DNA from: Tricholoma matsutake
Taxonomy: Eukaryota; Basidiomycota; Agaricomycetes; Agaricales; Tricholomataceae
DNA: 64,000 nucleotides
Assembly (NCBI GenBank): GCA_026075535.2
Contig: AP026550.1
Span: 6,076,001 to 6,140,000 of the forward strand
Direction of reading: 5' to 3'
Part shown: one piece after another, positions 1 to 64,000 of the stretch
Layout of the letters: each line of letters opens with the position of its first letter
How positions within the stretch are numbered: position 1 is the first letter of the stretch
Position numbers and translations under genes: made by a program
The notes under the pieces: model-generated
Databases searched by the model: none
What the model saw: only the letters and a program-made list of their open reading frames with translations
Told to the model about the DNA's origin: nothing

Positions 1-705
1 GAAAAGAAAAGGCCTCGTGAGGGTGAAGGATCGCCACGTTGGGCTGTGTAATTAGTTTGTCTGCAACCCGTGCCACAGCTCAGCATGAATAGCTTCTAAA
101 AATAGAAAAACGCGCTTGACCATATTCACTTTATTATTGTTTCGAACGGAGTGGAAAATGGGGTATTACTATAAAGCCATGGTGTGTTTGGTGCTGAATA
201 ACGTTGCGATCTATGAACCGTGTACTGTTCGTAGGCATGGTCCTCTCTCTCTTTGGGGGTGGAAGGACGATGACGATCGAATCCTGCCCTAACAATAGTA
301 TAGGGCCGACTGTACACTCACCACAAGGGTTCACCTGTCCCTACATCGCGTCGTTTCGTAACAGCGCAGGTGCTACGACGGCGCACATTTGTTTTGAAGA
401 AAATTGGAGGTCTGCAGAGTTTAAATGCATGTAAGTTGTGACCAAATTTTTGGTTCAGATGCTGATAGAAGAGTTTTTAAGATATTCGAGTGAGGGATAT
501 ACGAATACGTATGGAGAAGTGGTGGCGGGTCGTGAGATTGGGCAATGTTTATACATGGTATGTTATTATAAGGTGCGCTGGTAGCTGAAGATAACTAATA
601 ACTTTTAAATAATAGGATGGAGGACGTGTGATTCGAGTTGATAAATATGGAACAGAGATGGATGGGGAGTGTCCTGCTATAGCATAACAAAAGCAAACAA
701 AGGCA
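1..705. other. No gene recognised
   Basis: I see no convincing coding region here. Short ORFs on both strands (for example 204-434) have no recognisable domain, no splice partners and no family resemblance. The 3' end probably serves as the promoter and 5' UTR of the gene starting at 706. Confidence 0.5.
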
Positions 706-2790
706 ATGGTTGTTCCTTGCAAACGATTATCTGTTTTGTTATTCTGTTTGCTTACCTTCTACGCTTTCTTCTCTTACAATGATTCTATACAAACACCTCT
801 CCCCCTACAAGCCTTCTATCAAAATCGCATCTTACCCACTTACAATATTCACCTCCACTCACACCTTCTCCCGATCATAAATCAATACAACTCTCTATAT
901 TCTACTGCCCACTCTCTCTACACACGCGCAGAACCCCACATTCTACATTCCACACGTATTTCCAAGTTCTATGTTGTCAGAGCCTACAACCACTCAAAAC
1001 CACACCTCCAAAGAGCCTACGTATATTCTAAACCCCACATCGTCGCTCTCCGCAATCGTGTGCGCAGAACAACAAAGAGGATCTTGCGTAGGGTAGGTGA
1101 TGCGCGTAGGTTGTATGTTGATGTCCATGTCAAGAGGGTGTGGGAGAAGATTGCGGAGCGCGAGACGGAGACAAAGACAAAGACGCGATCCAACATTGTC
1201 ATCAGTGTCACCCACACCCACACCCAGAACAACCTCGAGGTGGATGCAGAAACCGCCTCTGCCTCTTCCGTCATCATCAACTCCGCACATGGAATCGCTC
1301 AATCAAGTATCATAAGCCAACTTGTCTCGTTCGCTGACCAAACACAGTCCCCACCTACGCAGTTGGAGCTGGAGTACCAATATCCTCTACCATCCGTGTC
1401 ATCGTCACCGTCAGACACTAAATTCCCGCACGCATCAGATGCCAGTAACACCCAACTCTCGCCCGTACCAGAAAATACTACTACCACTACTACTACAACT
1501 ACCACCACTACCCTCGCCCCACTTCCCATCTCGTTCCAACCCCAACACCCAGACGCAATCACCCTCTCCCAAACCGACGAACAAGAAGTAGACGAATTTC
1601 TCAAACAACTCGGACTAGATGAGAAACTCGCCACCACCACCCCCGCTTCAGATTCCTCCGCTTCTCCCACCACCGCCACCCCCTCCGGATCCCAAGATCC
1701 CTCCCAAGATACCGCCGCTGCCCGCCTCCAAGAAACAGCCTCCAAGCGCCAAGCCATCGTCTCACGACACGAAAACTGGCAAGCCGAGCTAGACCGTGCC
1801 GTTCTAGAGGCCGAGACCCGCGTCAAGGGTGTGTTGAGCGGGATGCGCGCTGGCGCTGCTAGGGAGTTGGAAGCGACGTATGGAGTGGATTTGTTGAAGA
1901 GGGTGGAGGAAGAAGGGGGGAGGTTGGTTAGAGGTTTGGAAGCGTATGTGGGGAGGGTGAGGAAGGGGAAGGGTGTTGGTGTGGGGGGGAAAGAGAGGTG
2001 GGAGAAGGTGCTTGCGAGGGTTGAAGAAAAGTTTGCGGAGATGGTGGATGGGGTGGTGAGGGAGATGAGAGAGTGGTATGTTGGTGTTAGGGAGCGTGAG
2101 CAAGGGGAGGTGAGGTTTTTTGTTTTTGCTGATACTTATTTGATACACGTCTCACATATGCGCACACGCATATAGATCCAACGCGCAAGCGCAGAAGTGA
2201 GATCCTTGGCTGAAAAAGCGCAAGCCGACATCGGACTCGACTATGCATGGCTCGACGACGTGACGTACAACGATTGGCAGCGGTATCACGATCTCATGCG
2301 GAGTAAGTCTTTTCTCTTCTCTTTCTTATTCTTATAACAAACTAACAAACTAACCACTACAGCCTCGGAATCATTCACGGCACACATCCAAAAACTGCTC
2401 ACGGGTGAAGGAGAGATGAAGGATGGGTTGGTGGAGGCGCTGGAGAAGTTGCAGGTTGAGTTGGAGGATGTGGTGGATGGGTTTATGGTTGCTGTTGCGA
2501 GGGTTTGGAGGGGTTTGGAGGGGGAGGGGAAGGTTGGTGGAGAAAGTAATGGGGAGAAGCAGGGTGTGAGTGTCGGTGACGGTGTGGAGACCGAAACCGA
2601 AACCGAAACCGAAACCGAAAAAGAAGAGTCACCGACAGTGTCGATCTTACCGATCGACCCTGATCCTCAGGCTGGGCTTCAACCTGAACCTGAACGTGTG
2701 GATAAAGAATATATTTTCGTGGGGAGGAATAAAGAGGAGGTGGAGCGGAGGTTGAAAGAGGTTGAGAGGAGGGATAGGGGGGAGTTGTAG
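706..2790 (+). CDS. Conserved Agaricomycete coiled-coil protein of unknown function
   Basis: Three exons, 706-2109, 2176-2302 and 2363-2790, join in frame across introns of 66 and 60 nt (GTGAGG..TAG, GTAAGT..CAG) into 652 residues. The N-terminus (about residues 5-25) is hydrophobic and could be a signal peptide or anchor. It is followed by a Tyr/His-rich stretch, a basic segment near residue 120, a Ser/Thr-rich middle with a run of threonines, and a long acidic and basic coiled-coil half. The best conserved block is at the exon 2 start and reads LDYAWLDDVTYNDWQRYHDL. I recall similar proteins in mushroom genomes carrying the label 'transcription factor hoxa13', but no homeodomain is present, so I would not use that name. 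Function unknown. Confidence 0.8.
2591..2620 (+). repeat. GAAACC hexanucleotide repeat inside a coding exon
   Basis: Tandem copies of a GAAACC-type hexamer encode alternating Glu-Thr in the third exon of the preceding gene. Unit length is a multiple of three, so copy-number change would leave the frame intact. Confidence 0.75.
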
Positions 2791-3280
2791 AATTATTGAG
2801 ATTTACGATCGAGTTATATTTCATTTCTGTTATATTTGCTGTTAAAGTACGTTGCTACATACATTAGTTTCGAGTTGTTGTAATGATGGTCTACTTTTGC
2901 GAATAGCGGAAATGGAGGCGCGGTGGTGGTTTCGGTTAGCTCTCTTATCCACGCTGATTACCACATGTGAGGAGGAATCTACGCTGTTAATACGCCTCAA
3001 GTTGCGCCCTTCGATGCGGTGTGCTACTGGTTATTATTAGGACATTTTGTGATGCGTACCATTTCCCCTTCTCTCGTTCGTACTTCCTACACTGCCAAAA
3101 AATCAAGTTAGTTGTCGCCAAATGCAATTATGAATATGCTTGTCGATATAATCGGCTCACAAATATCTTCTTTCCAGGGTTTCATGAAAGGAACGCTCTT
3201 AATCAAACATACACTCACAAAAAAAAAAAAAATACATAGAGCGACAAAGTTCCAAAGTCAATCAGTCATAAATAACACAA
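2791..3280. other. Intergenic, convergent 3' ends
   Basis: This lies between the stop of the gene on the left and the stop of the minus-strand Mpo1-like gene. It contains a poly-A run near 3222-3233 and no supported coding region. Confidence 0.5.
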
Positions 3281-4110
3281 TCATGAATCCAGAGTCGCCT
3301 GTGCGCCCCGTTTCTTATCTCCTTCAGCCTTCCTAATCTTCGAAATTTCCTTTCCTATCTCGTTGTTGATGCGTTTATGCATCTCAGGATTATATCCAAA
3401 CGCGAAGAGAAGCTCCAAGTGCACAAAGAACGGGGCGAGAACAACACCTGCAGCCCAGAAATTAGCCCTGAGACAGGGGGTGAATAATGGGGTTGGGTGG
3501 TCGTTTACCGTAGAGTAGATTATCCGTGAGCGCTGGAGCGCGCTTTTCGATGAAACCGTGCCCGCAAAATTGAGCGATCCAGGATACGCAGTGGAGGATG
3601 ACGACATGGAGAAACCCATCGATGTGCCTTGAATAGGCAGTTGCCGTTAAAAGAGACAGAATTAATTGGGGTGCGTAGAGTAGCTAAGTTAGGCAGATCA
3701 GCAAATACCGACAGGCAGTGGGAAGTATAAATCACGCACAGCACCGACTGGTTCTAGAATAAGGTAGTACGCAAAAAATAACCCAGTGATAAGCGCTGGC
3801 CAGTTCAACTCAAAGTGAAGGTGATAGCTGAGGATATATTGGACCCCTGGTACGAATGATGGTACTGGTGCTAGTGTACCAAGCACTTGAGCCGTCCTGA
3901 AGTGTGCTGCATTAGCGTGTACAAACCAGAGATGAATATAGTTATTCACCATACAATAATTGGTATACAGATCATGTGTATAAGTACATTTAGACGACGA
4001 GTATGATGGGCACCGTAAAATGCCAGCTGCGCGTTGGTGAGTGGGATAAGGAAGATCAGTGCTTCGAATGTACTCACTTGTTTGTCAACGTCGAAAATCT
4101 GAGACGACAT
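3281..4110 (-). CDS. Mpo1/YGL010w-like (DUF962) ER membrane dioxygenase
   Basis: Five exons on the minus strand (4110-4078, 4026-3950, 3896-3740, 3683-3509, 3447-3281) splice into 202 residues with every phase agreeing. The product begins MSSQIFDVDKQLAFYGAHHT and keeps family blocks: NVLIH, a hydrophobic LLEPVGALLYAPQ segment, SWIAQFCGHGFIEKRAP and VVLAPFFVHLELLF, with their conserved histidines. Yeast Mpo1 is an Fe(II)-dependent dioxygenase that alpha-oxidises 2-hydroxy fatty acids during phytosphingosine breakdown in the ER membrane; the same role is inferred here. Length is close to the yeast protein with a slightly longer C-terminus. The donor of the third intron is the GTGCGT at 3739, since it alone restores the family sequence. 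Introns are 51-61 nt. Confidence 0.9.
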
Positions 4111-5658
4111 GGCAGTGGCAAGAGATGAAGCGACGATGAGGAGGTAAGGACGATCAGTTGGTTTCTATGTTATGTTCATAAAATAAGCAATGCATAGGGG
4201 CTCTTCAAGTAACTTGTTCCTGGCGTGTGATCCGCCATCCATACCCCTCACGTTTTGTATTTCACATATTGCTCGCGTGATGTATGTCGAAGCCATACCA
4301 AGTGACTCGTCGATGTCTTGGCGTCCGCTGTCGACGAGAGAGGGGATTTCACAGTAGCAGTATGTAAACAGACAGATACTGTCAAGGTACATGAGGTAAG
4401 ACTTTTAACATGTTCAACAGAAAGAACATACCACGGTCGACGTCGCTAGACGTACTTACAAACGAGTCACTTGCAGAAACGGCGAGGTGCCAGGCACAGG
4501 CTAAGCGGATGTGATCATGTGACGTAAGATAGGAGTTTAAAAAGTTTGGAAAAAAGATGAGGAAACAATACCACGTGCCGCAGTTAAAAGATCTATTTTT
4601 GATCATCCCAAAATCGGTGGATTACCATATTAAGACACATAACTTACTATATTAGGACAGTATAATTATGTAATATGTCAGCATCAAATGACGATGTTTC
4701 GCTCGAAATTGGGCTTGGCTTTTAACAAATATATGTGTTACCACTTTCAGGTTGTGCTAAGATCCATTACGTCAGGTCTACTGGTTTTGGGCGATATTGT
4801 ATCAATCAAGTAATCAGAAATGGACAAGAAATGGACATCGTTCTGCACCAATTTTGACGAAATTTTATTTTTTCGCCACCCAAAACTTAGGTGACCCACG
4901 AAAGCATTTTGGTCAAATAAATAAGAAAAAGGATCAGAACTTCGGGCCGAGTTTCCGTTGTGCAAAAGCAGCGGTGAATAGAACCCGCTCCAGAGCAATG
5001 ACTATAGCAATGATTGGTATGATAAATCACGAACATGATACGTCCGGGTCTTGGCTTGTCTCGGCCTGTTTCGGCCTTGGGCCCTTGCTCTCGCATGTTT
5101 TAACACAAGGGGCGGGGCGAATAACATCGTTTTTTTTTTCACGGCTCTTCCAAGGCTCTTCCCTTCCTTCTTTATGCGTTGATCACGTGTGCGCGTTGTT
5201 TCGTGATTATATTGAATTTGATCCTTTCCAGCGGACTGTATCACCACACTTCATATTTGACCCCTCCCAGTCCTCTCGACTGTGGCTGATTGGATGGGAT
5301 TGATCCGGTCCGATGACTGCGGGGCAGCCTTGACCAGTACTCTAAGTACTCCTGAAGTCGAGGGATAAAATGGATAACATGCTTTAATGGGTATTTCTAG
5401 GACCACTGACAAATTATCACAGAAGAGCGTTTTGTAAACAGTTGCCCCACCAACTTCTCAGAAAGTGTCGAGCAATTCGAGTACCATACTCATGAATAAT
5501 TCTAAGCAGCATTCCTGACAAGGAATTTATTCTAATTAATCGAGTGAATGGAATTTAAACTAAAAACCTTTGCATAATACATATGAGACACAGATACAAA
5601 TACAATTGCTTAACTTAATGCCCTCAATCACTATATTGGATCCAGCTTACCTGAAGAT
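4111..5658. other. No supported gene; minus-strand ORF fragments
   Basis: Minus-strand ORFs at 4165-4392 and 4382-4606 hold hydrophobic, cysteine-containing stretches that could be pieces of a membrane protein, but I could not splice them into a recognisable family. The rest, including a T-run near 5130, is A/T-rich and without a coding signal I trust. Confidence 0.35.
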
Positions 5659-8123
5659 CTACTCGTAGACCTTGAATAACCTCGATCTTGTTCTCTTCGT
5701 GTTCGGCGCGGTCGTGGCCTTGGGAGCAACCACAGAGGCAGGTGCAGGTGCAGGTGCCGGCTTGGGTTTGGCTCCGACAGCTTTAGCGGGAGCTGCACTG
5801 GAAGAGGCAGCAAAAGGAGTCGATGTAGTGGGTACGGTGCTATTACTAGGCGCAGATGTTCCCTTGACGTATGCAGTCGCCACTGCTACAGCACATGGGC
5901 CATCGTCTGTCCAGTCGCCTGCTGCACCTGAACGAATCAATCAGTTGGTGATGAGCACAGTACATTTGATGAGTATGAGCATACCTCCAGGCACGTCTGG
6001 GATATGACAGCAACATCGTTTACTAGGAGTGATCATGATGGCTGCTCGATTTATTACGTACCTGCTTCAGACCACCATTTGGCTGTCCATAAATGCCCTC
6101 TATACACATGGTCAGCACACGGCTCTACAGTGTCAGGGCAAGGATGCATACCCGTAGGTTACTTGCGAGCCACCGGTATACTGATTGGAAACAGATCATC
6201 GAGAGTTAGTCTACCGACTCATACACCCGGATGAATGTAAAGACAAACCGCGACAGTGGATGACCAAGGAGCAACTCCCGCACAGTTCACAGTGCCACCC
6301 GCTGTCGTTGTCGTCGTTGATGTTGACGATGAGGGAGGAGGTGCGGAAGAAGTAGTCGTCGTCGTGGTCGATGGTGATGTGGTGACTGTTCCTCCACTCG
6401 TACCAGGGCCCATAGCATTCTTAGCGGCTATATCATACCGTCCATTAGCTGATCAAACCAAGCCATCGTTCACCTCAGTATTCAACCATGCAACTATGGA
6501 GAATACACGAACCGTAAGCCTGGGACGCGTCCCAAAGCATTATTCCACCAAAGGACGAATACTGAGCACGCGTCTGTTGAGCGAGGTTTCCAAGCGTAGT
6601 AGCGTCGACATATCCTGATCCTGCTGCAGTGGACGAGGCAGGTGCGCCGATGTAGATCTTGACGTTGGGATTGGGCGAGACTGTCTTTGCCCAGTTGTCC
6701 CTGTGATGTGAGCATTAGGACAGCAGAACTGCTTCTGGTATGAGACTCAAACCATGTGCCGAAATTGAAGGACTTGTGAGGATTAAGAGTTATCGTCATT
6801 GTTAGTGCAACAGGTGGGATGACACTTCACTCACGCTAGGGTTATTGAGACCGCAGTAGTTGTTGTACTGTAAGGCCGTAACCGTTGTCAGGATTGGAAG
6901 TCAATGCGGGGGTGTTCTACTTACACTACATGCTATGTTCAAGTGACAGCTCTACGACGAGTGAAAAACGAAACTCACACTGGAAAGAGGAAGATGCGAT
7001 ATAATGATCAGAAATTGTGACAGTCGCGTCGATACTTTAGAACTCACACTAGCAATCGAGAATTTCAGCAGGAAAGATTAATAAAAGTCAGTAAGCATAC
7101 CTGAACATAGATAGCATCGAATGGGACGGCGTTGATAATTGGGCCCATGTATGCATCCGGGTAGGGACATTGCGGTGCACCCGTGACATAGTACCTGAAT
7201 CAAAAGGATGAACAAACAGCATACACAAATGAAATATAGGCCGACGGTTTGCTCGCTCCGTTGAAATGCGTTCGAAGCTGAGTTACGAAAGCGGCAAAGC
7301 CCGTGCTCCCGCCGCCTTCGATGTCCAAATCCACCCTAGATGACACATGGTTTGAGAACTTCATGCACGTTGCGAAGAGTAGCTCATACACACCCATCAA
7401 GGACGGCATTGCCGAAAGGACGCGTGGAACTTGATCCACCAAGGAACAAATTCCAAATCGTATCCGCAAACGCTATTCCTTGAGCATCGGAGCTGAAACT
7501 TGCAGCACCAGATGCACCTCCGAGACTGATTGTGATTATCTTGCCCGCAGCCTGACACGTTTGGATGTCAGTTGCAAGGAACTGGCAGTTGGCAAGATTG
7601 GTCCCAGGAAAGACACCTGTGCTGGAGCTGCAGATCTGTCGAAGTGATGAGATCTACATATGCTATAAGAGCAAAGTAATAGTTACGTTGGAAAAATTGA
7701 TCTCTGGGTCCCCTCCAGTGGAGAAAAATACATTGAGGAACGCAAGAGGGATAGCATTGATGATGTTGTCCTGGATGATGATGGATTTAGATTAAAACTA
7801 TTCGATATCGTATGACGAAGGAGCATGAACCTGGCAATATGTCGACAGGGTCTTCTGCCAATTGGCCGTGTCAGAGCTATGTGTCGCACCGTAGGAGTTT
7901 TGTCCCCAATAGCTGCACAAAATCAATGTCAGCCACGGAACCGACTTTAAGATAACATTCATACACTGCCATCTGGATGACGTGCAATTATTAGAACTCA
8001 TTCTCGAGTAAAACATGTACGAACGTTGTCATTCCTGGTGGGATCAAACCCTGCGGCTTGGAGGATGACACTAGAGGCGACGAGCACTGCAAAGAACACA
8101 GAATGGCGGTGAAGGAAGACCAT
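5659..8123 (-). CDS. Secreted GH18 class III endochitinase with C-terminal chitin-binding module
   Basis: The model has 18 exons and 496 residues: 8123-8025, 7972-7965, 7912-7831, 7770-7687, 7635-7394, 7335-7246, 7194-7101, 7048, 6979, 6925, 6867-6835, 6772-6753, 6700-6513, 6448-6249, 6180-6152, 6099-6062, 5996-5985, 5927-5659. A signal peptide (about residues 1-24) precedes the GH18 barrel, which has VYWGQNSYG, SLGG and the catalytic DGVDLDIE with acid Glu178. A Ser/Thr/Pro linker (about 325-365) leads to a CBM5/12-type module containing APWSSTVAVY and GGHLWTAKWWSEAD. A basic Ala/Pro/Lys-rich tail of about 70 residues follows. The enzyme should hydrolyse chitin beta-1,4 bonds outside the cell or in the wall. 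Exons of 8, 12 and 20 nt, plus three of a single nucleotide, are needed to keep the family sequence. Confidence 0.9.
6868..7100 (-). other. Intron cluster with three candidate 1-nt exons
   Basis: On the minus strand, exon 7 of the chitinase ends at 7101 (..IYVQ) and the next clear exon starts at 6867 (YNNYCG..). The family has Phe between them (QFYNNY). In the gap, AG-T-GTGAGT occurs at 7048 and 6979, and AG-T-GTAAGT at 6925. Splicing at all of them gives introns of 52, 68, 53 and 57 nt, each normal for this gene, and three single T exons that make one TTT codon. Nested (stwintron-like) excision would be an alternative reading of the same signals. Confidence 0.65.
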
Positions 8124-9073
8124 TTCGATCCAGTGAGAAGGGGGAAGATGGAGAGCCGACAGAGTACAGATAGTAATTTTTGACTCCTTATATCTGTCCT
8201 CTGAAGCAGCTCAAAAGGATCCAGTTCATCTAATGTGACTTAAAGAAGGATGGTCTACAAGAGCTTCATGAGTTCATCTAAAAGAGTCGTCGATAGTTCG
8301 TGTGGCTGACAGTCAGATGGTGCAAGTTCAGTATGGATTACAAGGCGGATGTACCGACAAGCAGGTTGGGCAGATTACGGAATGCTGCAAGATATGTCAA
8401 AGACATGATCTCCGCACGCGTGAAGACAGAGCAGAGACAAAAGTCTGTTGAGGCCTTGTATGTGGCATGAGGGCTGACAAAGATTTGGAAAGCAGGAGTG
8501 ACATGATTTACGCACGGTCTCAAAAAAGAACGTGTGGATACCGAACCTTACCACGGCGTGAAATCAATACTGGGGGTAGTACCTTTCCCCAGTAAGTTTG
8601 GCGACATACGGCAAGGTACGACATTTGCATCCGCGTCGCAACATAGACGCGGTATGTGCTCGTGAACTGAAGGATGCAATATAGCAAGATGAGAAAGGCA
8701 GATAAGAAGATCAAGGTCCGCATAGTGACGCCGCAAGATACAGCAGTAGCTGCAGATTGGGCAGCCTCGTGAGTACCTACTGTTTGCTGCTAAGAGTCCG
8801 CTGTGTGCTCGATAAGGACGAGCAAACCATGTGATATCGGCTCCGAAATCCGAAGGCTAGCATCGATGTCTGCTAAAGACAAGAGATCTGTGTCTAACAG
8901 GGCCTCCAATGGCGTCTGGTCAAGGGGGGCGTCCTCAGGTCTTCCAGTTGAAGTCCGTCGGAAGTTTTCCTGTTAAATAGGCCCCCGGCTTATGGGTTTC
9001 CGTAAATCAGACCTGAATCTTCAATGAATCTTACAACCCTAAAGTATGGCCTGGGTATGTCATCCGCATAAGT
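8124..9073. other. Upstream of chitinase; possible membrane-protein ORF
   Basis: A minus-strand ORF at 8520-8723 starts with a strong hydrophobic segment (FLSAFLILLYCILQF) and may be an exon of a small membrane protein, but I found no family and no reliable splice partners. The remainder shows no gene and includes the likely chitinase promoter. Confidence 0.3.
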
Positions 9074-10993
9074 CTATTTGCCAGGCTTGGCACAAGGAAT
9101 CAGGAATGTCGGGAATATGGACCCCACGAGAATTCTAGATAGGCATCGATTGCACAAGCGTTTAAAAGTTAATCCTGAGGAGTTTGACTCGAGTACACCA
9201 ACGAGATTTCGGTTGAAGACAGAGATAGAGTGGAGTTCAAGCGCTGACCATTGAGCCCATGCGAACTTATAAGTTGATCTGACTATCAGTTGAAGATGTT
9301 TGGGCACACTCGGATACAAGTACTCAGAGAGCAATACAGGTGTAGTGTGCGCATTTTGAGTCGTCATGGCTGTGGACATATTGATGTCGAGCTGGGAGGG
9401 AGGATGAACACAAAGCGCCATCTGTCTATAGATGGGAGATCTAGACGTGTCGCAAGGTCAACGAGCCCAGGTTTGTGTTTCTTCACCGATCGAAAATTGA
9501 GATATGTTGAGAGGTCCGTTCAGCAAGATGAATCAATCAATTACTCAATTCCGGCACATAGAAGACATCGGATTGGATGGACGACGAGCCAAATGCTTCC
9601 GGCAATTTGTTACGAAGGAGAGCATGACTCGAGTACCACGGGGGCCGGGGGTTCTTCTGGCTCGAGGGTAGGTGCACATCGGAATAAGGTCTAGTTCCAT
9701 CCCATCCTGGAGCTGCAGCCTCGAAGACAATACCAGCTACCCGCCTCAAATCAGGTACCTTCGCGAAATACGTGCATAAGCGTATTTGTTCTAGTTTTCG
9801 AAATTGGCTCGCGAGTCTCGACTGGATGCCAGCGGATGGATGGGGTGATGGTTTCACACCGGGTAGACTTCCCACAATCTCCCGATCCTCGTGGCTGATG
9901 AGACAGAGATAGCATCCAGAGAAAGATAAGAGGCGTCTTTGAATAGTTGTTTAAGTCTATCGGATGCAAAGTTTGGAATTGCCTTTCGAACGTAGTCTTC
10001 ATATTGTACCAATTGAAGTGATTCGAGAAAATAGTCGATGCATAACCGAGGTGTCGGGCCAAATCGATCGTATATGTGATATGTTCATGGTCTGACATGA
10101 GCGCGAATGATGCTGTAACAGGCAAGGGAGTCATGCATAGCTGATCTCCGTTCTCGTCCACGGGTTCATGATGACAGTAATATCACGGATGGTCTTATGC
10201 AAACGCGACAACCGTTTCTTGCGTGGAGGGGTGGAGTATACGATGAAAAGGCGCGTATCGTGCGGAACAAGATGGGGTGGAACGCCCTCGCTGGCCTCAT
10301 CGGAGTCCAATGTAAGGAAGAAGACTTGAAACCTGGAGGAGCTTCATAGATGCCTTTTTCAAAAAACAGATAACAAGACTGAAGTAGATACCAGACGACT
10401 GGCTTCCTTCCTGCAAGGCGTCGGCGTAACGCATAACACACCAGACGCTCTTCCCTTTTCACATAGTTGGTACTAGTCTGATGAAGCGACAAGGGGAACT
10501 CACCGATACCCGGTTCTCCCGTGAGGATAGCCCCGATCCTCTGGAATATTGAGGCTGTTGTTACGTCTCTCAAGGAATCAAGGGAGTTGTATACCCGAAT
10601 GTAATCGGCACGGATCCAAATCTTTGATAATTCGAGACCCTCAACGTCGATATTGAAGGCATAGCAGCCTGGAATGATATTGTCGTCGACGTCATCCACA
10701 TCCACGTCCACACCCATGGGCTGGTCTTCGCCTCACCTCCTACGGCAGAAATGGAAGGTTAGCCGTTTCTCCACTTCCTGCTCCTCATCGACCATACTCG
10801 TTCCCAAAACTTGACGTGCAGTTGAGCCAAGCGTTCATCAATGGCGAATTTCAACCATGGCGCAGGCGGTCTGACGCGGACGACAGAGGGGAAGTCTGAT
10901 CTGGAGTCCTGTGTGGACATGAGGATGAGACAAGTGTTCCGCCGACGCGCCGGCCCGATTCCTAGGTGATTCTCGTCGTCGTTCTCAGCCAAT
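9074..10993 (-). pseudogene. Crinkler-like Agaricomycete P-loop NTPase, decayed
   Basis: Pieces of one family run down the minus strand in the right order: an N-terminal block (10992-10759), then IWIRADYIRVYNSL and a P-loop GEPGIGKS split by an intron (about 10620-10420), ALRRRLAGRKPVVWY, DSDEASEGVPPHL, TIRDITVIMNPWTR (about 10170), FGPTPRLCIDYFLE (about 10050), LRRVAGIVFEAAAPGW (about 9730) and RWRFVFILPPSS (about 9420). I recall this layout from large Agaricomycete families annotated as Crinkler-type or P-loop NTPases. The reading frame is broken: one G is missing after the P-loop (GTCTGG then TGTGTT), the frame changes again near 10320, and a TGA sits where the family has Trp in the C-terminal PQP block. 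I therefore call it a pseudogene; function of intact members is unknown. Confidence 0.7.
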
Positions 10994-12309
10994 TCCGTAA
11001 ACCCCCCAATACCTTAGCATGTTTTTCAAAGAACACCCATATTCCAACGGCGCCTGATCTTTCCCACTCTGAGAACCATATTCCGTGCACTATCGGCTGG
11101 GCTCTGACGCTCTACGATGAGGGCAAACTCGAAAGTCGGGCGGAATATCCGGATATCGTTGGGCTTCGTTGCCCAATCTGCCATGACTGGGTCAACAGTG
11201 GCGCTTCAAACCATAACCTTGTTCCTCTAACTGGGAAAAGACGTCGCTCACCAGTCAAACTTCGAGTAAAAAATGTCGTCGCTTTGCCTCTCCTCATAAA
11301 GTCTTTCCTTTGGCCCAACCGATGCATCCAACAATCACCAGTCCAAAGATCTCTGATTTCCTTCATGACACCTCGTCTATAGCAACGAACGATACGCCTA
11401 CCATTTCTCCAGCTCATTATCATTCTCTCGCCCAGACACAAGCATAGGCGATCGAGATAAAGCTCAAAATCAAAGGCAAGCTATATGCGCATAACATTAC
11501 TTCAATTCGTCTCACCTTTAATTTGGCCTCTCAAAATAGGGCACTTGAAGCAAACTTTCCCCTGGCCTCGCATCGGCGAGGGTCCCGATTTTCTGCCATT
11601 TTGGCTTAACATTAGTAGCGATGCTAAACAACAACGAACTGCAGTCTCGAAGCTTTGTTCAAGGGTAGCCACCGAAGATCGTACCGCCTGTGAGAAATGT
11701 AGAGAAATCCCAGACATCGTCGAACAACTCGTGGATCTGGCCTCTCATGCAGCAAGTAACACGCCACAGCTAAAGAATCTTCTCATTGAAGCTGAGAAAG
11801 AAAGGAAACTCGCATGTATGTCACAGCGGCGTGCTCTCAATAGTGCGCATGAAGACGAGTCGAATGCAGTCTTGGGGAAGACGAAAACGGAACATCCTCT
11901 CCCTCCGTTGTTTACGAACTCGAACCTCCAAGCTGTTGGAAACAAACGAGCAGATTTAGAACAAATATGAACATCCCAACGCGCCAGAAAATAGTCAATG
12001 TTACTGCTTATTTTTGTCTCCGTGTACCAGGGCAACTCTCGAAATCCAAGGTCGACTCTTGACCCGCGGTAAAGTTACCCAAAACTGTTTTGTATTTCCA
12101 ATGGCGCACGAAAAGAAGGGACAGGATGGGGGAGTCAGCAGCAAGCGTGGATGTCAATATACAACACTACAGCAGAGTATTACAATGGTGGCAATGACTT
12201 GAATATGATGATGATGATATCGTGATAGGTGGACAACGTGGTGAATGGAACCAAGAATGAGTGTTAGAATTGTTCGAGGATGGCTGCAACCCAGCAGCCA
12301 TCGTGTACT
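10994..12309. other. Intergenic with one uncharacterised plus-strand ORF
   Basis: Apart from the ORF at 11485-11970 described separately, I see no gene. Plus-strand ORF 10966-11382 has no recognisable feature. Confidence 0.4.
11485..11970 (+). pseudogene. Fragment of an unidentified repetitive-type protein
   Basis: 161-residue ORF. From about residue 30 it reads like part of a larger protein: a GEGPDFLPFW block, a short Cys pair in ACEKCREIPDIVEQLVDLAS, then a charged helical stretch with heptad-like spacing. I have an impression of similar segments in repeated Agaricomycete hypothetical proteins, but cannot name the family. No downstream continuation is visible, so it is probably a relic. 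Confidence 0.35.
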
Positions 12310-12921
12310 TCATAGACGGGTAACAGCTTTGGAGTCCAAAGGCATTCCTAGAGGGTAAATAGTCAAGGAGAGGCAGTGCTGAAGATTCAAACAACACAAA
12401 CCTGACGGATCGATTCCGTTACGTGCTAAAACACGGTTATGTCGAATCAACCTTGCCTGGTCAAAGCTGATGCAAAAGTGAGCACTCCAGGAATCGAAAA
12501 CACTCTTCACTGCACTCTACTCACTTTACGTGTTCCCTCCTCATGATCTCCATCACCTCCCTCGTGCTTTGTTCGTCCAACCCAGCGCGCGAATCGCCAT
12601 CCCTGACATTGGACTCAAGGTCGAACGCCGATGAGGACATGCCTGCGCTAACTTGTTCACTAAACGTCGCAAGCGGTGTATAGTTGCTGAGTTTTGGGAA
12701 GCGTGCTCTCACGCCCTCGGGTATGTATAGAGCAATCGTGGCCCGGTAGTGATATGCTGCGTAAGGGTAAATGAAATGAGTTCAACTGCGTTATACAGGG
12801 ACCTACACACTATCAATAATGCCACGAAAGCCGCTGCAAGTGAGTAGTAGAACAGCATATCGATACAGGGAATAGGTGTGGGTTGAACGTTGAGGCTTGA
12901 TGGTAAGTTGTTAGATGACAA
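12310..12921 (-). CDS. UPF0357 / DUF2015 small membrane protein
   Basis: Four exons (12921-12807, 12756-12525, 12466-12402, 12347-12310) give 149 residues with consistent phases. There is one transmembrane segment near residues 22-40 (MLFYYSLAAAFVALLIV), then YHYRATIALYIPEGVRARFP, and a conserved C-terminal block FDQARLIRHNRVLARNGIDP ending DSKAVTRL. That block is the hallmark of the fungal UPF0357 family (yeast YCL012C). The molecular function of the family is unknown. The first donor is taken at GTAGGT (12806), two codons into an apparent GTGTGT, because only that phase continues the family sequence. The start lies head-to-head with the neighbouring Smr gene. Confidence 0.88.
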
Positions 12922-15090
12922 ATCATCGGGACCTTCTCCCTTGTTTTATCTATACCCTAACGCCACTCATTCGGCCAAGTTTTTGTGGATGAAAACTTCG
13001 AATGAATATACAAATACTCTTTGATTCTTTGCAGGTAATACTACCTCGAAATCGCCTCGAGGAATTCGCTCAACAATTCGTTTCGCACAGAAAGAATTCT
13101 GCCCATCGTTGGACTCATCGCTTGTAGCAGCTCTACTTGCAGATTTGGCGCTAGACGATACAGAGGACATCGATGTTCGTCAAGTCGAAGAGCTCCGGAG
13201 TACACTCCGTGAACTATCTGCACAAGCAGATGAATCGCAACTTTCAGAGTTTGCGGATTTTCACATAGCCTCTTCTTCCGATGATACGAGCAGCACCCCG
13301 GATATTTACTCTGGCAACACTCCCAGCACGAGCGCTTCCCTACGTTCCATTTCAACAGATTCCTCGCAACACTCGTTCAGTTCCCCACTTGGCTTTCTAC
13401 AGGCTGCGTTACCCCATGTACCATTTGCCACCCTCTGCGCTGCACTTGATAATAAAGATGGAGAACATATCGATATGTGGGATATCGTAGCCGGCATCTT
13501 AACACAGGAATCGATTCGTGAAATGGAAGAAAGGGGCCTAGATGGACTAGATGATGATTTTAGTCATACATCAGAAGATGAACTAAGCTGGGAGACGGTT
13601 GGATCCAAGAGACGCTCTTCTTCAGTTCCTAAGCCAGCGAAAGCGAAGCGGAAAAGCAATCGTGGCAAAACGATAACCTTGGTGAACATCCGCCAGCAGC
13701 AACACGCAAGACCTGTGTATTCCCCGAAATCAGGCGCGCCTCCTCGTCCAGCGCCAGCGCCAGATCCATGGACACAGCTTTCGTCGCTCTCCACCCACCT
13801 CGCAACTCTTCTTCCGCCTCACCCCGCATCTTTCTTTCAATCTTTTTTCCACTCCCCTGACCATGCGACACCGTATGACGCTTTATGCGCTTGTCTCGAA
13901 TCCATATCCAAGTCTCGCTCTGATACACCCACAGATGAACACAGAGTCATTCTGTTCAACCTTCTCGATATCCTGTTACCAGAATACGACGACCTCGATT
14001 CTGAAGAACGTTCCCGACTCATCTCCGACACTGAACTATCTCTCCAAACGACTCAAAACCGAGGTGACGACGCGCTCGACCTCATAAAACTCCTTCGTGA
14101 CCTCGACACGGATTCTACAACGGGCCGCCTCGAGAAGGGGGTATACCATTTCTCGCCAACTTCTCTTACCCCCGCCCCACAACCAAGCCCCAAACTATCG
14201 GACCCTCCGACTATCCAGAGACCACTTAGACCCAAACCGCCACCGCCATCTTCCTCTACAGCCCGTAACAAACCAAGCCCGTACCAATGGCAAGCCGTGC
14301 ACTTCCGCAAGCCATACATCCGCAAGCCGCATACATTGTCCGCACAAATCCCGGCGTACACTAGAGATGTCAATGGTATCAAAGTCCGGGGTGCGGGAAA
14401 TGCATATGGGAAGAGCGGGAAGGGCGATCTGGGGGAGCTGGGGCAGAGCTTGCAGGAGCAGAGGCGACGGGTGGGGGAGAGCATGCGCAAGAGGGACGAG
14501 CTTCTGCTGGAGGCAAGCAAGATGTGGCAGAAGGGAAACAAGAAGACGAGAGGTGGAGAGGTGGCGTTTTATTTTGCGGAACGAGTAGGTTTTTTTTGTT
14601 TAAATCATCTTGATAGAGATTTTCTTATAATAATTTTTCAGGCAAGAGAGTTCCAAGAGCTTGCGAAGGTTGAGGCGTTGAATGCTGCCCGTACAATAAT
14701 CGAAGCGAAGAGGTGAATGTTTCTGTCCGTATACTTACTCCCTTTCTCACAAATCTCGCGCTTTCCAGGTTAGCTTCACCTGACCAATCCACCATCGACC
14801 TTCATGGGACTACAGTCGCCGAAGCCATCATCATTGTGAAACAGATCCTCCACGCACATGAACCGTCCCCTTGTAAGTCTGCGTTTTATGATCTCTCCCC
14901 CGGTTCAGTGCTCAATAACCTTCCCCCAGGCAAACCCCTGAAAATCATAACAGGCCGTGGAGCACACTCTGTGAATCACGTAAGCGTTCTGAAGCCTGCC
15001 ATCAAGAAGGAATTGGTCGAAGATGGGTGGGCTGTAGGGGGATGGGACGGTGGGTTGATTGTCCGCGGAAGGCACTCAGGGAGGAGCTAG
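12915..15090 (+). CDS. Cue2/N4BP2-like DUF1771-Smr domain protein
   Basis: Main exon 13035-14584, then 14642-14712, 14769-14872 and 14930-15090. Order of parts: a conserved FCPSLDSSLVAALLAD N-terminus, a CUE-like helical segment around LGFLQAALPHVPFATLCAAL, a disordered basic linker, a DUF1771 helix (EQRRRVGESMRKRDELLLEA ... REFQELAKVEALNAARTIIE), and a C-terminal Smr domain with IDLHGTTVAEAI and the GRGAHS loop. Yeast Cue2 and human N4BP2 have this plan; Cue2 cleaves mRNA at collided ribosomes in no-go decay, so an RNA endonuclease role is inferred. The start is uncertain. There is no in-frame ATG in the main exon before the conserved N-terminus. A 64-nt first exon from ATG 12915 with a 56-nt intron (12979-13034) fits the phase, giving 649 residues, but overlaps the start of the opposite gene. 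Confidence 0.8.
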
Positions 15091-15874
15091 CTGGAATTCG
15101 CTATATCTTGGGGCTTCTGGCGCCTCTCACTTGCTGGATCAACGAATGGCTCTTGGGATGAATTATGGTGGCCGTCGACTGCATCTCTCCCTGTCCCGCT
15201 CAGGTAAACCTGTCGTCCTGCCGCGATGTTACCGGCGACTCCTTGTCGCACTCCGTGATACTCATCGTCTTGGTCTCTTTCTGGCACATTCTTTTCCCTT
15301 TCCCTTCGCTACGTGCGCTGTCTGGGACTCTTCTTGTGTTATTGGGGAAACATTGTGGATATTTATCTCATCTCAACATCCGTCGATATTACACCCTATC
15401 TAGGTAGATGATTCTCCATTCGCCCTCCGTGTCATCCGTCGACGACTTGTTCTCGCTCCCATCCCTCACCATGTACACCGTGTTGTCTTGGTCTCATGCA
15501 TCCTGTGCTTTTGGAACGCACAAATGTATTTTTGAAATTTGTTGTATCTTGTTTTTTATGATTGTAGTCTTACTATTTGGATGTAATAGCGGCTCTATGA
15601 CAGACCATAGTTGCGTTGAATTTTATAGCTACTTGGTGATGTTTTGACCACATAACTTAGGCTTATATATAGTAGACCAAACTTCTCGTCTAGATCTTTA
15701 CTGTATTATGTTTTCAGCGAAGGTAATTAAGGACCACTCTGTCTCCAATTGCTTTCTCCTTCTCCGGGACATGCTGGGGTAGATATCGATACCTCACAGG
15801 TGTATATGGTGTATCGACTCACCGCAAGGTGATGTAACGTATTTTGTTGTGGTTGTAAAATACCTATAAACCTT
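15091..15874. other. Intergenic, no gene seen
   Basis: Between the stops of the Smr gene and the convergent dehydrogenase gene. Short ORFs on both strands lack any domain or splice support. Confidence 0.5.
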
Positions 15875-17150
15875 TTACCTAAGTATAGGGGTCGTAAGAT
15901 ACTGATCGACAACCTCCTGGACTCGAGGATCAACTTCCACAAGTATTCGCAGCATGTCTTCCTACAAAAGTTCAAAATAGTCAGACTCATTTAAACTATC
16001 GTGGGAGACAAGGTCACGAACCCAAACTCTATTTTGGAGTTTTTGCCCCTCTTCGCCTAATAAAATGTCACTCGGCTCCTCCACCCGACATGCAGAAATA
16101 TAAGCCCCCCGCGTCTCGTCCTCGTTTCCTTCTCCTCCCACTGCAGCCCACACGAGTTGCCTGCCCCCCTCTTCACTCGTGCGTGCTAGTGCTTTCTCCA
16201 TCATCCAATCAAATACAGAAACGATGAGACCAAGGTTCCTTCGAAGTTCAGAGTAGCAGTAACCAGGGTTGACACCGTTTACAATTGGTGTGTGAGTGGA
16301 AACTGATGAGAGGCGTTCAGAGAGTGCGAGGACGAAGCACATATTTAGAACTAGAATACCCAAATGAGTATTGGACAGGACAATAGACAGGTGTGACAAT
16401 ACACTGACGCTTGGTGAGATTATATCGACTCCTCATTACACCAGGCATAGTGCAATACTCCTTGCTTCCGACAGTCTCCAATATTTTTGCGCTTTCCAAG
16501 ACGGATTGTGGCAGAGTGGCAAAGAAGTGCGCTTCGCTTGATACCACGACTATTCGTGGAGTAGTGGAATACTGCTTCGACGTATGGATCATTCTGGGAA
16601 GTAGGAGGAGAACAAGGAGGGACTGGGATAGGTTATTGACTTGCAATCTATATCCACATAGTTTAGAGTCCAAAAAGACCGCTTGAGCAAGAAAGATTTA
16701 CGCAGACTCCCAACCGTCCGAGGATTCTTCATATCCTGCTGGCGATACAGCTGCATTCTGAACAAGGATGTCTAAACGACGGTCGTCCTTCAGGAACTTG
16801 TCTGCAAACTCTTTGACAGACGAAAATCGGCTGAGGTCCAAATTCCCGAGTTCCACAGATTGGCAACCAGTTTCTTGCTTGATTCCTAGATGCGGCTTCA
16901 GTGTGATGGTTATTTGCTTCCTAGATGGGATAAACCTACGTTCAACAGCAGCCCTACCCTTAGACGGGCTACGGGCAGTTAAGACCAGCCGCGCTGGATT
17001 CATGCGAGCAAAGTGCTTGGAAGCTTCGAATCCCAAGCCAGTGTTGGCACCTACGACCATAACGGTTTTCCCCGTTAAATCAACGGTGACCACTGGAGGA
17101 ACCTTGGCTAGCTGTCCGTATATAAATTCGAGGATTGTGAGACGTCCCAT
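15875..17150 (-). CDS. Short-chain dehydrogenase/reductase (retinol-dehydrogenase-like)
   Basis: Five exons (17150-16940, 16885-16702, 16647-16409, 16350-16022, 15961-15875) give 349 residues, all phases consistent. The Rossmann nucleotide-binding motif is at G34-ANTGL-G40. The next structural block reads LDILVQNAAV, in place of the usual NNAG/NAG. The strand with the catalytic Ser is VVVSSEAH, and the active-site pair is Tyr207-NLT-Lys211. NGVNPGYCYSELRRN is the family's NPG loop. Basidiomycete paralogs are numerous and their substrates are mostly unknown; NAD(P)-dependent oxidation or reduction of a hydroxyl/carbonyl is expected. No signal peptide is evident. The last short exon adds DMLRILVEVDP and a tail. 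Confidence 0.9.
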
Positions 17151-18870
17151 TGGAGTTGACGGTCAATTGTAAACAAGGAAGAGACGAAGACTCGGAAGCA
17201 TAGTCTTTCCCACTTTTTATCCCTCTCCACGCTCGTGGCTTAGACGAACAAGATTAGCAACGCGGGAGCTGGTGTTAACGTCCTCGCACGGCAAACTCAG
17301 ACGTATACACGCGTCCATCGAACTGCGGCTTGGAAGTTGATGTGGTGGAATGATACTACTAAAAATACCATGGTTATCTCCAGTGACTCACAAGTTCCAA
17401 ACGCTGTCATAAGTCATAATACTTGCCAGGGCTTTGTTTAGATCACCGACTCACTCTGTTTCAAAATCAGTTCTGAAGCGGCCTTGATACGCAGTTGATC
17501 AGGTCAACCTTGAAATTTGCATGATGTGAGATTAGACTCTGTCAGACTCCAACTGAGACGCCGTCACTGGCGACGTTGCGAGTGAGATGCGAATGCCGCA
17601 GAACTTACATATCGTTAAGCGCCACTGTAAAAGATGCTTCAGGCCCTTGTATTTAGCTGTCTAAGTTACACAGGTGCACCAAGAATTGAGAAATTCAATG
17701 CGGATTAAATGCAAGCTTCATTTTTTATATACCACCTTTGAGGTGATCATAAACCCAATCCTTGTGGGTTTGCAGTATGTTGCCTCTTGGTTGCCTCGAA
17801 CTTGAACCAGGATTTGACCAGGATCGAGGTTGGGTAATATTTGCCACACCAGTCCGATTTTTTCAGGAGTTAGTGGCCGAGTCCTTGCGTAATCTACTTA
17901 AGCTTTTGGAGACTAACCGGATTCGGATCGGGAGGTTCCTGGCGCTATCGCAGTCCAAGGTAAAATCTGCTAAAATACGTAGCAGAAGCACAAGCCCGGG
18001 ACGTGATCTCTAGTAGAAAGCTTCACCCAATACCGCCCCAAAGACGGTGATCAACAAGGCACACTTTGTGAACGTTGAACTCTGAGCGTTGCAAGATCTT
18101 GCAAGATGGAGTGCAGGTCCGGGGTTCATGCCACAATATTGTTGAAGGAGCTACACAAGGGGCAGCTATCTAGCAAAAATAAACAGATTAGGATGGGTTG
18201 GACGCGAACACAAAGGGTAGAACCAAGAGTCTACCACCTACAAACGAGAATGATTAGATCGGCCCCAGTACACAATCGAATTGCCTGCCTGCTGAAGATC
18301 TTGAAAAATTCATGATACTCAGAGGGGCGATATTAGGCGATATTATGATAGCTCAGTTTCCATCATCTCCATTGAATTGGCATTACAATTCAATAGGTAA
18401 CATATTAGACCTACGGCTGAGATTGCACTTCGATGAGATCGGCGCTGACGTAGGAGGAGTCAAGCACACCAACGCATAACTTTATGGGGAAACTGTCGAG
18501 GACTCATAAGAATCGCAGTCAACATCTAGACTCGTGACCACTCCCTCGTACGAGTATGAGCAAGCGTCGATACCTCGTAGACGTGCTTGCCCATGTACTA
18601 GGGATCGGTCACCGGTCTAGTCAACATCTAGCATAGTGCAATTTACAACGTCGTAAGTCAGGCTGGCTCAAAAGGTCATCATCGGCATTATGTAATACAA
18701 ACATAAGAAATTCCACATTTGCCCACAATGAAGGATGAAGAGATTTCCAGTGAGTATCTGAATGAAGGCAAAATGGAACTTAAGGTACGCCATGTTTATA
18801 TCGCCGGTGACGCCGAACTTAGATATGGCTTTTCTGTCAGCGATCTTCAAGTAGGAAGAGAAGGAAGTTA
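17151..18870. other. Long intergenic stretch, no gene recognised
   Basis: About 1.7 kb with only short ORFs (17762-18013, 18106-18315, 18668-18904). None carries a domain I recognise or pairs with splice sites. Numerous stops in all frames suggest non-coding or long-decayed sequence. Confidence 0.45.
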
Positions 18871-20288
18871 ATGTCTGGTCAGCCAGCACCCGCGGAAGAA
18901 ACAACGAACCTGTCGCTTCAACCGCTTCTCAATCTGTTGGATGGTGACCAAACTACTGAAGGTTCCTTCGATGAGATTATGGACAACCTACTACCAGAGT
19001 TCTTGCGCTCAAAAGCAGTACTTCAAGAGCAAGAAATCGAAACGGACCAGCATGTAAGTGCTCCTTGTTCTTGAGTAACTGGAGCTGACTGAACTAGATT
19101 GATTTCTCAGGGCCGGAAGGTCAGACCGTTGAGTCGGTCAGAGGTTTCGTCATTCATCAGGACGACAACGGCGGAAAATCAATATCTGACAAATCTCCTC
19201 GAGAAAATCACAAGAAGAAAACTGAAATTAACTCGAGTGCGTTGGGCTGATTTTCATCAGGCAAGAAAAAGTTCTGAAAAACTCATGCACTATTAACAGG
19301 AAAGACGCCTGAATAAACTCCAAGAGATGAGCGTACGGACGTCGAGGACCATCTCTCCTCCATCTCTACCGGCGGCAACTCTCGAAGCCCATCCTCTGGT
19401 CATTGATTCCCTATCATGCATTGAAACAACTCCATTTGGACGCTCGTTCCTATCTCGCCTTCATGGCACCATGACTCGACCCCTGGGAGTTCTTGCAATG
19501 GATTGGGAAACGGTTTCCCCCTGGATGAACCTTATGAGTGATATTCGAGACCATTATGCCCTGGCTCAGTATGTGTCACATCAGATATATCATAAACCAG
19601 TTTTATATGTCTATTTTGCGCTTTCCTTGTCAGCCCCACACGAGAACACGTTGTAGAGACTCTAGCCCCAATCGCCTACACCGCTCTGCAGGCGTGTCAT
19701 GTTCAACAAGTACACGATCTGCTAGAGCGATTATTCTGGAATGGCATCAATGGTATTGAAATACATCCATTATTGCTATGTTATGATGGAAAATGACATG
19801 TAATATTCAGTTACCGACTCCCTTGATCACATGCCTGAACGCTGCACAGTGGTGGCAACGTACAAAAGACTAGTGGTTGGGGTAGCTATCCTTAGCTCTC
19901 CGCGTGAGACGTACATTACCTATCTTGCCGTCAAAGCCGGTTGGAATAATGCGGGGATTGCAAAGTAAGCGCCCTTTTCTTTATATTTGGCTGAAGTTGT
20001 CATCGATGCTCACTTGGAGACAGATCTATGTTGTATCATCTCATCAAGCTGAATCCAAATAAAGATATCACGCTTCACGTTTCTGTGAATAGCTCAGCGA
20101 TGGTACGCACCTCCACCCAACCTTAGCCCTTACATGAGGTTACTAATGGTCCTCGGACCCCTTAGCTGTTGTACAATCGGTTTGGTTTCAAAGCTGAAGA
20201 ATTTATTGCTGGCTTCTATGAAGATTACCTGGATCCTCAATCCCGTGCATCAAAGAATGCTTTTAGGTTACGTCTACGACAACAGTAG
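18871..20288 (+). CDS. KAT14/CSRP2BP-like GNAT acetyltransferase
   Basis: Seven exons (18871-19053, 19111-19236, 19300-19568, 19634-19752, 19811-19964, 20024-20102, 20166-20288) give 350 residues. The N-terminal third is acidic then basic and of low conservation. From about residue 195 a GNAT fold appears: VVATYKRLVVGVAIL, TYITYLAVKAGWNNAGIAKS (acetyl-CoA loop region), then LHVSVNSSAMLLYNRFGFKA and EDYLDPQSRASKNAFRLRLR. The last block closely resembles the C-terminus of animal KAT14 (CSRP2BP), a subunit of the ATAC histone acetyltransferase complex. The animal protein's N-terminal region is not seen. A nuclear acetyltransferase role is inferred; the substrate is not known. The second exon acceptor is at 19110, since the alternative at 19097 cannot keep an open frame downstream. 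Confidence 0.85.
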
Positions 20289-20994
20289 AATGTTTTCCAG
20301 ATTCAGAAGATGGTTGTTTTGCTAAGCGCGCGAGACCCGTTTACCCTGCAGCGCTGAAGAGCCCATGACCATCCGAGTTGCCCAGATATCTATCGGTCTG
20401 TTGGGATCTCTAGTCTCCCCGTTCTCACGTCCCACGTCATCTGGGTAGTTCGGTGAAATATTTCATCGCCCTTCCCTTAGGCTATGGCATACATATCGTT
20501 TATGGCAGTTTCCAGCTCTGGATAGTCGGTTTTGCCTTTCTTGAAGCATCGTTGACTTGGCGATTGACTTTCAAGTGTGTCGCAAGGGTCCAACCATCGT
20601 AGTCTGATCAGTCATCGCAAACACTCAGAGAGTCCCTAGAATCTGGATCGAGACTCGACAGTTCGCGTGAAACATCTATCCTTGGTTGATATCTCTTGAC
20701 AGCTTTCTGGAAGTAGCCCGCGTGTACAATTCCTAGAGTTTGTGACAACCTGCGTTGTTTCATTTTTCACTCAGGAGGCAACGGTGTCGGGGGAGTCTGA
20801 GCTTCGGAGGTGTCTGCCGGATTTTCACCATCCAATGAAGTCACAACGTCACATGAATAATAAATAAAAGTGGCGATATTCCAAGGTATGGGTGGGATGG
20901 TGTTTTGCTTTTACAACTACTGACAGGAGCATAGCGAAATGACGAATAACGAAGATACAGTATTGCACAAGATATTATAGTCCAGCAGGATACT
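20289..20994. other. Intergenic, convergent 3' ends
   Basis: Lies between the acetyltransferase stop and the stop of the minus-strand orphan gene. No coding region or RNA gene is supported. Confidence 0.5.
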
Positions 20995-21963
20995 TCATCT
21001 GCCCTCCCTATGCTTCATATTGTCCAGAACGCTCAAGGCTCTCCTCCTTGCTACCATTCCATCCCGGTTTTGCTGTGGTTCTTCCCTATCTTTTTTCGCG
21101 CCAGTCCCCAAAGATTGATATCTCGGTCGCCGAGGAGCTGCATGCTCGATAGTGTCTCTTCCGGTGAACTCGACAGATGACACCGCGGCGTCGTATATCC
21201 AAACCCCTCCAATCCTTCCTGTATCTGCACTGATTGGTCCGCTCATCGACTTTCTCCTGCCGACGCATCGCTTCTTCACAACTCTGATCTCCTCATGAGG
21301 CGGCTCCTTATGCTTCGGTGGCTTCACAGGAGACGCTAGTCCCTTGTCACTGTAATCTCTTCCCTTCCCAACGACAGCTACTGAATGGCTGCGCGGGCGC
21401 ATCGCTGGTCTGCGGCTTCCTCCAGTGGCGACTCCTGGCTTGAAGTGGATGCGCCCTTCTGACTTCTCCTCTGCTATCTCGACCTTCACCTCCACCACAG
21501 CCTGTTCAGCTAGCGGCTTGTACTCGATCTGCGACCTCTCCAATACTTCCTTCACCTTCTGTGCCCAATCGTCCATCTGATAGAGCTTATGCAGCATCAT
21601 GCGGAATGTAAATGGGTATCTTTTCCCCAGCGGAAATTTTGCGAGTGACTCTTCATCTTCATCGTATTCATCATCAGCATCCAACATGTCGTGTGAGAGG
21701 CTAGCGATAGTGTTCTTAAGTGTGCGAGCGGCAGTCTTCTTCTTTTCCTGGCGTGCGTCATCTTGCAGCTTCCTTGTACCCACAAGTGCAGCAAGGCTTT
21801 TGACGACAGGCGCGAGATCGGCGGGTACGGAGCGGACGTCCTCCATGCCAGCGATAGTTGTGTCGTCGTTATGAGATCCATTACGGACTTTGCGCGAGGC
21901 GAGGCGGTCGAAGAAGTCGAAGAGCCTGGCGAACTCGGCGGTTTTTGAGTTAGAAGTGGTCAT
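20995..21963 (-). CDS. Orphan basic protein, no recognised domain
   Basis: Intronless ORF of 322 residues starting MTTSNSKTAEFARLFDFFDR. The N-terminal half is helical with an acidic cluster (LDADDEYDEDEE) and a conserved-looking core FPLGKRYPFTFRMMLHKLYQ. The C-terminal half is Arg/Ser/Pro-rich and probably disordered, with basic clusters (KKRCVGRRK) that could act as nuclear localisation signals. I do not recognise a family. The long open frame and a clean start support a real gene. Confidence 0.65.
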   Translation of the reverse strand: MTTSNSKTAEFARLFDFFDRLASRKVRNGSHNDDTTIAGMEDVRSVPADLAPVVKSLAALVGTRKLQDDARQEKKKTAARTLKNTIASLSHDMLDADDEYDEDEESLAKFPLGKRYPFTFRMMLHKLYQMDDWAQKVKEVLERSQIEYKPLAEQAVVEVKVEIAEEKSEGRIHFKPGVATGGSRRPAMRPRSHSVAVVGKGRDYSDKGLASPVKPPKHKEPPHEEIRVVKKRCVGRRKSMSGPISADTGRIGGVWIYDAAVSSVEFTGRDTIEHAAPRRPRYQSLGTGAKKDREEPQQNRDGMVARRRALSVLDNMKHREGR

Positions 21964-22376
21964 GATTCTGTTGACCTTTTCGACAGAGGGGATAGACTGA
22001 GTCTAGAGGCTGTCGTTGTTATACTTTGAGAGTGTGGCACAAGGGAGCCACTGCTTCTCTTTGGGCATTCACAAAGAATGCGAGTCTGGTTTATAAGGAC
22101 ACATCATTTCCTGTGCTTTGACCTTCTACTCAGGAGCCAGGTTGCTACTGTATGGTGGTACTGCCATTGTCCGTCATTGTTTGCTCATTATATATTGTGG
22201 CCCAACAAACCGGTGGCCACTGACGGCGCGTATTCGTGCCAACAGCTATGTCCCGCAAAAGACCGCTAATCGTACAATCCGATCCTTCAATGCATGTTGG
22301 CAGCACTTTACAATGGCGAGCACAAGATTCAAATAGCAACTTCCGCGAAGATGACATCACAAGAAACGGAAGATGT
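21964..22376. other. Intergenic
   Basis: Short region between two minus-strand genes. It holds the likely promoter of the orphan gene on the left and the 3' end of the F-box gene on the right. No gene is supported; several short plus-strand ORFs are antisense to the F-box gene. Confidence 0.5.
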
Positions 22377-23617
22377 TTACCACGGACACCTTCTGACCAT
22401 TATCTTCTCGTTCGTCCTCCACACCCATATCGTTGTTTTCATATCCAATGCAATCTCGCCAGTCACTTCTTCATCTGTTTCTTCGTCATCGGTAGTCTTT
22501 TCTTCATTGTTGTCATATTCAAAATCTTCTCGTTCCTCGCTCTCTGTCTTGTTCTTTGGCAGGTCAATAAAGAACGAACTCCATGCGACACTTCTAATGG
22601 ACTTCAGCTGGAGTGCTAGAGCAGCACTCGCGGATATTTCGCGCATCCGTACATCTTCCACTGCCGATGTGAAACATGTTGAACACCGACCCGACCCATC
22701 CACTATTCCTCCATTCTCTTCGTCGCCGAGGGAATGAGCGATATGCGAATACAAGAGCTGATCGTCGGAGAGAAAGATGCCTAGATGTAGGTGAGTGAGG
22801 TATACCAAGGGCTTCAGTGCACTGGCGAAGTCATCCTTTTTATCGTCCGCATATCTGACGTCAGCGTTTGGTGTTACTTAGATATGACTTACAGCCAACT
22901 GTTGGACGTCAATATAGTTATCGGGTATGGGTGAATGTATCGTACAGCCTAAGCTGTCTTCGAAGCAGGTCCAGCAGCAACTGAATTCCAGGCGTTCTGT
23001 GCAGCTCAGATACAGATCCGTAAGGCGAGGGAAGCTGCTCGCAATCAATTGCAACAAAAGCGCATCGATGCGAGGAAGACTGGATAGTGTCAGGGAAGTC
23101 AAGCTTGCGGAGGCGCCAAATTCAAGAAATGCAAGCAAAATCTTTAGACGTGGGTGCTGAGTCGAAAGGCCTTCCTGCGCCAAGTCAATGGAAAGGTATT
23201 GCAAGTGCGTCAGTAAGCATAGGGCCTTAGGTTTGTAGGAAAGTATTTTTGACGATGCGCAGAGTGATCTGGAGTTGATATATGCGCGCATGCATATATC
23301 TAGTCACTCTTTCGGACTCTCTTGAACGGATGCGCATACACGCACCTAACCCAGATAAAAGCTCCCTTTCCGCCCCTCGAGACTTCCCTTGCGTCTTGCG
23401 CTCTCAACATCCTGGATATTGCTTCCCAATGCCCCTTGGTCTCTGGCGTGATCTCGCGAAAATAATGGCGCAGGGCGAACTGGCGGAATGTCATCGACGC
23501 AAGGGTAACAGAAGCGATCGAGTGGAACTGAGGAGTTGTGGATTCCGTTGCCGAAGACATCAGTGCAAGCTTCAAGATATGGTCAATAATTTCAATCGGA
23601 ACGCAGGGAGATGCCAT
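22377..23617 (-). CDS. F-box / leucine-rich-repeat-like protein
   Basis: Exon 1 (23617-23346) starts MASPCVPIEIIDHILKLAL, a clear F-box-like helix pair. Exon 2 (23268-22893) has leucine-rich segments (LTHLQYLSIDLAQEG, LTSLTLSSLPRIDALLLQLI, FPRLTDLYLSCTERL). Exon 3 (from about 22854 to 22377) continues LKPLVYLTHLHLGIFLS and ends in an acidic tail (KTTDDEETDEEVTGE). Proteins of this layout are common in mushrooms and would bring substrates to an SCF ubiquitin ligase. The exon 2 to 3 junction is not solved. The GTAAGT at 22892 is good, but the nearest acceptor makes a 38-nt intron and leaves the wrong phase. Either an indel or an unrecognised small exon lies here. Confidence 0.7.
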
Positions 23618-24982
23618 TGTCATGTTCAGTTCGCCATCGTTGGGCCTCCGCACACTTGACGCAGATCGTAAACGAGGGACTACTTGGAGCATGGGTGTTA
23701 GCTAGTGTGTCCAGGGCGTCTGTGCTCTTTTTCTTATGTTATATAACTGTGGACGGTGGTAGAGCAAACGACGCCGTACGCGATATCGATGGGACGCGTC
23801 AATAAATGGATCACGTGATCGCGGCAGATGCGTTGCTCAATGCACGTGGGTCTAGCGTAGTGGGCCATGCCCATGTTTAGTGTCCCGGGCCATGCCCATG
23901 TTTCTGGTCTGGCTCAACAGAGGTTTGGGAGGGGGGTGTCCTGGAATATCTCATCGTGAACAACCTCCGGCAGATAATTTGCGACTCTTGGGGTCTCGAC
24001 CAGCCCTCCGAGTCCTCACACCATTCGCTTCCTTACGTCCAGGCGAGAAAGTTTTGCTAGCAGGCCAAACGATCGCCTTGAAGAACGGCCGGATCTTTGA
24101 GCAATTGCTGCTATAAGGTTTTATGAACGACACTTACTTCAGCTTTCGGATGATATCCTCGACTGTGGCTTTTCCGAGTGTACATTCTACCGTATCCTCA
24201 AGCTTTGGCACGAAACTGGTGATATGATCAACCCAGCCAGAAGCCTTCGTGGTCGATTTCGGATTCGCCGTCATCAATAGAGAACTCATGGCCATCAAAT
24301 ATAGCAGGCAGGACGGGGCTGAGCGGTGGCGTGGTTGCTGTTATCGCGACCGACTGTGTGACGCGAATCATCAAATTTTTGACAAGTAGACAAATCTGTA
24401 TTTGTTTCACAAAATTGGGTACTGCCATTGTTTATGCAAACCGGCTGTAAGTGGCGGTCAAAGGAGGACGATTATCCGCGGATTATGTCGGACCACGATG
24501 TTTGGGACACGGATACATCGCGATTAGCTCAATAATCGTCACGGTCAAGGTGGTTCGGATTATCGTCACAATTTTTTGTACATAACTGGAGGGGTACAAT
24601 TGAACGTTGAATTACAGTACCTGGATACTTTAATGCTTGTCAAGCTCATCAAGCTCGCCCCATAGATCACTTTCACCAAGATTCCACTCGTCTGGTCTGC
24701 CGGCCAGTTGTCCTTGAATATTTCGTTGTTCCGGTGGGAAAATGGTAGCACCTAAGTACATAGCACCAACGTTACCATAGACTGTCATTTGATTGCTTGG
24801 GCATCAGAGATTGACATAATGATGCACCAACCCAACAGAGCAAACACGAGGTGGGGAAGAGGTATCCGGTCGCATAAATTTTAGTTCCGCATATATTGCG
24901 ATGTAGAGAATGCATATTATGTAGACGTCGGGAGACTCGACGCCAGAAGGGTTCAAATTTATATACAGAATGTCTTGAGGCA
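23618..24982. other. Intergenic, with unassigned small ORFs
   Basis: Minus-strand ORF 24228-24428 ends next to another open frame (about 24140-24240) that reads WVDHITSFVPKLEDTVECTL and AEDIIRKLK-like sequence. Together they may be a small decayed or spliced gene that I cannot identify. Direct copies of the short phrase gggccatgcccatgttt occur at about 23862 and 23889. Nothing else is supported. Confidence 0.35.
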
Positions 24983-27900
24983 TTAGTGTTCGTGACTCTC
25001 CGAAGATTGCGAACTGTCACTCAGCAGCCAGGAGTTGCTACCTTTACCGGCAGCATACCTGGACTTGGTATTCCTACTTGCAGGCGGCTGCTTTGAAGGA
25101 TCCACACTGACAAAGGTGTTTGCCATGAGCACTAACAAAAGCCAGGAAACACATTCAAACTCACTCTGACGTGTTTCCGCTTCCTCTCCTTCGCCCACGA
25201 GCCGCCATCAAAGGAAGAAAGGACGACTCAGTGGCAGATGGTGTCCGTGAAGGATACGAACGGCCAGGAGGTCTCGGGGTCTCCTCCAGCTCGTCGTCAT
25301 GTTCTACTGACTTTGCCACAGGCGTCCCCAGCGATATCACCGACTCAACAGAATCATCCTCAGTATCGTCCGCCTCGGGTATTGGTTCATGTAGTGGCCT
25401 CTTAGTGGTCACCTTCGTCACCCTGCCTGCAGTTTTGCCGTCTTGCCTCCTCACCTCGTGGTCCGTAGAGCAAAGATCCAGAAATGTGGAGCCACTGGAG
25501 ACTGCTACCGTAAGCCTTGTCCTCTTCTCGGTGTCCGACTCGATGTCAGTCTGCTGTTCTAGATCGCTCGCAGTGGGCGAATGTCTCGACGGTTTGCGCT
25601 TCGTTCTTAGCTCTAGTGGCACATCTGTCTCCGCCACGTCCCAATCGATATCTTCTTCCCTGCTTTGTGATCGACGCGGCGCTATATCGTTAGTCAAGAC
25701 ACTAGCGCTGCTAGAGGTCTTGCCCAGCGGCCTTGGTTTCGGTCGCGGAATTATGACGGGTGGAGGGGTGACCTCCTTCGCCTTGCCCTTGCCCTTCTTC
25801 TGTAAACCTGGTTGTTTCTTCCCTCTCAAAACTGGCCTCGTCAGCTTCCCATCCATGTCGGACACTACTTCCAACCCTCCCATCTCCATTTCTATTCCTC
25901 CGTCTCCTTCTCCCTCTTCCTCCTCCAACTCCTTCCGCCTCTTCCTCGCTCTCTCCATAACGATGCGATCCGCAACCCCCATCTCCTCATCAACGTCTTC
26001 CTTCCGACCTTTCCGTCCGTTGCCCCTTCCACTACCACCAACATCCCATTCTCCTCCATCCTCCGGAAACATGGCCACGCCGTAATTCGCGCTCTCCCTC
26101 AAAATACGCACGGCAGTCTCCATCCCCTCCTCTCCCTCCAAGCTCTGATCTTCCATAATAAGGCGCACTCCCACCTCGGGTACAAGAATTCGTTGGATAA
26201 ACTCGTTCATTGTTAGTGGTGAAATTAGGTTGGGATCAATAGATGCAGGGGGGAAAAGGTCATAAAGTGTTTGGTGTATGATAACAAAGCCCAATTCACC
26301 ATAACTAAAAATTTCAGGATCAGCTAACGAGAATCATAATGATTGGCATTGTGGAGAACTTACTAGCCAGGCTGCGTCTTCTCAAAACTTGCGAATTGGC
26401 CCCTCACACCTGCAACAGCTCTAGACCCCTTCTTCTTCACCTCCGCCATCACCTCCCTCCAAAACACGCAGCTCGACCTCGAACTTCGCGCTCCCTTCTT
26501 CATTTCTCTACAACTCTTCTCCTCGTCCTCGGTAAAAAAAAAACTACCCTCGTCCTCTTCTTCACCATCTGGTAAAACTTCCTCCGCATCATCAATCAAA
26601 GCTCGCAACCTTATCTTCATCCTATCCACCCTCTCCCCTAGCTTCGTCCATTCAATCATCTTCGGCCACCCCTTCTGTTCAGCCTCTGGTAGAATCTGAC
26701 TCTCAAAGCGGTGGCGCTGGCACACAGAAATAAAAACAGCGAAGGGGGCTTTGCGCCCGAGCGGGTTCGTAGGTCGAGGGTCTGGAGACGATTTTTTAGC
26801 CGTAGCAGCAAAGAGACGCATCAGCAGCGAAGTGGGAGAGGACGGCAACGGTAAGTCACAGTACGGACAGAGTGTCCGTGGGTCAGTAGAAGGTGAGATC
26901 ATTACTGAGAACAAGAACGCGTTATAATAAGAGTATATAGAACCAAGAGAGACATACGAGTATCGTCGTCCTCATCATAAGCGTAGTCATCCAATGGAAT
27001 TAATTCTCTGCCCAAACATTGAGATCGAGAAGTATAAGAGAAAAAGACAATAAGACGCACATATTTTCATTCCTCTTATTCTTCCTGGTTCGTTTCCTTT
27101 TCTGTTCATTATCGCTACCATCCGAGAAGGACCTCTTCCCCAGTCTAGATGGTCCAGCTGCCGGAAGGATATCCGGTGATCCGATACTATTAAGCACCTG
27201 CGTGCTCATAGGAAATGGCTGAGCTTTAGGTCGATCGCTTGAACTCTGCAATTCCTTGATATCGCTGCCGCGATCTTCCAATTCATATCTATATCTCGAA
27301 CGGCTCTTTTGGTTTGATTCAGGCTTGTCCGACAACTCATTTGCACTGATAGCAAGTGATGATAGAGGGGAAAGCGCAGGGAAAGCGCTCGCATCCTTCA
27401 TCTTCTTCCATGTCGCTGTCTTAGGAGTCGTAGGCAATACTTGAGTAATAGGGCCCTTCCTCTTCGGATCCTGATGTGAAAGCTTCTTCTTTGCGGTCCC
27501 GTATTTCTCTTGAGACGCGAGGGGCGTCGAAGACTGAAACTTCGATAGTCTTGCTGGAGAAGCTACCGGCGAGAGTTGTGGGAACGCTGCTGCTGTCAAT
27601 TTTGTTACCCGAGGAGGCGACTGAGGCGTCTTGACCGGGCTGACATTCTCAGACTCAGGCGGCGAAAGTGGGAATGGCCTAGGTTCAGAGATCGTGTGTC
27701 GCCATGCAGGGGACAGGGGGACATCGTTGTCCGTATCAGGAAAGGACTGTTGCTTGTCCCGTGAGGATGCTACATGACGCAGAGGGCGAGGTTTTGGTCG
27801 AGTTTTCTCCGTTGTAGTACGATCCTGCGGTGGATTGGAGGAATGGGCTAACGGCATACGTCGGCTAGGGGTAGGGGTGTTGTTGTGGATAGAACGTGAA

Positions 27901-28583
27901 GCATGGTTATCAGCGCGATCGAAGGAGGGCTGGTTGATTTTTTTCTGAGGCATACTGCTTCCGCTAAACGAACCAGCAAGTAAATCACGATTGGCCATAT
28001 GCTCCTTCAGAATCGGCAAAGTGGACGAAGACGCGTTGGATGGCATTGGATCAGCTGCACCATCCGTAGTCTTCTTGTTCTTGTTGAACTTCAGACTTTT
28101 CAAGAGTTCCGTCTTGGACTTGAACTTCTGGTCATATGGGTGAAACCTCCCTTTATCATCCACATATCCATCTTTATGCTCCTTCAGCTTCCCTTTCGAA
28201 TTCTTCCGCACAGGTGGTCTAGTATCAGAACCGCTGTCATATTGTGAGGATGACAAGCAGTCCAACTCATCCCCACTGTCAGAGTGGTCGATGTCGTGTA
28301 ATGCTGAAGCCTGTATTTGTGGTCGCCTCCCAGTAGCTCTAGCCTTCCCTTTGTTTCCTAAAGCATCTCCTTTGACGAAACCAGATCCCAGATCCTCGAC
28401 AGCTTGACCCTTTCGTCGCGTCGGATGGCCACCATTTTTTGAGATTGGCGCTAGAGGGCGAACTTGCAATCGTCGTCCTTCGTGGTCAAACACATCTACA
28501 CCTCTTATTTCGGCGTCTGCGAAGAGACTTTCCATAGGTGCATGTGGTGTAAATGAATTAAATGGAACGCGTTTAGAATCCAC
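24983..28583 (-). CDS. RTC4-like domain protein
   Basis: Five exons (28583-27061, 27007-26958, 26904-26364, 26304-25165, 25106-24983) give 1125 residues with all phases consistent. The first 520 residues are disordered, Ser/Pro/Lys-rich, with basic clusters near the end (KRKRTRKNKR) suitable as nuclear signals. Then comes CPYCDLPLP (near residue 533), a zinc-ribbon-like CxxC, and the RTC4 core: FISVCQRHRFES, WPKMIEW, YYGELGFVIIHQTLYDLFPP and MNEFIQRILVPEVGVRLIMED. A long charged tail follows. Yeast Rtc4 was named from a telomere-capping screen; its biochemical activity is unknown, so only a nuclear role is suggested. The protein is about three times longer than the yeast one because of both flanks. 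A second stop-to-stop ORF on the opposite strand (25171-26085) is antisense shadow. Confidence 0.88.
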
Positions 28584-29379
28584 ACAAGCTTAACACGTGA
28601 CCGTCTCCCTTGACATTATCTAAATGCCACTTTTGGAAATGCTGACATAACACAGAATTGCGTCCACTATTCGAGGGTGTATAATAATGTTTCGACAATG
28701 TATATACAGAATCAAGAGTATTATAATGATGAATGAAGCGACTATGTGAAAGAAATTAGTGGTAATGAGCGTACCGAATCCCTATATGCACCACCTCATT
28801 CAACTTCTCAACTGGTAGTAGGTACATTAAGAAGAGTCTACAAATCTCGTATCATCTCTCGATATTCTTCCTGGACTATGCCTCTGTGCTTCAGATGTCG
28901 CTCATTGGGTATTGACTTGCCTTTTTTGAGAACTTTTGAAACTGCACACTGTTTTTGCTGTGGTACTCGAGTAGCTCTTGCACGCGACGCGTTATATATT
29001 TGGGCCTTTTCAGCGCAAAGAAGATCACGGGTAGTCTTGGCATGTAAATACTTCCCATGCTTTGTTTCGATATTTACGCGCATTGTCGTCTAGCCAGTGC
29101 CGATATTGGTGAGGATCGCGGATCCTGGTTTTCACGGTCCAGCGTGTTGATCCTCCGTAAGTTATTTTGGCTCGCTCGCTGCTGGGGACTACGTCGGACC
29201 ATCCCCAGCAAGAGTGAGTATAAGAGTCAAAAAAAACACGACGCGCTAAATTAGGGCTGACCGATCGTGTCGAGTTTCCTTTTCAGGACACACATTTGTA
29301 GGCGTAGTTTGACATTCACACCACGGTTTTGCCTCAAACAAATCGTATGATCAACTAGTCTCGTTCCCGACGTTACTTA
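28584..29379. other. Flank of TIR element; one unassigned basic ORF
   Basis: Minus-strand ORF 28838-29083 (81 residues) is strongly basic (KHGKYLHAKTTRDLL, ARATRVPQQKQCAV, LKKGKSIPNERHLKHRG) and looks protein-like, perhaps a relic of a mobile-element protein. I cannot name it and see no exons around it. The rest shows no gene. Confidence 0.35.
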
Positions 29380-29431
29380 TAACGTCTGGTGCACTTTGGT
29401 TGTAAGGGGTGGGCTCAGGTCACATTGTGAC
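29380..29431 (+). repeat. Left terminal inverted repeat
   Basis: Pairs with 34930-34979. Shared core: taacgtctggtgca, then a diverged 12 bases, then ggggtgggctcaggtcacat. Confidence 0.85.
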
Positions 29432-29652
29432 AAAAATGTTGAAATCCATCATTTTCTTCCTCCATTGAGGTGTCTTGACGTTTGACGTTGTCCTGCCTAC
29501 TGGACGTGAATTGCTATTCTTGGAGCCCGACGTCATGTGATGGCATCTCAAGAAGCGCGCTTCGCATCATATAAGGCCGACATTGAACGATCCATGCGCA
29601 ATCTCGGGAAGAAGCCTTCAAAACGCGAGGCTACCAATCTGCAGCCACGCGC

Positions 29653-32168
29653 ATGAAGTTGCGTGCAGAATTCACCAAGAGGAATGAGGGACTAGTTGCA
29701 TATGATTGGCAGATAGATGTGTCGGAGGCACTCTTGCTTGGTTTGGATTGCTCAGTCATAGCTGGGACAGGAGCAGGGAAGATGATGCCGTTTGTAATGC
29801 CCTTGTTTGTTGAGTCTGACAAAATTATGATTATAATATCACCACTCAATGCCTTGGAGGAAGATCAGGTACTACATGTTCCCTTCAGAAGAAAACAATA
29901 GTCACATTTAATACAACACTACAGGCAAACCGGTTTAAAAAAAATGGGACTATCTGCAGTTGCCATCAATGGTGATACTTATAATAACGAGATTCACAAG
30001 GTACTAGTATTCAAGTTGTGTTGTGTATAATGCTGAAAACAATATGATTGAAGGAACTAGAAAAACTTTTGCACTGTGTCGTTATCACATCACCTGAATT
30101 GTGCCTTGAGCATGACCGCTTTTGCCAACTCCTGAACTCGTCAAAATTTGCAGAGAAGATTGGCGCTATCATCATTGATGAGGCGCACTGCATCTCTCAA
30201 TGGGGAGACAAGTTTCGAGCACTTTATGCTGAACTGGGTACACTGCGAGCCTTTGTGCCCCACAAAGTCCCATTTTTTATCACATCAGCTACACTCCCCC
30301 CTCTGGTTCTCGCTCAGGTTCACGCTACTGTACACATGCAGGCGGAAACATCATACCATGTCAATCTTGGTATGGACAGGCCAAACATCGCCTGGTTCAT
30401 AAGGCGAATGGCAGGCGCAAAGAAAGATTTTGAATCTTTAGCATTTCTTATTCCTCATGCAACAGATAACGGGCTTGCAGAGCTTGTTCAGACCATGGTG
30501 TTCTTTGATGACATTAATGTTGCACTTGAGGCATTAAAATGGATCCGGAATCAACTGCCTCCTCATTTGCGTGGTCAAGTAGCAGTGTACAACTCACAGC
30601 GCAGTAAGCGCGCCAAAGATCGCGTCTTACAAGACTATTGGAGGAGCCGGATCAAGATTTTATTTACTACTGAGGCTGCAGGCATGGTGGGTTGTCTATA
30701 AACATGTCGTGGCAATGAAACCTGACTGTATTTACTACCCAGGGTTGCGACTTACCTCATGTCGAACAAGTTGTTCAATTCATGGTCCCAAAATCAATGT
30801 CGATATGGATGCAGCGAGCTGGGCATGGGGGCTGAAGTCCTCAAATGCATGCTCGGGCTATTTTACTGGTACAACCAAGTGTTTTTCAAGCGATCAAGCC
30901 AGGGAAAGGGGTAGAACCTGAGGATAGTGAAATAAAGTATCGGAAAGATGTTGAGGAAGGGTTACGAGAATGGATCGAGACAAGCGATTGTCGACGTGAT
31001 ACTTCTGCTGTATACTTCAATGATGGTGTACCACGAAAAGGTACGTAGGTAGCACTCACTATTCTGATGATGCTCACACTGAATACTTTGCATAGAGACC
31101 ACTGGGATCTGTTGTGATAACTGTCTCCGCAAGTCAGATTCTGACCATCCACTGCTTGCAATGTCTATAGCCGCCATCACTCTCAAGCGTCCGATCTCTC
31201 CAAGCAGTGATACTGAAGACTCACCTCGGCAAGAGGCAGATGAGGATGGTAAGTGGCAAATGGCTGAAGGGGCCAGAGTTGCGAATCATCGAGATAGCCA
31301 TCTTAAAGGGGCTCAGGAGTTGCTGGAGAAGTGGCGCATAGAAATGTGGTTGGATCAGTACCGTAGGTGGCCGTGGGGTCATCACTCCTTCTTGTCCGAT
31401 GTCTTGATCACCTCATTTGCTACAAAAGCTCGTTTCAGTTTGACAGAAGACCTGATTGACGCTGGATGGAGCCCAACCCATGCACAAAAACATGGACAGG
31501 AGCTTTTGGGAATTTTGAAAGTGTATGACAATGAATTCTATCGAGCACGGGAGGGAGAGAAACTCAGAAAGGCAGAGAGAAAAAAGCAGGAGACAGTCGA
31601 GTGAAAAGCCACCAAGCAAGCTGCAAAACATGAAGCTGCAAAAGCTGAAAGTGCCCGGAAATGAGCAGAACGTGCCACACAACCAAAGAAGCCATGGCCG
31701 TCACGAGCGAAGAAGGCACCCAAGACTCCGATCACGGGCATGTTAATAGAATCAACACTCTACCTCAACTCACCTCCATCCATCTCTACTATTGCTCCAT
31801 CAACAGCTCATCCAGGTCTCGAGAACATTCCTCCACACCTTTCCTTACTGCAACCTCGGACTCCACAAATATCTGCTTGTTTTCGGCGGCACTATCTCCC
31901 ACCAGTGTATATGCCTAGTTCAACAACCAATCACTCTGTTCCTTTCACTCCTCCCCAGTCTTATGCAACTTCGCCACACTTTCCATCAACACCACTTCAT
32001 TATGCTTACCCGGTGCCTACAAATCTGATACCAGTCATGGGGCTAACCCCTGCACACTTCTTATGCCCTACAACACCTCACCCAAGTACTTCTGCAGAAC
32101 TGGGTACAGTGTCCCTCTCCTGGGCCAGATCTATGTCCGAGAACTTGAATCCAATTTATCGTACCTAG
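29653..32168 (+). pseudogene. RecQ-like ATP-dependent helicase of the TIR element
   Basis: Exons 29653-29868, 29925-30000, 30054-30686, 30743-31040 and 31096-32168 read through the RecQ motifs in order. These are Walker A (GTGAGK), motif Ia (ISPLNALEEDQ), motif II IIIDEAHCISQWG (the DEAH plus CISQWG of RecQ), motif III TSAT, and motif V/VI GCDLPHVEQVVQF and WMQRAGHGG. Then come zinc-type cysteines (CCDNC) and a Lys/Ala-rich tail. Lesions: the Walker A Thr/Ser is replaced by Met (GKM); a run of eight A at 29937-29944 shifts the frame by one base; TGA stops occur at 30833, 31602 and 31662, each where the frame otherwise continues. Intact members would unwind DNA, perhaps during element replication or repair of excision gaps. 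The true start is unclear; an upstream ATG frame at 29538 ends at 29654. Confidence 0.8.
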
Positions 32169-32188
32169 CTGGTTGTATAGTTTTAATT

Positions 32189-34856
32189 TTACGTCAATAA
32201 TGATTCTAATTCCTGCTCTGAACTCCAATCCTCAGCTGTGGAACGAGGGTGTGATCGATGACTGAACCACTCGTTTATTGTTCCAAGCCGCTCTAGATTA
32301 TCTGCACCAACTGATATAAAATCATTCGACTTATCTGTGCTTACCTTAATCTTTCGACCAGCAATTTGAAGATGTAATTCAGAGTCAGTGTATTGTGTTG
32401 CAATAGTCCGTACATCCCTTTCCTTATCAGGTGCCCCATGTTGGGCACCTCGAGAAACTGTTTTAAATTGTTTTTCAACATGCCGTTGTACAGCTCGTAA
32501 TGTTGGAATTGCTGGTGAAATCTTGTGCATATATGCCATCTTCACACCCGGGCCCATGGAATGATAGTTGACTTTGATGTCGGCGATGTTTTCTTCCTGT
32601 CCTAGGTCAAATGCAAGCCACGAGTTGTCTTTTCCAGCTTGATTCATCACCCAACACCATTCACAAATATATTTACTATCAACGGTGATTGACGGTAAGC
32701 AGTAATTCAGGACCCAGATAAAATTAAAAAAACTAACTAAACATCATCAGGCCATTCCCGATGGAGCCCTTGGAGCAATTCAAGAATATCGATGGTGTAC
32801 TTGGGGTTGCCACCTCCTGCAAAACGAAAGAGGAGAATAGGGAGTAAGTCTTCCATGTGGCCAACATCTCCATGCTTGATCGCAGCCCGCAATTCAAGAT
32901 AGGGAAGCACATCCATATTCCACATTGTCCACTGTCATTTGAATTGATCTTGTTTCTCAATGGGAAGGTTGTCCATCTGCACCAGCGCTTCCCGGTATCC
33001 ATGCTCACGTATAAGCTTTGTAGCAAGACTGCAGAGCTGTTGCGGTGACTTCTTCTTCAGCTCGGCCATTGATTTTACACCTCCAACTACAAGCCAGCTT
33101 GATCGAAAATGTGCTTCACTAATGTGATGGATCACTTCGTCAAGATGATGCCAGAACGGGCCCTTTGTAGATTGTAATACAAGGCCTTTGCGTTTCAAAA
33201 CATCAAAGGCCTGCTGCATCCCACCGATGCCCACAGATGTTCCAAGATATTGCTTGTGCAGGGAGTTTTCAAATGCCATTACAAGATGAAACCATCCGAA
33301 AACAGGGATCATGTAGTCCATGCGGTCAAATGAATCAAAATCTTCATGGCGATACTTCCAGAGTCCTCGTAACCGTTCAACAGTCAGCTGATCCCCCATC
33401 CAAGCAATAACACATTCTAAACCAGTTCGAATCTCCTCTTCCTCTGTGTGAAGGTGAAGCTGGTGGAATAACTCTGCTTTCACCTTGAGAGTACCATCAT
33501 AGCTCGCCTCCTCCAGCTCAGAAGTGCCAAGAATAAATTCTTGAGTAACATTATCAGGCCCAGAACATAATTTGTTGACAGTGGGTGGGGGATAAAAAGA
33601 TTCGCTATCATGGTATAGATAGTCTGAAAATTCTGGGGAATCAAGGAGAACACGGAGAATGCGATAAATATACTGAGCTTCCATGCGCTTGTCCATGATG
33701 TCATTGCCATAGAGGACATCTTCAACCGGGAAAATTTGGCCACAATTCTTTGTGCGATGCTTTTGTAAGAGTCGGTTGGTGTCAAGAGGCAAAGCAGCTT
33801 TGTCAGGAAAAACCCATACTGTTGCTGCACATCCACTGACAAAATGACTTTGGTTGTGGAGCCATTGAGAAAATACTCGAAGTGGTAAGTTGATGTTGTC
33901 ATGTGATATAGTCCATGGCTTCTTTTGAACTGCCGCTTGGACCTCTTTCATCTTGAGGTTGGAAAGTGTACCATAAGCATCTGCAGCCCACTTGTGGCTC
34001 ATGGTGATGCCTAGCGCATGTATAGCATCAAATGCCCATGCTGAGAGGCCACATGCTTTAAGATATATTGCCCAAAGTTTTGGTAATCGACCGCGTCAAT
34101 GAGAACGAGTGTACTGCACTTGTGATACCATGTTTAGAATGACCTAGGTAAGAATTTGTAAGTTTTAACTTATGGTCAAAAAAAAACTGTTCGTACCATG
34201 TCTGGGTCCTTATGTTTGTTCCGCAGCTCTTGCTTCTCACTATATGCGGCGCGTTGTAGAAGCTGCCAGAGTACAGGTGCATCTCGAATGATTTTGGCTT
34301 TGAGCTTCTTGAAGTCCAACTTTGTCAGGTGCTCTTCAGACAGATCTTTGGGTGGTGATAGAAATAATGGTGCTGAGCATTTCATTTCCTTATCTATAAG
34401 CTCACTAACACACTCTATCGCAAACTCTTGGAGGGTGCGTCGGGCACCAGCTGGCCTTTTCCCCTTCTTTTGATTGGGACTTCTTGGGGGGTTGTACCAG
34501 CACCGTAAAATCTGTGGAAGCTCTATGCTGACCATAAGACTTGTCCTTGCATATTGGACCTCGGGATCAGAATGACAGCCAGGATTACCCCAGCTCAAAG
34601 CTTCAAGAAAGATCGGCAGATTTATTTTCTGCTGTTTCATGAAGGAAAGTGTATTCTTGACTTTCAATGCGATATCTTCATCAGCCAGTCTCTGCTTCGT
34701 GTTGAAGGTATGCTGCAGGGGTATCGGTTCTCCAACTTCTTCCTCGTCATTGGATATGTCTTTTGCACAGTTGTCAGGTTCATCGTCTACATGTTCCAAC
34801 AAGTGATCGACCTCATTGTCAGAGTCATCATAAAAGAACAATTCATCGTCTATCAT
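32189..34856 (-). pseudogene. DUF6589 protein (candidate transposase) of the TIR element
   Basis: Starts MIDDELFFYDDSDNEVDHLL at 34856, has an intron near 34197-34150, and runs to 32189 with a further intron between about 32737 and 32690. I recognise the DUF6589 family of Agaricomycetes from GLTMSHKW-like text, HDNINLPLRVFSQWLHNQSH, GDQLTVERLRGLWKYRHEDF, YMIPVFGWFHL, HKQYLGTSVGIGG and KQFKTVSRGAQH. Aspartates at about 33900 (HDNIN) and 33393 (GDQLT) and a glutamate near 33117 (HISEAHF) are spaced like a DDE nuclease triad; this is my inference. TGA stops at 34098 and 32937 (minus strand) interrupt an otherwise continuous frame, both at expected Arg positions. No frameshift was seen. Confidence 0.75.
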
Positions 34857-34929
34857 CTACGTCAAACACGATTAGATTACATCGTCACTCATTTCCATAT
34901 CAGATATTGTTACATTGAGTTACTTCCAT

Positions 34930-34979
34930 GACGATGTGACCTGAGCCCACCCCTCACTACCAGAATGCACCAGACGTTA
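34930..34979 (-). repeat. Right terminal inverted repeat
   Basis: Inverted partner of 29380-29431; see that entry. Confidence 0.85.
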
Positions 34980-35567
34980 GGGAGAGCTGGCTGCAAATGT
35001 TTCATTCACTTTTTTTTGCCTCCAACCTCAGACTCCGCCGGATCTCTCCCTAACTTCTGGAACTGAGACTAATGATCAACATTTTGAATCCCTCTCATCA
35101 ATTTCTTTGGTGTAGAATTTTTAATTAAGTTCCCAGAGATCTACAATTTTTGATGGCAAGTGTTGGAGTTTAAATTACCTTTAGGTACATTAGGGGCAGA
35201 TACAGTTTGCGCCGCGAGGAGTCACTAGTCACTAAGTACTTGCGGCACACTGGGTGTTGCCCAGGCTCCTAAAACCAGCCTCTCATGTCGATAGAAGTGG
35301 GCGAGATCCAAGTACAATATGATTTTAGAGATGGGAAAAAAAATCCTAATTGAGACATCTGAACACCGAACCGCAACCCACAACTATTGACAGAGAGGCT
35401 GGCAAATCAGCAAGAGGAAACCTAATTCTAGGGTCGGGAATACTCGAACTTTCATCAATATAATCTGTGGGTTTGATGTGGGTCTGCTGTATTTACTTCT
35501 CTTTGGTAGACTCAGATAAGATATCGATAACAATCTAGTCTGCCAGTGCTGCTCACCGTCTTCATAT
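34980..35567. other. Junction of two elements
   Basis: No gene. A 17-base inverted repeat links 34971-34987 (ccagacgttagggagag) with 35042-35058 (16 of 17 matching), so the end of the TIR element faces a similar end that probably opens the next DUF6589 element at about 35,049. The remainder is A/T-rich leader. Confidence 0.4.
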
Positions 35568-36169
35568 GTGTCTCAATTGGCCGAAACTATTGGAAAGCTC
35601 AATTCATATGGCTCATCTCCAGCAGAATTTATTATAACTTTATTGGATGGTGTAGTAGATCATGTAGACTATGGCATGCACCACGACGATATCCTTCAAA
35701 ATGCCGACAAGATTCTTGGGACACTAGCACATAATCTAACCACTTCTGCCAATGCCATTCACTGGGCACATGAAATTACAATGAGGACATATGCAGATCA
35801 GATTTGTGCTCTTGTCCAGGTCAAAACAGGCTTGCAGTTCAGTGCCAAACACTGCACTGTGCAGAGCTTGAAAGACTTTGACATAATCGGGGTAGCAGAA
35901 CAAATGCAGGTGAAGGTACCACACCTCTGGGAGCTTCTTGGTGTTCTTCTAGCAGCAGATTCGAGTGCAAATGCCTTTCGAGAGTCGAGAGCAAAGCAAC
36001 ATTCAGAAAAGATGATGAGCAGAAACATAGATCAAGATATTGTGATGGGTGAAGATAATAGCGAGGCAGAGCACTGGCAAGACCAAGATGATCCCATTCT
36101 GGAGCATGAACATGACAAAGATGAGGCAATGAAATGATGGGAGGCATTGATGACAATTGTTGGTAGAAA

Positions 36170-36238
36170 CATTACACTCATGCAGATACTTTAGCTCACT
36201 TAAGTTGACAGAAAAAGGTTGTCTGCATGAGTGTAATG
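36170..36238. repeat. 17-bp perfect inverted repeat (hairpin)
   Basis: Arms 36170-36186 (cattacactcatgcaga) and 36222-36238 are exact reverse complements with a 35-nt loop. It sits inside the DUF6589 pseudogene, between two of its open segments. Confidence 0.8.
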
Positions 36239-36515
36239 ATGCAAAGCTCAAATTAGTGCTGCAATGCTTTGCAAATTGCTGTGGGGTTATTCTTGGAATC
36301 CTGCAACACACCGGTGAAACTGTTCAAGAACTTCTTGCACATATGGGATTATCTATCTCGACCACAGCAACCAATGAGATGGTCAACAGTCTATCAAAGG
36401 AGTTGCACACCGAGATCCAAGCCCTTGGTCAGACTCTCCTGGCATTGTATGCATATGATAACCTTGATCTTGACCTTAAGCATGCTGTGCCAACAATCGA
36501 GAAAGATCGTTGTAA

Positions 36516-37255
36516 AGGTGGGTTCTGAGGGTAAGGAGCCTTTTCGGAGGCCTCTGCGCTGCTCCAAGCCATCTCACACCTAGCTCCGCTATCCGTGCCC
36601 AGCTCTGCTCAATCTCCTAATCATGCTGTCCATAGTCAGGTGCTAGGGTCTAGCAGATGCTGGGCTATAGGAAGTTTCAGTGTGATTAGGAGGTCTTCTT
36701 GTGTTGCTTTCTTTTGACCTCCATCTCGTTTACAAGCAACACAGGTAAGCGCTTTGCGCTCATTGTTGGTCCAGTCTCTCACTATTGCATTTGGTTGTTA
36801 TACAAGGCTTCGCCTCGAGAGTTCCATCTCGTGCTTCAACAACTATTTACATTGTGAGGGTTTCCACCATTCTTCATAGGTATATACTCAGTTAGGGCCT
36901 CACTTCACAGGATCCAGCTGGTGTTATCTTTTAGCTGTTGCTACCTCACCCAGTTGGATTCTCGTAGTGAGTAGTAACTTTAGTTGCTCCTATTGACGTT
37001 TATCCCTTATTCAGGTGCATCCAGGCCTTATTGATTAGTTCTCGGAATGTTCAATATTTTTGTGGCCCACCCATCACTTCCCTTTTCTTTTTTTTCCTTT
37101 TCTTATTTGTGTTTCTTTTTACATTTAGTAAAATGGTCTATGTAATCAAATGGTCTTTGCATATATAGTCGTACATACGTAGCATGTCCGCCTCGTTGCC
37201 TATCTATTTTGGGGTCCACTTACTGGGCAGACCTCTGTTTACACTACACTCATTG
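36516..37255. other. ~740-bp insertion in the DUF6589 gene, no ORF
   Basis: Sequence between family blocks PTIEK and MTLIHLTS has no open frame, contains a pyrimidine-rich tract near 37080-37110, and is absent from what the family would encode. It is probably a solo LTR, SINE or other short element; the edges are not sharp (short AGGT at both sides is the best target-duplication candidate). Confidence 0.4.
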
Positions 37256-37327
37256 AGCCACATGGTAGAGGTCCTATGACATTGATTCATCTTACCTCAG
37301 CCACCATGCTTCCAATGGATGACACGG

Positions 37328-38456
37328 TGATAGGTCCACTGTGCACTCTAAACTCTGGGACCATCTCCAGAGGCATTGACACATCAAAACACATGCTCCC
37401 AACCCCTACAAACCCTGCGACACCGCTCCGAAACTATTTCGATCGACTTTGAACAACTTTGAACGATATCGCAGCACTTCAAACGCCTTCGGCCACTGTA
37501 CACCAATTGCACCACCCTTTGGATACACGCAGCACACCTTGTAAGAGTTAGTGCATCGCATATTGAGCACCACCGGACACGAGGAGATACAACAACGGGA
37601 TTTTAGGATGCAATTGTGGCACTTTGACACCTTGATGATATATTAGATCAATGGGGACAGGTAACAGTGATAAATCATGTCTCTAGACATTTCCCTTCTT
37701 ATCGTCTTTCATTTATTCTATGATTTGCAAAGATTCTCTATTGTTTTATATCTTGCCTCATGTATTCCTCATGTTTTATTTCCTTTTTAGTATCACTTCT
37801 CCCAAACATATATAGCCTTGTACTAGCTACTTAGAAGAACAGAATACATTGTCCTCTCACACCAATCATCTGATTTAAGAGCTATTCTCTTGAGTCCAAG
37901 CATCTCGACTTAGTCTCAAAATTCAGTGTTTTATGCTGAATTTCCTCGAACTCCTCGTACTAGCTTCTCAAAACTATCACATATTGTCTATCCTCTCTAG
38001 ACACCTTTCTATGTCCTCATAGTCTATCCTCAGTCACCGTCAAAGGTGTCTTCATCTTCTATAAAGGCCTTCAAACTTCTTCAAACTTCATCGCACCTCT
38101 TCAAACTTCATTGCACCTCTTCAACTTCATTGCACTTCTTCAAATACTCGTCGAACATCATTAAATTTCCCTCAAACGTTATCGCAGCACTTTGTATGCC
38201 CTCGATTATTATTGAACCTCTCTCGAACATCATCACAGCGCTTTGAATACTTTCAAACCTCATCAAAGCTCATTGCACCTCTTTGAACTTCATTGCACCT
38301 CATTGCACCTCTTCGCACACCCATTAGAGTCATTTTCATACCCCTGGTTTACAGCAGTGATATTTAGTACCACCTTGCAACCTTCCTCTAACTAGCATTA
38401 TACCATTCGAGCCCTTATTGTGGGTTTAGTTTGGGTTTCCTGGTCAAGTATCATCA
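37328..38456 (+). repeat. 5' LTR
   Basis: TG..CA bounded copy, 1129 bp, matching 46187-47318. It has an expanded run of cttcaaacttcat/gcacctc units near 38070-38320. Confidence 0.85.
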
Positions 38457-38459
38457 TTT

Positions 38460-38480
38460 TGGAGCCCACCACGAGGGGTT
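38460..38480 (+). promoter_or_regulatory. Candidate tRNA primer-binding site
   Basis: Just 3' of the 5' LTR the sequence ttttggagcccaccacgagg contains TGG, as expected for pairing with the CCA end of a tRNA. The tRNA was not identified. Confidence 0.45.
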
Positions 38481-38686
38481 TCTAAATCATTTCATCGCCT
38501 AATCCATCTCAAATCTCCTGGCTTAGGCCAACACAAGCTAGAAACCTACAGATCGACACTTGTCATGCCTTTGAATCTCTCGAACAATCGGGAGATATTC
38601 TTATACCTGTTTCTAAAGCAGAATCGACTCATCGTCGACTATTCCCTTCACCAATATCATCGCCCTCAACATCATCTTCTACTTCT

Positions 38687-40917
38687 TTGTCTTTGTCATC
38701 TACATCTTCATTCATCCTTCCAACAACTTCGACTCCTCTACCATCATTCACACAAGTTTTAACTCCTACTCCTAGAAACATCGCATTCATGACTACGCAA
38801 GCAACAATGCCAGCTCGTGGTCATTCCATGGCTCCAAAATTTGACCCTACCCAGCCACGAGAACTTTGCAGATACTTTAATGAACTCGAATTGCTTTTCT
38901 TGGCATGCAATGTCATGAACTTGGAGGATATGAAGAAGCACGCTTGTCGCTACCTCGATATCGACACTTCCAAACTCTGGGAATCGATTCCAGAATATGA
39001 CGCCGGCATTTCATTCCAGAACTTTCGCATTGTGATTCACCAACTGTACCCCGGTTCTGAAGACAATTGGAAATGGTTGATTTTGGACATGGACAAACTC
39101 GTTGGTGAACAACTTCACATAGGTATTTACAATGCGAGCGATTTGGGATTATACTATTGGTCATTCTATAACATTACAAAGTTTCTATCTACTAAAGGCA
39201 GGATTTCCGATGCAGAACAAAGCAGAGCCTTCGTCAGGGGTTTCCAACCAGGCTTATGGGCTAGAATTGCTCGACAACTCAAACTAAAATTCCCCAATCA
39301 CTACCCCGATGACCCCTACCCACTTGACAATATTTATGCAGTGGCAAAATTCATTTTAGCGGGATCTATTGGCTCAGATTTGACATCGCTACTTAGTTTG
39401 CATTCTTCAGCACCTTCAGCAATCCCAACAACATCGACATCTTCGCCCCAAATTAAATCAGAAGACCTTATGGCAATCCTCGAGAAATTCGCAGCCACTC
39501 TTGTAACAGCTTTAGCAGGTTCGAAGACCACGAACACTACTCGACCTAACAGCGGATTTCATTCGGAACAGCTTGAAACATTAGTTTGCATCTTTTGTGG
39601 GCTTACAGGACATTTTATTAGTGACTGCTTGGTTTGCCAGTCTTATATCAATGAAGGAAAGTGTAAGAAGAACACGGAAGGCAAAATTGTTCTCCCAAAT
39701 GGTCAATTCACTCCATGAAGCATCCCCAGTCATTTTATCAAGGACAGGATTGATGAATGGACTCGACGAAACCCTCCATCTAACCTTACCCCTTCGCTAA
39801 TGTATAATATTGCACCTTCAACAGTTTCTTCGATGCCATCCAAGGGTGTTTACCAAATTAACGACTTATCCACAACGGCCGAAGATTGTATTGCACAACT
39901 TGAACAAGAGATATATGCTTTGCGAAGTGGTAGACCTTTTACGTGAACTGATTCGAATGTGCCAGCGGCTCCTACCTCATGGCCCTCAATCCCTGCGACA
40001 GTTGAACAATTTGTCCTGCAACCACCAGCACCATCGATATCGTCCACAGTGACCAACCCACCTACTTCGAATATGGCACCATCTTTGACCTCCGAGCAAT
40101 CATCGCAACCGGTAATACATCCCTACAATGGCGCTAAAGAAAACTCATACCTACCTCCTCATGAACGTAACTTCACATCGATAGGCAAAGCAAAAGATGG
40201 CCCATCATACCATACCCAAGCTCCCATTCAAAAGGACAAAATCACCAAAGACATCTTCACTCGATCAATGAAAACACCGATTATCACTCTAACCCCCAAA
40301 GAATTACTTTCGCTATCGCCCGAAGTTCATGTGAAATGGAAAGAACAGGTCACTGCGCATCATACCCAACAACCCAAAGGAAATAACGCTATGAATCTCC
40401 TTCACAATGACATATTCATAATTGACAACCCTTACAAAACCTATATTAGCAGTCTTCACCCTGGAGAAATACCCGAACCTTTTATCGCAGCGAAGGAATG
40501 GCATTCTATTAGATCGGTTATTATGAACATCAACAGAAGAAATCCAGTCGAAAGCGTAGTCGACCCGGGTTCATCAATCATCGTGATGTCGGAAGAAGTC
40601 TGTCACGAACTCGGTCTTGCATACAATCCTTCGATACACATCCCTCTGCAATCGGCTAATGGTGGTATTGACCAGAGTCTAGGTTTGGCACAAAACATAC
40701 CTTGCAAAGTTGGTAGCATCACTCTCTATATGCAGATACACATCATCCGTGATCCAGCATATGATATTCTGCTTGGATGACCATTCGACGTTCTCACAGA
40801 GAGTACGGTCAAGAATTATTGAAACGAAGCACAGACAATAACTATATTCGATCTGAACTCAACACAATCCTGCACTATTCTGACTATTCCCCGATCTAAT
40901 CGACGAAGAAGAGTAGT
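38687..40917 (+). pseudogene. gag-protease of the 10-kb Gypsy element
   Basis: One frame runs from 38687 to beyond 40780 with TGA stops at 39716, 39944 and 40778. The gag part includes a capsid-like helical region (LCRYFNELELLFLACNVM ... FVRGFQPGLWARIARQL) and a CCHC knuckle CIFCGLTGHFISDC. The protease has a VVDPGSSIIVMSEEV active-site block (D-P-G-S) and ends ILLGxPFDVLTE. A frameshift occurs before 40918. Capsid assembly and polyprotein cleavage are the expected roles of the intact protein. Confidence 0.8.
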
Positions 40918-42840
40918 TTGCGAGGATTTTCACAACTAGAGGATAAAATCTCGGAGAATAACCAGTGTGCCCTCATTATTTCTTTTGACCATTCTAATTC
41001 CTCTATAACTATCGAGTACACTGTGATTATTCCCGATATTGACTCCTCGAACTCTTTGAACCCTATTTCCTTTTCTTTGATCCTTGCAAATTTATATTTA
41101 ATGGCTAGTCACCAGTATGCAACGTCTTTATCGGGCCCAACTGCCACCTCTATGCATGACTTCGCTATCATGTCCCCTCCCCATGTCTCATCAACCAACT
41201 CTATATACCCAACCTTTGCAGCATCAAAGAAGAAATACAAACCAGTTGCACAGAAAGTTCGGCCAGTTATTACTGAACTACCTGATCAATTTTGCATCAT
41301 TCAAACAATCACTGGTGACCCCCTCGAGCAAATGCCAAAACTCAATCCTCAACCCCCATCATTTGTCCCTTCTACCCGATATACACTCGAACGCAAAGCT
41401 ATTATTGACAAAAACCATTCTGGCAATTTTCTATGGCCAGAAGAACAAAAGCTTATGCACGATTTTATTCGAAATCATGAAACGGGTTTTGCATGGACCG
41501 AACAAGAATGAGGAAGCTTCTGACTTCTTTCCTCCTATAGAATTCCCTGTTATTCCTCACACTCCATGGGTTGAACATAATATCCCTATACCCCCTGGTC
41601 TGTATGAACAGATCTGCAGGATGCTAAAAAAGAAGATAGAAGCAGGAGTATACGAGTCGTCAAACTCGTCGTATCGGTTGCGATGGTTTTGCATTGTGAA
41701 GAAAGATGTGAAATCACTTCGAATTGTTCACAGTCTTGAGCCTCTTAATCAAGTAATGATACAGCACTCTGGCATCGTCCTGATCCCAGAGCATCTAGCC
41801 GAACAATTTGGTGGGTGCGCTTGCAGTGGAATGTTGGACTTATATGTTGCATTCGATGAAAGGAAAGTTGCAGAATCATCTCGAGATCTAACGACATTTC
41901 AGATGCCTTTCGGAGCGCTTCGAATCATCACTCTACCGATGGGTTGGACGAACTCGGTCTCAATCTTACATGATGATGTAACATTTATCCTACAACCCGA
42001 AATCCCTCATATCACCATCCCTTACATCGATGACACACCAGTTAAGGGTCCAAAATCAGAGTATCGAACTATCGGAGGATCTTACGAGACGATCGTTGAT
42101 AATCCAGGCATTTGACGCTTCATTTGGGAGCATTTCGGGAATCTAAATCGTATAGTCCAATGCATGAAGTATTGCAGAGGAACCTTTTCAGGTCCGAAAC
42201 TTTACCTTTGCATTTCCAAAATAATTGTTCTAGGTCATCGATGCAATATCGAAGGTCATATGGCCGATCCCACTCGCATCGCAGCAGTTAGCAAGTGGGG
42301 GCCTTGTCGAAGTCTTACCAAAGTCAAGGCATTTCTAGGAACCATTGGAGTTTGTCGTATCCTTATTTGGAACTTCACTCAATGTGCTACAGCTCTAATA
42401 CACCTTATGCGAAAAGACGTCCCTTTCGATTTCGGACCGAAACAAATTGCAGCACAGGAAGACCTGAAGCAAGCGTTGATCAATTCCGCAGCAATTCGTG
42501 CTATCGACTATTCATCCGACGCCCCAGTTATCCTATCCGTCAATACTTTGTACATCGCAATTGGCTTCTTTCTCATGCAATGCGATCCCAACAACCTTTG
42601 AAAGCGATATTACAGTCGATTCAGATCGATCACGCTTAATGACCACAAATCCTGGTTTTTGCAAGCAAAACTCGAACTCTACGGTCTATATCGCAGTCTT
42701 GGAGCACTTCGATTGTACCTAATAGGGGTCTGGAACCTCATCGTCGAAGTCGATGCAAGGTATATCAAAGGCATGCTCTCAAACCCTGATATTGCACCAA
42801 GCGCTAGCATAAATTGATGGATCGTCTCGATCCTTACTTT
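40918..42840 (+). pseudogene. Reverse transcriptase-RNase H of the 10-kb Gypsy element
   Basis: Pieces 40918-41511, 41499-42115 and 42116-42840 read through the RT domain: FPPIEFPVIPHTPW, a fingers region, FQMPFGALRIITLPMGWTNS and the YIDDTP catalytic box (two Asp). The connection is VKAFLGTIGVCR, and the RNase H-like segment LELYGLYRSLGALRLYLIGV includes a VDARYIKGML block. A frame change occurs near 41,505, and stops at 42113 and near 42600 break it. Confidence 0.75.
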
Positions 42841-43252
42841 TCATTTCATGTTGGTTCATGTTGCAGGTACACATCATGGTCCAGACAGACTTTCAAGACG
42901 TCCTCCACAAGATGAAGATGATCAGTTTGATAATGAAAATGATTTTGGAGACTGGATCGACCGTCTTCACAGTTTTGTACACCAAATCAATCCCATTACA
43001 ACTTGACCTTTCACTTCCTATCGAGTTTCGACACTCTCCCTCTCTTCAGATCTCAGTAAGGGGGAGGATCAGACCTACGATGATGTCCCACGAACAAACA
43101 ATGTGAAAAAGGAAGACGAAAGATTAATTTGTGTTCAAAAATGGTTAGAGGATTTGGTACGACCTCCAGATTTATCAGATTCCGAATATGCTACCTTTGT
43201 TTGATATTGCACCAAATTCTTCTTAGATTGGGGCAAACTTTGGAGGAAAGAC

Positions 43253-44482
43253 TTGCATGGAGCTCACAAAATCGTTCCAATTTCCGAACATCGTCTCGAA
43301 GTCATTCATGCAGCTCACGACGATATCGGACACAAAATGGTCTTTGCAATGAAAGCTGTTATTTCCCTACGATTTTGGTGGCCTAACATGAAAGCAGACA
43401 TCGCATGGTATATTTGCACTTGCCACCTATGCCAGGTACGACAAACTCAAAATCTCCTTATTCCACCTACCATCGCCACACCCGCACCTTTATTCGGCAA
43501 AGTCTACATCGATACCATGCAAATGCCTCCCTCAAGCAGATTCAAGTATATTGTACAAGGCTGATGTTCACTAACGACTTATCCCAAGTGGTGAAACCTT
43601 CGATGAGAAAATGCGACAACCCTCGGGGACTGGATCTTCAAAGATATCATTTGTAGATGGGGTTCGCTATATGAAATCATGAGCAATAACGGATCAGCAT
43701 TCATCACAGCATTGGAGTACCTTTTGAAACGATATCATATTAACCACATTCAAATTAGTGGCTACAACTCTTGTGCAAATGGAATCGTCGAACGAGCTCA
43801 TTTCGATATTCGACAACCGTTATTCAAAGCAGTTGATGGAGATCAGAGCAAATGGTCAGCTGGAGCACACTCAGTGTTCTGGGCAGAACAAGTTACAGTT
43901 CGTAGACACATGGGTTGCTCTCCTTACTTTGCAATTACAGGATCACACCCCCTAATCCCACTCAACATTTCTGAAGCAACATACTTGCAACCCCCACCCG
44001 ATTCTATCTTATTGACAACCGATCTCATCACTCAAAGAGCAATCGCCCTACAGAAATGCTCAGCCGACCTCGAAATTCTCTATTCAAAAGTCTATACTGC
44101 TCGACTCAAAGCCGTGAAATGTTTCGAAGTCGTTCACAAATGAACGATGCACGACTACAACTTTGAAAAAGGCGACCTAGTCCTACTTTGCAACATGCAA
44201 ATTGAGAAATCCCTCAATCGCAAGATGCGACCTCAATATTTAGGCCCGCTGATTGTCATCGATCGAAACTATGGAGGAGCTTACATCATCTGTGAACTCG
44301 ATGGATCAGTATTTCATCGACCAGTCGCAGCCTTCCAACTCCTTCCCTATTTTGCACGAAAAGCAATTCCCCTACCACCGAACTTCCTTGATATTGGCTC
44401 CGAAAGACTCAAAAAACTTCGAAACACATCAAACATTGACAAAGATATTCCCGAAGACCTTCCAGACTTCAAAGACAAATAA
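43253..44482 (+). pseudogene. Integrase of the 10-kb Gypsy element
   Basis: The zinc-binding part is HAAHDDIGHKM ... CTCHLCQ (HHCC type). The core has VYIDTMQM (first Asp), IMSNNGSAF (second position Asp replaced by Asn), and NGIVERAHFDIR (Glu). A C-terminal beta-rich region FEKGDLVLLCN ... YLGPLIVIDRNYGGAY follows. Stops lie at 43562, in the next 60 bases, and at 44141. Loss of the second Asp would itself inactivate strand transfer. Confidence 0.75.
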
Positions 44483-44736
44483 TTATCCCCTTTCTTTGTT
44501 TGCGATCGCTTTCCTATGACCTTGATTTCTTTTAGTGTACAATACAAGTCACGATATCGCACTATAGTGTGGTCGCACAAACTCCAAAAGGGTTTTTCGG
44601 CCATGATGATTTACTGAGCCTTTCCCTTATTCTTTTTTTTTCTTTTCTTCTTTCTTTTCCTTCTTACTTTTCTTATTGTTCCTTTCGAGACTCACAAAAA
44701 ATCTAAGTTATAAAACAGAAAGAATGACACAATCTA

Positions 44737-46037
44737 CTACTCTTCCAACATCTCTTCCACCACTTCTATTTGCCTGCACAAAACTTCCATCTCGACCTTC
44801 AACTCTGCCAACCTCGTCGCCAGATATTGATGATGAGTCACGATCTCCTCATCGACATCCTCACCCTCTTTGAAACTATGCGATGCTTTTGCTTTTGCCT
44901 TTGCCTTTGCCTTCGATGACCTCTTTTTCTCCTTCGATGGTTTTGAAGGGCCTGTGACTGGTTTGATGTTGGCAATGGGACCCATGATGTGAATTTGAGG
45001 TACTTTCGATCTGAACATAGGTTAGCATACACTATGAGATTATATCGAATGAATTTCGTACCTGGTTTTGGGCATGAATCTGGTTTTGCAACCCCGAATC
45101 ATCTCGCTTCACCTTTGCGAAGTCCCCACCTCGAGACCCCTTCCCAGTAGCAACCCTGCGCTGCCTGAGTGCACTTCGTGCACTTCAGGGCTCCCTCCTT
45201 TACAATGCACAATGGCTGGGATATCATTCTAGCACATCGATTGCACTACAACATTGATTAGCACTCCGAAAACCCTTCGAAAACAAAGCAAAAACTCACC
45301 GGGCCTTCGAAGTCAAGAAGTCTGCCCTCAGCAAACCTCCTCCACTTGCTCTCTACCCCATCCTCGACGATCTCGTCCTCATCATCCTTGCCTCCCTCGA
45401 TCTCCACTACCTTACGCTTCCCAATCCTGATTATTGGCAATCCTCCCAAATCTTCTTCCTCGTCCTCCTCTCCAGCCTCTAGCCTCTCGATTGCTTGCAC
45501 CTCCACTGCGAGCTCTGCATTTTGTCATTGCAGTTCTTCCTTTGACAAAGTTTTAGCATGAAACTCAGCAAGGGCTGCATTTCGAGCGTCTACTAACACC
45601 CCCCTCTGAGCCTCGATCTTCACCTTCTTCACATCTTCCTCTGCCCTGCGAGCCTCCTCCTCCTCCTCCCAAACCCATCTCGCTTCCTCTTCCCTTTGCT
45701 CTCACTCTACCTGCTCACTCAGATCTGCAAATAAAAAGTCTCCCCCCCACAAAAGCCATTCACATCAAGCCATCAGTTTGAAAACCTCGAAAACCTCATC
45801 GACGACCTGTTGCACGGTCGAGTCGCATTCCTCACCCAAATCGTCCACCAATTCGTCATATTCCGCCTGAACATATTGTGTTAGAATCCGAATATCGAAT
45901 GGGAATCGGAAACTTACCATCTTCTCACAAAAACCTTTCCCCCACACTTCAAAGTCGAGGTCTTCAGCGACATCGCAATCGGGCATCAATTTGGCATATT
46001 TGAGGATTTTGGTGTTGAGTTCGGCGAGAAGAGACAT
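44737..46037 (-). pseudogene. Antisense accessory gene inside the retrotransposon (coiled-coil, Cys-rich)
   Basis: A minus-strand gene with introns lies between integrase and the 3' LTR. Exon 1 (46037-45918) starts MSLLAELNTKILKYAKLMPD. Exon 2 (45866-45300) encodes an acidic and helical protein (VVDEVFEVFKLMA, AELAVEVQAIERLEAGEEDE, GGLPIIRIGKRKVVEIEGG). Exon 3 (from 45245) has a cysteine array CNRC..C..KCTKCTQAAQGCYW resembling fungal zinc-binding clusters. The last exon (from 45010) is Lys/Ala-rich with a C-terminal coiled coil (LAELKVEMEVLCRQIEVVEE). Donors and acceptors are on the minus strand, so these are introns of the antisense transcript. TGA stops at 45767, 45704 and one near 45510 interrupt exon 2, and exon 3 probably has a 1-nt deletion. 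Function unknown; DNA or nucleic-acid binding is a guess from the Cys array. Confidence 0.6.
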
Positions 46038-46175
46038 GATGAAAAATAGTGTCAAAGGTTTGGAGAGGTGACGAAGAAGAACAAGAGGTTTTTTGAGTTT
46101 TGTTTACAATTTCAACACGATCATGCATTTCACACGTGACTCCAATCGGCTGACTGGGACAGTCAGGATTTCAGT

Positions 46176-46186
46176 AAGGGGGAGGA
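46176..46186 (+). promoter_or_regulatory. Polypurine tract
   Basis: aagggggagga directly abuts the TG of the 3' LTR, as expected for the plus-strand primer of a Gypsy element. Confidence 0.75.
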
Positions 46187-47318
46187 TGATAGGTCCACTG
46201 TGTGCTCTAAACTCTGGGACCATCTCCAGAGGCATTGACACATCAAAATGCATGCTCCCAACCCCTACGAACCCCACGACACCGCTCTGAAACTATTTCA
46301 ATCAACTTTGAACAACTTTGAATGATCTCGAATGATCTTGAATGACTTCGAACGATCTCAAATGATCTCGAACAACTTTGAACAATCTCAAACAACTTTG
46401 AACAATCTCAAATGACTTCAAACAATCTCGAATGACTTCAAACAATCTCAAATGACTTCAAACAATCTCGAACGACTTCGAACGATATCGCAGCACTTCA
46501 AATGCCTTTGGCTGCCATACACCAATTGCACCACCCTTTGGATACATGCAGCACACCTTGTAAGAGTTAGTGCATCACATATTGAGCACCACCGGACATG
46601 AGGAGATACAACAATGGGATTTTAGGATGCGATTGTGGTGCTTTGACACCTTGATGATATATTAGATCAATGGGGACAGGTACCGGTGATAAATCATGTC
46701 TCTAGACATTTCCCTTCTTATCATCTTTCATTTATTCTATGATTTGCAAAGATTCTCTATTGTTTTATATCTTGCCTCATGTATTCCTCATGTTTTATTT
46801 CCTTTTTAGTATCACTTCTCCCAAACATATATAGCCTTGTACTAGCTACTTAGAAGAACAGAATACATCGTCCTCTCACACCAATTGTCTGATTTAAGAG
46901 CTATTCTCTTGAGTCCAAGCGTCTCAACTTAGTCTCAAAATTCAGTGTTTTATGCTGAATTTCCTCGAACTCCTCGTACTAGCTTCTTGAAACTATCGCA
47001 TATTGTCTATCCTCTCTAGACACCTTTCTATGTCCTCATAGTCTATCCTCAGTCACTGTCAAAGGCATCTTCATCTTCTATAAAGGCCTTCGAACTTCTT
47101 CGAACTTCATCACACCTCACCTCATCGAACCTCATTGCACCTCTTCAAACTTCATCACACCTCATCGCACCTCTTCGCACACCCTTTAGAGTCATTTTCA
47201 TACCCCTGGTTTACAGCGGTGATATTTAGTACCACCTTGCAACCTTCCTCTAACTAGCGTTATACCATTCGAGCCCTTATTGTGGGTTTAGTTTGGGTTT
47301 CCTAGTTGAGTATCATCA
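46187..47318 (+). repeat. 3' LTR
   Basis: 1132 bp, TG..CA,matching 37328-38456 apart from point changes and two arrays whose copy numbers differ. Confidence 0.85.
46310..46500 (+). repeat. Degenerate 10-bp tandem array in 3' LTR
   Basis: About 18 units of a gaacgatctc/gaatgacttc type decamer. The matching place in the 5' LTR (about 37445-37475) holds only two or three units. Confidence 0.75.
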
Positions 47319-47429
47319 ATGGTCATGCTTGAGAACTTGAACTCTTCCAAGGCACTGTGGAAACAATCACGTTTAAATATCAAAGCTTGTTGTGGTGATC
47401 TAGCACATCAGGAAAACTACATGCACTTT

Positions 47430-49245
47430 TTCGAGTACTTTTTCAACTTTTAAAAGACAGAAAAGAACAAAAAGTGTGAAAAAGTGCGAAAAGTGTGAAA
47501 GTCATCTGGACTTTCACAAGCTATGTCAATTTGCTTACAAAAGACATTTTTCTCTTATGAAAGTCAAGAAAGACACAGATAAAGTAACATAGAAAGACAG
47601 GTTCCAAGTACATTATCTCATTCCATTTCATTGGTATGCAGGAAATTTAAATAATTGGATTAGTTCAATGCACTACTATACATGCAGGTAACTAGATGAC
47701 TACAAATGAGACCACAGATATCCCATCCCTCGATGGCCTTACTAGTATCACTTCATCAGGGTCAGTAGCGGCTCCCCATCATCCTCAGTGGTCCCCATCA
47801 GTAATAGTCACCTCCCCATCCTTCATTGATAGTGTAGCCCCACATCGTTGTGGTGGGGGACTGTTGCTGTCATCGCTGGTTGGTCCTCGCCCTGACCCCA
47901 TCATTGTTATCTTCATGCCCCTGGCTCCTGTCATTCAGGTCTCCCCATTGGTGTTGGTGGCATCCCATCGTGGTGGTGCTGGGTGCTGGGTTTATGGAAA
48001 AGCAGGGTGGTCAGTGGAGGTGGTGATTGGTTCTTACCTGGTGTCAGCAGTGCTATCGTCCCCATCTGGTGCTGTCGTCATCCTTGTTTTTGCAGTTATC
48101 AGTTCTCTTTGCTGTCTCTGGCTTGTGCCTCTCCGTCATCTCACTGGTTGTCATTGCTGTATGTGGGTCATCACAGTAAGAAAGCCAAAACCTAAATGAA
48201 TGAATAAATGTTAGTTAGAATGAAATAAGAAACAAAACAGAAATGAAAACTTACCTGGACCCAAAACAACGTCAACATTGTTTTGGGCCTGTAGTTTGTA
48301 GCCTCTGGTGGCGTTATCCTGCAATGTGATGGCTGTGGGAGTTGTCATGCTCAATGTTGAGGCGATGGTGGTGTGATGGGAGCAGTGATTTGTGTCCTGA
48401 TGGGCATTGGTGTTCATGGTTGTTGCTACAGCCTAAAACTAATGAAAATAGTTAGTTCAGTGAGAGAAACAAGGAAAAAAGCTTACCTAGGGGCCCAAAT
48501 AACAAGAGATGCTGTTTGAGCCAGTTTCGTGTGGTTTGTAGTCCTAGGTGTAGTTCCCTATGTGGTGGCAAGCATTGGGGTTGAACTATGGGTGTTGACA
48601 AAGTAGGGGTGAGGAAATGGGAAGTAGCATGTAAAAAACTTACCTAAGGCATAAACAACAATAGACGTCACTTTGTGAGAGATGTGGTGGGTGTTGGGAG
48701 TCAAGGCTGAGGGTACAAAGTCCAGAATTGTTCAACCAACACGTGGTTTCTGCTTGAGGGCCGGTGATTGCCACTTCGATGGAAACATTCACGTGGTTTG
48801 GATTGTACAGTAGTAATACTTACTGACCACTGGCTGTACTTACAATAGACTCATAGTCCAAGTCCTGAACTGGTATCTCATGAGCCTAAAACATGAGATG
48901 CATTGCCACAAAATTCATACACACTTTCTCAATATCTTGTGTGTATAAAGACTCAGACCTACTGTTAAACATGAACCTATGAGGCTTTTAGTATATTAGC
49001 ACTATTGTTTTATTTGGAATACAAGTTGGTTCTCACTTGGTTTATACATTGTCATTGAACAAGAACCAAAAGTCTTACAAGTTAAAAAAGTAAAAGGGTG
49101 AAAGTCAATAAAAGGTAAAAGTTCAAAAGTAAAAGTTCAAAAGTCTCCAAAAAGCAGAAGTCCAAAAAGTAAAAGTCTTGAAAGGACTGAAAGTCCAAAG
49201 ACAAAGCCCTGAAGTCTCCAAGAAGTCAAAGTCTCAAAAGTCAAA
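47430..49245. other. Insertion with AAAGT-rich ends in the DUF6589 gene
   Basis: Between family blocks SRLN (ending about 47400) and LLDIHPE (49300) lie about 1.8 kb not expected in the gene. Both edges are rich in aaaagt(c)/acttttt units (47440-47520 and 49080-49245), in partly inverted orientation, suggesting a small non-autonomous element with subterminal repeats. ORF 47696-48199 is low-complexity Val/Ser/Pro and probably not a gene. Confidence 0.4.
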
Positions 49246-50864
49246 GAATGTGTAGTTTTCCTGATGCATCTCTACCAGAAATAAACAACCTTCTGGACAT
49301 ACACCCCGAGATTGACCACCTTTCAGGTTTACTACAATGTGATCAATTTAATGCATGGGTGTTCTTGTGTGACCTGATTAAACATGGCCCTAGCTATTTT
49401 TGTGCCTTCTTGAAACAGCTAGAGGCACCAGCAGTCATCGAGCAGCTACCCATAAAGAAAACACAACAAGTACCTTTGCGAATGATGGATATAAATCCAG
49501 CCACCCCCATGGCTAATGGGGATGTGCAAGATGGGATATTTGGGCAAACTGTTGTTGGAGATCCAAAGGATAAAGAGACATATGTGAAAGACATCAGTAA
49601 CCATGTTATTTTGGAACATGGTAATCTTAGTGTTGGGCAGCATCTTGAGAGTCTCCAGGAGTCCCGATCTGCCAAAGCGACACCATGGCACCGCCAGCAA
49701 TTCATTGTGTATATCATGGGCCTGTTTCACCTCAAGATGGCATGTGCAGATGCAATCTGGCAAATATTTATAAAGCCAAAATGACCCAAACTGTTTGATA
49801 AGGCATGTAAGTGAGCTGCGACCAAAGGAAACAGGAAAGATAATAAGCAAACCTGGCTTTCGTCGCATGCATGAGGTCATTCAGCATGTTGGGATTGTGT
49901 CGTGGCTGGGTTGTTGGCATGATGAGGCAGTCAAAACATGTTCAGCTGCAGGCGTTCAGTCACTCGAAGACTTTGCTGCAATGAAACCCACTTGGATCCA
50001 GCTTCAAGCTATGGCAAATCAGATGTGCATTGAGGGTGTGGCACAGGCCAACTTTTCACAGTGTGATATGCCACAGGGTGTTTGGGATGCTGAGCATGAA
50101 AACATGATGATATGACAACAATATTTCCTCCTTTATGAAGAAATATCGCATGCATTGAACTGCGGGGACATTGGTGGTGTAGAGGACTGCTTCTTGCCAT
50201 GGGCATTCATTTTTCGAGGGTGCAGTAAGCACAAGTATGCAAAACACATGGTGAAGCATCTTCACAATGTGCATTTTGTATATCCTGACCACTTGAAGTG
50301 AGCTCGAGTCTTCATTGTCAGTCACAGCACCTACAATTCTATAGGAGAGCTGTCTGGCTAAGCATGATGTGCAATCTGAGTGGCCAAGCTGGTAAGTTTT
50401 GCGCAATTGATTGGCTGGTTGAGCATAACAACCTGTATCTGAAGGTGGGTCACGGTAAACATTTAGTGTATTGGTAGGCTCTGATAAGTATGTTCATAGA
50501 GAATCTATGGAGGAAAATTCTCTAATCACACGAAAGTGAGGATCTTGAAGCACTCTCCCTTGATTGAAGTCAAAATACTTGTATTCAATTTGAGAGGATG
50601 TTTGCACTTGAACATAGAACCATACAACACTCTGCACCTTGCCTTGAGAGAACCTTCAAATGGCTAAGTGACTACATGGTAAGAAACAATGCAAGCACCC
50701 ATGTAGATGGATGGAAAACATCCTATAGCATTCCAGATGTGATGGGAAAAGGTATGCAAGTATTTTCAATGGTGGTGGGGCCACAGGACAGCAGAGATGA
50801 CAAAGAAGAGCATTGGGAGGATGTCAAAGAGGAAGTAGAAGATAGCGGGGATCTTGATGTATGA

Positions 50865-51207
50865 GGCACCAACATGACATATATCAATATTCACAAGTGA
50901 ATACATGAGGGGAGAACAACTGAATTATGGTGGATAGATCAAGCATAGAAATGATGAGGGTGAACAGTATCTTGGAATTGGACCAGTAGTTGGTACTGGG
51001 GCACAACAGGCAATTGATGATAGTGACTAGACATCTGAAATTGAACGATATTTGGTGGTGATATGAAAGGCTCTGACTGGGGTAATTTCGATCCAGATGC
51101 GAGAGTATGGGAAGAAATGGAGATACCAGCGACTGGCAAGCAGGGGATGTTCTCATCTCATTGTGATTGCACAGCAGCGATATTGACAGGGCAGAGATGA
51201 TTTGATC
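50865..51207. other. 3' ends of DUF6589 and RecQ relics
   Basis: No gene seen; this is the convergent gap between the two genes of the second element. Confidence 0.4.
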
Positions 51208-52600
51208 CTAACAAATCAATATCTCAGTGAGATGACAATGAAATGATGAAAATTTAATGTACCAATATGTCCTTCTTGTTTGCATTTCCTGCACTGCTGC
51301 TTCTTTGGCATGGGAACACCCAATGAGTTCTTTTGCAAAGGCAAACCACCAGCAGGCACTGTTGGGAGTGGTGGACAGAGTGGTGTATGCAGGTGGATGA
51401 GCTCCAGCAGTGACAGACCATGCTCCTTTGCACCCGTCCAGTGTGTCTCTCTCTTCAAACTTTCGACGGATATAAGCTTTGATGCATGGACACAATCTAT
51501 GATCCGTTGGACAAGATCATCAGGGAGAAGATAGTTTGCACCATATTTTCATGTCAGGATTAGCCCAAACATTGTGATCATTCACTGTTTTTGCCAGTCC
51601 AATATTGCTTGTTTCAGTTTGTGATCTCCGTTGACCATTTTGTATGGCTTCACATTCGACTTCACTGGTGCTCGAGCTGGTTTAGGGATTGTAGCTGCTG
51701 TCAAGTCTTCAAAGTTGGATGAATTGCAAAGATCACAGCAAAGATGACTAGGTTTGGGTTGACAATGCGTGCAGTCCATTGGAGTGGTGTTATCACAGAG
51801 TAGATGGAATGGGAGTGCTGACTCAGGAAGATTGTGAGAACACATTAAACAAAGGCGATCGCATGCTTTTATCATTGCCAAAGTACACCATCACAGGCTC
51901 TCATCGACATAAAAGGCCTCAGCTCACAGCATTCACAAAGTCGTCAATCGCACTACCCCTCTCAAGACTATGGTGTTTTCCCCTCTTTTTCGCCTTCTCT
52001 GTTCTCATGGTATCATGATACTGGCCTTGCTGAACCTCCACATCCTCTGCTGCTATGCAAGGCAGCACATCTCTAATCACACCATTTACCTGGCCGTCAA
52101 CTTCGTCAACTTCATTCTCGCTCTCATCCTGGTTCTCTTTGCCACCATTCTCTCCCCAAACATTGAGGTTTCTATCAACAAGGACAGGATGTTTGGCTGC
52201 TGGTCCTATCTGTGTCCCTGCCTTTTGCTTTCTTTCTGTCTCTTCTCTTTGGCAGCTTCTTTCTTATGATGTTGATCATCGAAGTCAGCCTTCTCCACAA
52301 AAATGATTGCAACCCCTTCCTCTCCCTCTCCTCGTGCTGCTCGGCCAATCTGCTGCCAAAGGGTGCACATGGTACACCTTAACTTCCACTGCACCACAAT
52401 CTCACATCAGGGAGGTCGAGACCCTGCCAAATTTGAGTCACTTGTGTAGCCCACATCAATAGAACCCTTACCATTCCAAATGCGTCAGTTACGCCCAGTC
52501 CCCAAAGATTGCCTTTCTTGAAAGCTTCAAATTCTTCCTCGTGATACCAAGGCATCATCGTCGAGTGGAACCATTTGATCTTCTCCCATAATGATGGTGG
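51208..52600 (-). pseudogene. C-terminal half of a RecQ-like helicase, second element
   Basis: Reading leftwards from 52600: WFHSTMMPWYHEEEFEAFKK, LWGLGVTDAFGM, GLDLPDVRL, and motif VI as WQQIGRAARGEGEEGVAIIF (52397-52330). Then come a Lys/Glu tract, paired cysteines (CLMCSHN, CTHCQ, LCCDLC), YLLPDDLVQRIIDCVHASKL, and a final CRKCKQEGHIG knuckle-like motif near 51240. These are the helicase domain 2 and zinc region of a mushroom RecQ subfamily, distinct from the copy at 29.6 kb. The N-terminal half with Walker A and DEAH is missing; sequence changes to a G-rich stretch (ggggactaggggg) at about 52,605. Confidence 0.65.
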
Positions 52601-52667
52601 TGTAAGGGGACTAGGGGGACTAGGGGGGGGTGCCCTGTGTGTTTCTCCTATTTTTTATGTTCATTCT

Positions 52668-52875
52668 TGTAAGATAACTCCCCACTTATCTTACCATTTC
52701 CCTCAGACAACTTCCCTTTCTGTACACATTACTAATACACGTGATCATGTGCATTCTTGTTGACCTCGCAATGCATGTCTTGGATATCCCTTAGTCTCTT
52801 ACAATCATAACAAGTTCCTGTTTATCTTGTCCTGCTCCCCTAAGTGACGGAAACATCGGGGTGTTTTCCATTACA
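52668..52875 (+). repeat. 5' LTR (208 bp)
   Basis: Direct repeat of 58099-58306. No tRNA-type TGG primer site follows directly; the next bases are a T-run, so self-priming is possible but not shown. Confidence 0.9.
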
Positions 52876-53458
52876 CTTTTTTTTAAACATGAACTCAATG
52901 TACCACTACCCCAATCAAAACCCCAACCCCGCCAGAAACCCAATCACTGAGAAACTCCTCCCAGCCCCACCCACACAACATGCATACTGCCAAAAAGGAA
53001 ATAGGTGGTAAAGTAATTGCCAAAAAGAGGCAGCAATATATCTGTTTTAGGCGAGAAGCGTGTCCACATCAGAACCGGTTAAAATGCAATAAGACTTTTG
53101 CGAAATCACAGTACCCATCCCCAATCCCTGATGTCTTGTCCAACCTCACGCATATAGCCCCATCTTTTGTATATATAAAGCTGGTGATAACCTCAGCAGC
53201 ACACAACCAATCCTTTCCTTTCCCCACGTCCGTACGCACAACACCAACCTGTCTCGACGTCCCTCAAGAACCATGCCACTCACCACCAGGAGTCAAGCGT
53301 GAGCACTGACACCTCAATCAAACACACCGCTCTCACCATTATCATCCCTTCCCCCTTCCACCGCCTCCTCACCCCCGCCAACTAGCAATAACACCAGACA
53401 CACTGCCCTGCACCAGTCCTCAGACTCTGACTCGGAACCTCCCTCCTTAGTCAACACT

Positions 53459-54113
53459 ATGAACCCTGCCACTGACACCCTGTATGCCTCAGCCAACATC
53501 AGACAGACCTCCCCTTCCGCAGCCCCAATCCTCTCTGCTGGGTGTTTGATGGTCAAAGTCCTTCACCAATTCGAAAACGTGTGTTGTCGCTATTTCTCCA
53601 TGAAGGACATCGCGGCGACCAACCACATAAAAAAATTTATTTACAACTTTGAATCCACAGCGATCCAGTCCTGGATCAACACCGAGGAAGCCCACTTACT
53701 CCCTCTCACCTTCCCTGCATTCCTCATTGCTCTCAAGAAGAAATTCTTGCCCCGATCTTGGGAGGATGAACTTGTACAAGAGCAAATCACTGCACAAGGT
53801 ACCAGCAGCTTCCTCACCTGGATCAACACTGTTCGTAACACCAACGATGAACTGGGCACCACCAACTCTGATTATCACATCCCCACTAATCGTTTCCATC
53901 TCCACTTGATCCTGCATCTCTCCGATGGCATGAAACACCTTTACAAAGCCAACAACGGTGTCACCCCAGGCACGACCAAGGGCACTCTCAACGCCATCAC
54001 AGATTTTGAAGAGTGGTTGGAATGGCTTCAGTTGTTAGAACAGGATCTGCAAGCTAGTCGTGCGGCGTGGGTCTCACATACGGCAAAGAGTGGTAACATT
54101 TTGTGAGATTCTG
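53459..54113 (+). pseudogene. gag of the 5.6-kb Gypsy element
   Basis: Capsid-like ORF of 215 residues with LTFPAFLIALKKKFLP and WINTVRNTNDELG, the usual retrotransposon gag helices. It stops at a TGA after GNIL, and the same frame picks up again toward the zinc knuckle ORF, so the stop is probably a mutation. Confidence 0.75.
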
Positions 54114-54154
54114 CTGTCCCTAACATCGCGTCCAGCTCTACCCCTTCCTTATCC

Positions 54155-55285
54155 ATGGCCTCACAATCCACTGCACTCAGCCCTCTCACAGAGGACGAGA
54201 AGACCCTTCTCCGCCTTCACATGGGCTGTTACAAGTGCCGAGTCTTCTATGCTGGACACGTTGGGCGGAACTGCACCAACCCACACCCCACACTTGAAGA
54301 CTGCAAAAAGGTAACAGCGGCCAACGCTGCCAAGGCCAAAGCCGCATATGAAAAGATCAATGCTGCCACCAGCACCACGATCGCAGCAGTTTTCGAGGCA
54401 GATGCCGTCTTTGAGGAGAGTGAGAGCAACAACAACTCAGAGGAATTCATTGATGCCAATGAGGTAGACGAGTACATTCCTTCCTCTTTCATTCTCCCCC
54501 AACACCTACTCTGGACCTGTTGCATTGATGCTCCAGCGACATGCACAGCCACCCCCATTCAAGCTCTAATTGACCATGGCTCCCCCCCAGTCTTGATTTC
54601 TAGCAACCTCACCAATATTCTATGTCTCACTGCACGACTGCTTTTCAAACTGCTTTCCGTCTCGGGTGCATTCACGAAGGAGAAGAAATCAACACCTCTC
54701 ATTTTAACTCAGTATTGTAGATTGTACATCCAGTCCCCTGATTCCCTTTGGCATTCCAGAGCTATCAATGTAATCATTTGTCCAGACCTTCACACCGACT
54801 TAATACTTGGCCTCGACTTTCTGGTGAAAAATAAAATCGTTGTCGATGCACACTTGCGAACTGCTGTAGCAAAAGAATCAGGGTACAATCTTTTGAACCC
54901 ACCAGACCCTAAATCACATCAGAAACACAAAATAAAATCCCCTGCTGAATGTTGGAAACTTGAAGCACATGCTATTAAGGCAGGGCAAACAGCAACAAAA
55001 AAGGCACAAATTCTTGTACATATGGAGTTAATGGCCCTATTTGAGGAAAACACTGAACGGTTCAACATGACCAAATTTATGACCAGCCCGCTGGACCTTA
55101 TCACAACCATCAAGATGCGGATTGAGCAACTAGCAGGAGAAGCCACACTATGGAAATTGGACAAGCAAACAAAAGAGACCTTTCAGGATCATTTCCCCTC
55201 AGATATCCCCCACATCAAAGACCTCCCGTGCAATGTTTACCATCACATACATTTGCTACCAGGAGCACCTGTCTCCATATCCTGA
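54155..55285 (+). pseudogene. Zinc knuckle-protease part of the 5.6-kb Gypsy element
   Basis: 376-residue ORF. GCYKCRVFYAGHVGRNC is a CCHC-type knuckle with one extra residue before His. The aspartic protease appears as IQALIDHGSPPVLIS (canonical D-S/T-G is D-H-G here) and HTDLILGLDFL (flap/second conserved block). A linker to RT follows. A stop after PVSIS ends it; RT text resumes downstream in another frame. Confidence 0.75.
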
Positions 55286-56935
55286 GCATACAGCTGCCCG
55301 CGAAAGTACCGCGCAGGATGGAAAACGTTGATCGACTAGCATGTTGCGGCTGGAAGAATACGTCCATCCTCTTCACCATACGCCTCACCATCTTTCATAA
55401 TACCAAAGCCGGACCCCACCGTCCTTCCCCATTGGGTTAATGATTACCGTCACCTGAATCAGCTCACAGTCCCCAGCAATTACCCTCTCCCTCGAATAGA
55501 CAACATCCTAGCGGACTGCGCAAAAGGAAAGATTTGGGGAAAGATCGACATGACAAACTCATTCTTCCAAATGCTTGTCCACCCCGACAACATCAAATAC
55601 ACTGCCACACTCACCCCCTTTGGGCTGTGGGAGTGGGTCGTGATGCCGATGGGCCTACACAATTCACTGGCAACTCACCAGTGCAGGGTGACACTCGCAC
55701 TCAAATATCTGATAGGAAAAATATGCCATGTTTATCTAGACGACATCATCATTTGGTCAAACTCACTGGCAGAACACAAAGCCAACGTCAACCTCGTCCT
55801 TGATGCACTGCACAAGGCTGAACTTTACTGCTCATTAAAGAAATCCTCATTGTTCACAACTGAAATTGAATTTTTAGGGCATCATATCTTGGCGTGAGGG
55901 ATCGAAGCAGATCAGTCAAAAGTAGCACGCATCCTCAACTGGCCAGTGCCTCAATCGGCAAAACATGTACGCCAGTTCCTGGGACTTGTGAGATACATTG
56001 CATCCTTCCTCCCATCCCTAGCCAAACACACAGCAATCCTCACACCATTGACACAAAAAGAGTACAACAATGCATTCCCAACATGGACATGCGAACACCA
56101 AATGGCATTCAACAGTATCAAACGCCTCGTTGTAGGCAGAGATTGCTTAACAACAATAAACCACAAAAACCCAGGTGACAATAAGATATTTGTCACCTGT
56201 GATGCCAGCAAATGGAGAACTGGTGCAGTCCTGTCATTTGGCACCTCATGGGAAACATCACAGCCCGTCGCATTTGAGAGCTGGCAACTGAACCAAGCAG
56301 AATGGAACTACCCCGTACATGAACAAGAAATGCTGTCAATCATGCGAGCATTAAAGAAATGGCAAGTAGATTTACTGGGATCTCGCATACACATCCGCAC
56401 GGACCACAAAACATTACAGAATTTCGACTTCCAACGAGACCTCTCACAATGCCAAGCACATTGGATGGAGTATTTATCACAGTATGAGTATGAAATCACC
56501 TACATAAATGGCAAACGGAACACAGTAGCCGATGCCCTATCCCGCCTCCCTGACTCTGTGGACAATGAAATGCCAACCATAGTGGCCGCCGCCGTCTTCG
56601 CAATCCATTCAGACCCCAAACTAATCACAAGAATCAAAAACGGCTACTGGGCAGACCCTTGGTGTCTAGGGTTACTCAACGACCTCAAGCAAGGAATGGT
56701 GGACTCAAAACTGAACATATCAATGAAGCATGGACTGCTATTTGTTGGCGAATGGCTGATCATCCCAAAATACAAGAACTTACGCAAACACCTATTCCAC
56801 CTTGCCCACGACAACTTAGGGCATTTCGGAACAGAAAAATCTTATGGCAACCTCAGAAATGACTTCTACTGGCCAAACATGAGGAAAGACCTCGGGCGCA
56901 GATACATCTGTTACCAGTTCCCATGGAACGATTTG
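55286..56935 (+). pseudogene. RT-RNase H of the 5.6-kb Gypsy element
   Basis: Open pieces 55420-55897 and 55898-56971 encode the RT. They contain YRHLNQLTV, LPRIDNILADC, IDMTNSFFQMLVHPD (first catalytic Asp), TPFGLWEWVVMPMGLHNS and VYLDDIIIWS (YxDD). RNase H follows with FVTCDASKW, VHEQEMLSI and RTDHKTLQNF. A TGA at 55895 splits HHILA from GIEADQSKV in the same frame. The end runs into the integrase N-terminus (HLAHDNLGHFG). Confidence 0.8.
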
Positions 56936-57633
56936 AATCAGTGGCCATCGACTTCATTGGACCATTGCTGAAAGACGATGGATTCGACGCTATCGTGACA
57001 ATGACGGACCACCTGGGTGCGGACATCCAAATCACTGCATGCACGACTGACATGACTGCAGAAAGTTTCGCGTACCTGTTCTTTGACAAATGGTATTGCG
57101 AAAATGGCTGTCCCTGGGAAATCATAAGCGACAGAGATAAGCTTTTCGTATCTAAATTCTGGAAGGCACTGATGAAATTGACCAGCATTAATCACAAACT
57201 ATCCACTGTGTACCACCCACAAATGGACGGCTCCTCGGAATGCTCCAACAAAACAATTGTGCAATGCCTTTGTTTCCATGTCGAATGCAACCAGAAAGGC
57301 TGGGCCAAAGCATTACCCAAAGTCTGCTTTGACATGATGAACTCAATCATTGCATCCACCGGCGTATCACCTTTTGTACTGAAGATGGGATGGTCACCTC
57401 GACTGATCCCACCACTCATTTCAACGACTACAAATAACACCCTCGAGCAAGAACCGATGGACGCGGCGCACACCCGTGAATTCATGGAAAATATGGAACA
57501 GGAAACAAATGTGGCCAGAGACAATCTACTTGCAGTGAAACTTCAGCAGGCTCATATTGTGAACAAGGCCCGACTCCCAGAACCTGCGTATACAGTAGGC
57601 GACAAAGTTTACCTAGCGACAGCTCACCGATGA
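56780..57633 (+). pseudogene. Integrase of the 5.6-kb Gypsy element
   Basis: HxxxxH is present (HLAHDNLGHFG), but the CxxC half is missing. Text jumps from MRKDLGRRY to PMERFESVAIDFIGPL with a frame change near 56,905, a deletion of roughly 60-70 nt compared with what the family has. The catalytic core is present: AIDFIGPL (Asp), IISDRDKLF (Asp), and DGSSECSN (Glu). Two adjacent TGA codons at 57631 and 57634 follow AHR. Confidence 0.75.
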
Positions 57634-57639
57634 TGAGAC

Positions 57640-58050
57640 TACATGAGCACAAAAGATGGACGAGTCGCAATTATGCCTAGGTACGACGGTCCATACGAAA
57701 TCACACAGATGCACCCAGAAGCCTCATCATACACACTCCTCCTACCGCCAACATCCAAAGCACACCCCACCTTCCATGTCGCCCAATTGCAAACACACAT
57801 CCCCAACGACAACGACCTCTTCCCTGACCGCGCACCCCCAAACCACTCGTGACAGTCGATGGCACCATGGAATACTTCATTGAGAAGATCCTCAACCAGC
57901 ATCCACGGGGAAGGGGCTATCAATTCCTGGTTTGATGGACCGGCTATGGCCCCAAACACAACCTGTGGCTGCCATGATCAGAACTCCTCGAAATGGAAGC
58001 CTTGAAGTGTTATGAAGAAGAGGAGACACAACAGCCCTGAACACAAGATT
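57640..58050 (+). pseudogene. Integrase C-terminus and chromodomain
   Basis: MPRYDGPYEITQMHPEASSY and HVAQLQTH are the usual post-integrase beta barrel. After a one-frame shift the sequence reads MEYFIEKILNQHPRGRGYQF, then LVxWTGYGPKHNLWLPxSEL, a chromodomain with two TGA stops (about 57936 and 57977) at positions where chromodomains have Lys or Arg. Chromodomains steer such elements to modified histones. Confidence 0.75.
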
Positions 58051-58098
58051 GACAAGCATCAATCCACCCTCTCTTCCTTTCAGGAGGGCATATGCGAG

Positions 58099-58306
58099 TG
58101 TAAGATAACTCCCCACTTATCTTACCATTTCCCTCGGACACCTTCCCTTTCTGTACACATTACTAATACACGCGATCACGTGCATTCTTGTTGACCTTGC
58201 AATACATGTCTTGGATATCCCTTAGTCTCTTACAATCATAACAAGTTCCTGTTTATCTTGTCCCGCTCCCCTAAGTGATGGAAACATTGGGGTGTTTTCC
58301 ATTACA
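58099..58306 (+). repeat. 3' LTR (208 bp)
   Basis: See 52668-52875. It contains a palindromic-looking cgcgatcacgtg where the 5' copy has cgtgatcatgtg, differing only by C/T changes. Confidence 0.9.
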
Positions 58307-58429
58307 ATTCTATATTTTTCCTCACTTCATTTCCTTCTATTCTTCATTTTCTATGATTTTTCCAGATTTTATTACTAATTTCCCTTTCTATCATGTTTGT
58401 GCATGTTGACAGTTTTATATTTAGAGGCA

Positions 58430-60560
58430 GAGTACCCCTTCCAACATCTACCCCTTGGTATGATGTCATTTGGTGGCCTTGATCTGCCTATCTCCGCCTT
58501 TTCTATTTTTAGGTTATTATTTGATTTTTGTTGTCTTCACATATACTGGGCATCAGCAAAGGGATCCTTAGAGTTTTCTCTTCGGATTTCCCTTTGTTAG
58601 GTGCACCCCCAATCCCTGTAATATGTAGTATAATTTTAACTTTGGATTTCCCTTTGCTAGAGGCTGAGGTTGCCCTTATAGTAGAAAACTCCCCCCTAAG
58701 GCCCGAAATTGTGAACACACTGCCCAAGATAGGCAGGTACAGAGTGGACAATACTTCCCAAAGCTCTACAGACTCCCTACACACCATTCCAGACAGTCTC
58801 GCCTTTACTGCGCTGCCATTTTTGCCAAATGCACCCCCTAGCGACATGGACACACCAGAGCGCCTCGATGCACTTGAAAGCAATGTTTCTGGAATACATG
58901 CGCAAATCAATTTGCTTAAATCTACAATCGAAAACTTTGTCAGGACCCTCCAGACTAACCCTACAACCAATATTCCTCCCATTGCGACTCCAAGCGCACG
59001 CGCTGCCAAATGCGCCCACTAAAGAGCGCGCCCAGATCAAACTGTCTCCCCCTGCCAAATTTAATGGTGCACATGCACAGGGGCATGCATTCCTTAGTTC
59101 CTGTGAGTTATACATCAGTCTCCAGTCACATCAATTCATCGATGAGGCTGCAAAAACTTATTGGGCCTTCACATACATGAAATCTGAACGCACCTATCTC
59201 TATGTGGACCATATTCTGCGCCAAACTAAAGAGCTTGGTTCTCTACCTTTCTCCACTTGGGGGTGACTTTTGAGCAGAGTTTGTATGCCACTTTTGTCCC
59301 CTCAATGAGCACCACTGAGCAAGTGACATGGCTCAAGTCATCCTCTTACCACCAGGCATGTCGATCCATGGACGATTATATTGATGAGTTTAAGGATTTG
59401 GTGGACATGGCAGGATATGGGAGTGGGCTACCAGTGGTGGTGAAGTTCTGATGGGGCCTCAATCGAGAAACTCAGGACCAGATTGCACAGATGTTGAAAG
59501 GGCACCCAGCAGACGATGATATCTATGCTTGGTATGAAGCTGCTTCACTCTGTGATGAGAACCGACTCACAAATGCAGTGTTTAATGCTGCATTCCATGC
59601 TCCAACTACCACTCATGTGCCTTACACCTTCAATCAAACCCTTCCATGCCTTAACCCCATTCCTGTTCATCAGACTCCCACACCAGCCATCAATGTCCTG
59701 GTACCAATGGATGTTGATGCAGCCCACAGCTGTGCGCATAGGTTGGATCTCTGCTACCGCTGTGGGAAAACTGGGCACAGGGCTGGAGCATGTCCCCATT
59801 GTCAGGATATCCACATGCTCACCCCCAAGGGGCGAGATGAACTCCTCCAAGACTTGTTGGCACTTGTAGATGTCGAGGAAGCAAAGGATCAGGTTGCAGA
59901 GGAGATCAAGTCAGAAGTTGTAGAGGAGCAGGATTTTTCTATTTGCAGCGAGTGAATTGTACGCCCTCACTGCCTGTCCATAACCACTTTGAAGTCTTGT
60001 CAGTTGAATCCCCAGAGAATGAATCTATTTCTGTGACTGTCCCCCTCTCTGACCCTTCGAAGTTGGCTGAAGATGTACCTGCTCTTCCCATTTTTCCCTC
60101 TGCTCCACACCCCAAAATTAAATCATGGGAGCGAAAACTACCACACACATATATTGTTCCGTCCACTCCCTCTACACATTCCTTGAACCTAGCAATCAAA
60201 CTGCAGACTACCGACACTGGACAGATACTCGGTGTCTCTGCACTCCTGGACTCTGGTGCGACCGGTCTCTTCATTGATGCCCATCTCGCACAACAACATT
60301 GCCTGAATACTCACTCACTCTCGCATCCGATACCTGTTTATAATGTGGATGGGTCCCCAAATGAAGCTGGTGCCATCCGAGAGGTTGTAGACCTGGTCCT
60401 CCATTACAAAGATCATAGTAAGTGTGCCCTTTTTGCTGTCACTCAATTAGGAAAGCAAAAGGTGATTTTGGGCTATCCATGGCTTTGAGACCATTGTTAG
60501 GGCGACACCCACTATCTGCTAGCTAAGACCATGCAGATTCTCTCTACAAGAAGGGGGTGG
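58430..60560 (+). mobile_element. Gypsy remnant with gag and protease only
   Basis: Gag pieces and a protease lie in order on the plus strand, followed by a polypurine stretch (aagaaggggg, about 60547-60556) and no RT or integrase. It could be an internally deleted, non-autonomous element or a copy cut by the neighbouring insertion. The left LTR was not identified; 58312-58430 is A/T-rich. Confidence 0.55.
58528..60488 (+). pseudogene. gag-protease of the remnant element
   Basis: Segments 58528-59022, 59030-59266, 59257-59451, 59452-59955 and 59943-60488 read as gag: RLDALESNVSGIHAQINLLK (coiled coil), KLSPPAKFNGAHAQGHAFLS, WLKSSSYHQACRSMDDYIDE and DQIAQMLKGHPADDD. Then come the knuckle CYRCGKTGHRAGACP and the protease LLDSGATGLFIDAHLA ending VILGYPWL. 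TGA stops at 59449 (VVVKFxxGL) and 60486 (PWLxDH) both fall at expected Arg positions. Small overlaps between frames show frameshifts near 59025, 59260 and 59950. Confidence 0.7.
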
Positions 60561-60905
60561 GATCCGCACGCATGATGGGGAATTGATGGTTTTGATGCGA
60601 GGGGTTATTAATAGGTGAGTTTGTTGAGATAGGCCTTTCACACCAAAAACGTAGGTGGAATACCTAAGAGAACACAACTGGGGTCCCCTAGGCATATATT
60701 TAGGGTTTATATACTATGTTACATATATTGTACATTGTTGTTACTGACGCGCGCATACAGGTGCATACATAGTGATGCGTGCGAAATTATATTCTCATGC
60801 TATCAAAGTGTAGTGTCATTTGGCATCATTTGGTGTAATGTAGTGTAATTCAACATAATAAAATGAAAATGAAAATTTATTAGGTAATGGGGCTGTTTCC
60901 TAACA
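60557..60905. repeat. Candidate LTR between two convergent elements
   Basis: TG..CA bounded stretch, with a polypurine tract entering from the left (plus strand) and another from the right (minus strand, aaaaggggggtaa complementing 60906-60918). It is most likely the 3' LTR of the minus-strand chromovirus, whose other LTR is outside the window; the left boundary is tentative. It contains TATA-like tatatttaggg. Confidence 0.4.
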
Positions 60906-60984
60906 TTACCCCCCTTTTATGCCTCGACTTCCAGGCGAGAAAATATTATGTTTGTCCCCTCTGTGAAATTTTGGTAAGGCCGGA

Positions 60985-61150
60985 ATTTCATCCCCTCATA
61001 CACCATTCTTGCAATGCGACGCGGAGCATTCAGATTACATTTAAAGAATTGGGCGATCACATTATGCGCTCACTTACAATTCTCTTTGGGTTCCCACGAA
61101 TTATTTTCGTCAGTATAGTTTTTCCACTTTATTAAGAACTTCTACTATTA
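60985..61150 (-). pseudogene. Chromodomain remnant of the chromovirus
   Basis: After a frame change at about 61,140 the minus strand reads FLIKWKNYTDENNSWEPKEN, then CK-stop-AHNVIAQFFK. This is the second half of a chromodomain (W-K-x-Y..N-S-W-E-P). The first half is missing, apparently deleted between PPIIVEV and LIKW. Confidence 0.7.
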
Positions 61151-62279
61151 TCGGAGGTTGCGGAGTAGTTTGTTGGCCAGGAATAGTGGGTGGATGGTAA
61201 GGGTGTAAGCGGGATATGTTAATCTCGGGATCAATCTTAAATGATTGGGGTAATTTTAGCACTACCACATTAGGCGAGATCACTTTAGAGATCGCATATG
61301 GGCCAACTTGTTTCTCCGTAAGTTTCTTTGAAGGTCGTGGAATATTCAGGTCCTTGGTACTTAGCCATACCAAGTCACCAACTTTGTACTCTGGAGCGCG
61401 TGCTCGAGTACGATCTGCATGTTGCATCATGTCATCACGTGCTTTCTTCAATGCCACCTCTGCTTCCTCTCATACCATTTGCATCTTAGATACAAAATCT
61501 TCTACCGACTGTACTTTGACTTCCCTTCTGGGTTCTACTCCCATGCGAGGATGATATCCATAATTCGCGAAAAAGGGTGTCATACGAGTAGCCGAATGGA
61601 ATTCATTATTGTGGGAAAATTCGGCAATTGCCAACCATTTGGGCCAGTCAGTTTGTCGGTAGTTGACAAACATACGTAGGTACTGCTCCAACTCCTGATT
61701 CATTCTCTCTGTCTGCCCATCAGTCTGCGGGTGATATGCCGTAGATAATTTAGTTTGAATTCCTAATATGTTGTTTAGTTCTCGCATAAACACGGAAGCA
61801 AATTGTGGTCCGCGATCAGAGATAACAGTATCGGGTAACCCATGTAACCGCCATACCTGATTTAGATAGAGGCGCGCCAAGCCCAATGATGAGGTTTCTG
61901 TAGTAGTAGGAATAATATGGACCTCCTTTGTAAAGCGGTCGCATACTACGAATATTGCATCATACCCTTGAGCCTCAGGTAATCCAGTAATAAAATCCAC
62001 AGATATATCTCGCCACGGCGCTTTAGGTATAGGGTTCGGCATTAATTTTCCTGCAGGTTTCTCTGGAAATTTCTTCCCCCTCATGCACGTATCACATCCA
62101 TCCACATACCCCAACACATACTTCGAAATTCCGGGCCACCAATAATTTCTCATTACTAATTCCAACGTCTTCCATCTTCCTGGGTGTCCGGCAATCGGCA
62201 TATTGTGATGTAACCAGACAATCTCCCTTCGCAAATCCTGATCCTTTGGTACATACACTTTTCCTCGGAACAACACCAA
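61110..62279 (-). pseudogene. Integrase of the chromovirus
   Basis: From 62279: a zinc HHCC part (VWLHHNMPIAGHPG ... GCDTCMRGK) and the core DISVDFITGLP (Asp), VISDRGPQF (Asp), TAYHPQTDGQTERMNQELEQ (Glu). A TGA at 61472 after MQMV is followed in the same frame by EEAEVALKKARDDM, then YKVGDLVWLSTKDL and a PYAISKVISPNVVVLKLP barrel. All three catalytic acidic residues are present; apart from that TGA the integrase reads intact. Confidence 0.85.
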
Positions 62280-62294
62280 CCCTTGTTCCTCAGC

Positions 62295-64000
62295 TCATTC
62301 GTCTCCTTTGATATTACCTTTCTTCTCTCCCTTCAGAGCTTTCACAGCTTCCACTACTTCATCGTCCATTTCCGAACATTGTCTAATTTTAGACAACATT
62401 TCCGTTTCCGAGCTATCTATTAATAGATGCTCTTGATGCATAGTGCAAATGCGAAAGTATTCGGGTTTGAGTAAGGTAACATTTTTATTGTCCTCCTCCA
62501 CCCCCCTTTTATGATCAATACATCTGGATAAGGCATCTGCTTTCCTCATTAAGCTTCCCACTTTATGGACCAAGTGAAAGTTGAAACATGATAGGAATAG
62601 TGCCCAATGCGCTTGCCGGCGATTAAGCTTTTTAGCGGACATGAAATATTGCAGATTTTGATGATCCGTCCAGATCTCAATTTGATGCATACATCCCTCC
62701 AAATAATGCCTCCACGCCTCCAATGCTCGTATGAGCCCCAACATCTCTTTGTCATGCACATCATAATTCCTCTCCACATCATTCAACCCTTTTGACAAGT
62801 ATGCACAAGGATGCCATTTGTCATCTTCGCACAGCATTGATAATACCACTCCAGTAGCAAAATCGGATGCATCGGATTCCACTCGTAAAGGGCGTGTGAA
62901 ATCTACTGGGGCTAATATTGGTCCCTCCACAAACTTCCTCTTCAACTCCTCAAACGCTGTCTGCTGCTGCTCTCCCCACCTCCACACTACTCCCTTTTGC
63001 ATAAGGTTATGTAAGGGTGTGGCAATTTTAGAAAAATTGTGCACAAAGCGACGATAATAATTTGTGAGTCCCAAGAAGGCTTGAACCTCCTTGACATGGG
63101 TGGGCGCAGGCCAATCTGTGATCGCCTGTACCTTGATCGGATCCATTTTGATCCCGTCAGGGCCAATCAATAATCCTAGGAACTTGATCTCGCTTGCCCC
63201 AAACACACACTTCTCTGGTTTCAAAAATAGATCATTCTCCGCCAACCTCCGTAACACCTCCTGCACTATCGCCTCATGATTCTCTTCATCCTCCATGAAT
63301 ATCAGAATGTCATCAATAAATATTATTACCACGCCTTTGTCTATTACGTCCTTGAAAATGTTGCTCATCATATTTTGAAAGGTCGGGGGACTATTAGTCA
63401 TCCCAAAAAACATGACAAGCAGCTCAAAGGATCCTCGATGCATGGCAAATGCAGCCTTCCACTCATCTCCTATCTTTATTCATACATTGTTGTATCCCCA
63501 TCGTAAATCCAATTTTGTAAAGACCTTGGCTTTTTCCACCTTATCAATTATTTCTGAGATCAATGGCAGGGGGTACGCATTCTTCACTGTCCACTCATTC
63601 AGATACCTATAACTGGTACACATCCTCTTCCTTTGGTCTTTTTTGGGCACAAAGAATATTGGTGACGTCTGCAGTGATTTCGAAGGTTGTATGTATCCTT
63701 TGCGCAATTGCTCCTTCAGGAATGCATCCACTTCTTCTTGTTCCATCGGAGATAATGGATATACCTTCGACTTCTTCGGCACAAACCCTGGCTTCATCTC
63801 AATCGCATGATCCCATGGCTTCCGCACTGGCATTCGCTCAGACTCCTTCTTTTGGAACACTGACAAATGTTTATGATACACTTTTGGCACCCATTCCTCC
63901 ACTGGCTTCTCCACCTTCACGATATTCTTGTCCCACGACTGTCCTCCACAAACTGCTCTAAAGGTTTGCTTCTGCTCTTCTTTCTCGATCATGATCAGAA
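62295..64000 (-). pseudogene. RT-RNase H of the chromovirus (5' part beyond window)
   Basis: Two frames join across a TGA at 63482: 63992-63480 ([71 protein letters not shown]) and 63443-62295 (FELLVMFFGMTNSPPTFQNM, IIFIDDILIF catalytic box, VQAFLGLTNYYRRFVHNFSK). RNase H follows with VESDASDFATG, VHDKEMLGLIRALEAWRHYL and WTDHQNLQYF. The first catalytic Asp is in TKLDLR. The stop is at an Arg position (VxIKIGDEW). Confidence 0.88.

What the first reader, a model, noticed from the sequence alone, without database searches (positions are those of the whole stretch)
6868..7100. Three consecutive single-nucleotide exons making one Phe codon in a chitinase gene
Sequence: exon ..IYVQ ends at 7101 (minus strand) and YNNYCG.. 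starts at 6867, with 233 nt between. Inside are exactly three AG-T-GTRAGT sites at 7048, 6979 and 6925, giving introns of 52, 68, 53 and 57 nt, the normal size for this gene. Known: GH18 class III chitinases have QFYNN here, so a Phe codon is expected and cannot be obtained from any single-intron splice. Three T exons give TTT. Single-nucleotide exons are very rare and I know of no case of a whole codon built from three. A set of nested introns (stwintrons) sharing these signals is the main rival explanation.
Basis: partly seen in the sequence, partly recalled or inferred. Interest (0 to 1): 0.88.

Follow-up and report, generated by a model that had tools for sequence, protein, structure and literature searches.

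The report
One codon from three one-letter exons
In a chitinase gene of the matsutake mushroom, one amino acid is predicted to be spelled by three separate exons of a single letter each, which would mean the cell's splicing machinery builds that codon one letter at a time.

Summary
In a GH18 class III chitinase gene (minus strand, 8123-5659; Tricholoma matsutake chromosome 13), CAG (ends 7101) and TAC (starts 6867) are separated by 233 nt with AG-T-GTRAGT at 7048, 6979 and 6925, the window's only AGTGTRAGT sites. The four introns (52, 68, 53, 57 nt) match the gene's other 13 (51-68 nt). Of 818 open GT-AG splice paths, one restores Q-F-Y: the three-T path; nested (stwintron-type) splicing gave no other. 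A GenBank protein of T. matsutake 945 equals the model at 495 of 496 residues, Phe included. All 25 transcript-like homologues listed carry this Phe, against 185 of the other 228; annotation of many genomes fails at this codon. A paralogue has a 4-nt exon in the same patch, matched by a transcript-like protein. No RNA read across the site was seen, so the splicing is inferred. Single 1-nt exons are known; three in a row making a codon were not found in the papers searched.

The parts
5659..8123 (-). GH18 class III chitinase gene with CBM5/12, 18 exons in this model, 496 aa
   Evidence: model, 1491 nt, no inner stop; PF00704 and PF02839 over curated cut-offs; GenBank protein P0001 equal at 495 of 496 residues
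7101..7194 (-). exon 7, ends ...IYVQ (CAG)
7049..7100 (-). intron 7, 52 nt, GTATGC...GCTAG, candidate branch site CTGAA
7048..7048 (-). exon 8: single nucleotide T, first letter of the Phe234 codon
6980..7047 (-). intron 8, 68 nt, GTGAGT...TTCCAG, candidate branch site CTGAT
6979..6979 (-). exon 9: single nucleotide T, second letter of the Phe234 codon
6926..6978 (-). intron 9, 53 nt, GTGAGT...ATGTAG, candidate branch site TTGAA
6925..6925 (-). exon 10: single nucleotide T, third letter of the Phe234 codon
6868..6924 (-). intron 10, 57 nt, GTAAGT...TTACAG, candidate branch site CTGAC
6835..6867 (-). exon 11, starts YNNYCG (TAC)
7965..7972 (-). exon 2, 8-nt micro-exon ATGGCAGT of the same gene, also an 8-nt exon in the paralogue
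5985..5996 (-). exon 17, 12-nt micro-exon of the same gene

Best explanation
The Phe234 codon of this matsutake class III chitinase is predicted to be assembled from three consecutive single-nucleotide exons (T at 7048, 6979 and 6925), by the likely removal of four short introns of 52, 68, 53 and 57 nt. The sequence shows the three AG-T-GTRAGT sites directly; that the cell uses all of them is inferred. Likely mechanism: each intron is recognised as a unit across its own short length (intron definition), because there is no exon to recognise. Since each AG lies one nucleotide before the next GT, two neighbouring introns can hardly be in the catalytic step together, so they would be removed in turn (for example 7 and 9 first, then 8 and 10), each ligation leaving the same AGT|GTRAGT context for the next. 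Strong intron-side donors (5, 5 and 6 of 6 matches to GTAAGT) would make up for the T before each donor. All four would have to be removed: joining one or two T's shifts the frame, and skipping all three gives an in-frame protein lacking Phe in the conserved QFYNN motif (that this motif lies at the active site is recalled, not tested).
For: Sites and lengths; all three AGTGTRAGT sites of the 64 kb lie here; 0 of 20,000 gap shuffles with two or more AGNGTRAGT. 1 of 818 GT-AG paths gives Q-F-Y, and 1 of the 18 short products of iterated or nested splicing (donors GTRNG or GTNAG, introns 45-130 nt). A single 233-nt intron would be far outside the 51-68 nt of the 13 other introns. A profile of 154 homologues without P0001 ranks QF first among the 26 distinct products of the 29 flank-keeping paths (604.3 against 601.8 bits for the next); so does a profile of 20 transcript-like ones (589.3 against 586.2). 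GenBank protein P0001 of T. matsutake 945 equals the model at 495 of 496 residues including Phe234; [quoted passage not shown] matsutake 945 among ten species with symbiotic transcriptomes (PMC7550596, passages). With the Phe left out of the query, each of the 5 alignments shown to solved chitinases (of 27 sequences matched) leaves a gap at Q-f-YNN. 25 of 25 transcript-like homologues have the Phe, against 185 of the other 228. In the paralogue, a 4-nt exon in the same patch, found by the same reasoning, is matched by a transcript-like protein that contains all 285 modelled residues.
Against: No RNA read or cDNA across the junctions was seen, nor how P0001's Phe was obtained. Intron 7 has a below-average acceptor and the candidate branch site of intron 9 is TTGAA rather than CTNAY. 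With any GT as donor, 280 of 4,000 shuffles can make a Phe codon from micro-exons. The profile margin of QF over the next product is only 2.5-3.1 bits. Skipping all three exons keeps the frame, so a Phe-less protein is conceivable. The window's gene groups with Amanita proteins that are annotated with the Phe, not with the Phe-less Tricholomatineae proteins, so those do not show the same arrangement by descent.
Confidence: 0.88

Rival explanations
1. One 233-nt intron: CAG is joined to TAC and this gene has lost the Phe; the three AG-T-GTRAGT sites are chance or relics.
For: In frame, no stop. Eight of the 155 proteins read VQYNN without Phe.
Against: Intron 3.4 times as long as the longest other intron of the gene; two or more such sites in 0 of 20,000 gap shuffles; P0001 of the same species has the Phe; 25 of 25 transcript-like homologues have it, two of them inside a five-row clade (SH-aLRT 99) whose three annotated members lack it.
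Confidence: 0.06
2. Nested introns (stwintrons, [D1,2] type): an internal intron splits the G|T of an external donor, e.g. CA|G[gtatgc...ctag]TGTGAGT..., and the T's belong to introns.
For: A T exon that follows an exon ending in G can be parsed this way; such introns are described in ascomycete fungi (PMC9024468, PMC5639578, passages).
Against: Within the limits of the enumeration it gives V-H-Y-N-N or a frameshift, not Q-F-Y; it would use donor GTGTGA although GTGAGT lies two bases on.
Confidence: 0.02
3. All three T exons exist but inclusion is variable, so that the codon is a regulated switch between an active and a Phe-less enzyme.
For: Skipping all three is in frame.
Against: No isoform data; products with one or two T's are frameshifted.
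Confidence: 0.04

Closest known systems
Single-nucleotide exon of Fusarium CYP621A (PMC12940212, parts 1 and 2 of 3 read)
   Same: Fungal gene, 1-nt exon hidden in an over-long annotated intron (139 nt against a 56-nt median) inside a conserved motif, needed for the frame; missed by annotation.
   Different: One 1-nt exon giving one base of a Gly codon; confirmed there by RNA reads. Here three in a row would give a whole codon; no reads seen.
1-nt micro-exons of plant APC11 and VPS55 (PMC4674806 and PMC8831610, passages)
   Same: 1-nt exon between AG and GT; VPS55 donors are GTRAGT as here; missing from annotations.
   Different: In the passages seen, one per gene, validated by constructs, RNA-seq or RT-PCR. 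The adjacent micro-exons reported there are 5 and 12 nt.
Stwintrons of ascomycete fungi (PMC9024468, PMC5639578, passages)
   Same: More than one intron packed into one intron position, removed stepwise by intron definition.
   Different: In stwintrons nothing between the introns reaches the mRNA; here each spacer T would.
Recursive splicing at ratchet points (recalled; mentioned in PMC4674806)
   Same: Acceptor and donor abut, so removal must be stepwise.
   Different: Ratchet points leave no exon and divide long introns (recalled); here introns are 52-68 nt and would leave one base each.

Membership tests
Single-nucleotide exon | exactly one base between a usable 3' AG and a usable 5' GT | tested here: met
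   three sites AG-T-GTRAGT, flanking introns 52-68 nt
Single-nucleotide exon | needed for frame or conserved motif | tested here: met
   Q-F-Y only by this path with GT/GC-AG introns; one further path if an AT-AC intron is allowed
Single-nucleotide exon | base present in mature RNA | not testable with these tools
   no reads held; protein-level support from P0001 only
Stwintron [D1,2] | internal intron splits the first and second base of an external donor and the nested reading gives the right mRNA | tested here: not met
   nested readings give VHYNN or frameshifts
GH18 class III (hevamine-type) chitinase | GH18 domain with DxDxE motif and QFYNN | tested here: met
   (PF00704 61 bits, cut-off 29.6); protein has DGVDLDIE and VQFYNN; one search matches 2uy2 endochitinase, hevamine and class III ChiA1. 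That DxDxE is the GH18 catalytic motif is recalled
Introner (transposable intron) | the intron sequence recurs elsewhere in the genome | tested here: not met
   251 bases across the cluster match only themselves in the 161-Mb genome (the search skips very common words); the four introns are no more alike than shuffles (lowest 218 of 1000)

The most novel reading that the evidence does not exclude
The QFYNN codon patch of mushroom class III chitinases is an intron-saturated hot spot: in matsutake the spliceosome reads out a whole codon as three one-letter exons by obligatory stepwise splicing, and other Agaricales, above all Tricholomatineae, hide the same Phe codon in one- to three-letter exons that annotation has missed.
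Probability: 0.45. Interest if true: 0.88.

Novelty: new variant of a known kind. Interest (0 to 1): 0.82.

Why it matters
It would set the lower limit of exon anatomy: not only can an exon be one base, three such exons can stand in a row and make a codon with no exon sequence to help recognition. It gives a compact natural substrate (233 nt, four introns) to ask whether splicing can be purely intron-defined and in what order, and how such clusters arise. It may also explain why a number of deposited mushroom chitinases lack or garble a conserved residue, and shows a cheap way to find hidden micro-exons: look where genome annotations and transcript-like sequences disagree at a conserved motif.

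Tried and rejected
Introner origin: no other copy of the cluster in the genome, and the four introns are not alike, so neither a transposable intron nor a recent tandem duplication of one intron unit is seen. Other GH18 genes of the genome (8 loci returned, of 11 matches) as further comparisons: none showed the QFYNN motif in a six-frame scan, though an intron inside the motif would hide it from that scan; only the C3 paralogue was used. A regulated switch was considered; there is no isoform evidence. A literature search for the strain name and one for micro-exons in fungal chitinases gave nothing used.

Full report
Where it is. The genome behind the window has 161,040,721 bases in 13 contigs and the window lies on contig 13 of 9,869,253 bases. 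These figures equal the total and chromosome 13 of the telomere-to-telomere assembly of Tricholoma matsutake (PMC10211490, passages), so the window is T. matsutake chromosome 13, bases 6,076,001-6,140,000.

The gene. Minus strand 8123-5659 gives an 18-exon model of 1491 nt and 496 aa; its 17 introns are 51-68 nt. Pfam finds GH18 (61 bits, cut-off 29.6) and CBM5/12 (28 bits, cut-off 26.2); matched solved structures include an endochitinase (2uy2, best), hevamine and class III ChiA1. The gene has other very small exons, of 8, 12, 20 and 29 nt.

The observation. Between CAG ending at 7101 and TAC starting at 6867 lie 233 nt with AG-T-GTGAGT at 7048, AG-T-GTGAGT at 6979 and AG-T-GTAAGT at 6925. 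AGTGTRAGT occurs nowhere else in the 64 kb on either strand; 0.98 matches are expected, and 6 of 100 shuffles of the whole window reach three, so the number is not odd but the clustering is. A scan for chains of AG-N-GTRAGT sites 45-75 nt apart found this chain of three (with its two sub-chains) and no other, even of two, in the window or in eight other loci of the genome (59,552 bases counting both strands). In 20,000 dinucleotide shuffles of the gap, 165 hold at least one such site and none hold two; 10 give an exact Phe codon with GTRAGT donors. With any GT as donor, 280 of 4,000 do, so path existence alone is weak evidence.

Which splice product fits. Enumerating paths of up to five GT-AG introns of at least 40 nt gives 818 open paths, 29 of which keep both flanks, and one gives Q-F-Y: the four introns of the finding. 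GC donors (1 of 2977) and introns down to 30 nt (1 of 7245) add none; AT-AC introns and a 20-nt minimum, up to four introns, add one implausible path among 18,900. Iterated and nested splicing, which covers stwintrons (donors GTRNG or GTNAG, introns of 45-130 nt), gives 18 short products, 6 of them in frame with both flanks, and one Q-F-Y, by the same four introns; the nested [D1,2] readings give V-H-Y-N-N or frameshifts. The 29 flank-keeping paths give 26 distinct products; profiles built from 154 homologues (P0001 left out) and from 20 of the 25 transcript-like ones both rank QF first, by 2.5 and 3.1 bits.

Signals. The three donors after the T exons match GTAAGT at 5, 5 and 6 of 6 positions; the other 14 donors of the gene match at 3 to 5. 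Branch-site candidates are CTGAA, CTGAT, TTGAA and CTGAC. Intron 7's acceptor is below average, though within the range of the other introns. GTRAGT donors are also conserved at the 1-nt exon of plant VPS55 (PMC8831610, passages).

Protein-level evidence. The best database hit, P0001, is a GenBank glycoside hydrolase of T. matsutake 945; it equals the model at 495 of 496 residues (residue 483 differs, N to K) and has Phe234. [quoted passage not shown] matsutake 945 among ten species with symbiotic transcriptomes (PMC7550596, passages). That P0001 comes from that annotation, and that its Phe came from RNA, is my inference: I know of no gene predictor that would place three 1-nt exons unaided. 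Leaving the Phe out of the query leaves a gap opposite F in all 5 alignments shown to solved structures (of 27 sequences matched).

Family pattern. Three searches list 253 distinct proteins (one listed each, of 1876, 2594 and 2206 found; in the first two only the candidates sharing most words were scored). I of them transcript-like: sources lgn, jgi or ena only and contigs under 6 kb. The label was set after I had seen that the first 14 carry the Phe, and that they are cDNA is inferred from a long open frame on a short contig in an intron-rich family. All 25 have QFYNN or QFYDN; of the other 228, nearly all with NCBI names, 185 do (one-sided Fisher p 0.007; sequences are related, so this is only a guide). 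In the two searches centred on the window's gene type, 12 of 13 annotated Tricholomatineae proteins lack the motif against 9 of 124 others (the suborder was looked up for T. matsutake, L. shimeji and C. nuda, and recalled for the other genera). The one that has it is P0001. In the third search, on the paralogue, 4 of the 5 proteins I take to be of that suborder (Hypsizygus, Arthromyces, Tricholomella, Asterophora, not Termitomyces) also lack it. Eight of 155 proteins read VQYNN, as if CAG were joined to TAC. In a tree of 50 chosen rows (quick method, Phe column not removed), a five-row clade (SH-aLRT 99) holds two transcript-like rows with the Phe and three annotated rows (L. shimeji, L. atratum, Tricholomella) without it; the window's gene itself groups with Amanita proteins, which are annotated with the Phe. 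So in that other lineage the Phe is in transcript-like sequences while genome annotation loses it, which points to hidden tiny exons at the same codon; their size there is unknown, and a common origin with the matsutake cluster is not shown.

A control in the same genome. The C3 paralogue (55-71% identical over four matched stretches) has exons of 8, 82, 84, 90, 20 and 188 nt as the window's gene does, but differs here: TATG|TCCA|ATTTTAC, with introns of 50 and 47 nt around a 4-nt exon, the only one of 7 flank-keeping paths that gives VQFYNN. The transcript-like protein P0156 contains all 285 modelled residues of the paralogue; its longest contig is 5,609 nt, long for an mRNA of this gene, so its cDNA origin is less sure than for the shorter ones. 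Many annotated relatives of that paralogue are garbled at the same place. The same reasoning thus found a micro-exon that an independent sequence bears out.

How it likely works. Shown: the sites, the unique path, the family constraint. Inferred: four intron-defined splicing events, neighbours not at the same time because AG and GT are one base apart, strong donors making up for absent exon sequence. How it arose is open: the introns are not alike and no other copy was found in the genome; the neighbouring intron positions in the paralogue suggest repeated intron gain or shift in one patch.

Known or new. Single 1-nt exons are known in Arabidopsis APC11 (PMC4674806, passages), plant VPS55 (PMC8831610, passages), Fusarium CYP621A (PMC12940212, parts 1 and 2 of 3) and placozoan mitochondrial cox1 (PMC5436844, search listing only). 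Searches for one-nucleotide exons and for consecutive, tandem or adjacent micro-exons showed no case of consecutive 1-nt exons in titles, abstracts or the passages opened; that covers only this open-access library. I therefore call it a new variant of a known kind.

Noticed in passing
L019:1354-1357 (T. matsutake contig C3, paralogue): A 4-nt exon TCCA between introns of 50 and 47 nt in the paralogous chitinase, in the same YVQFY patch; matched by the transcript-like protein P0156.
   Followed up: yes
P0157, P0159, P0161, P0163, P0167, P0169, P0174, P0177, P0178, P0181, P0183 and others: GenBank annotations of the paralogue family are often garbled between IY and FYNN (17 rows of other form and 9 without the motif as searched, among 98 new rows; 4 of those 9 do have QFY(N/D)N), as if a 4-nt exon had been missed.
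   Followed up: partly
P0122 (Cyclocybe aegerita), P0133 (Pluteus cervinus): Annotations run out of frame right after VQ as if one base of the Phe codon had been missed, which may point to a 1-nt exon there too (no DNA seen).
   Followed up: no
window 7965-7972 (-): 8-nt exon ATGGCAGT; the paralogue has an 8-nt exon GTCGCCGT at the same place.
   Followed up: yes
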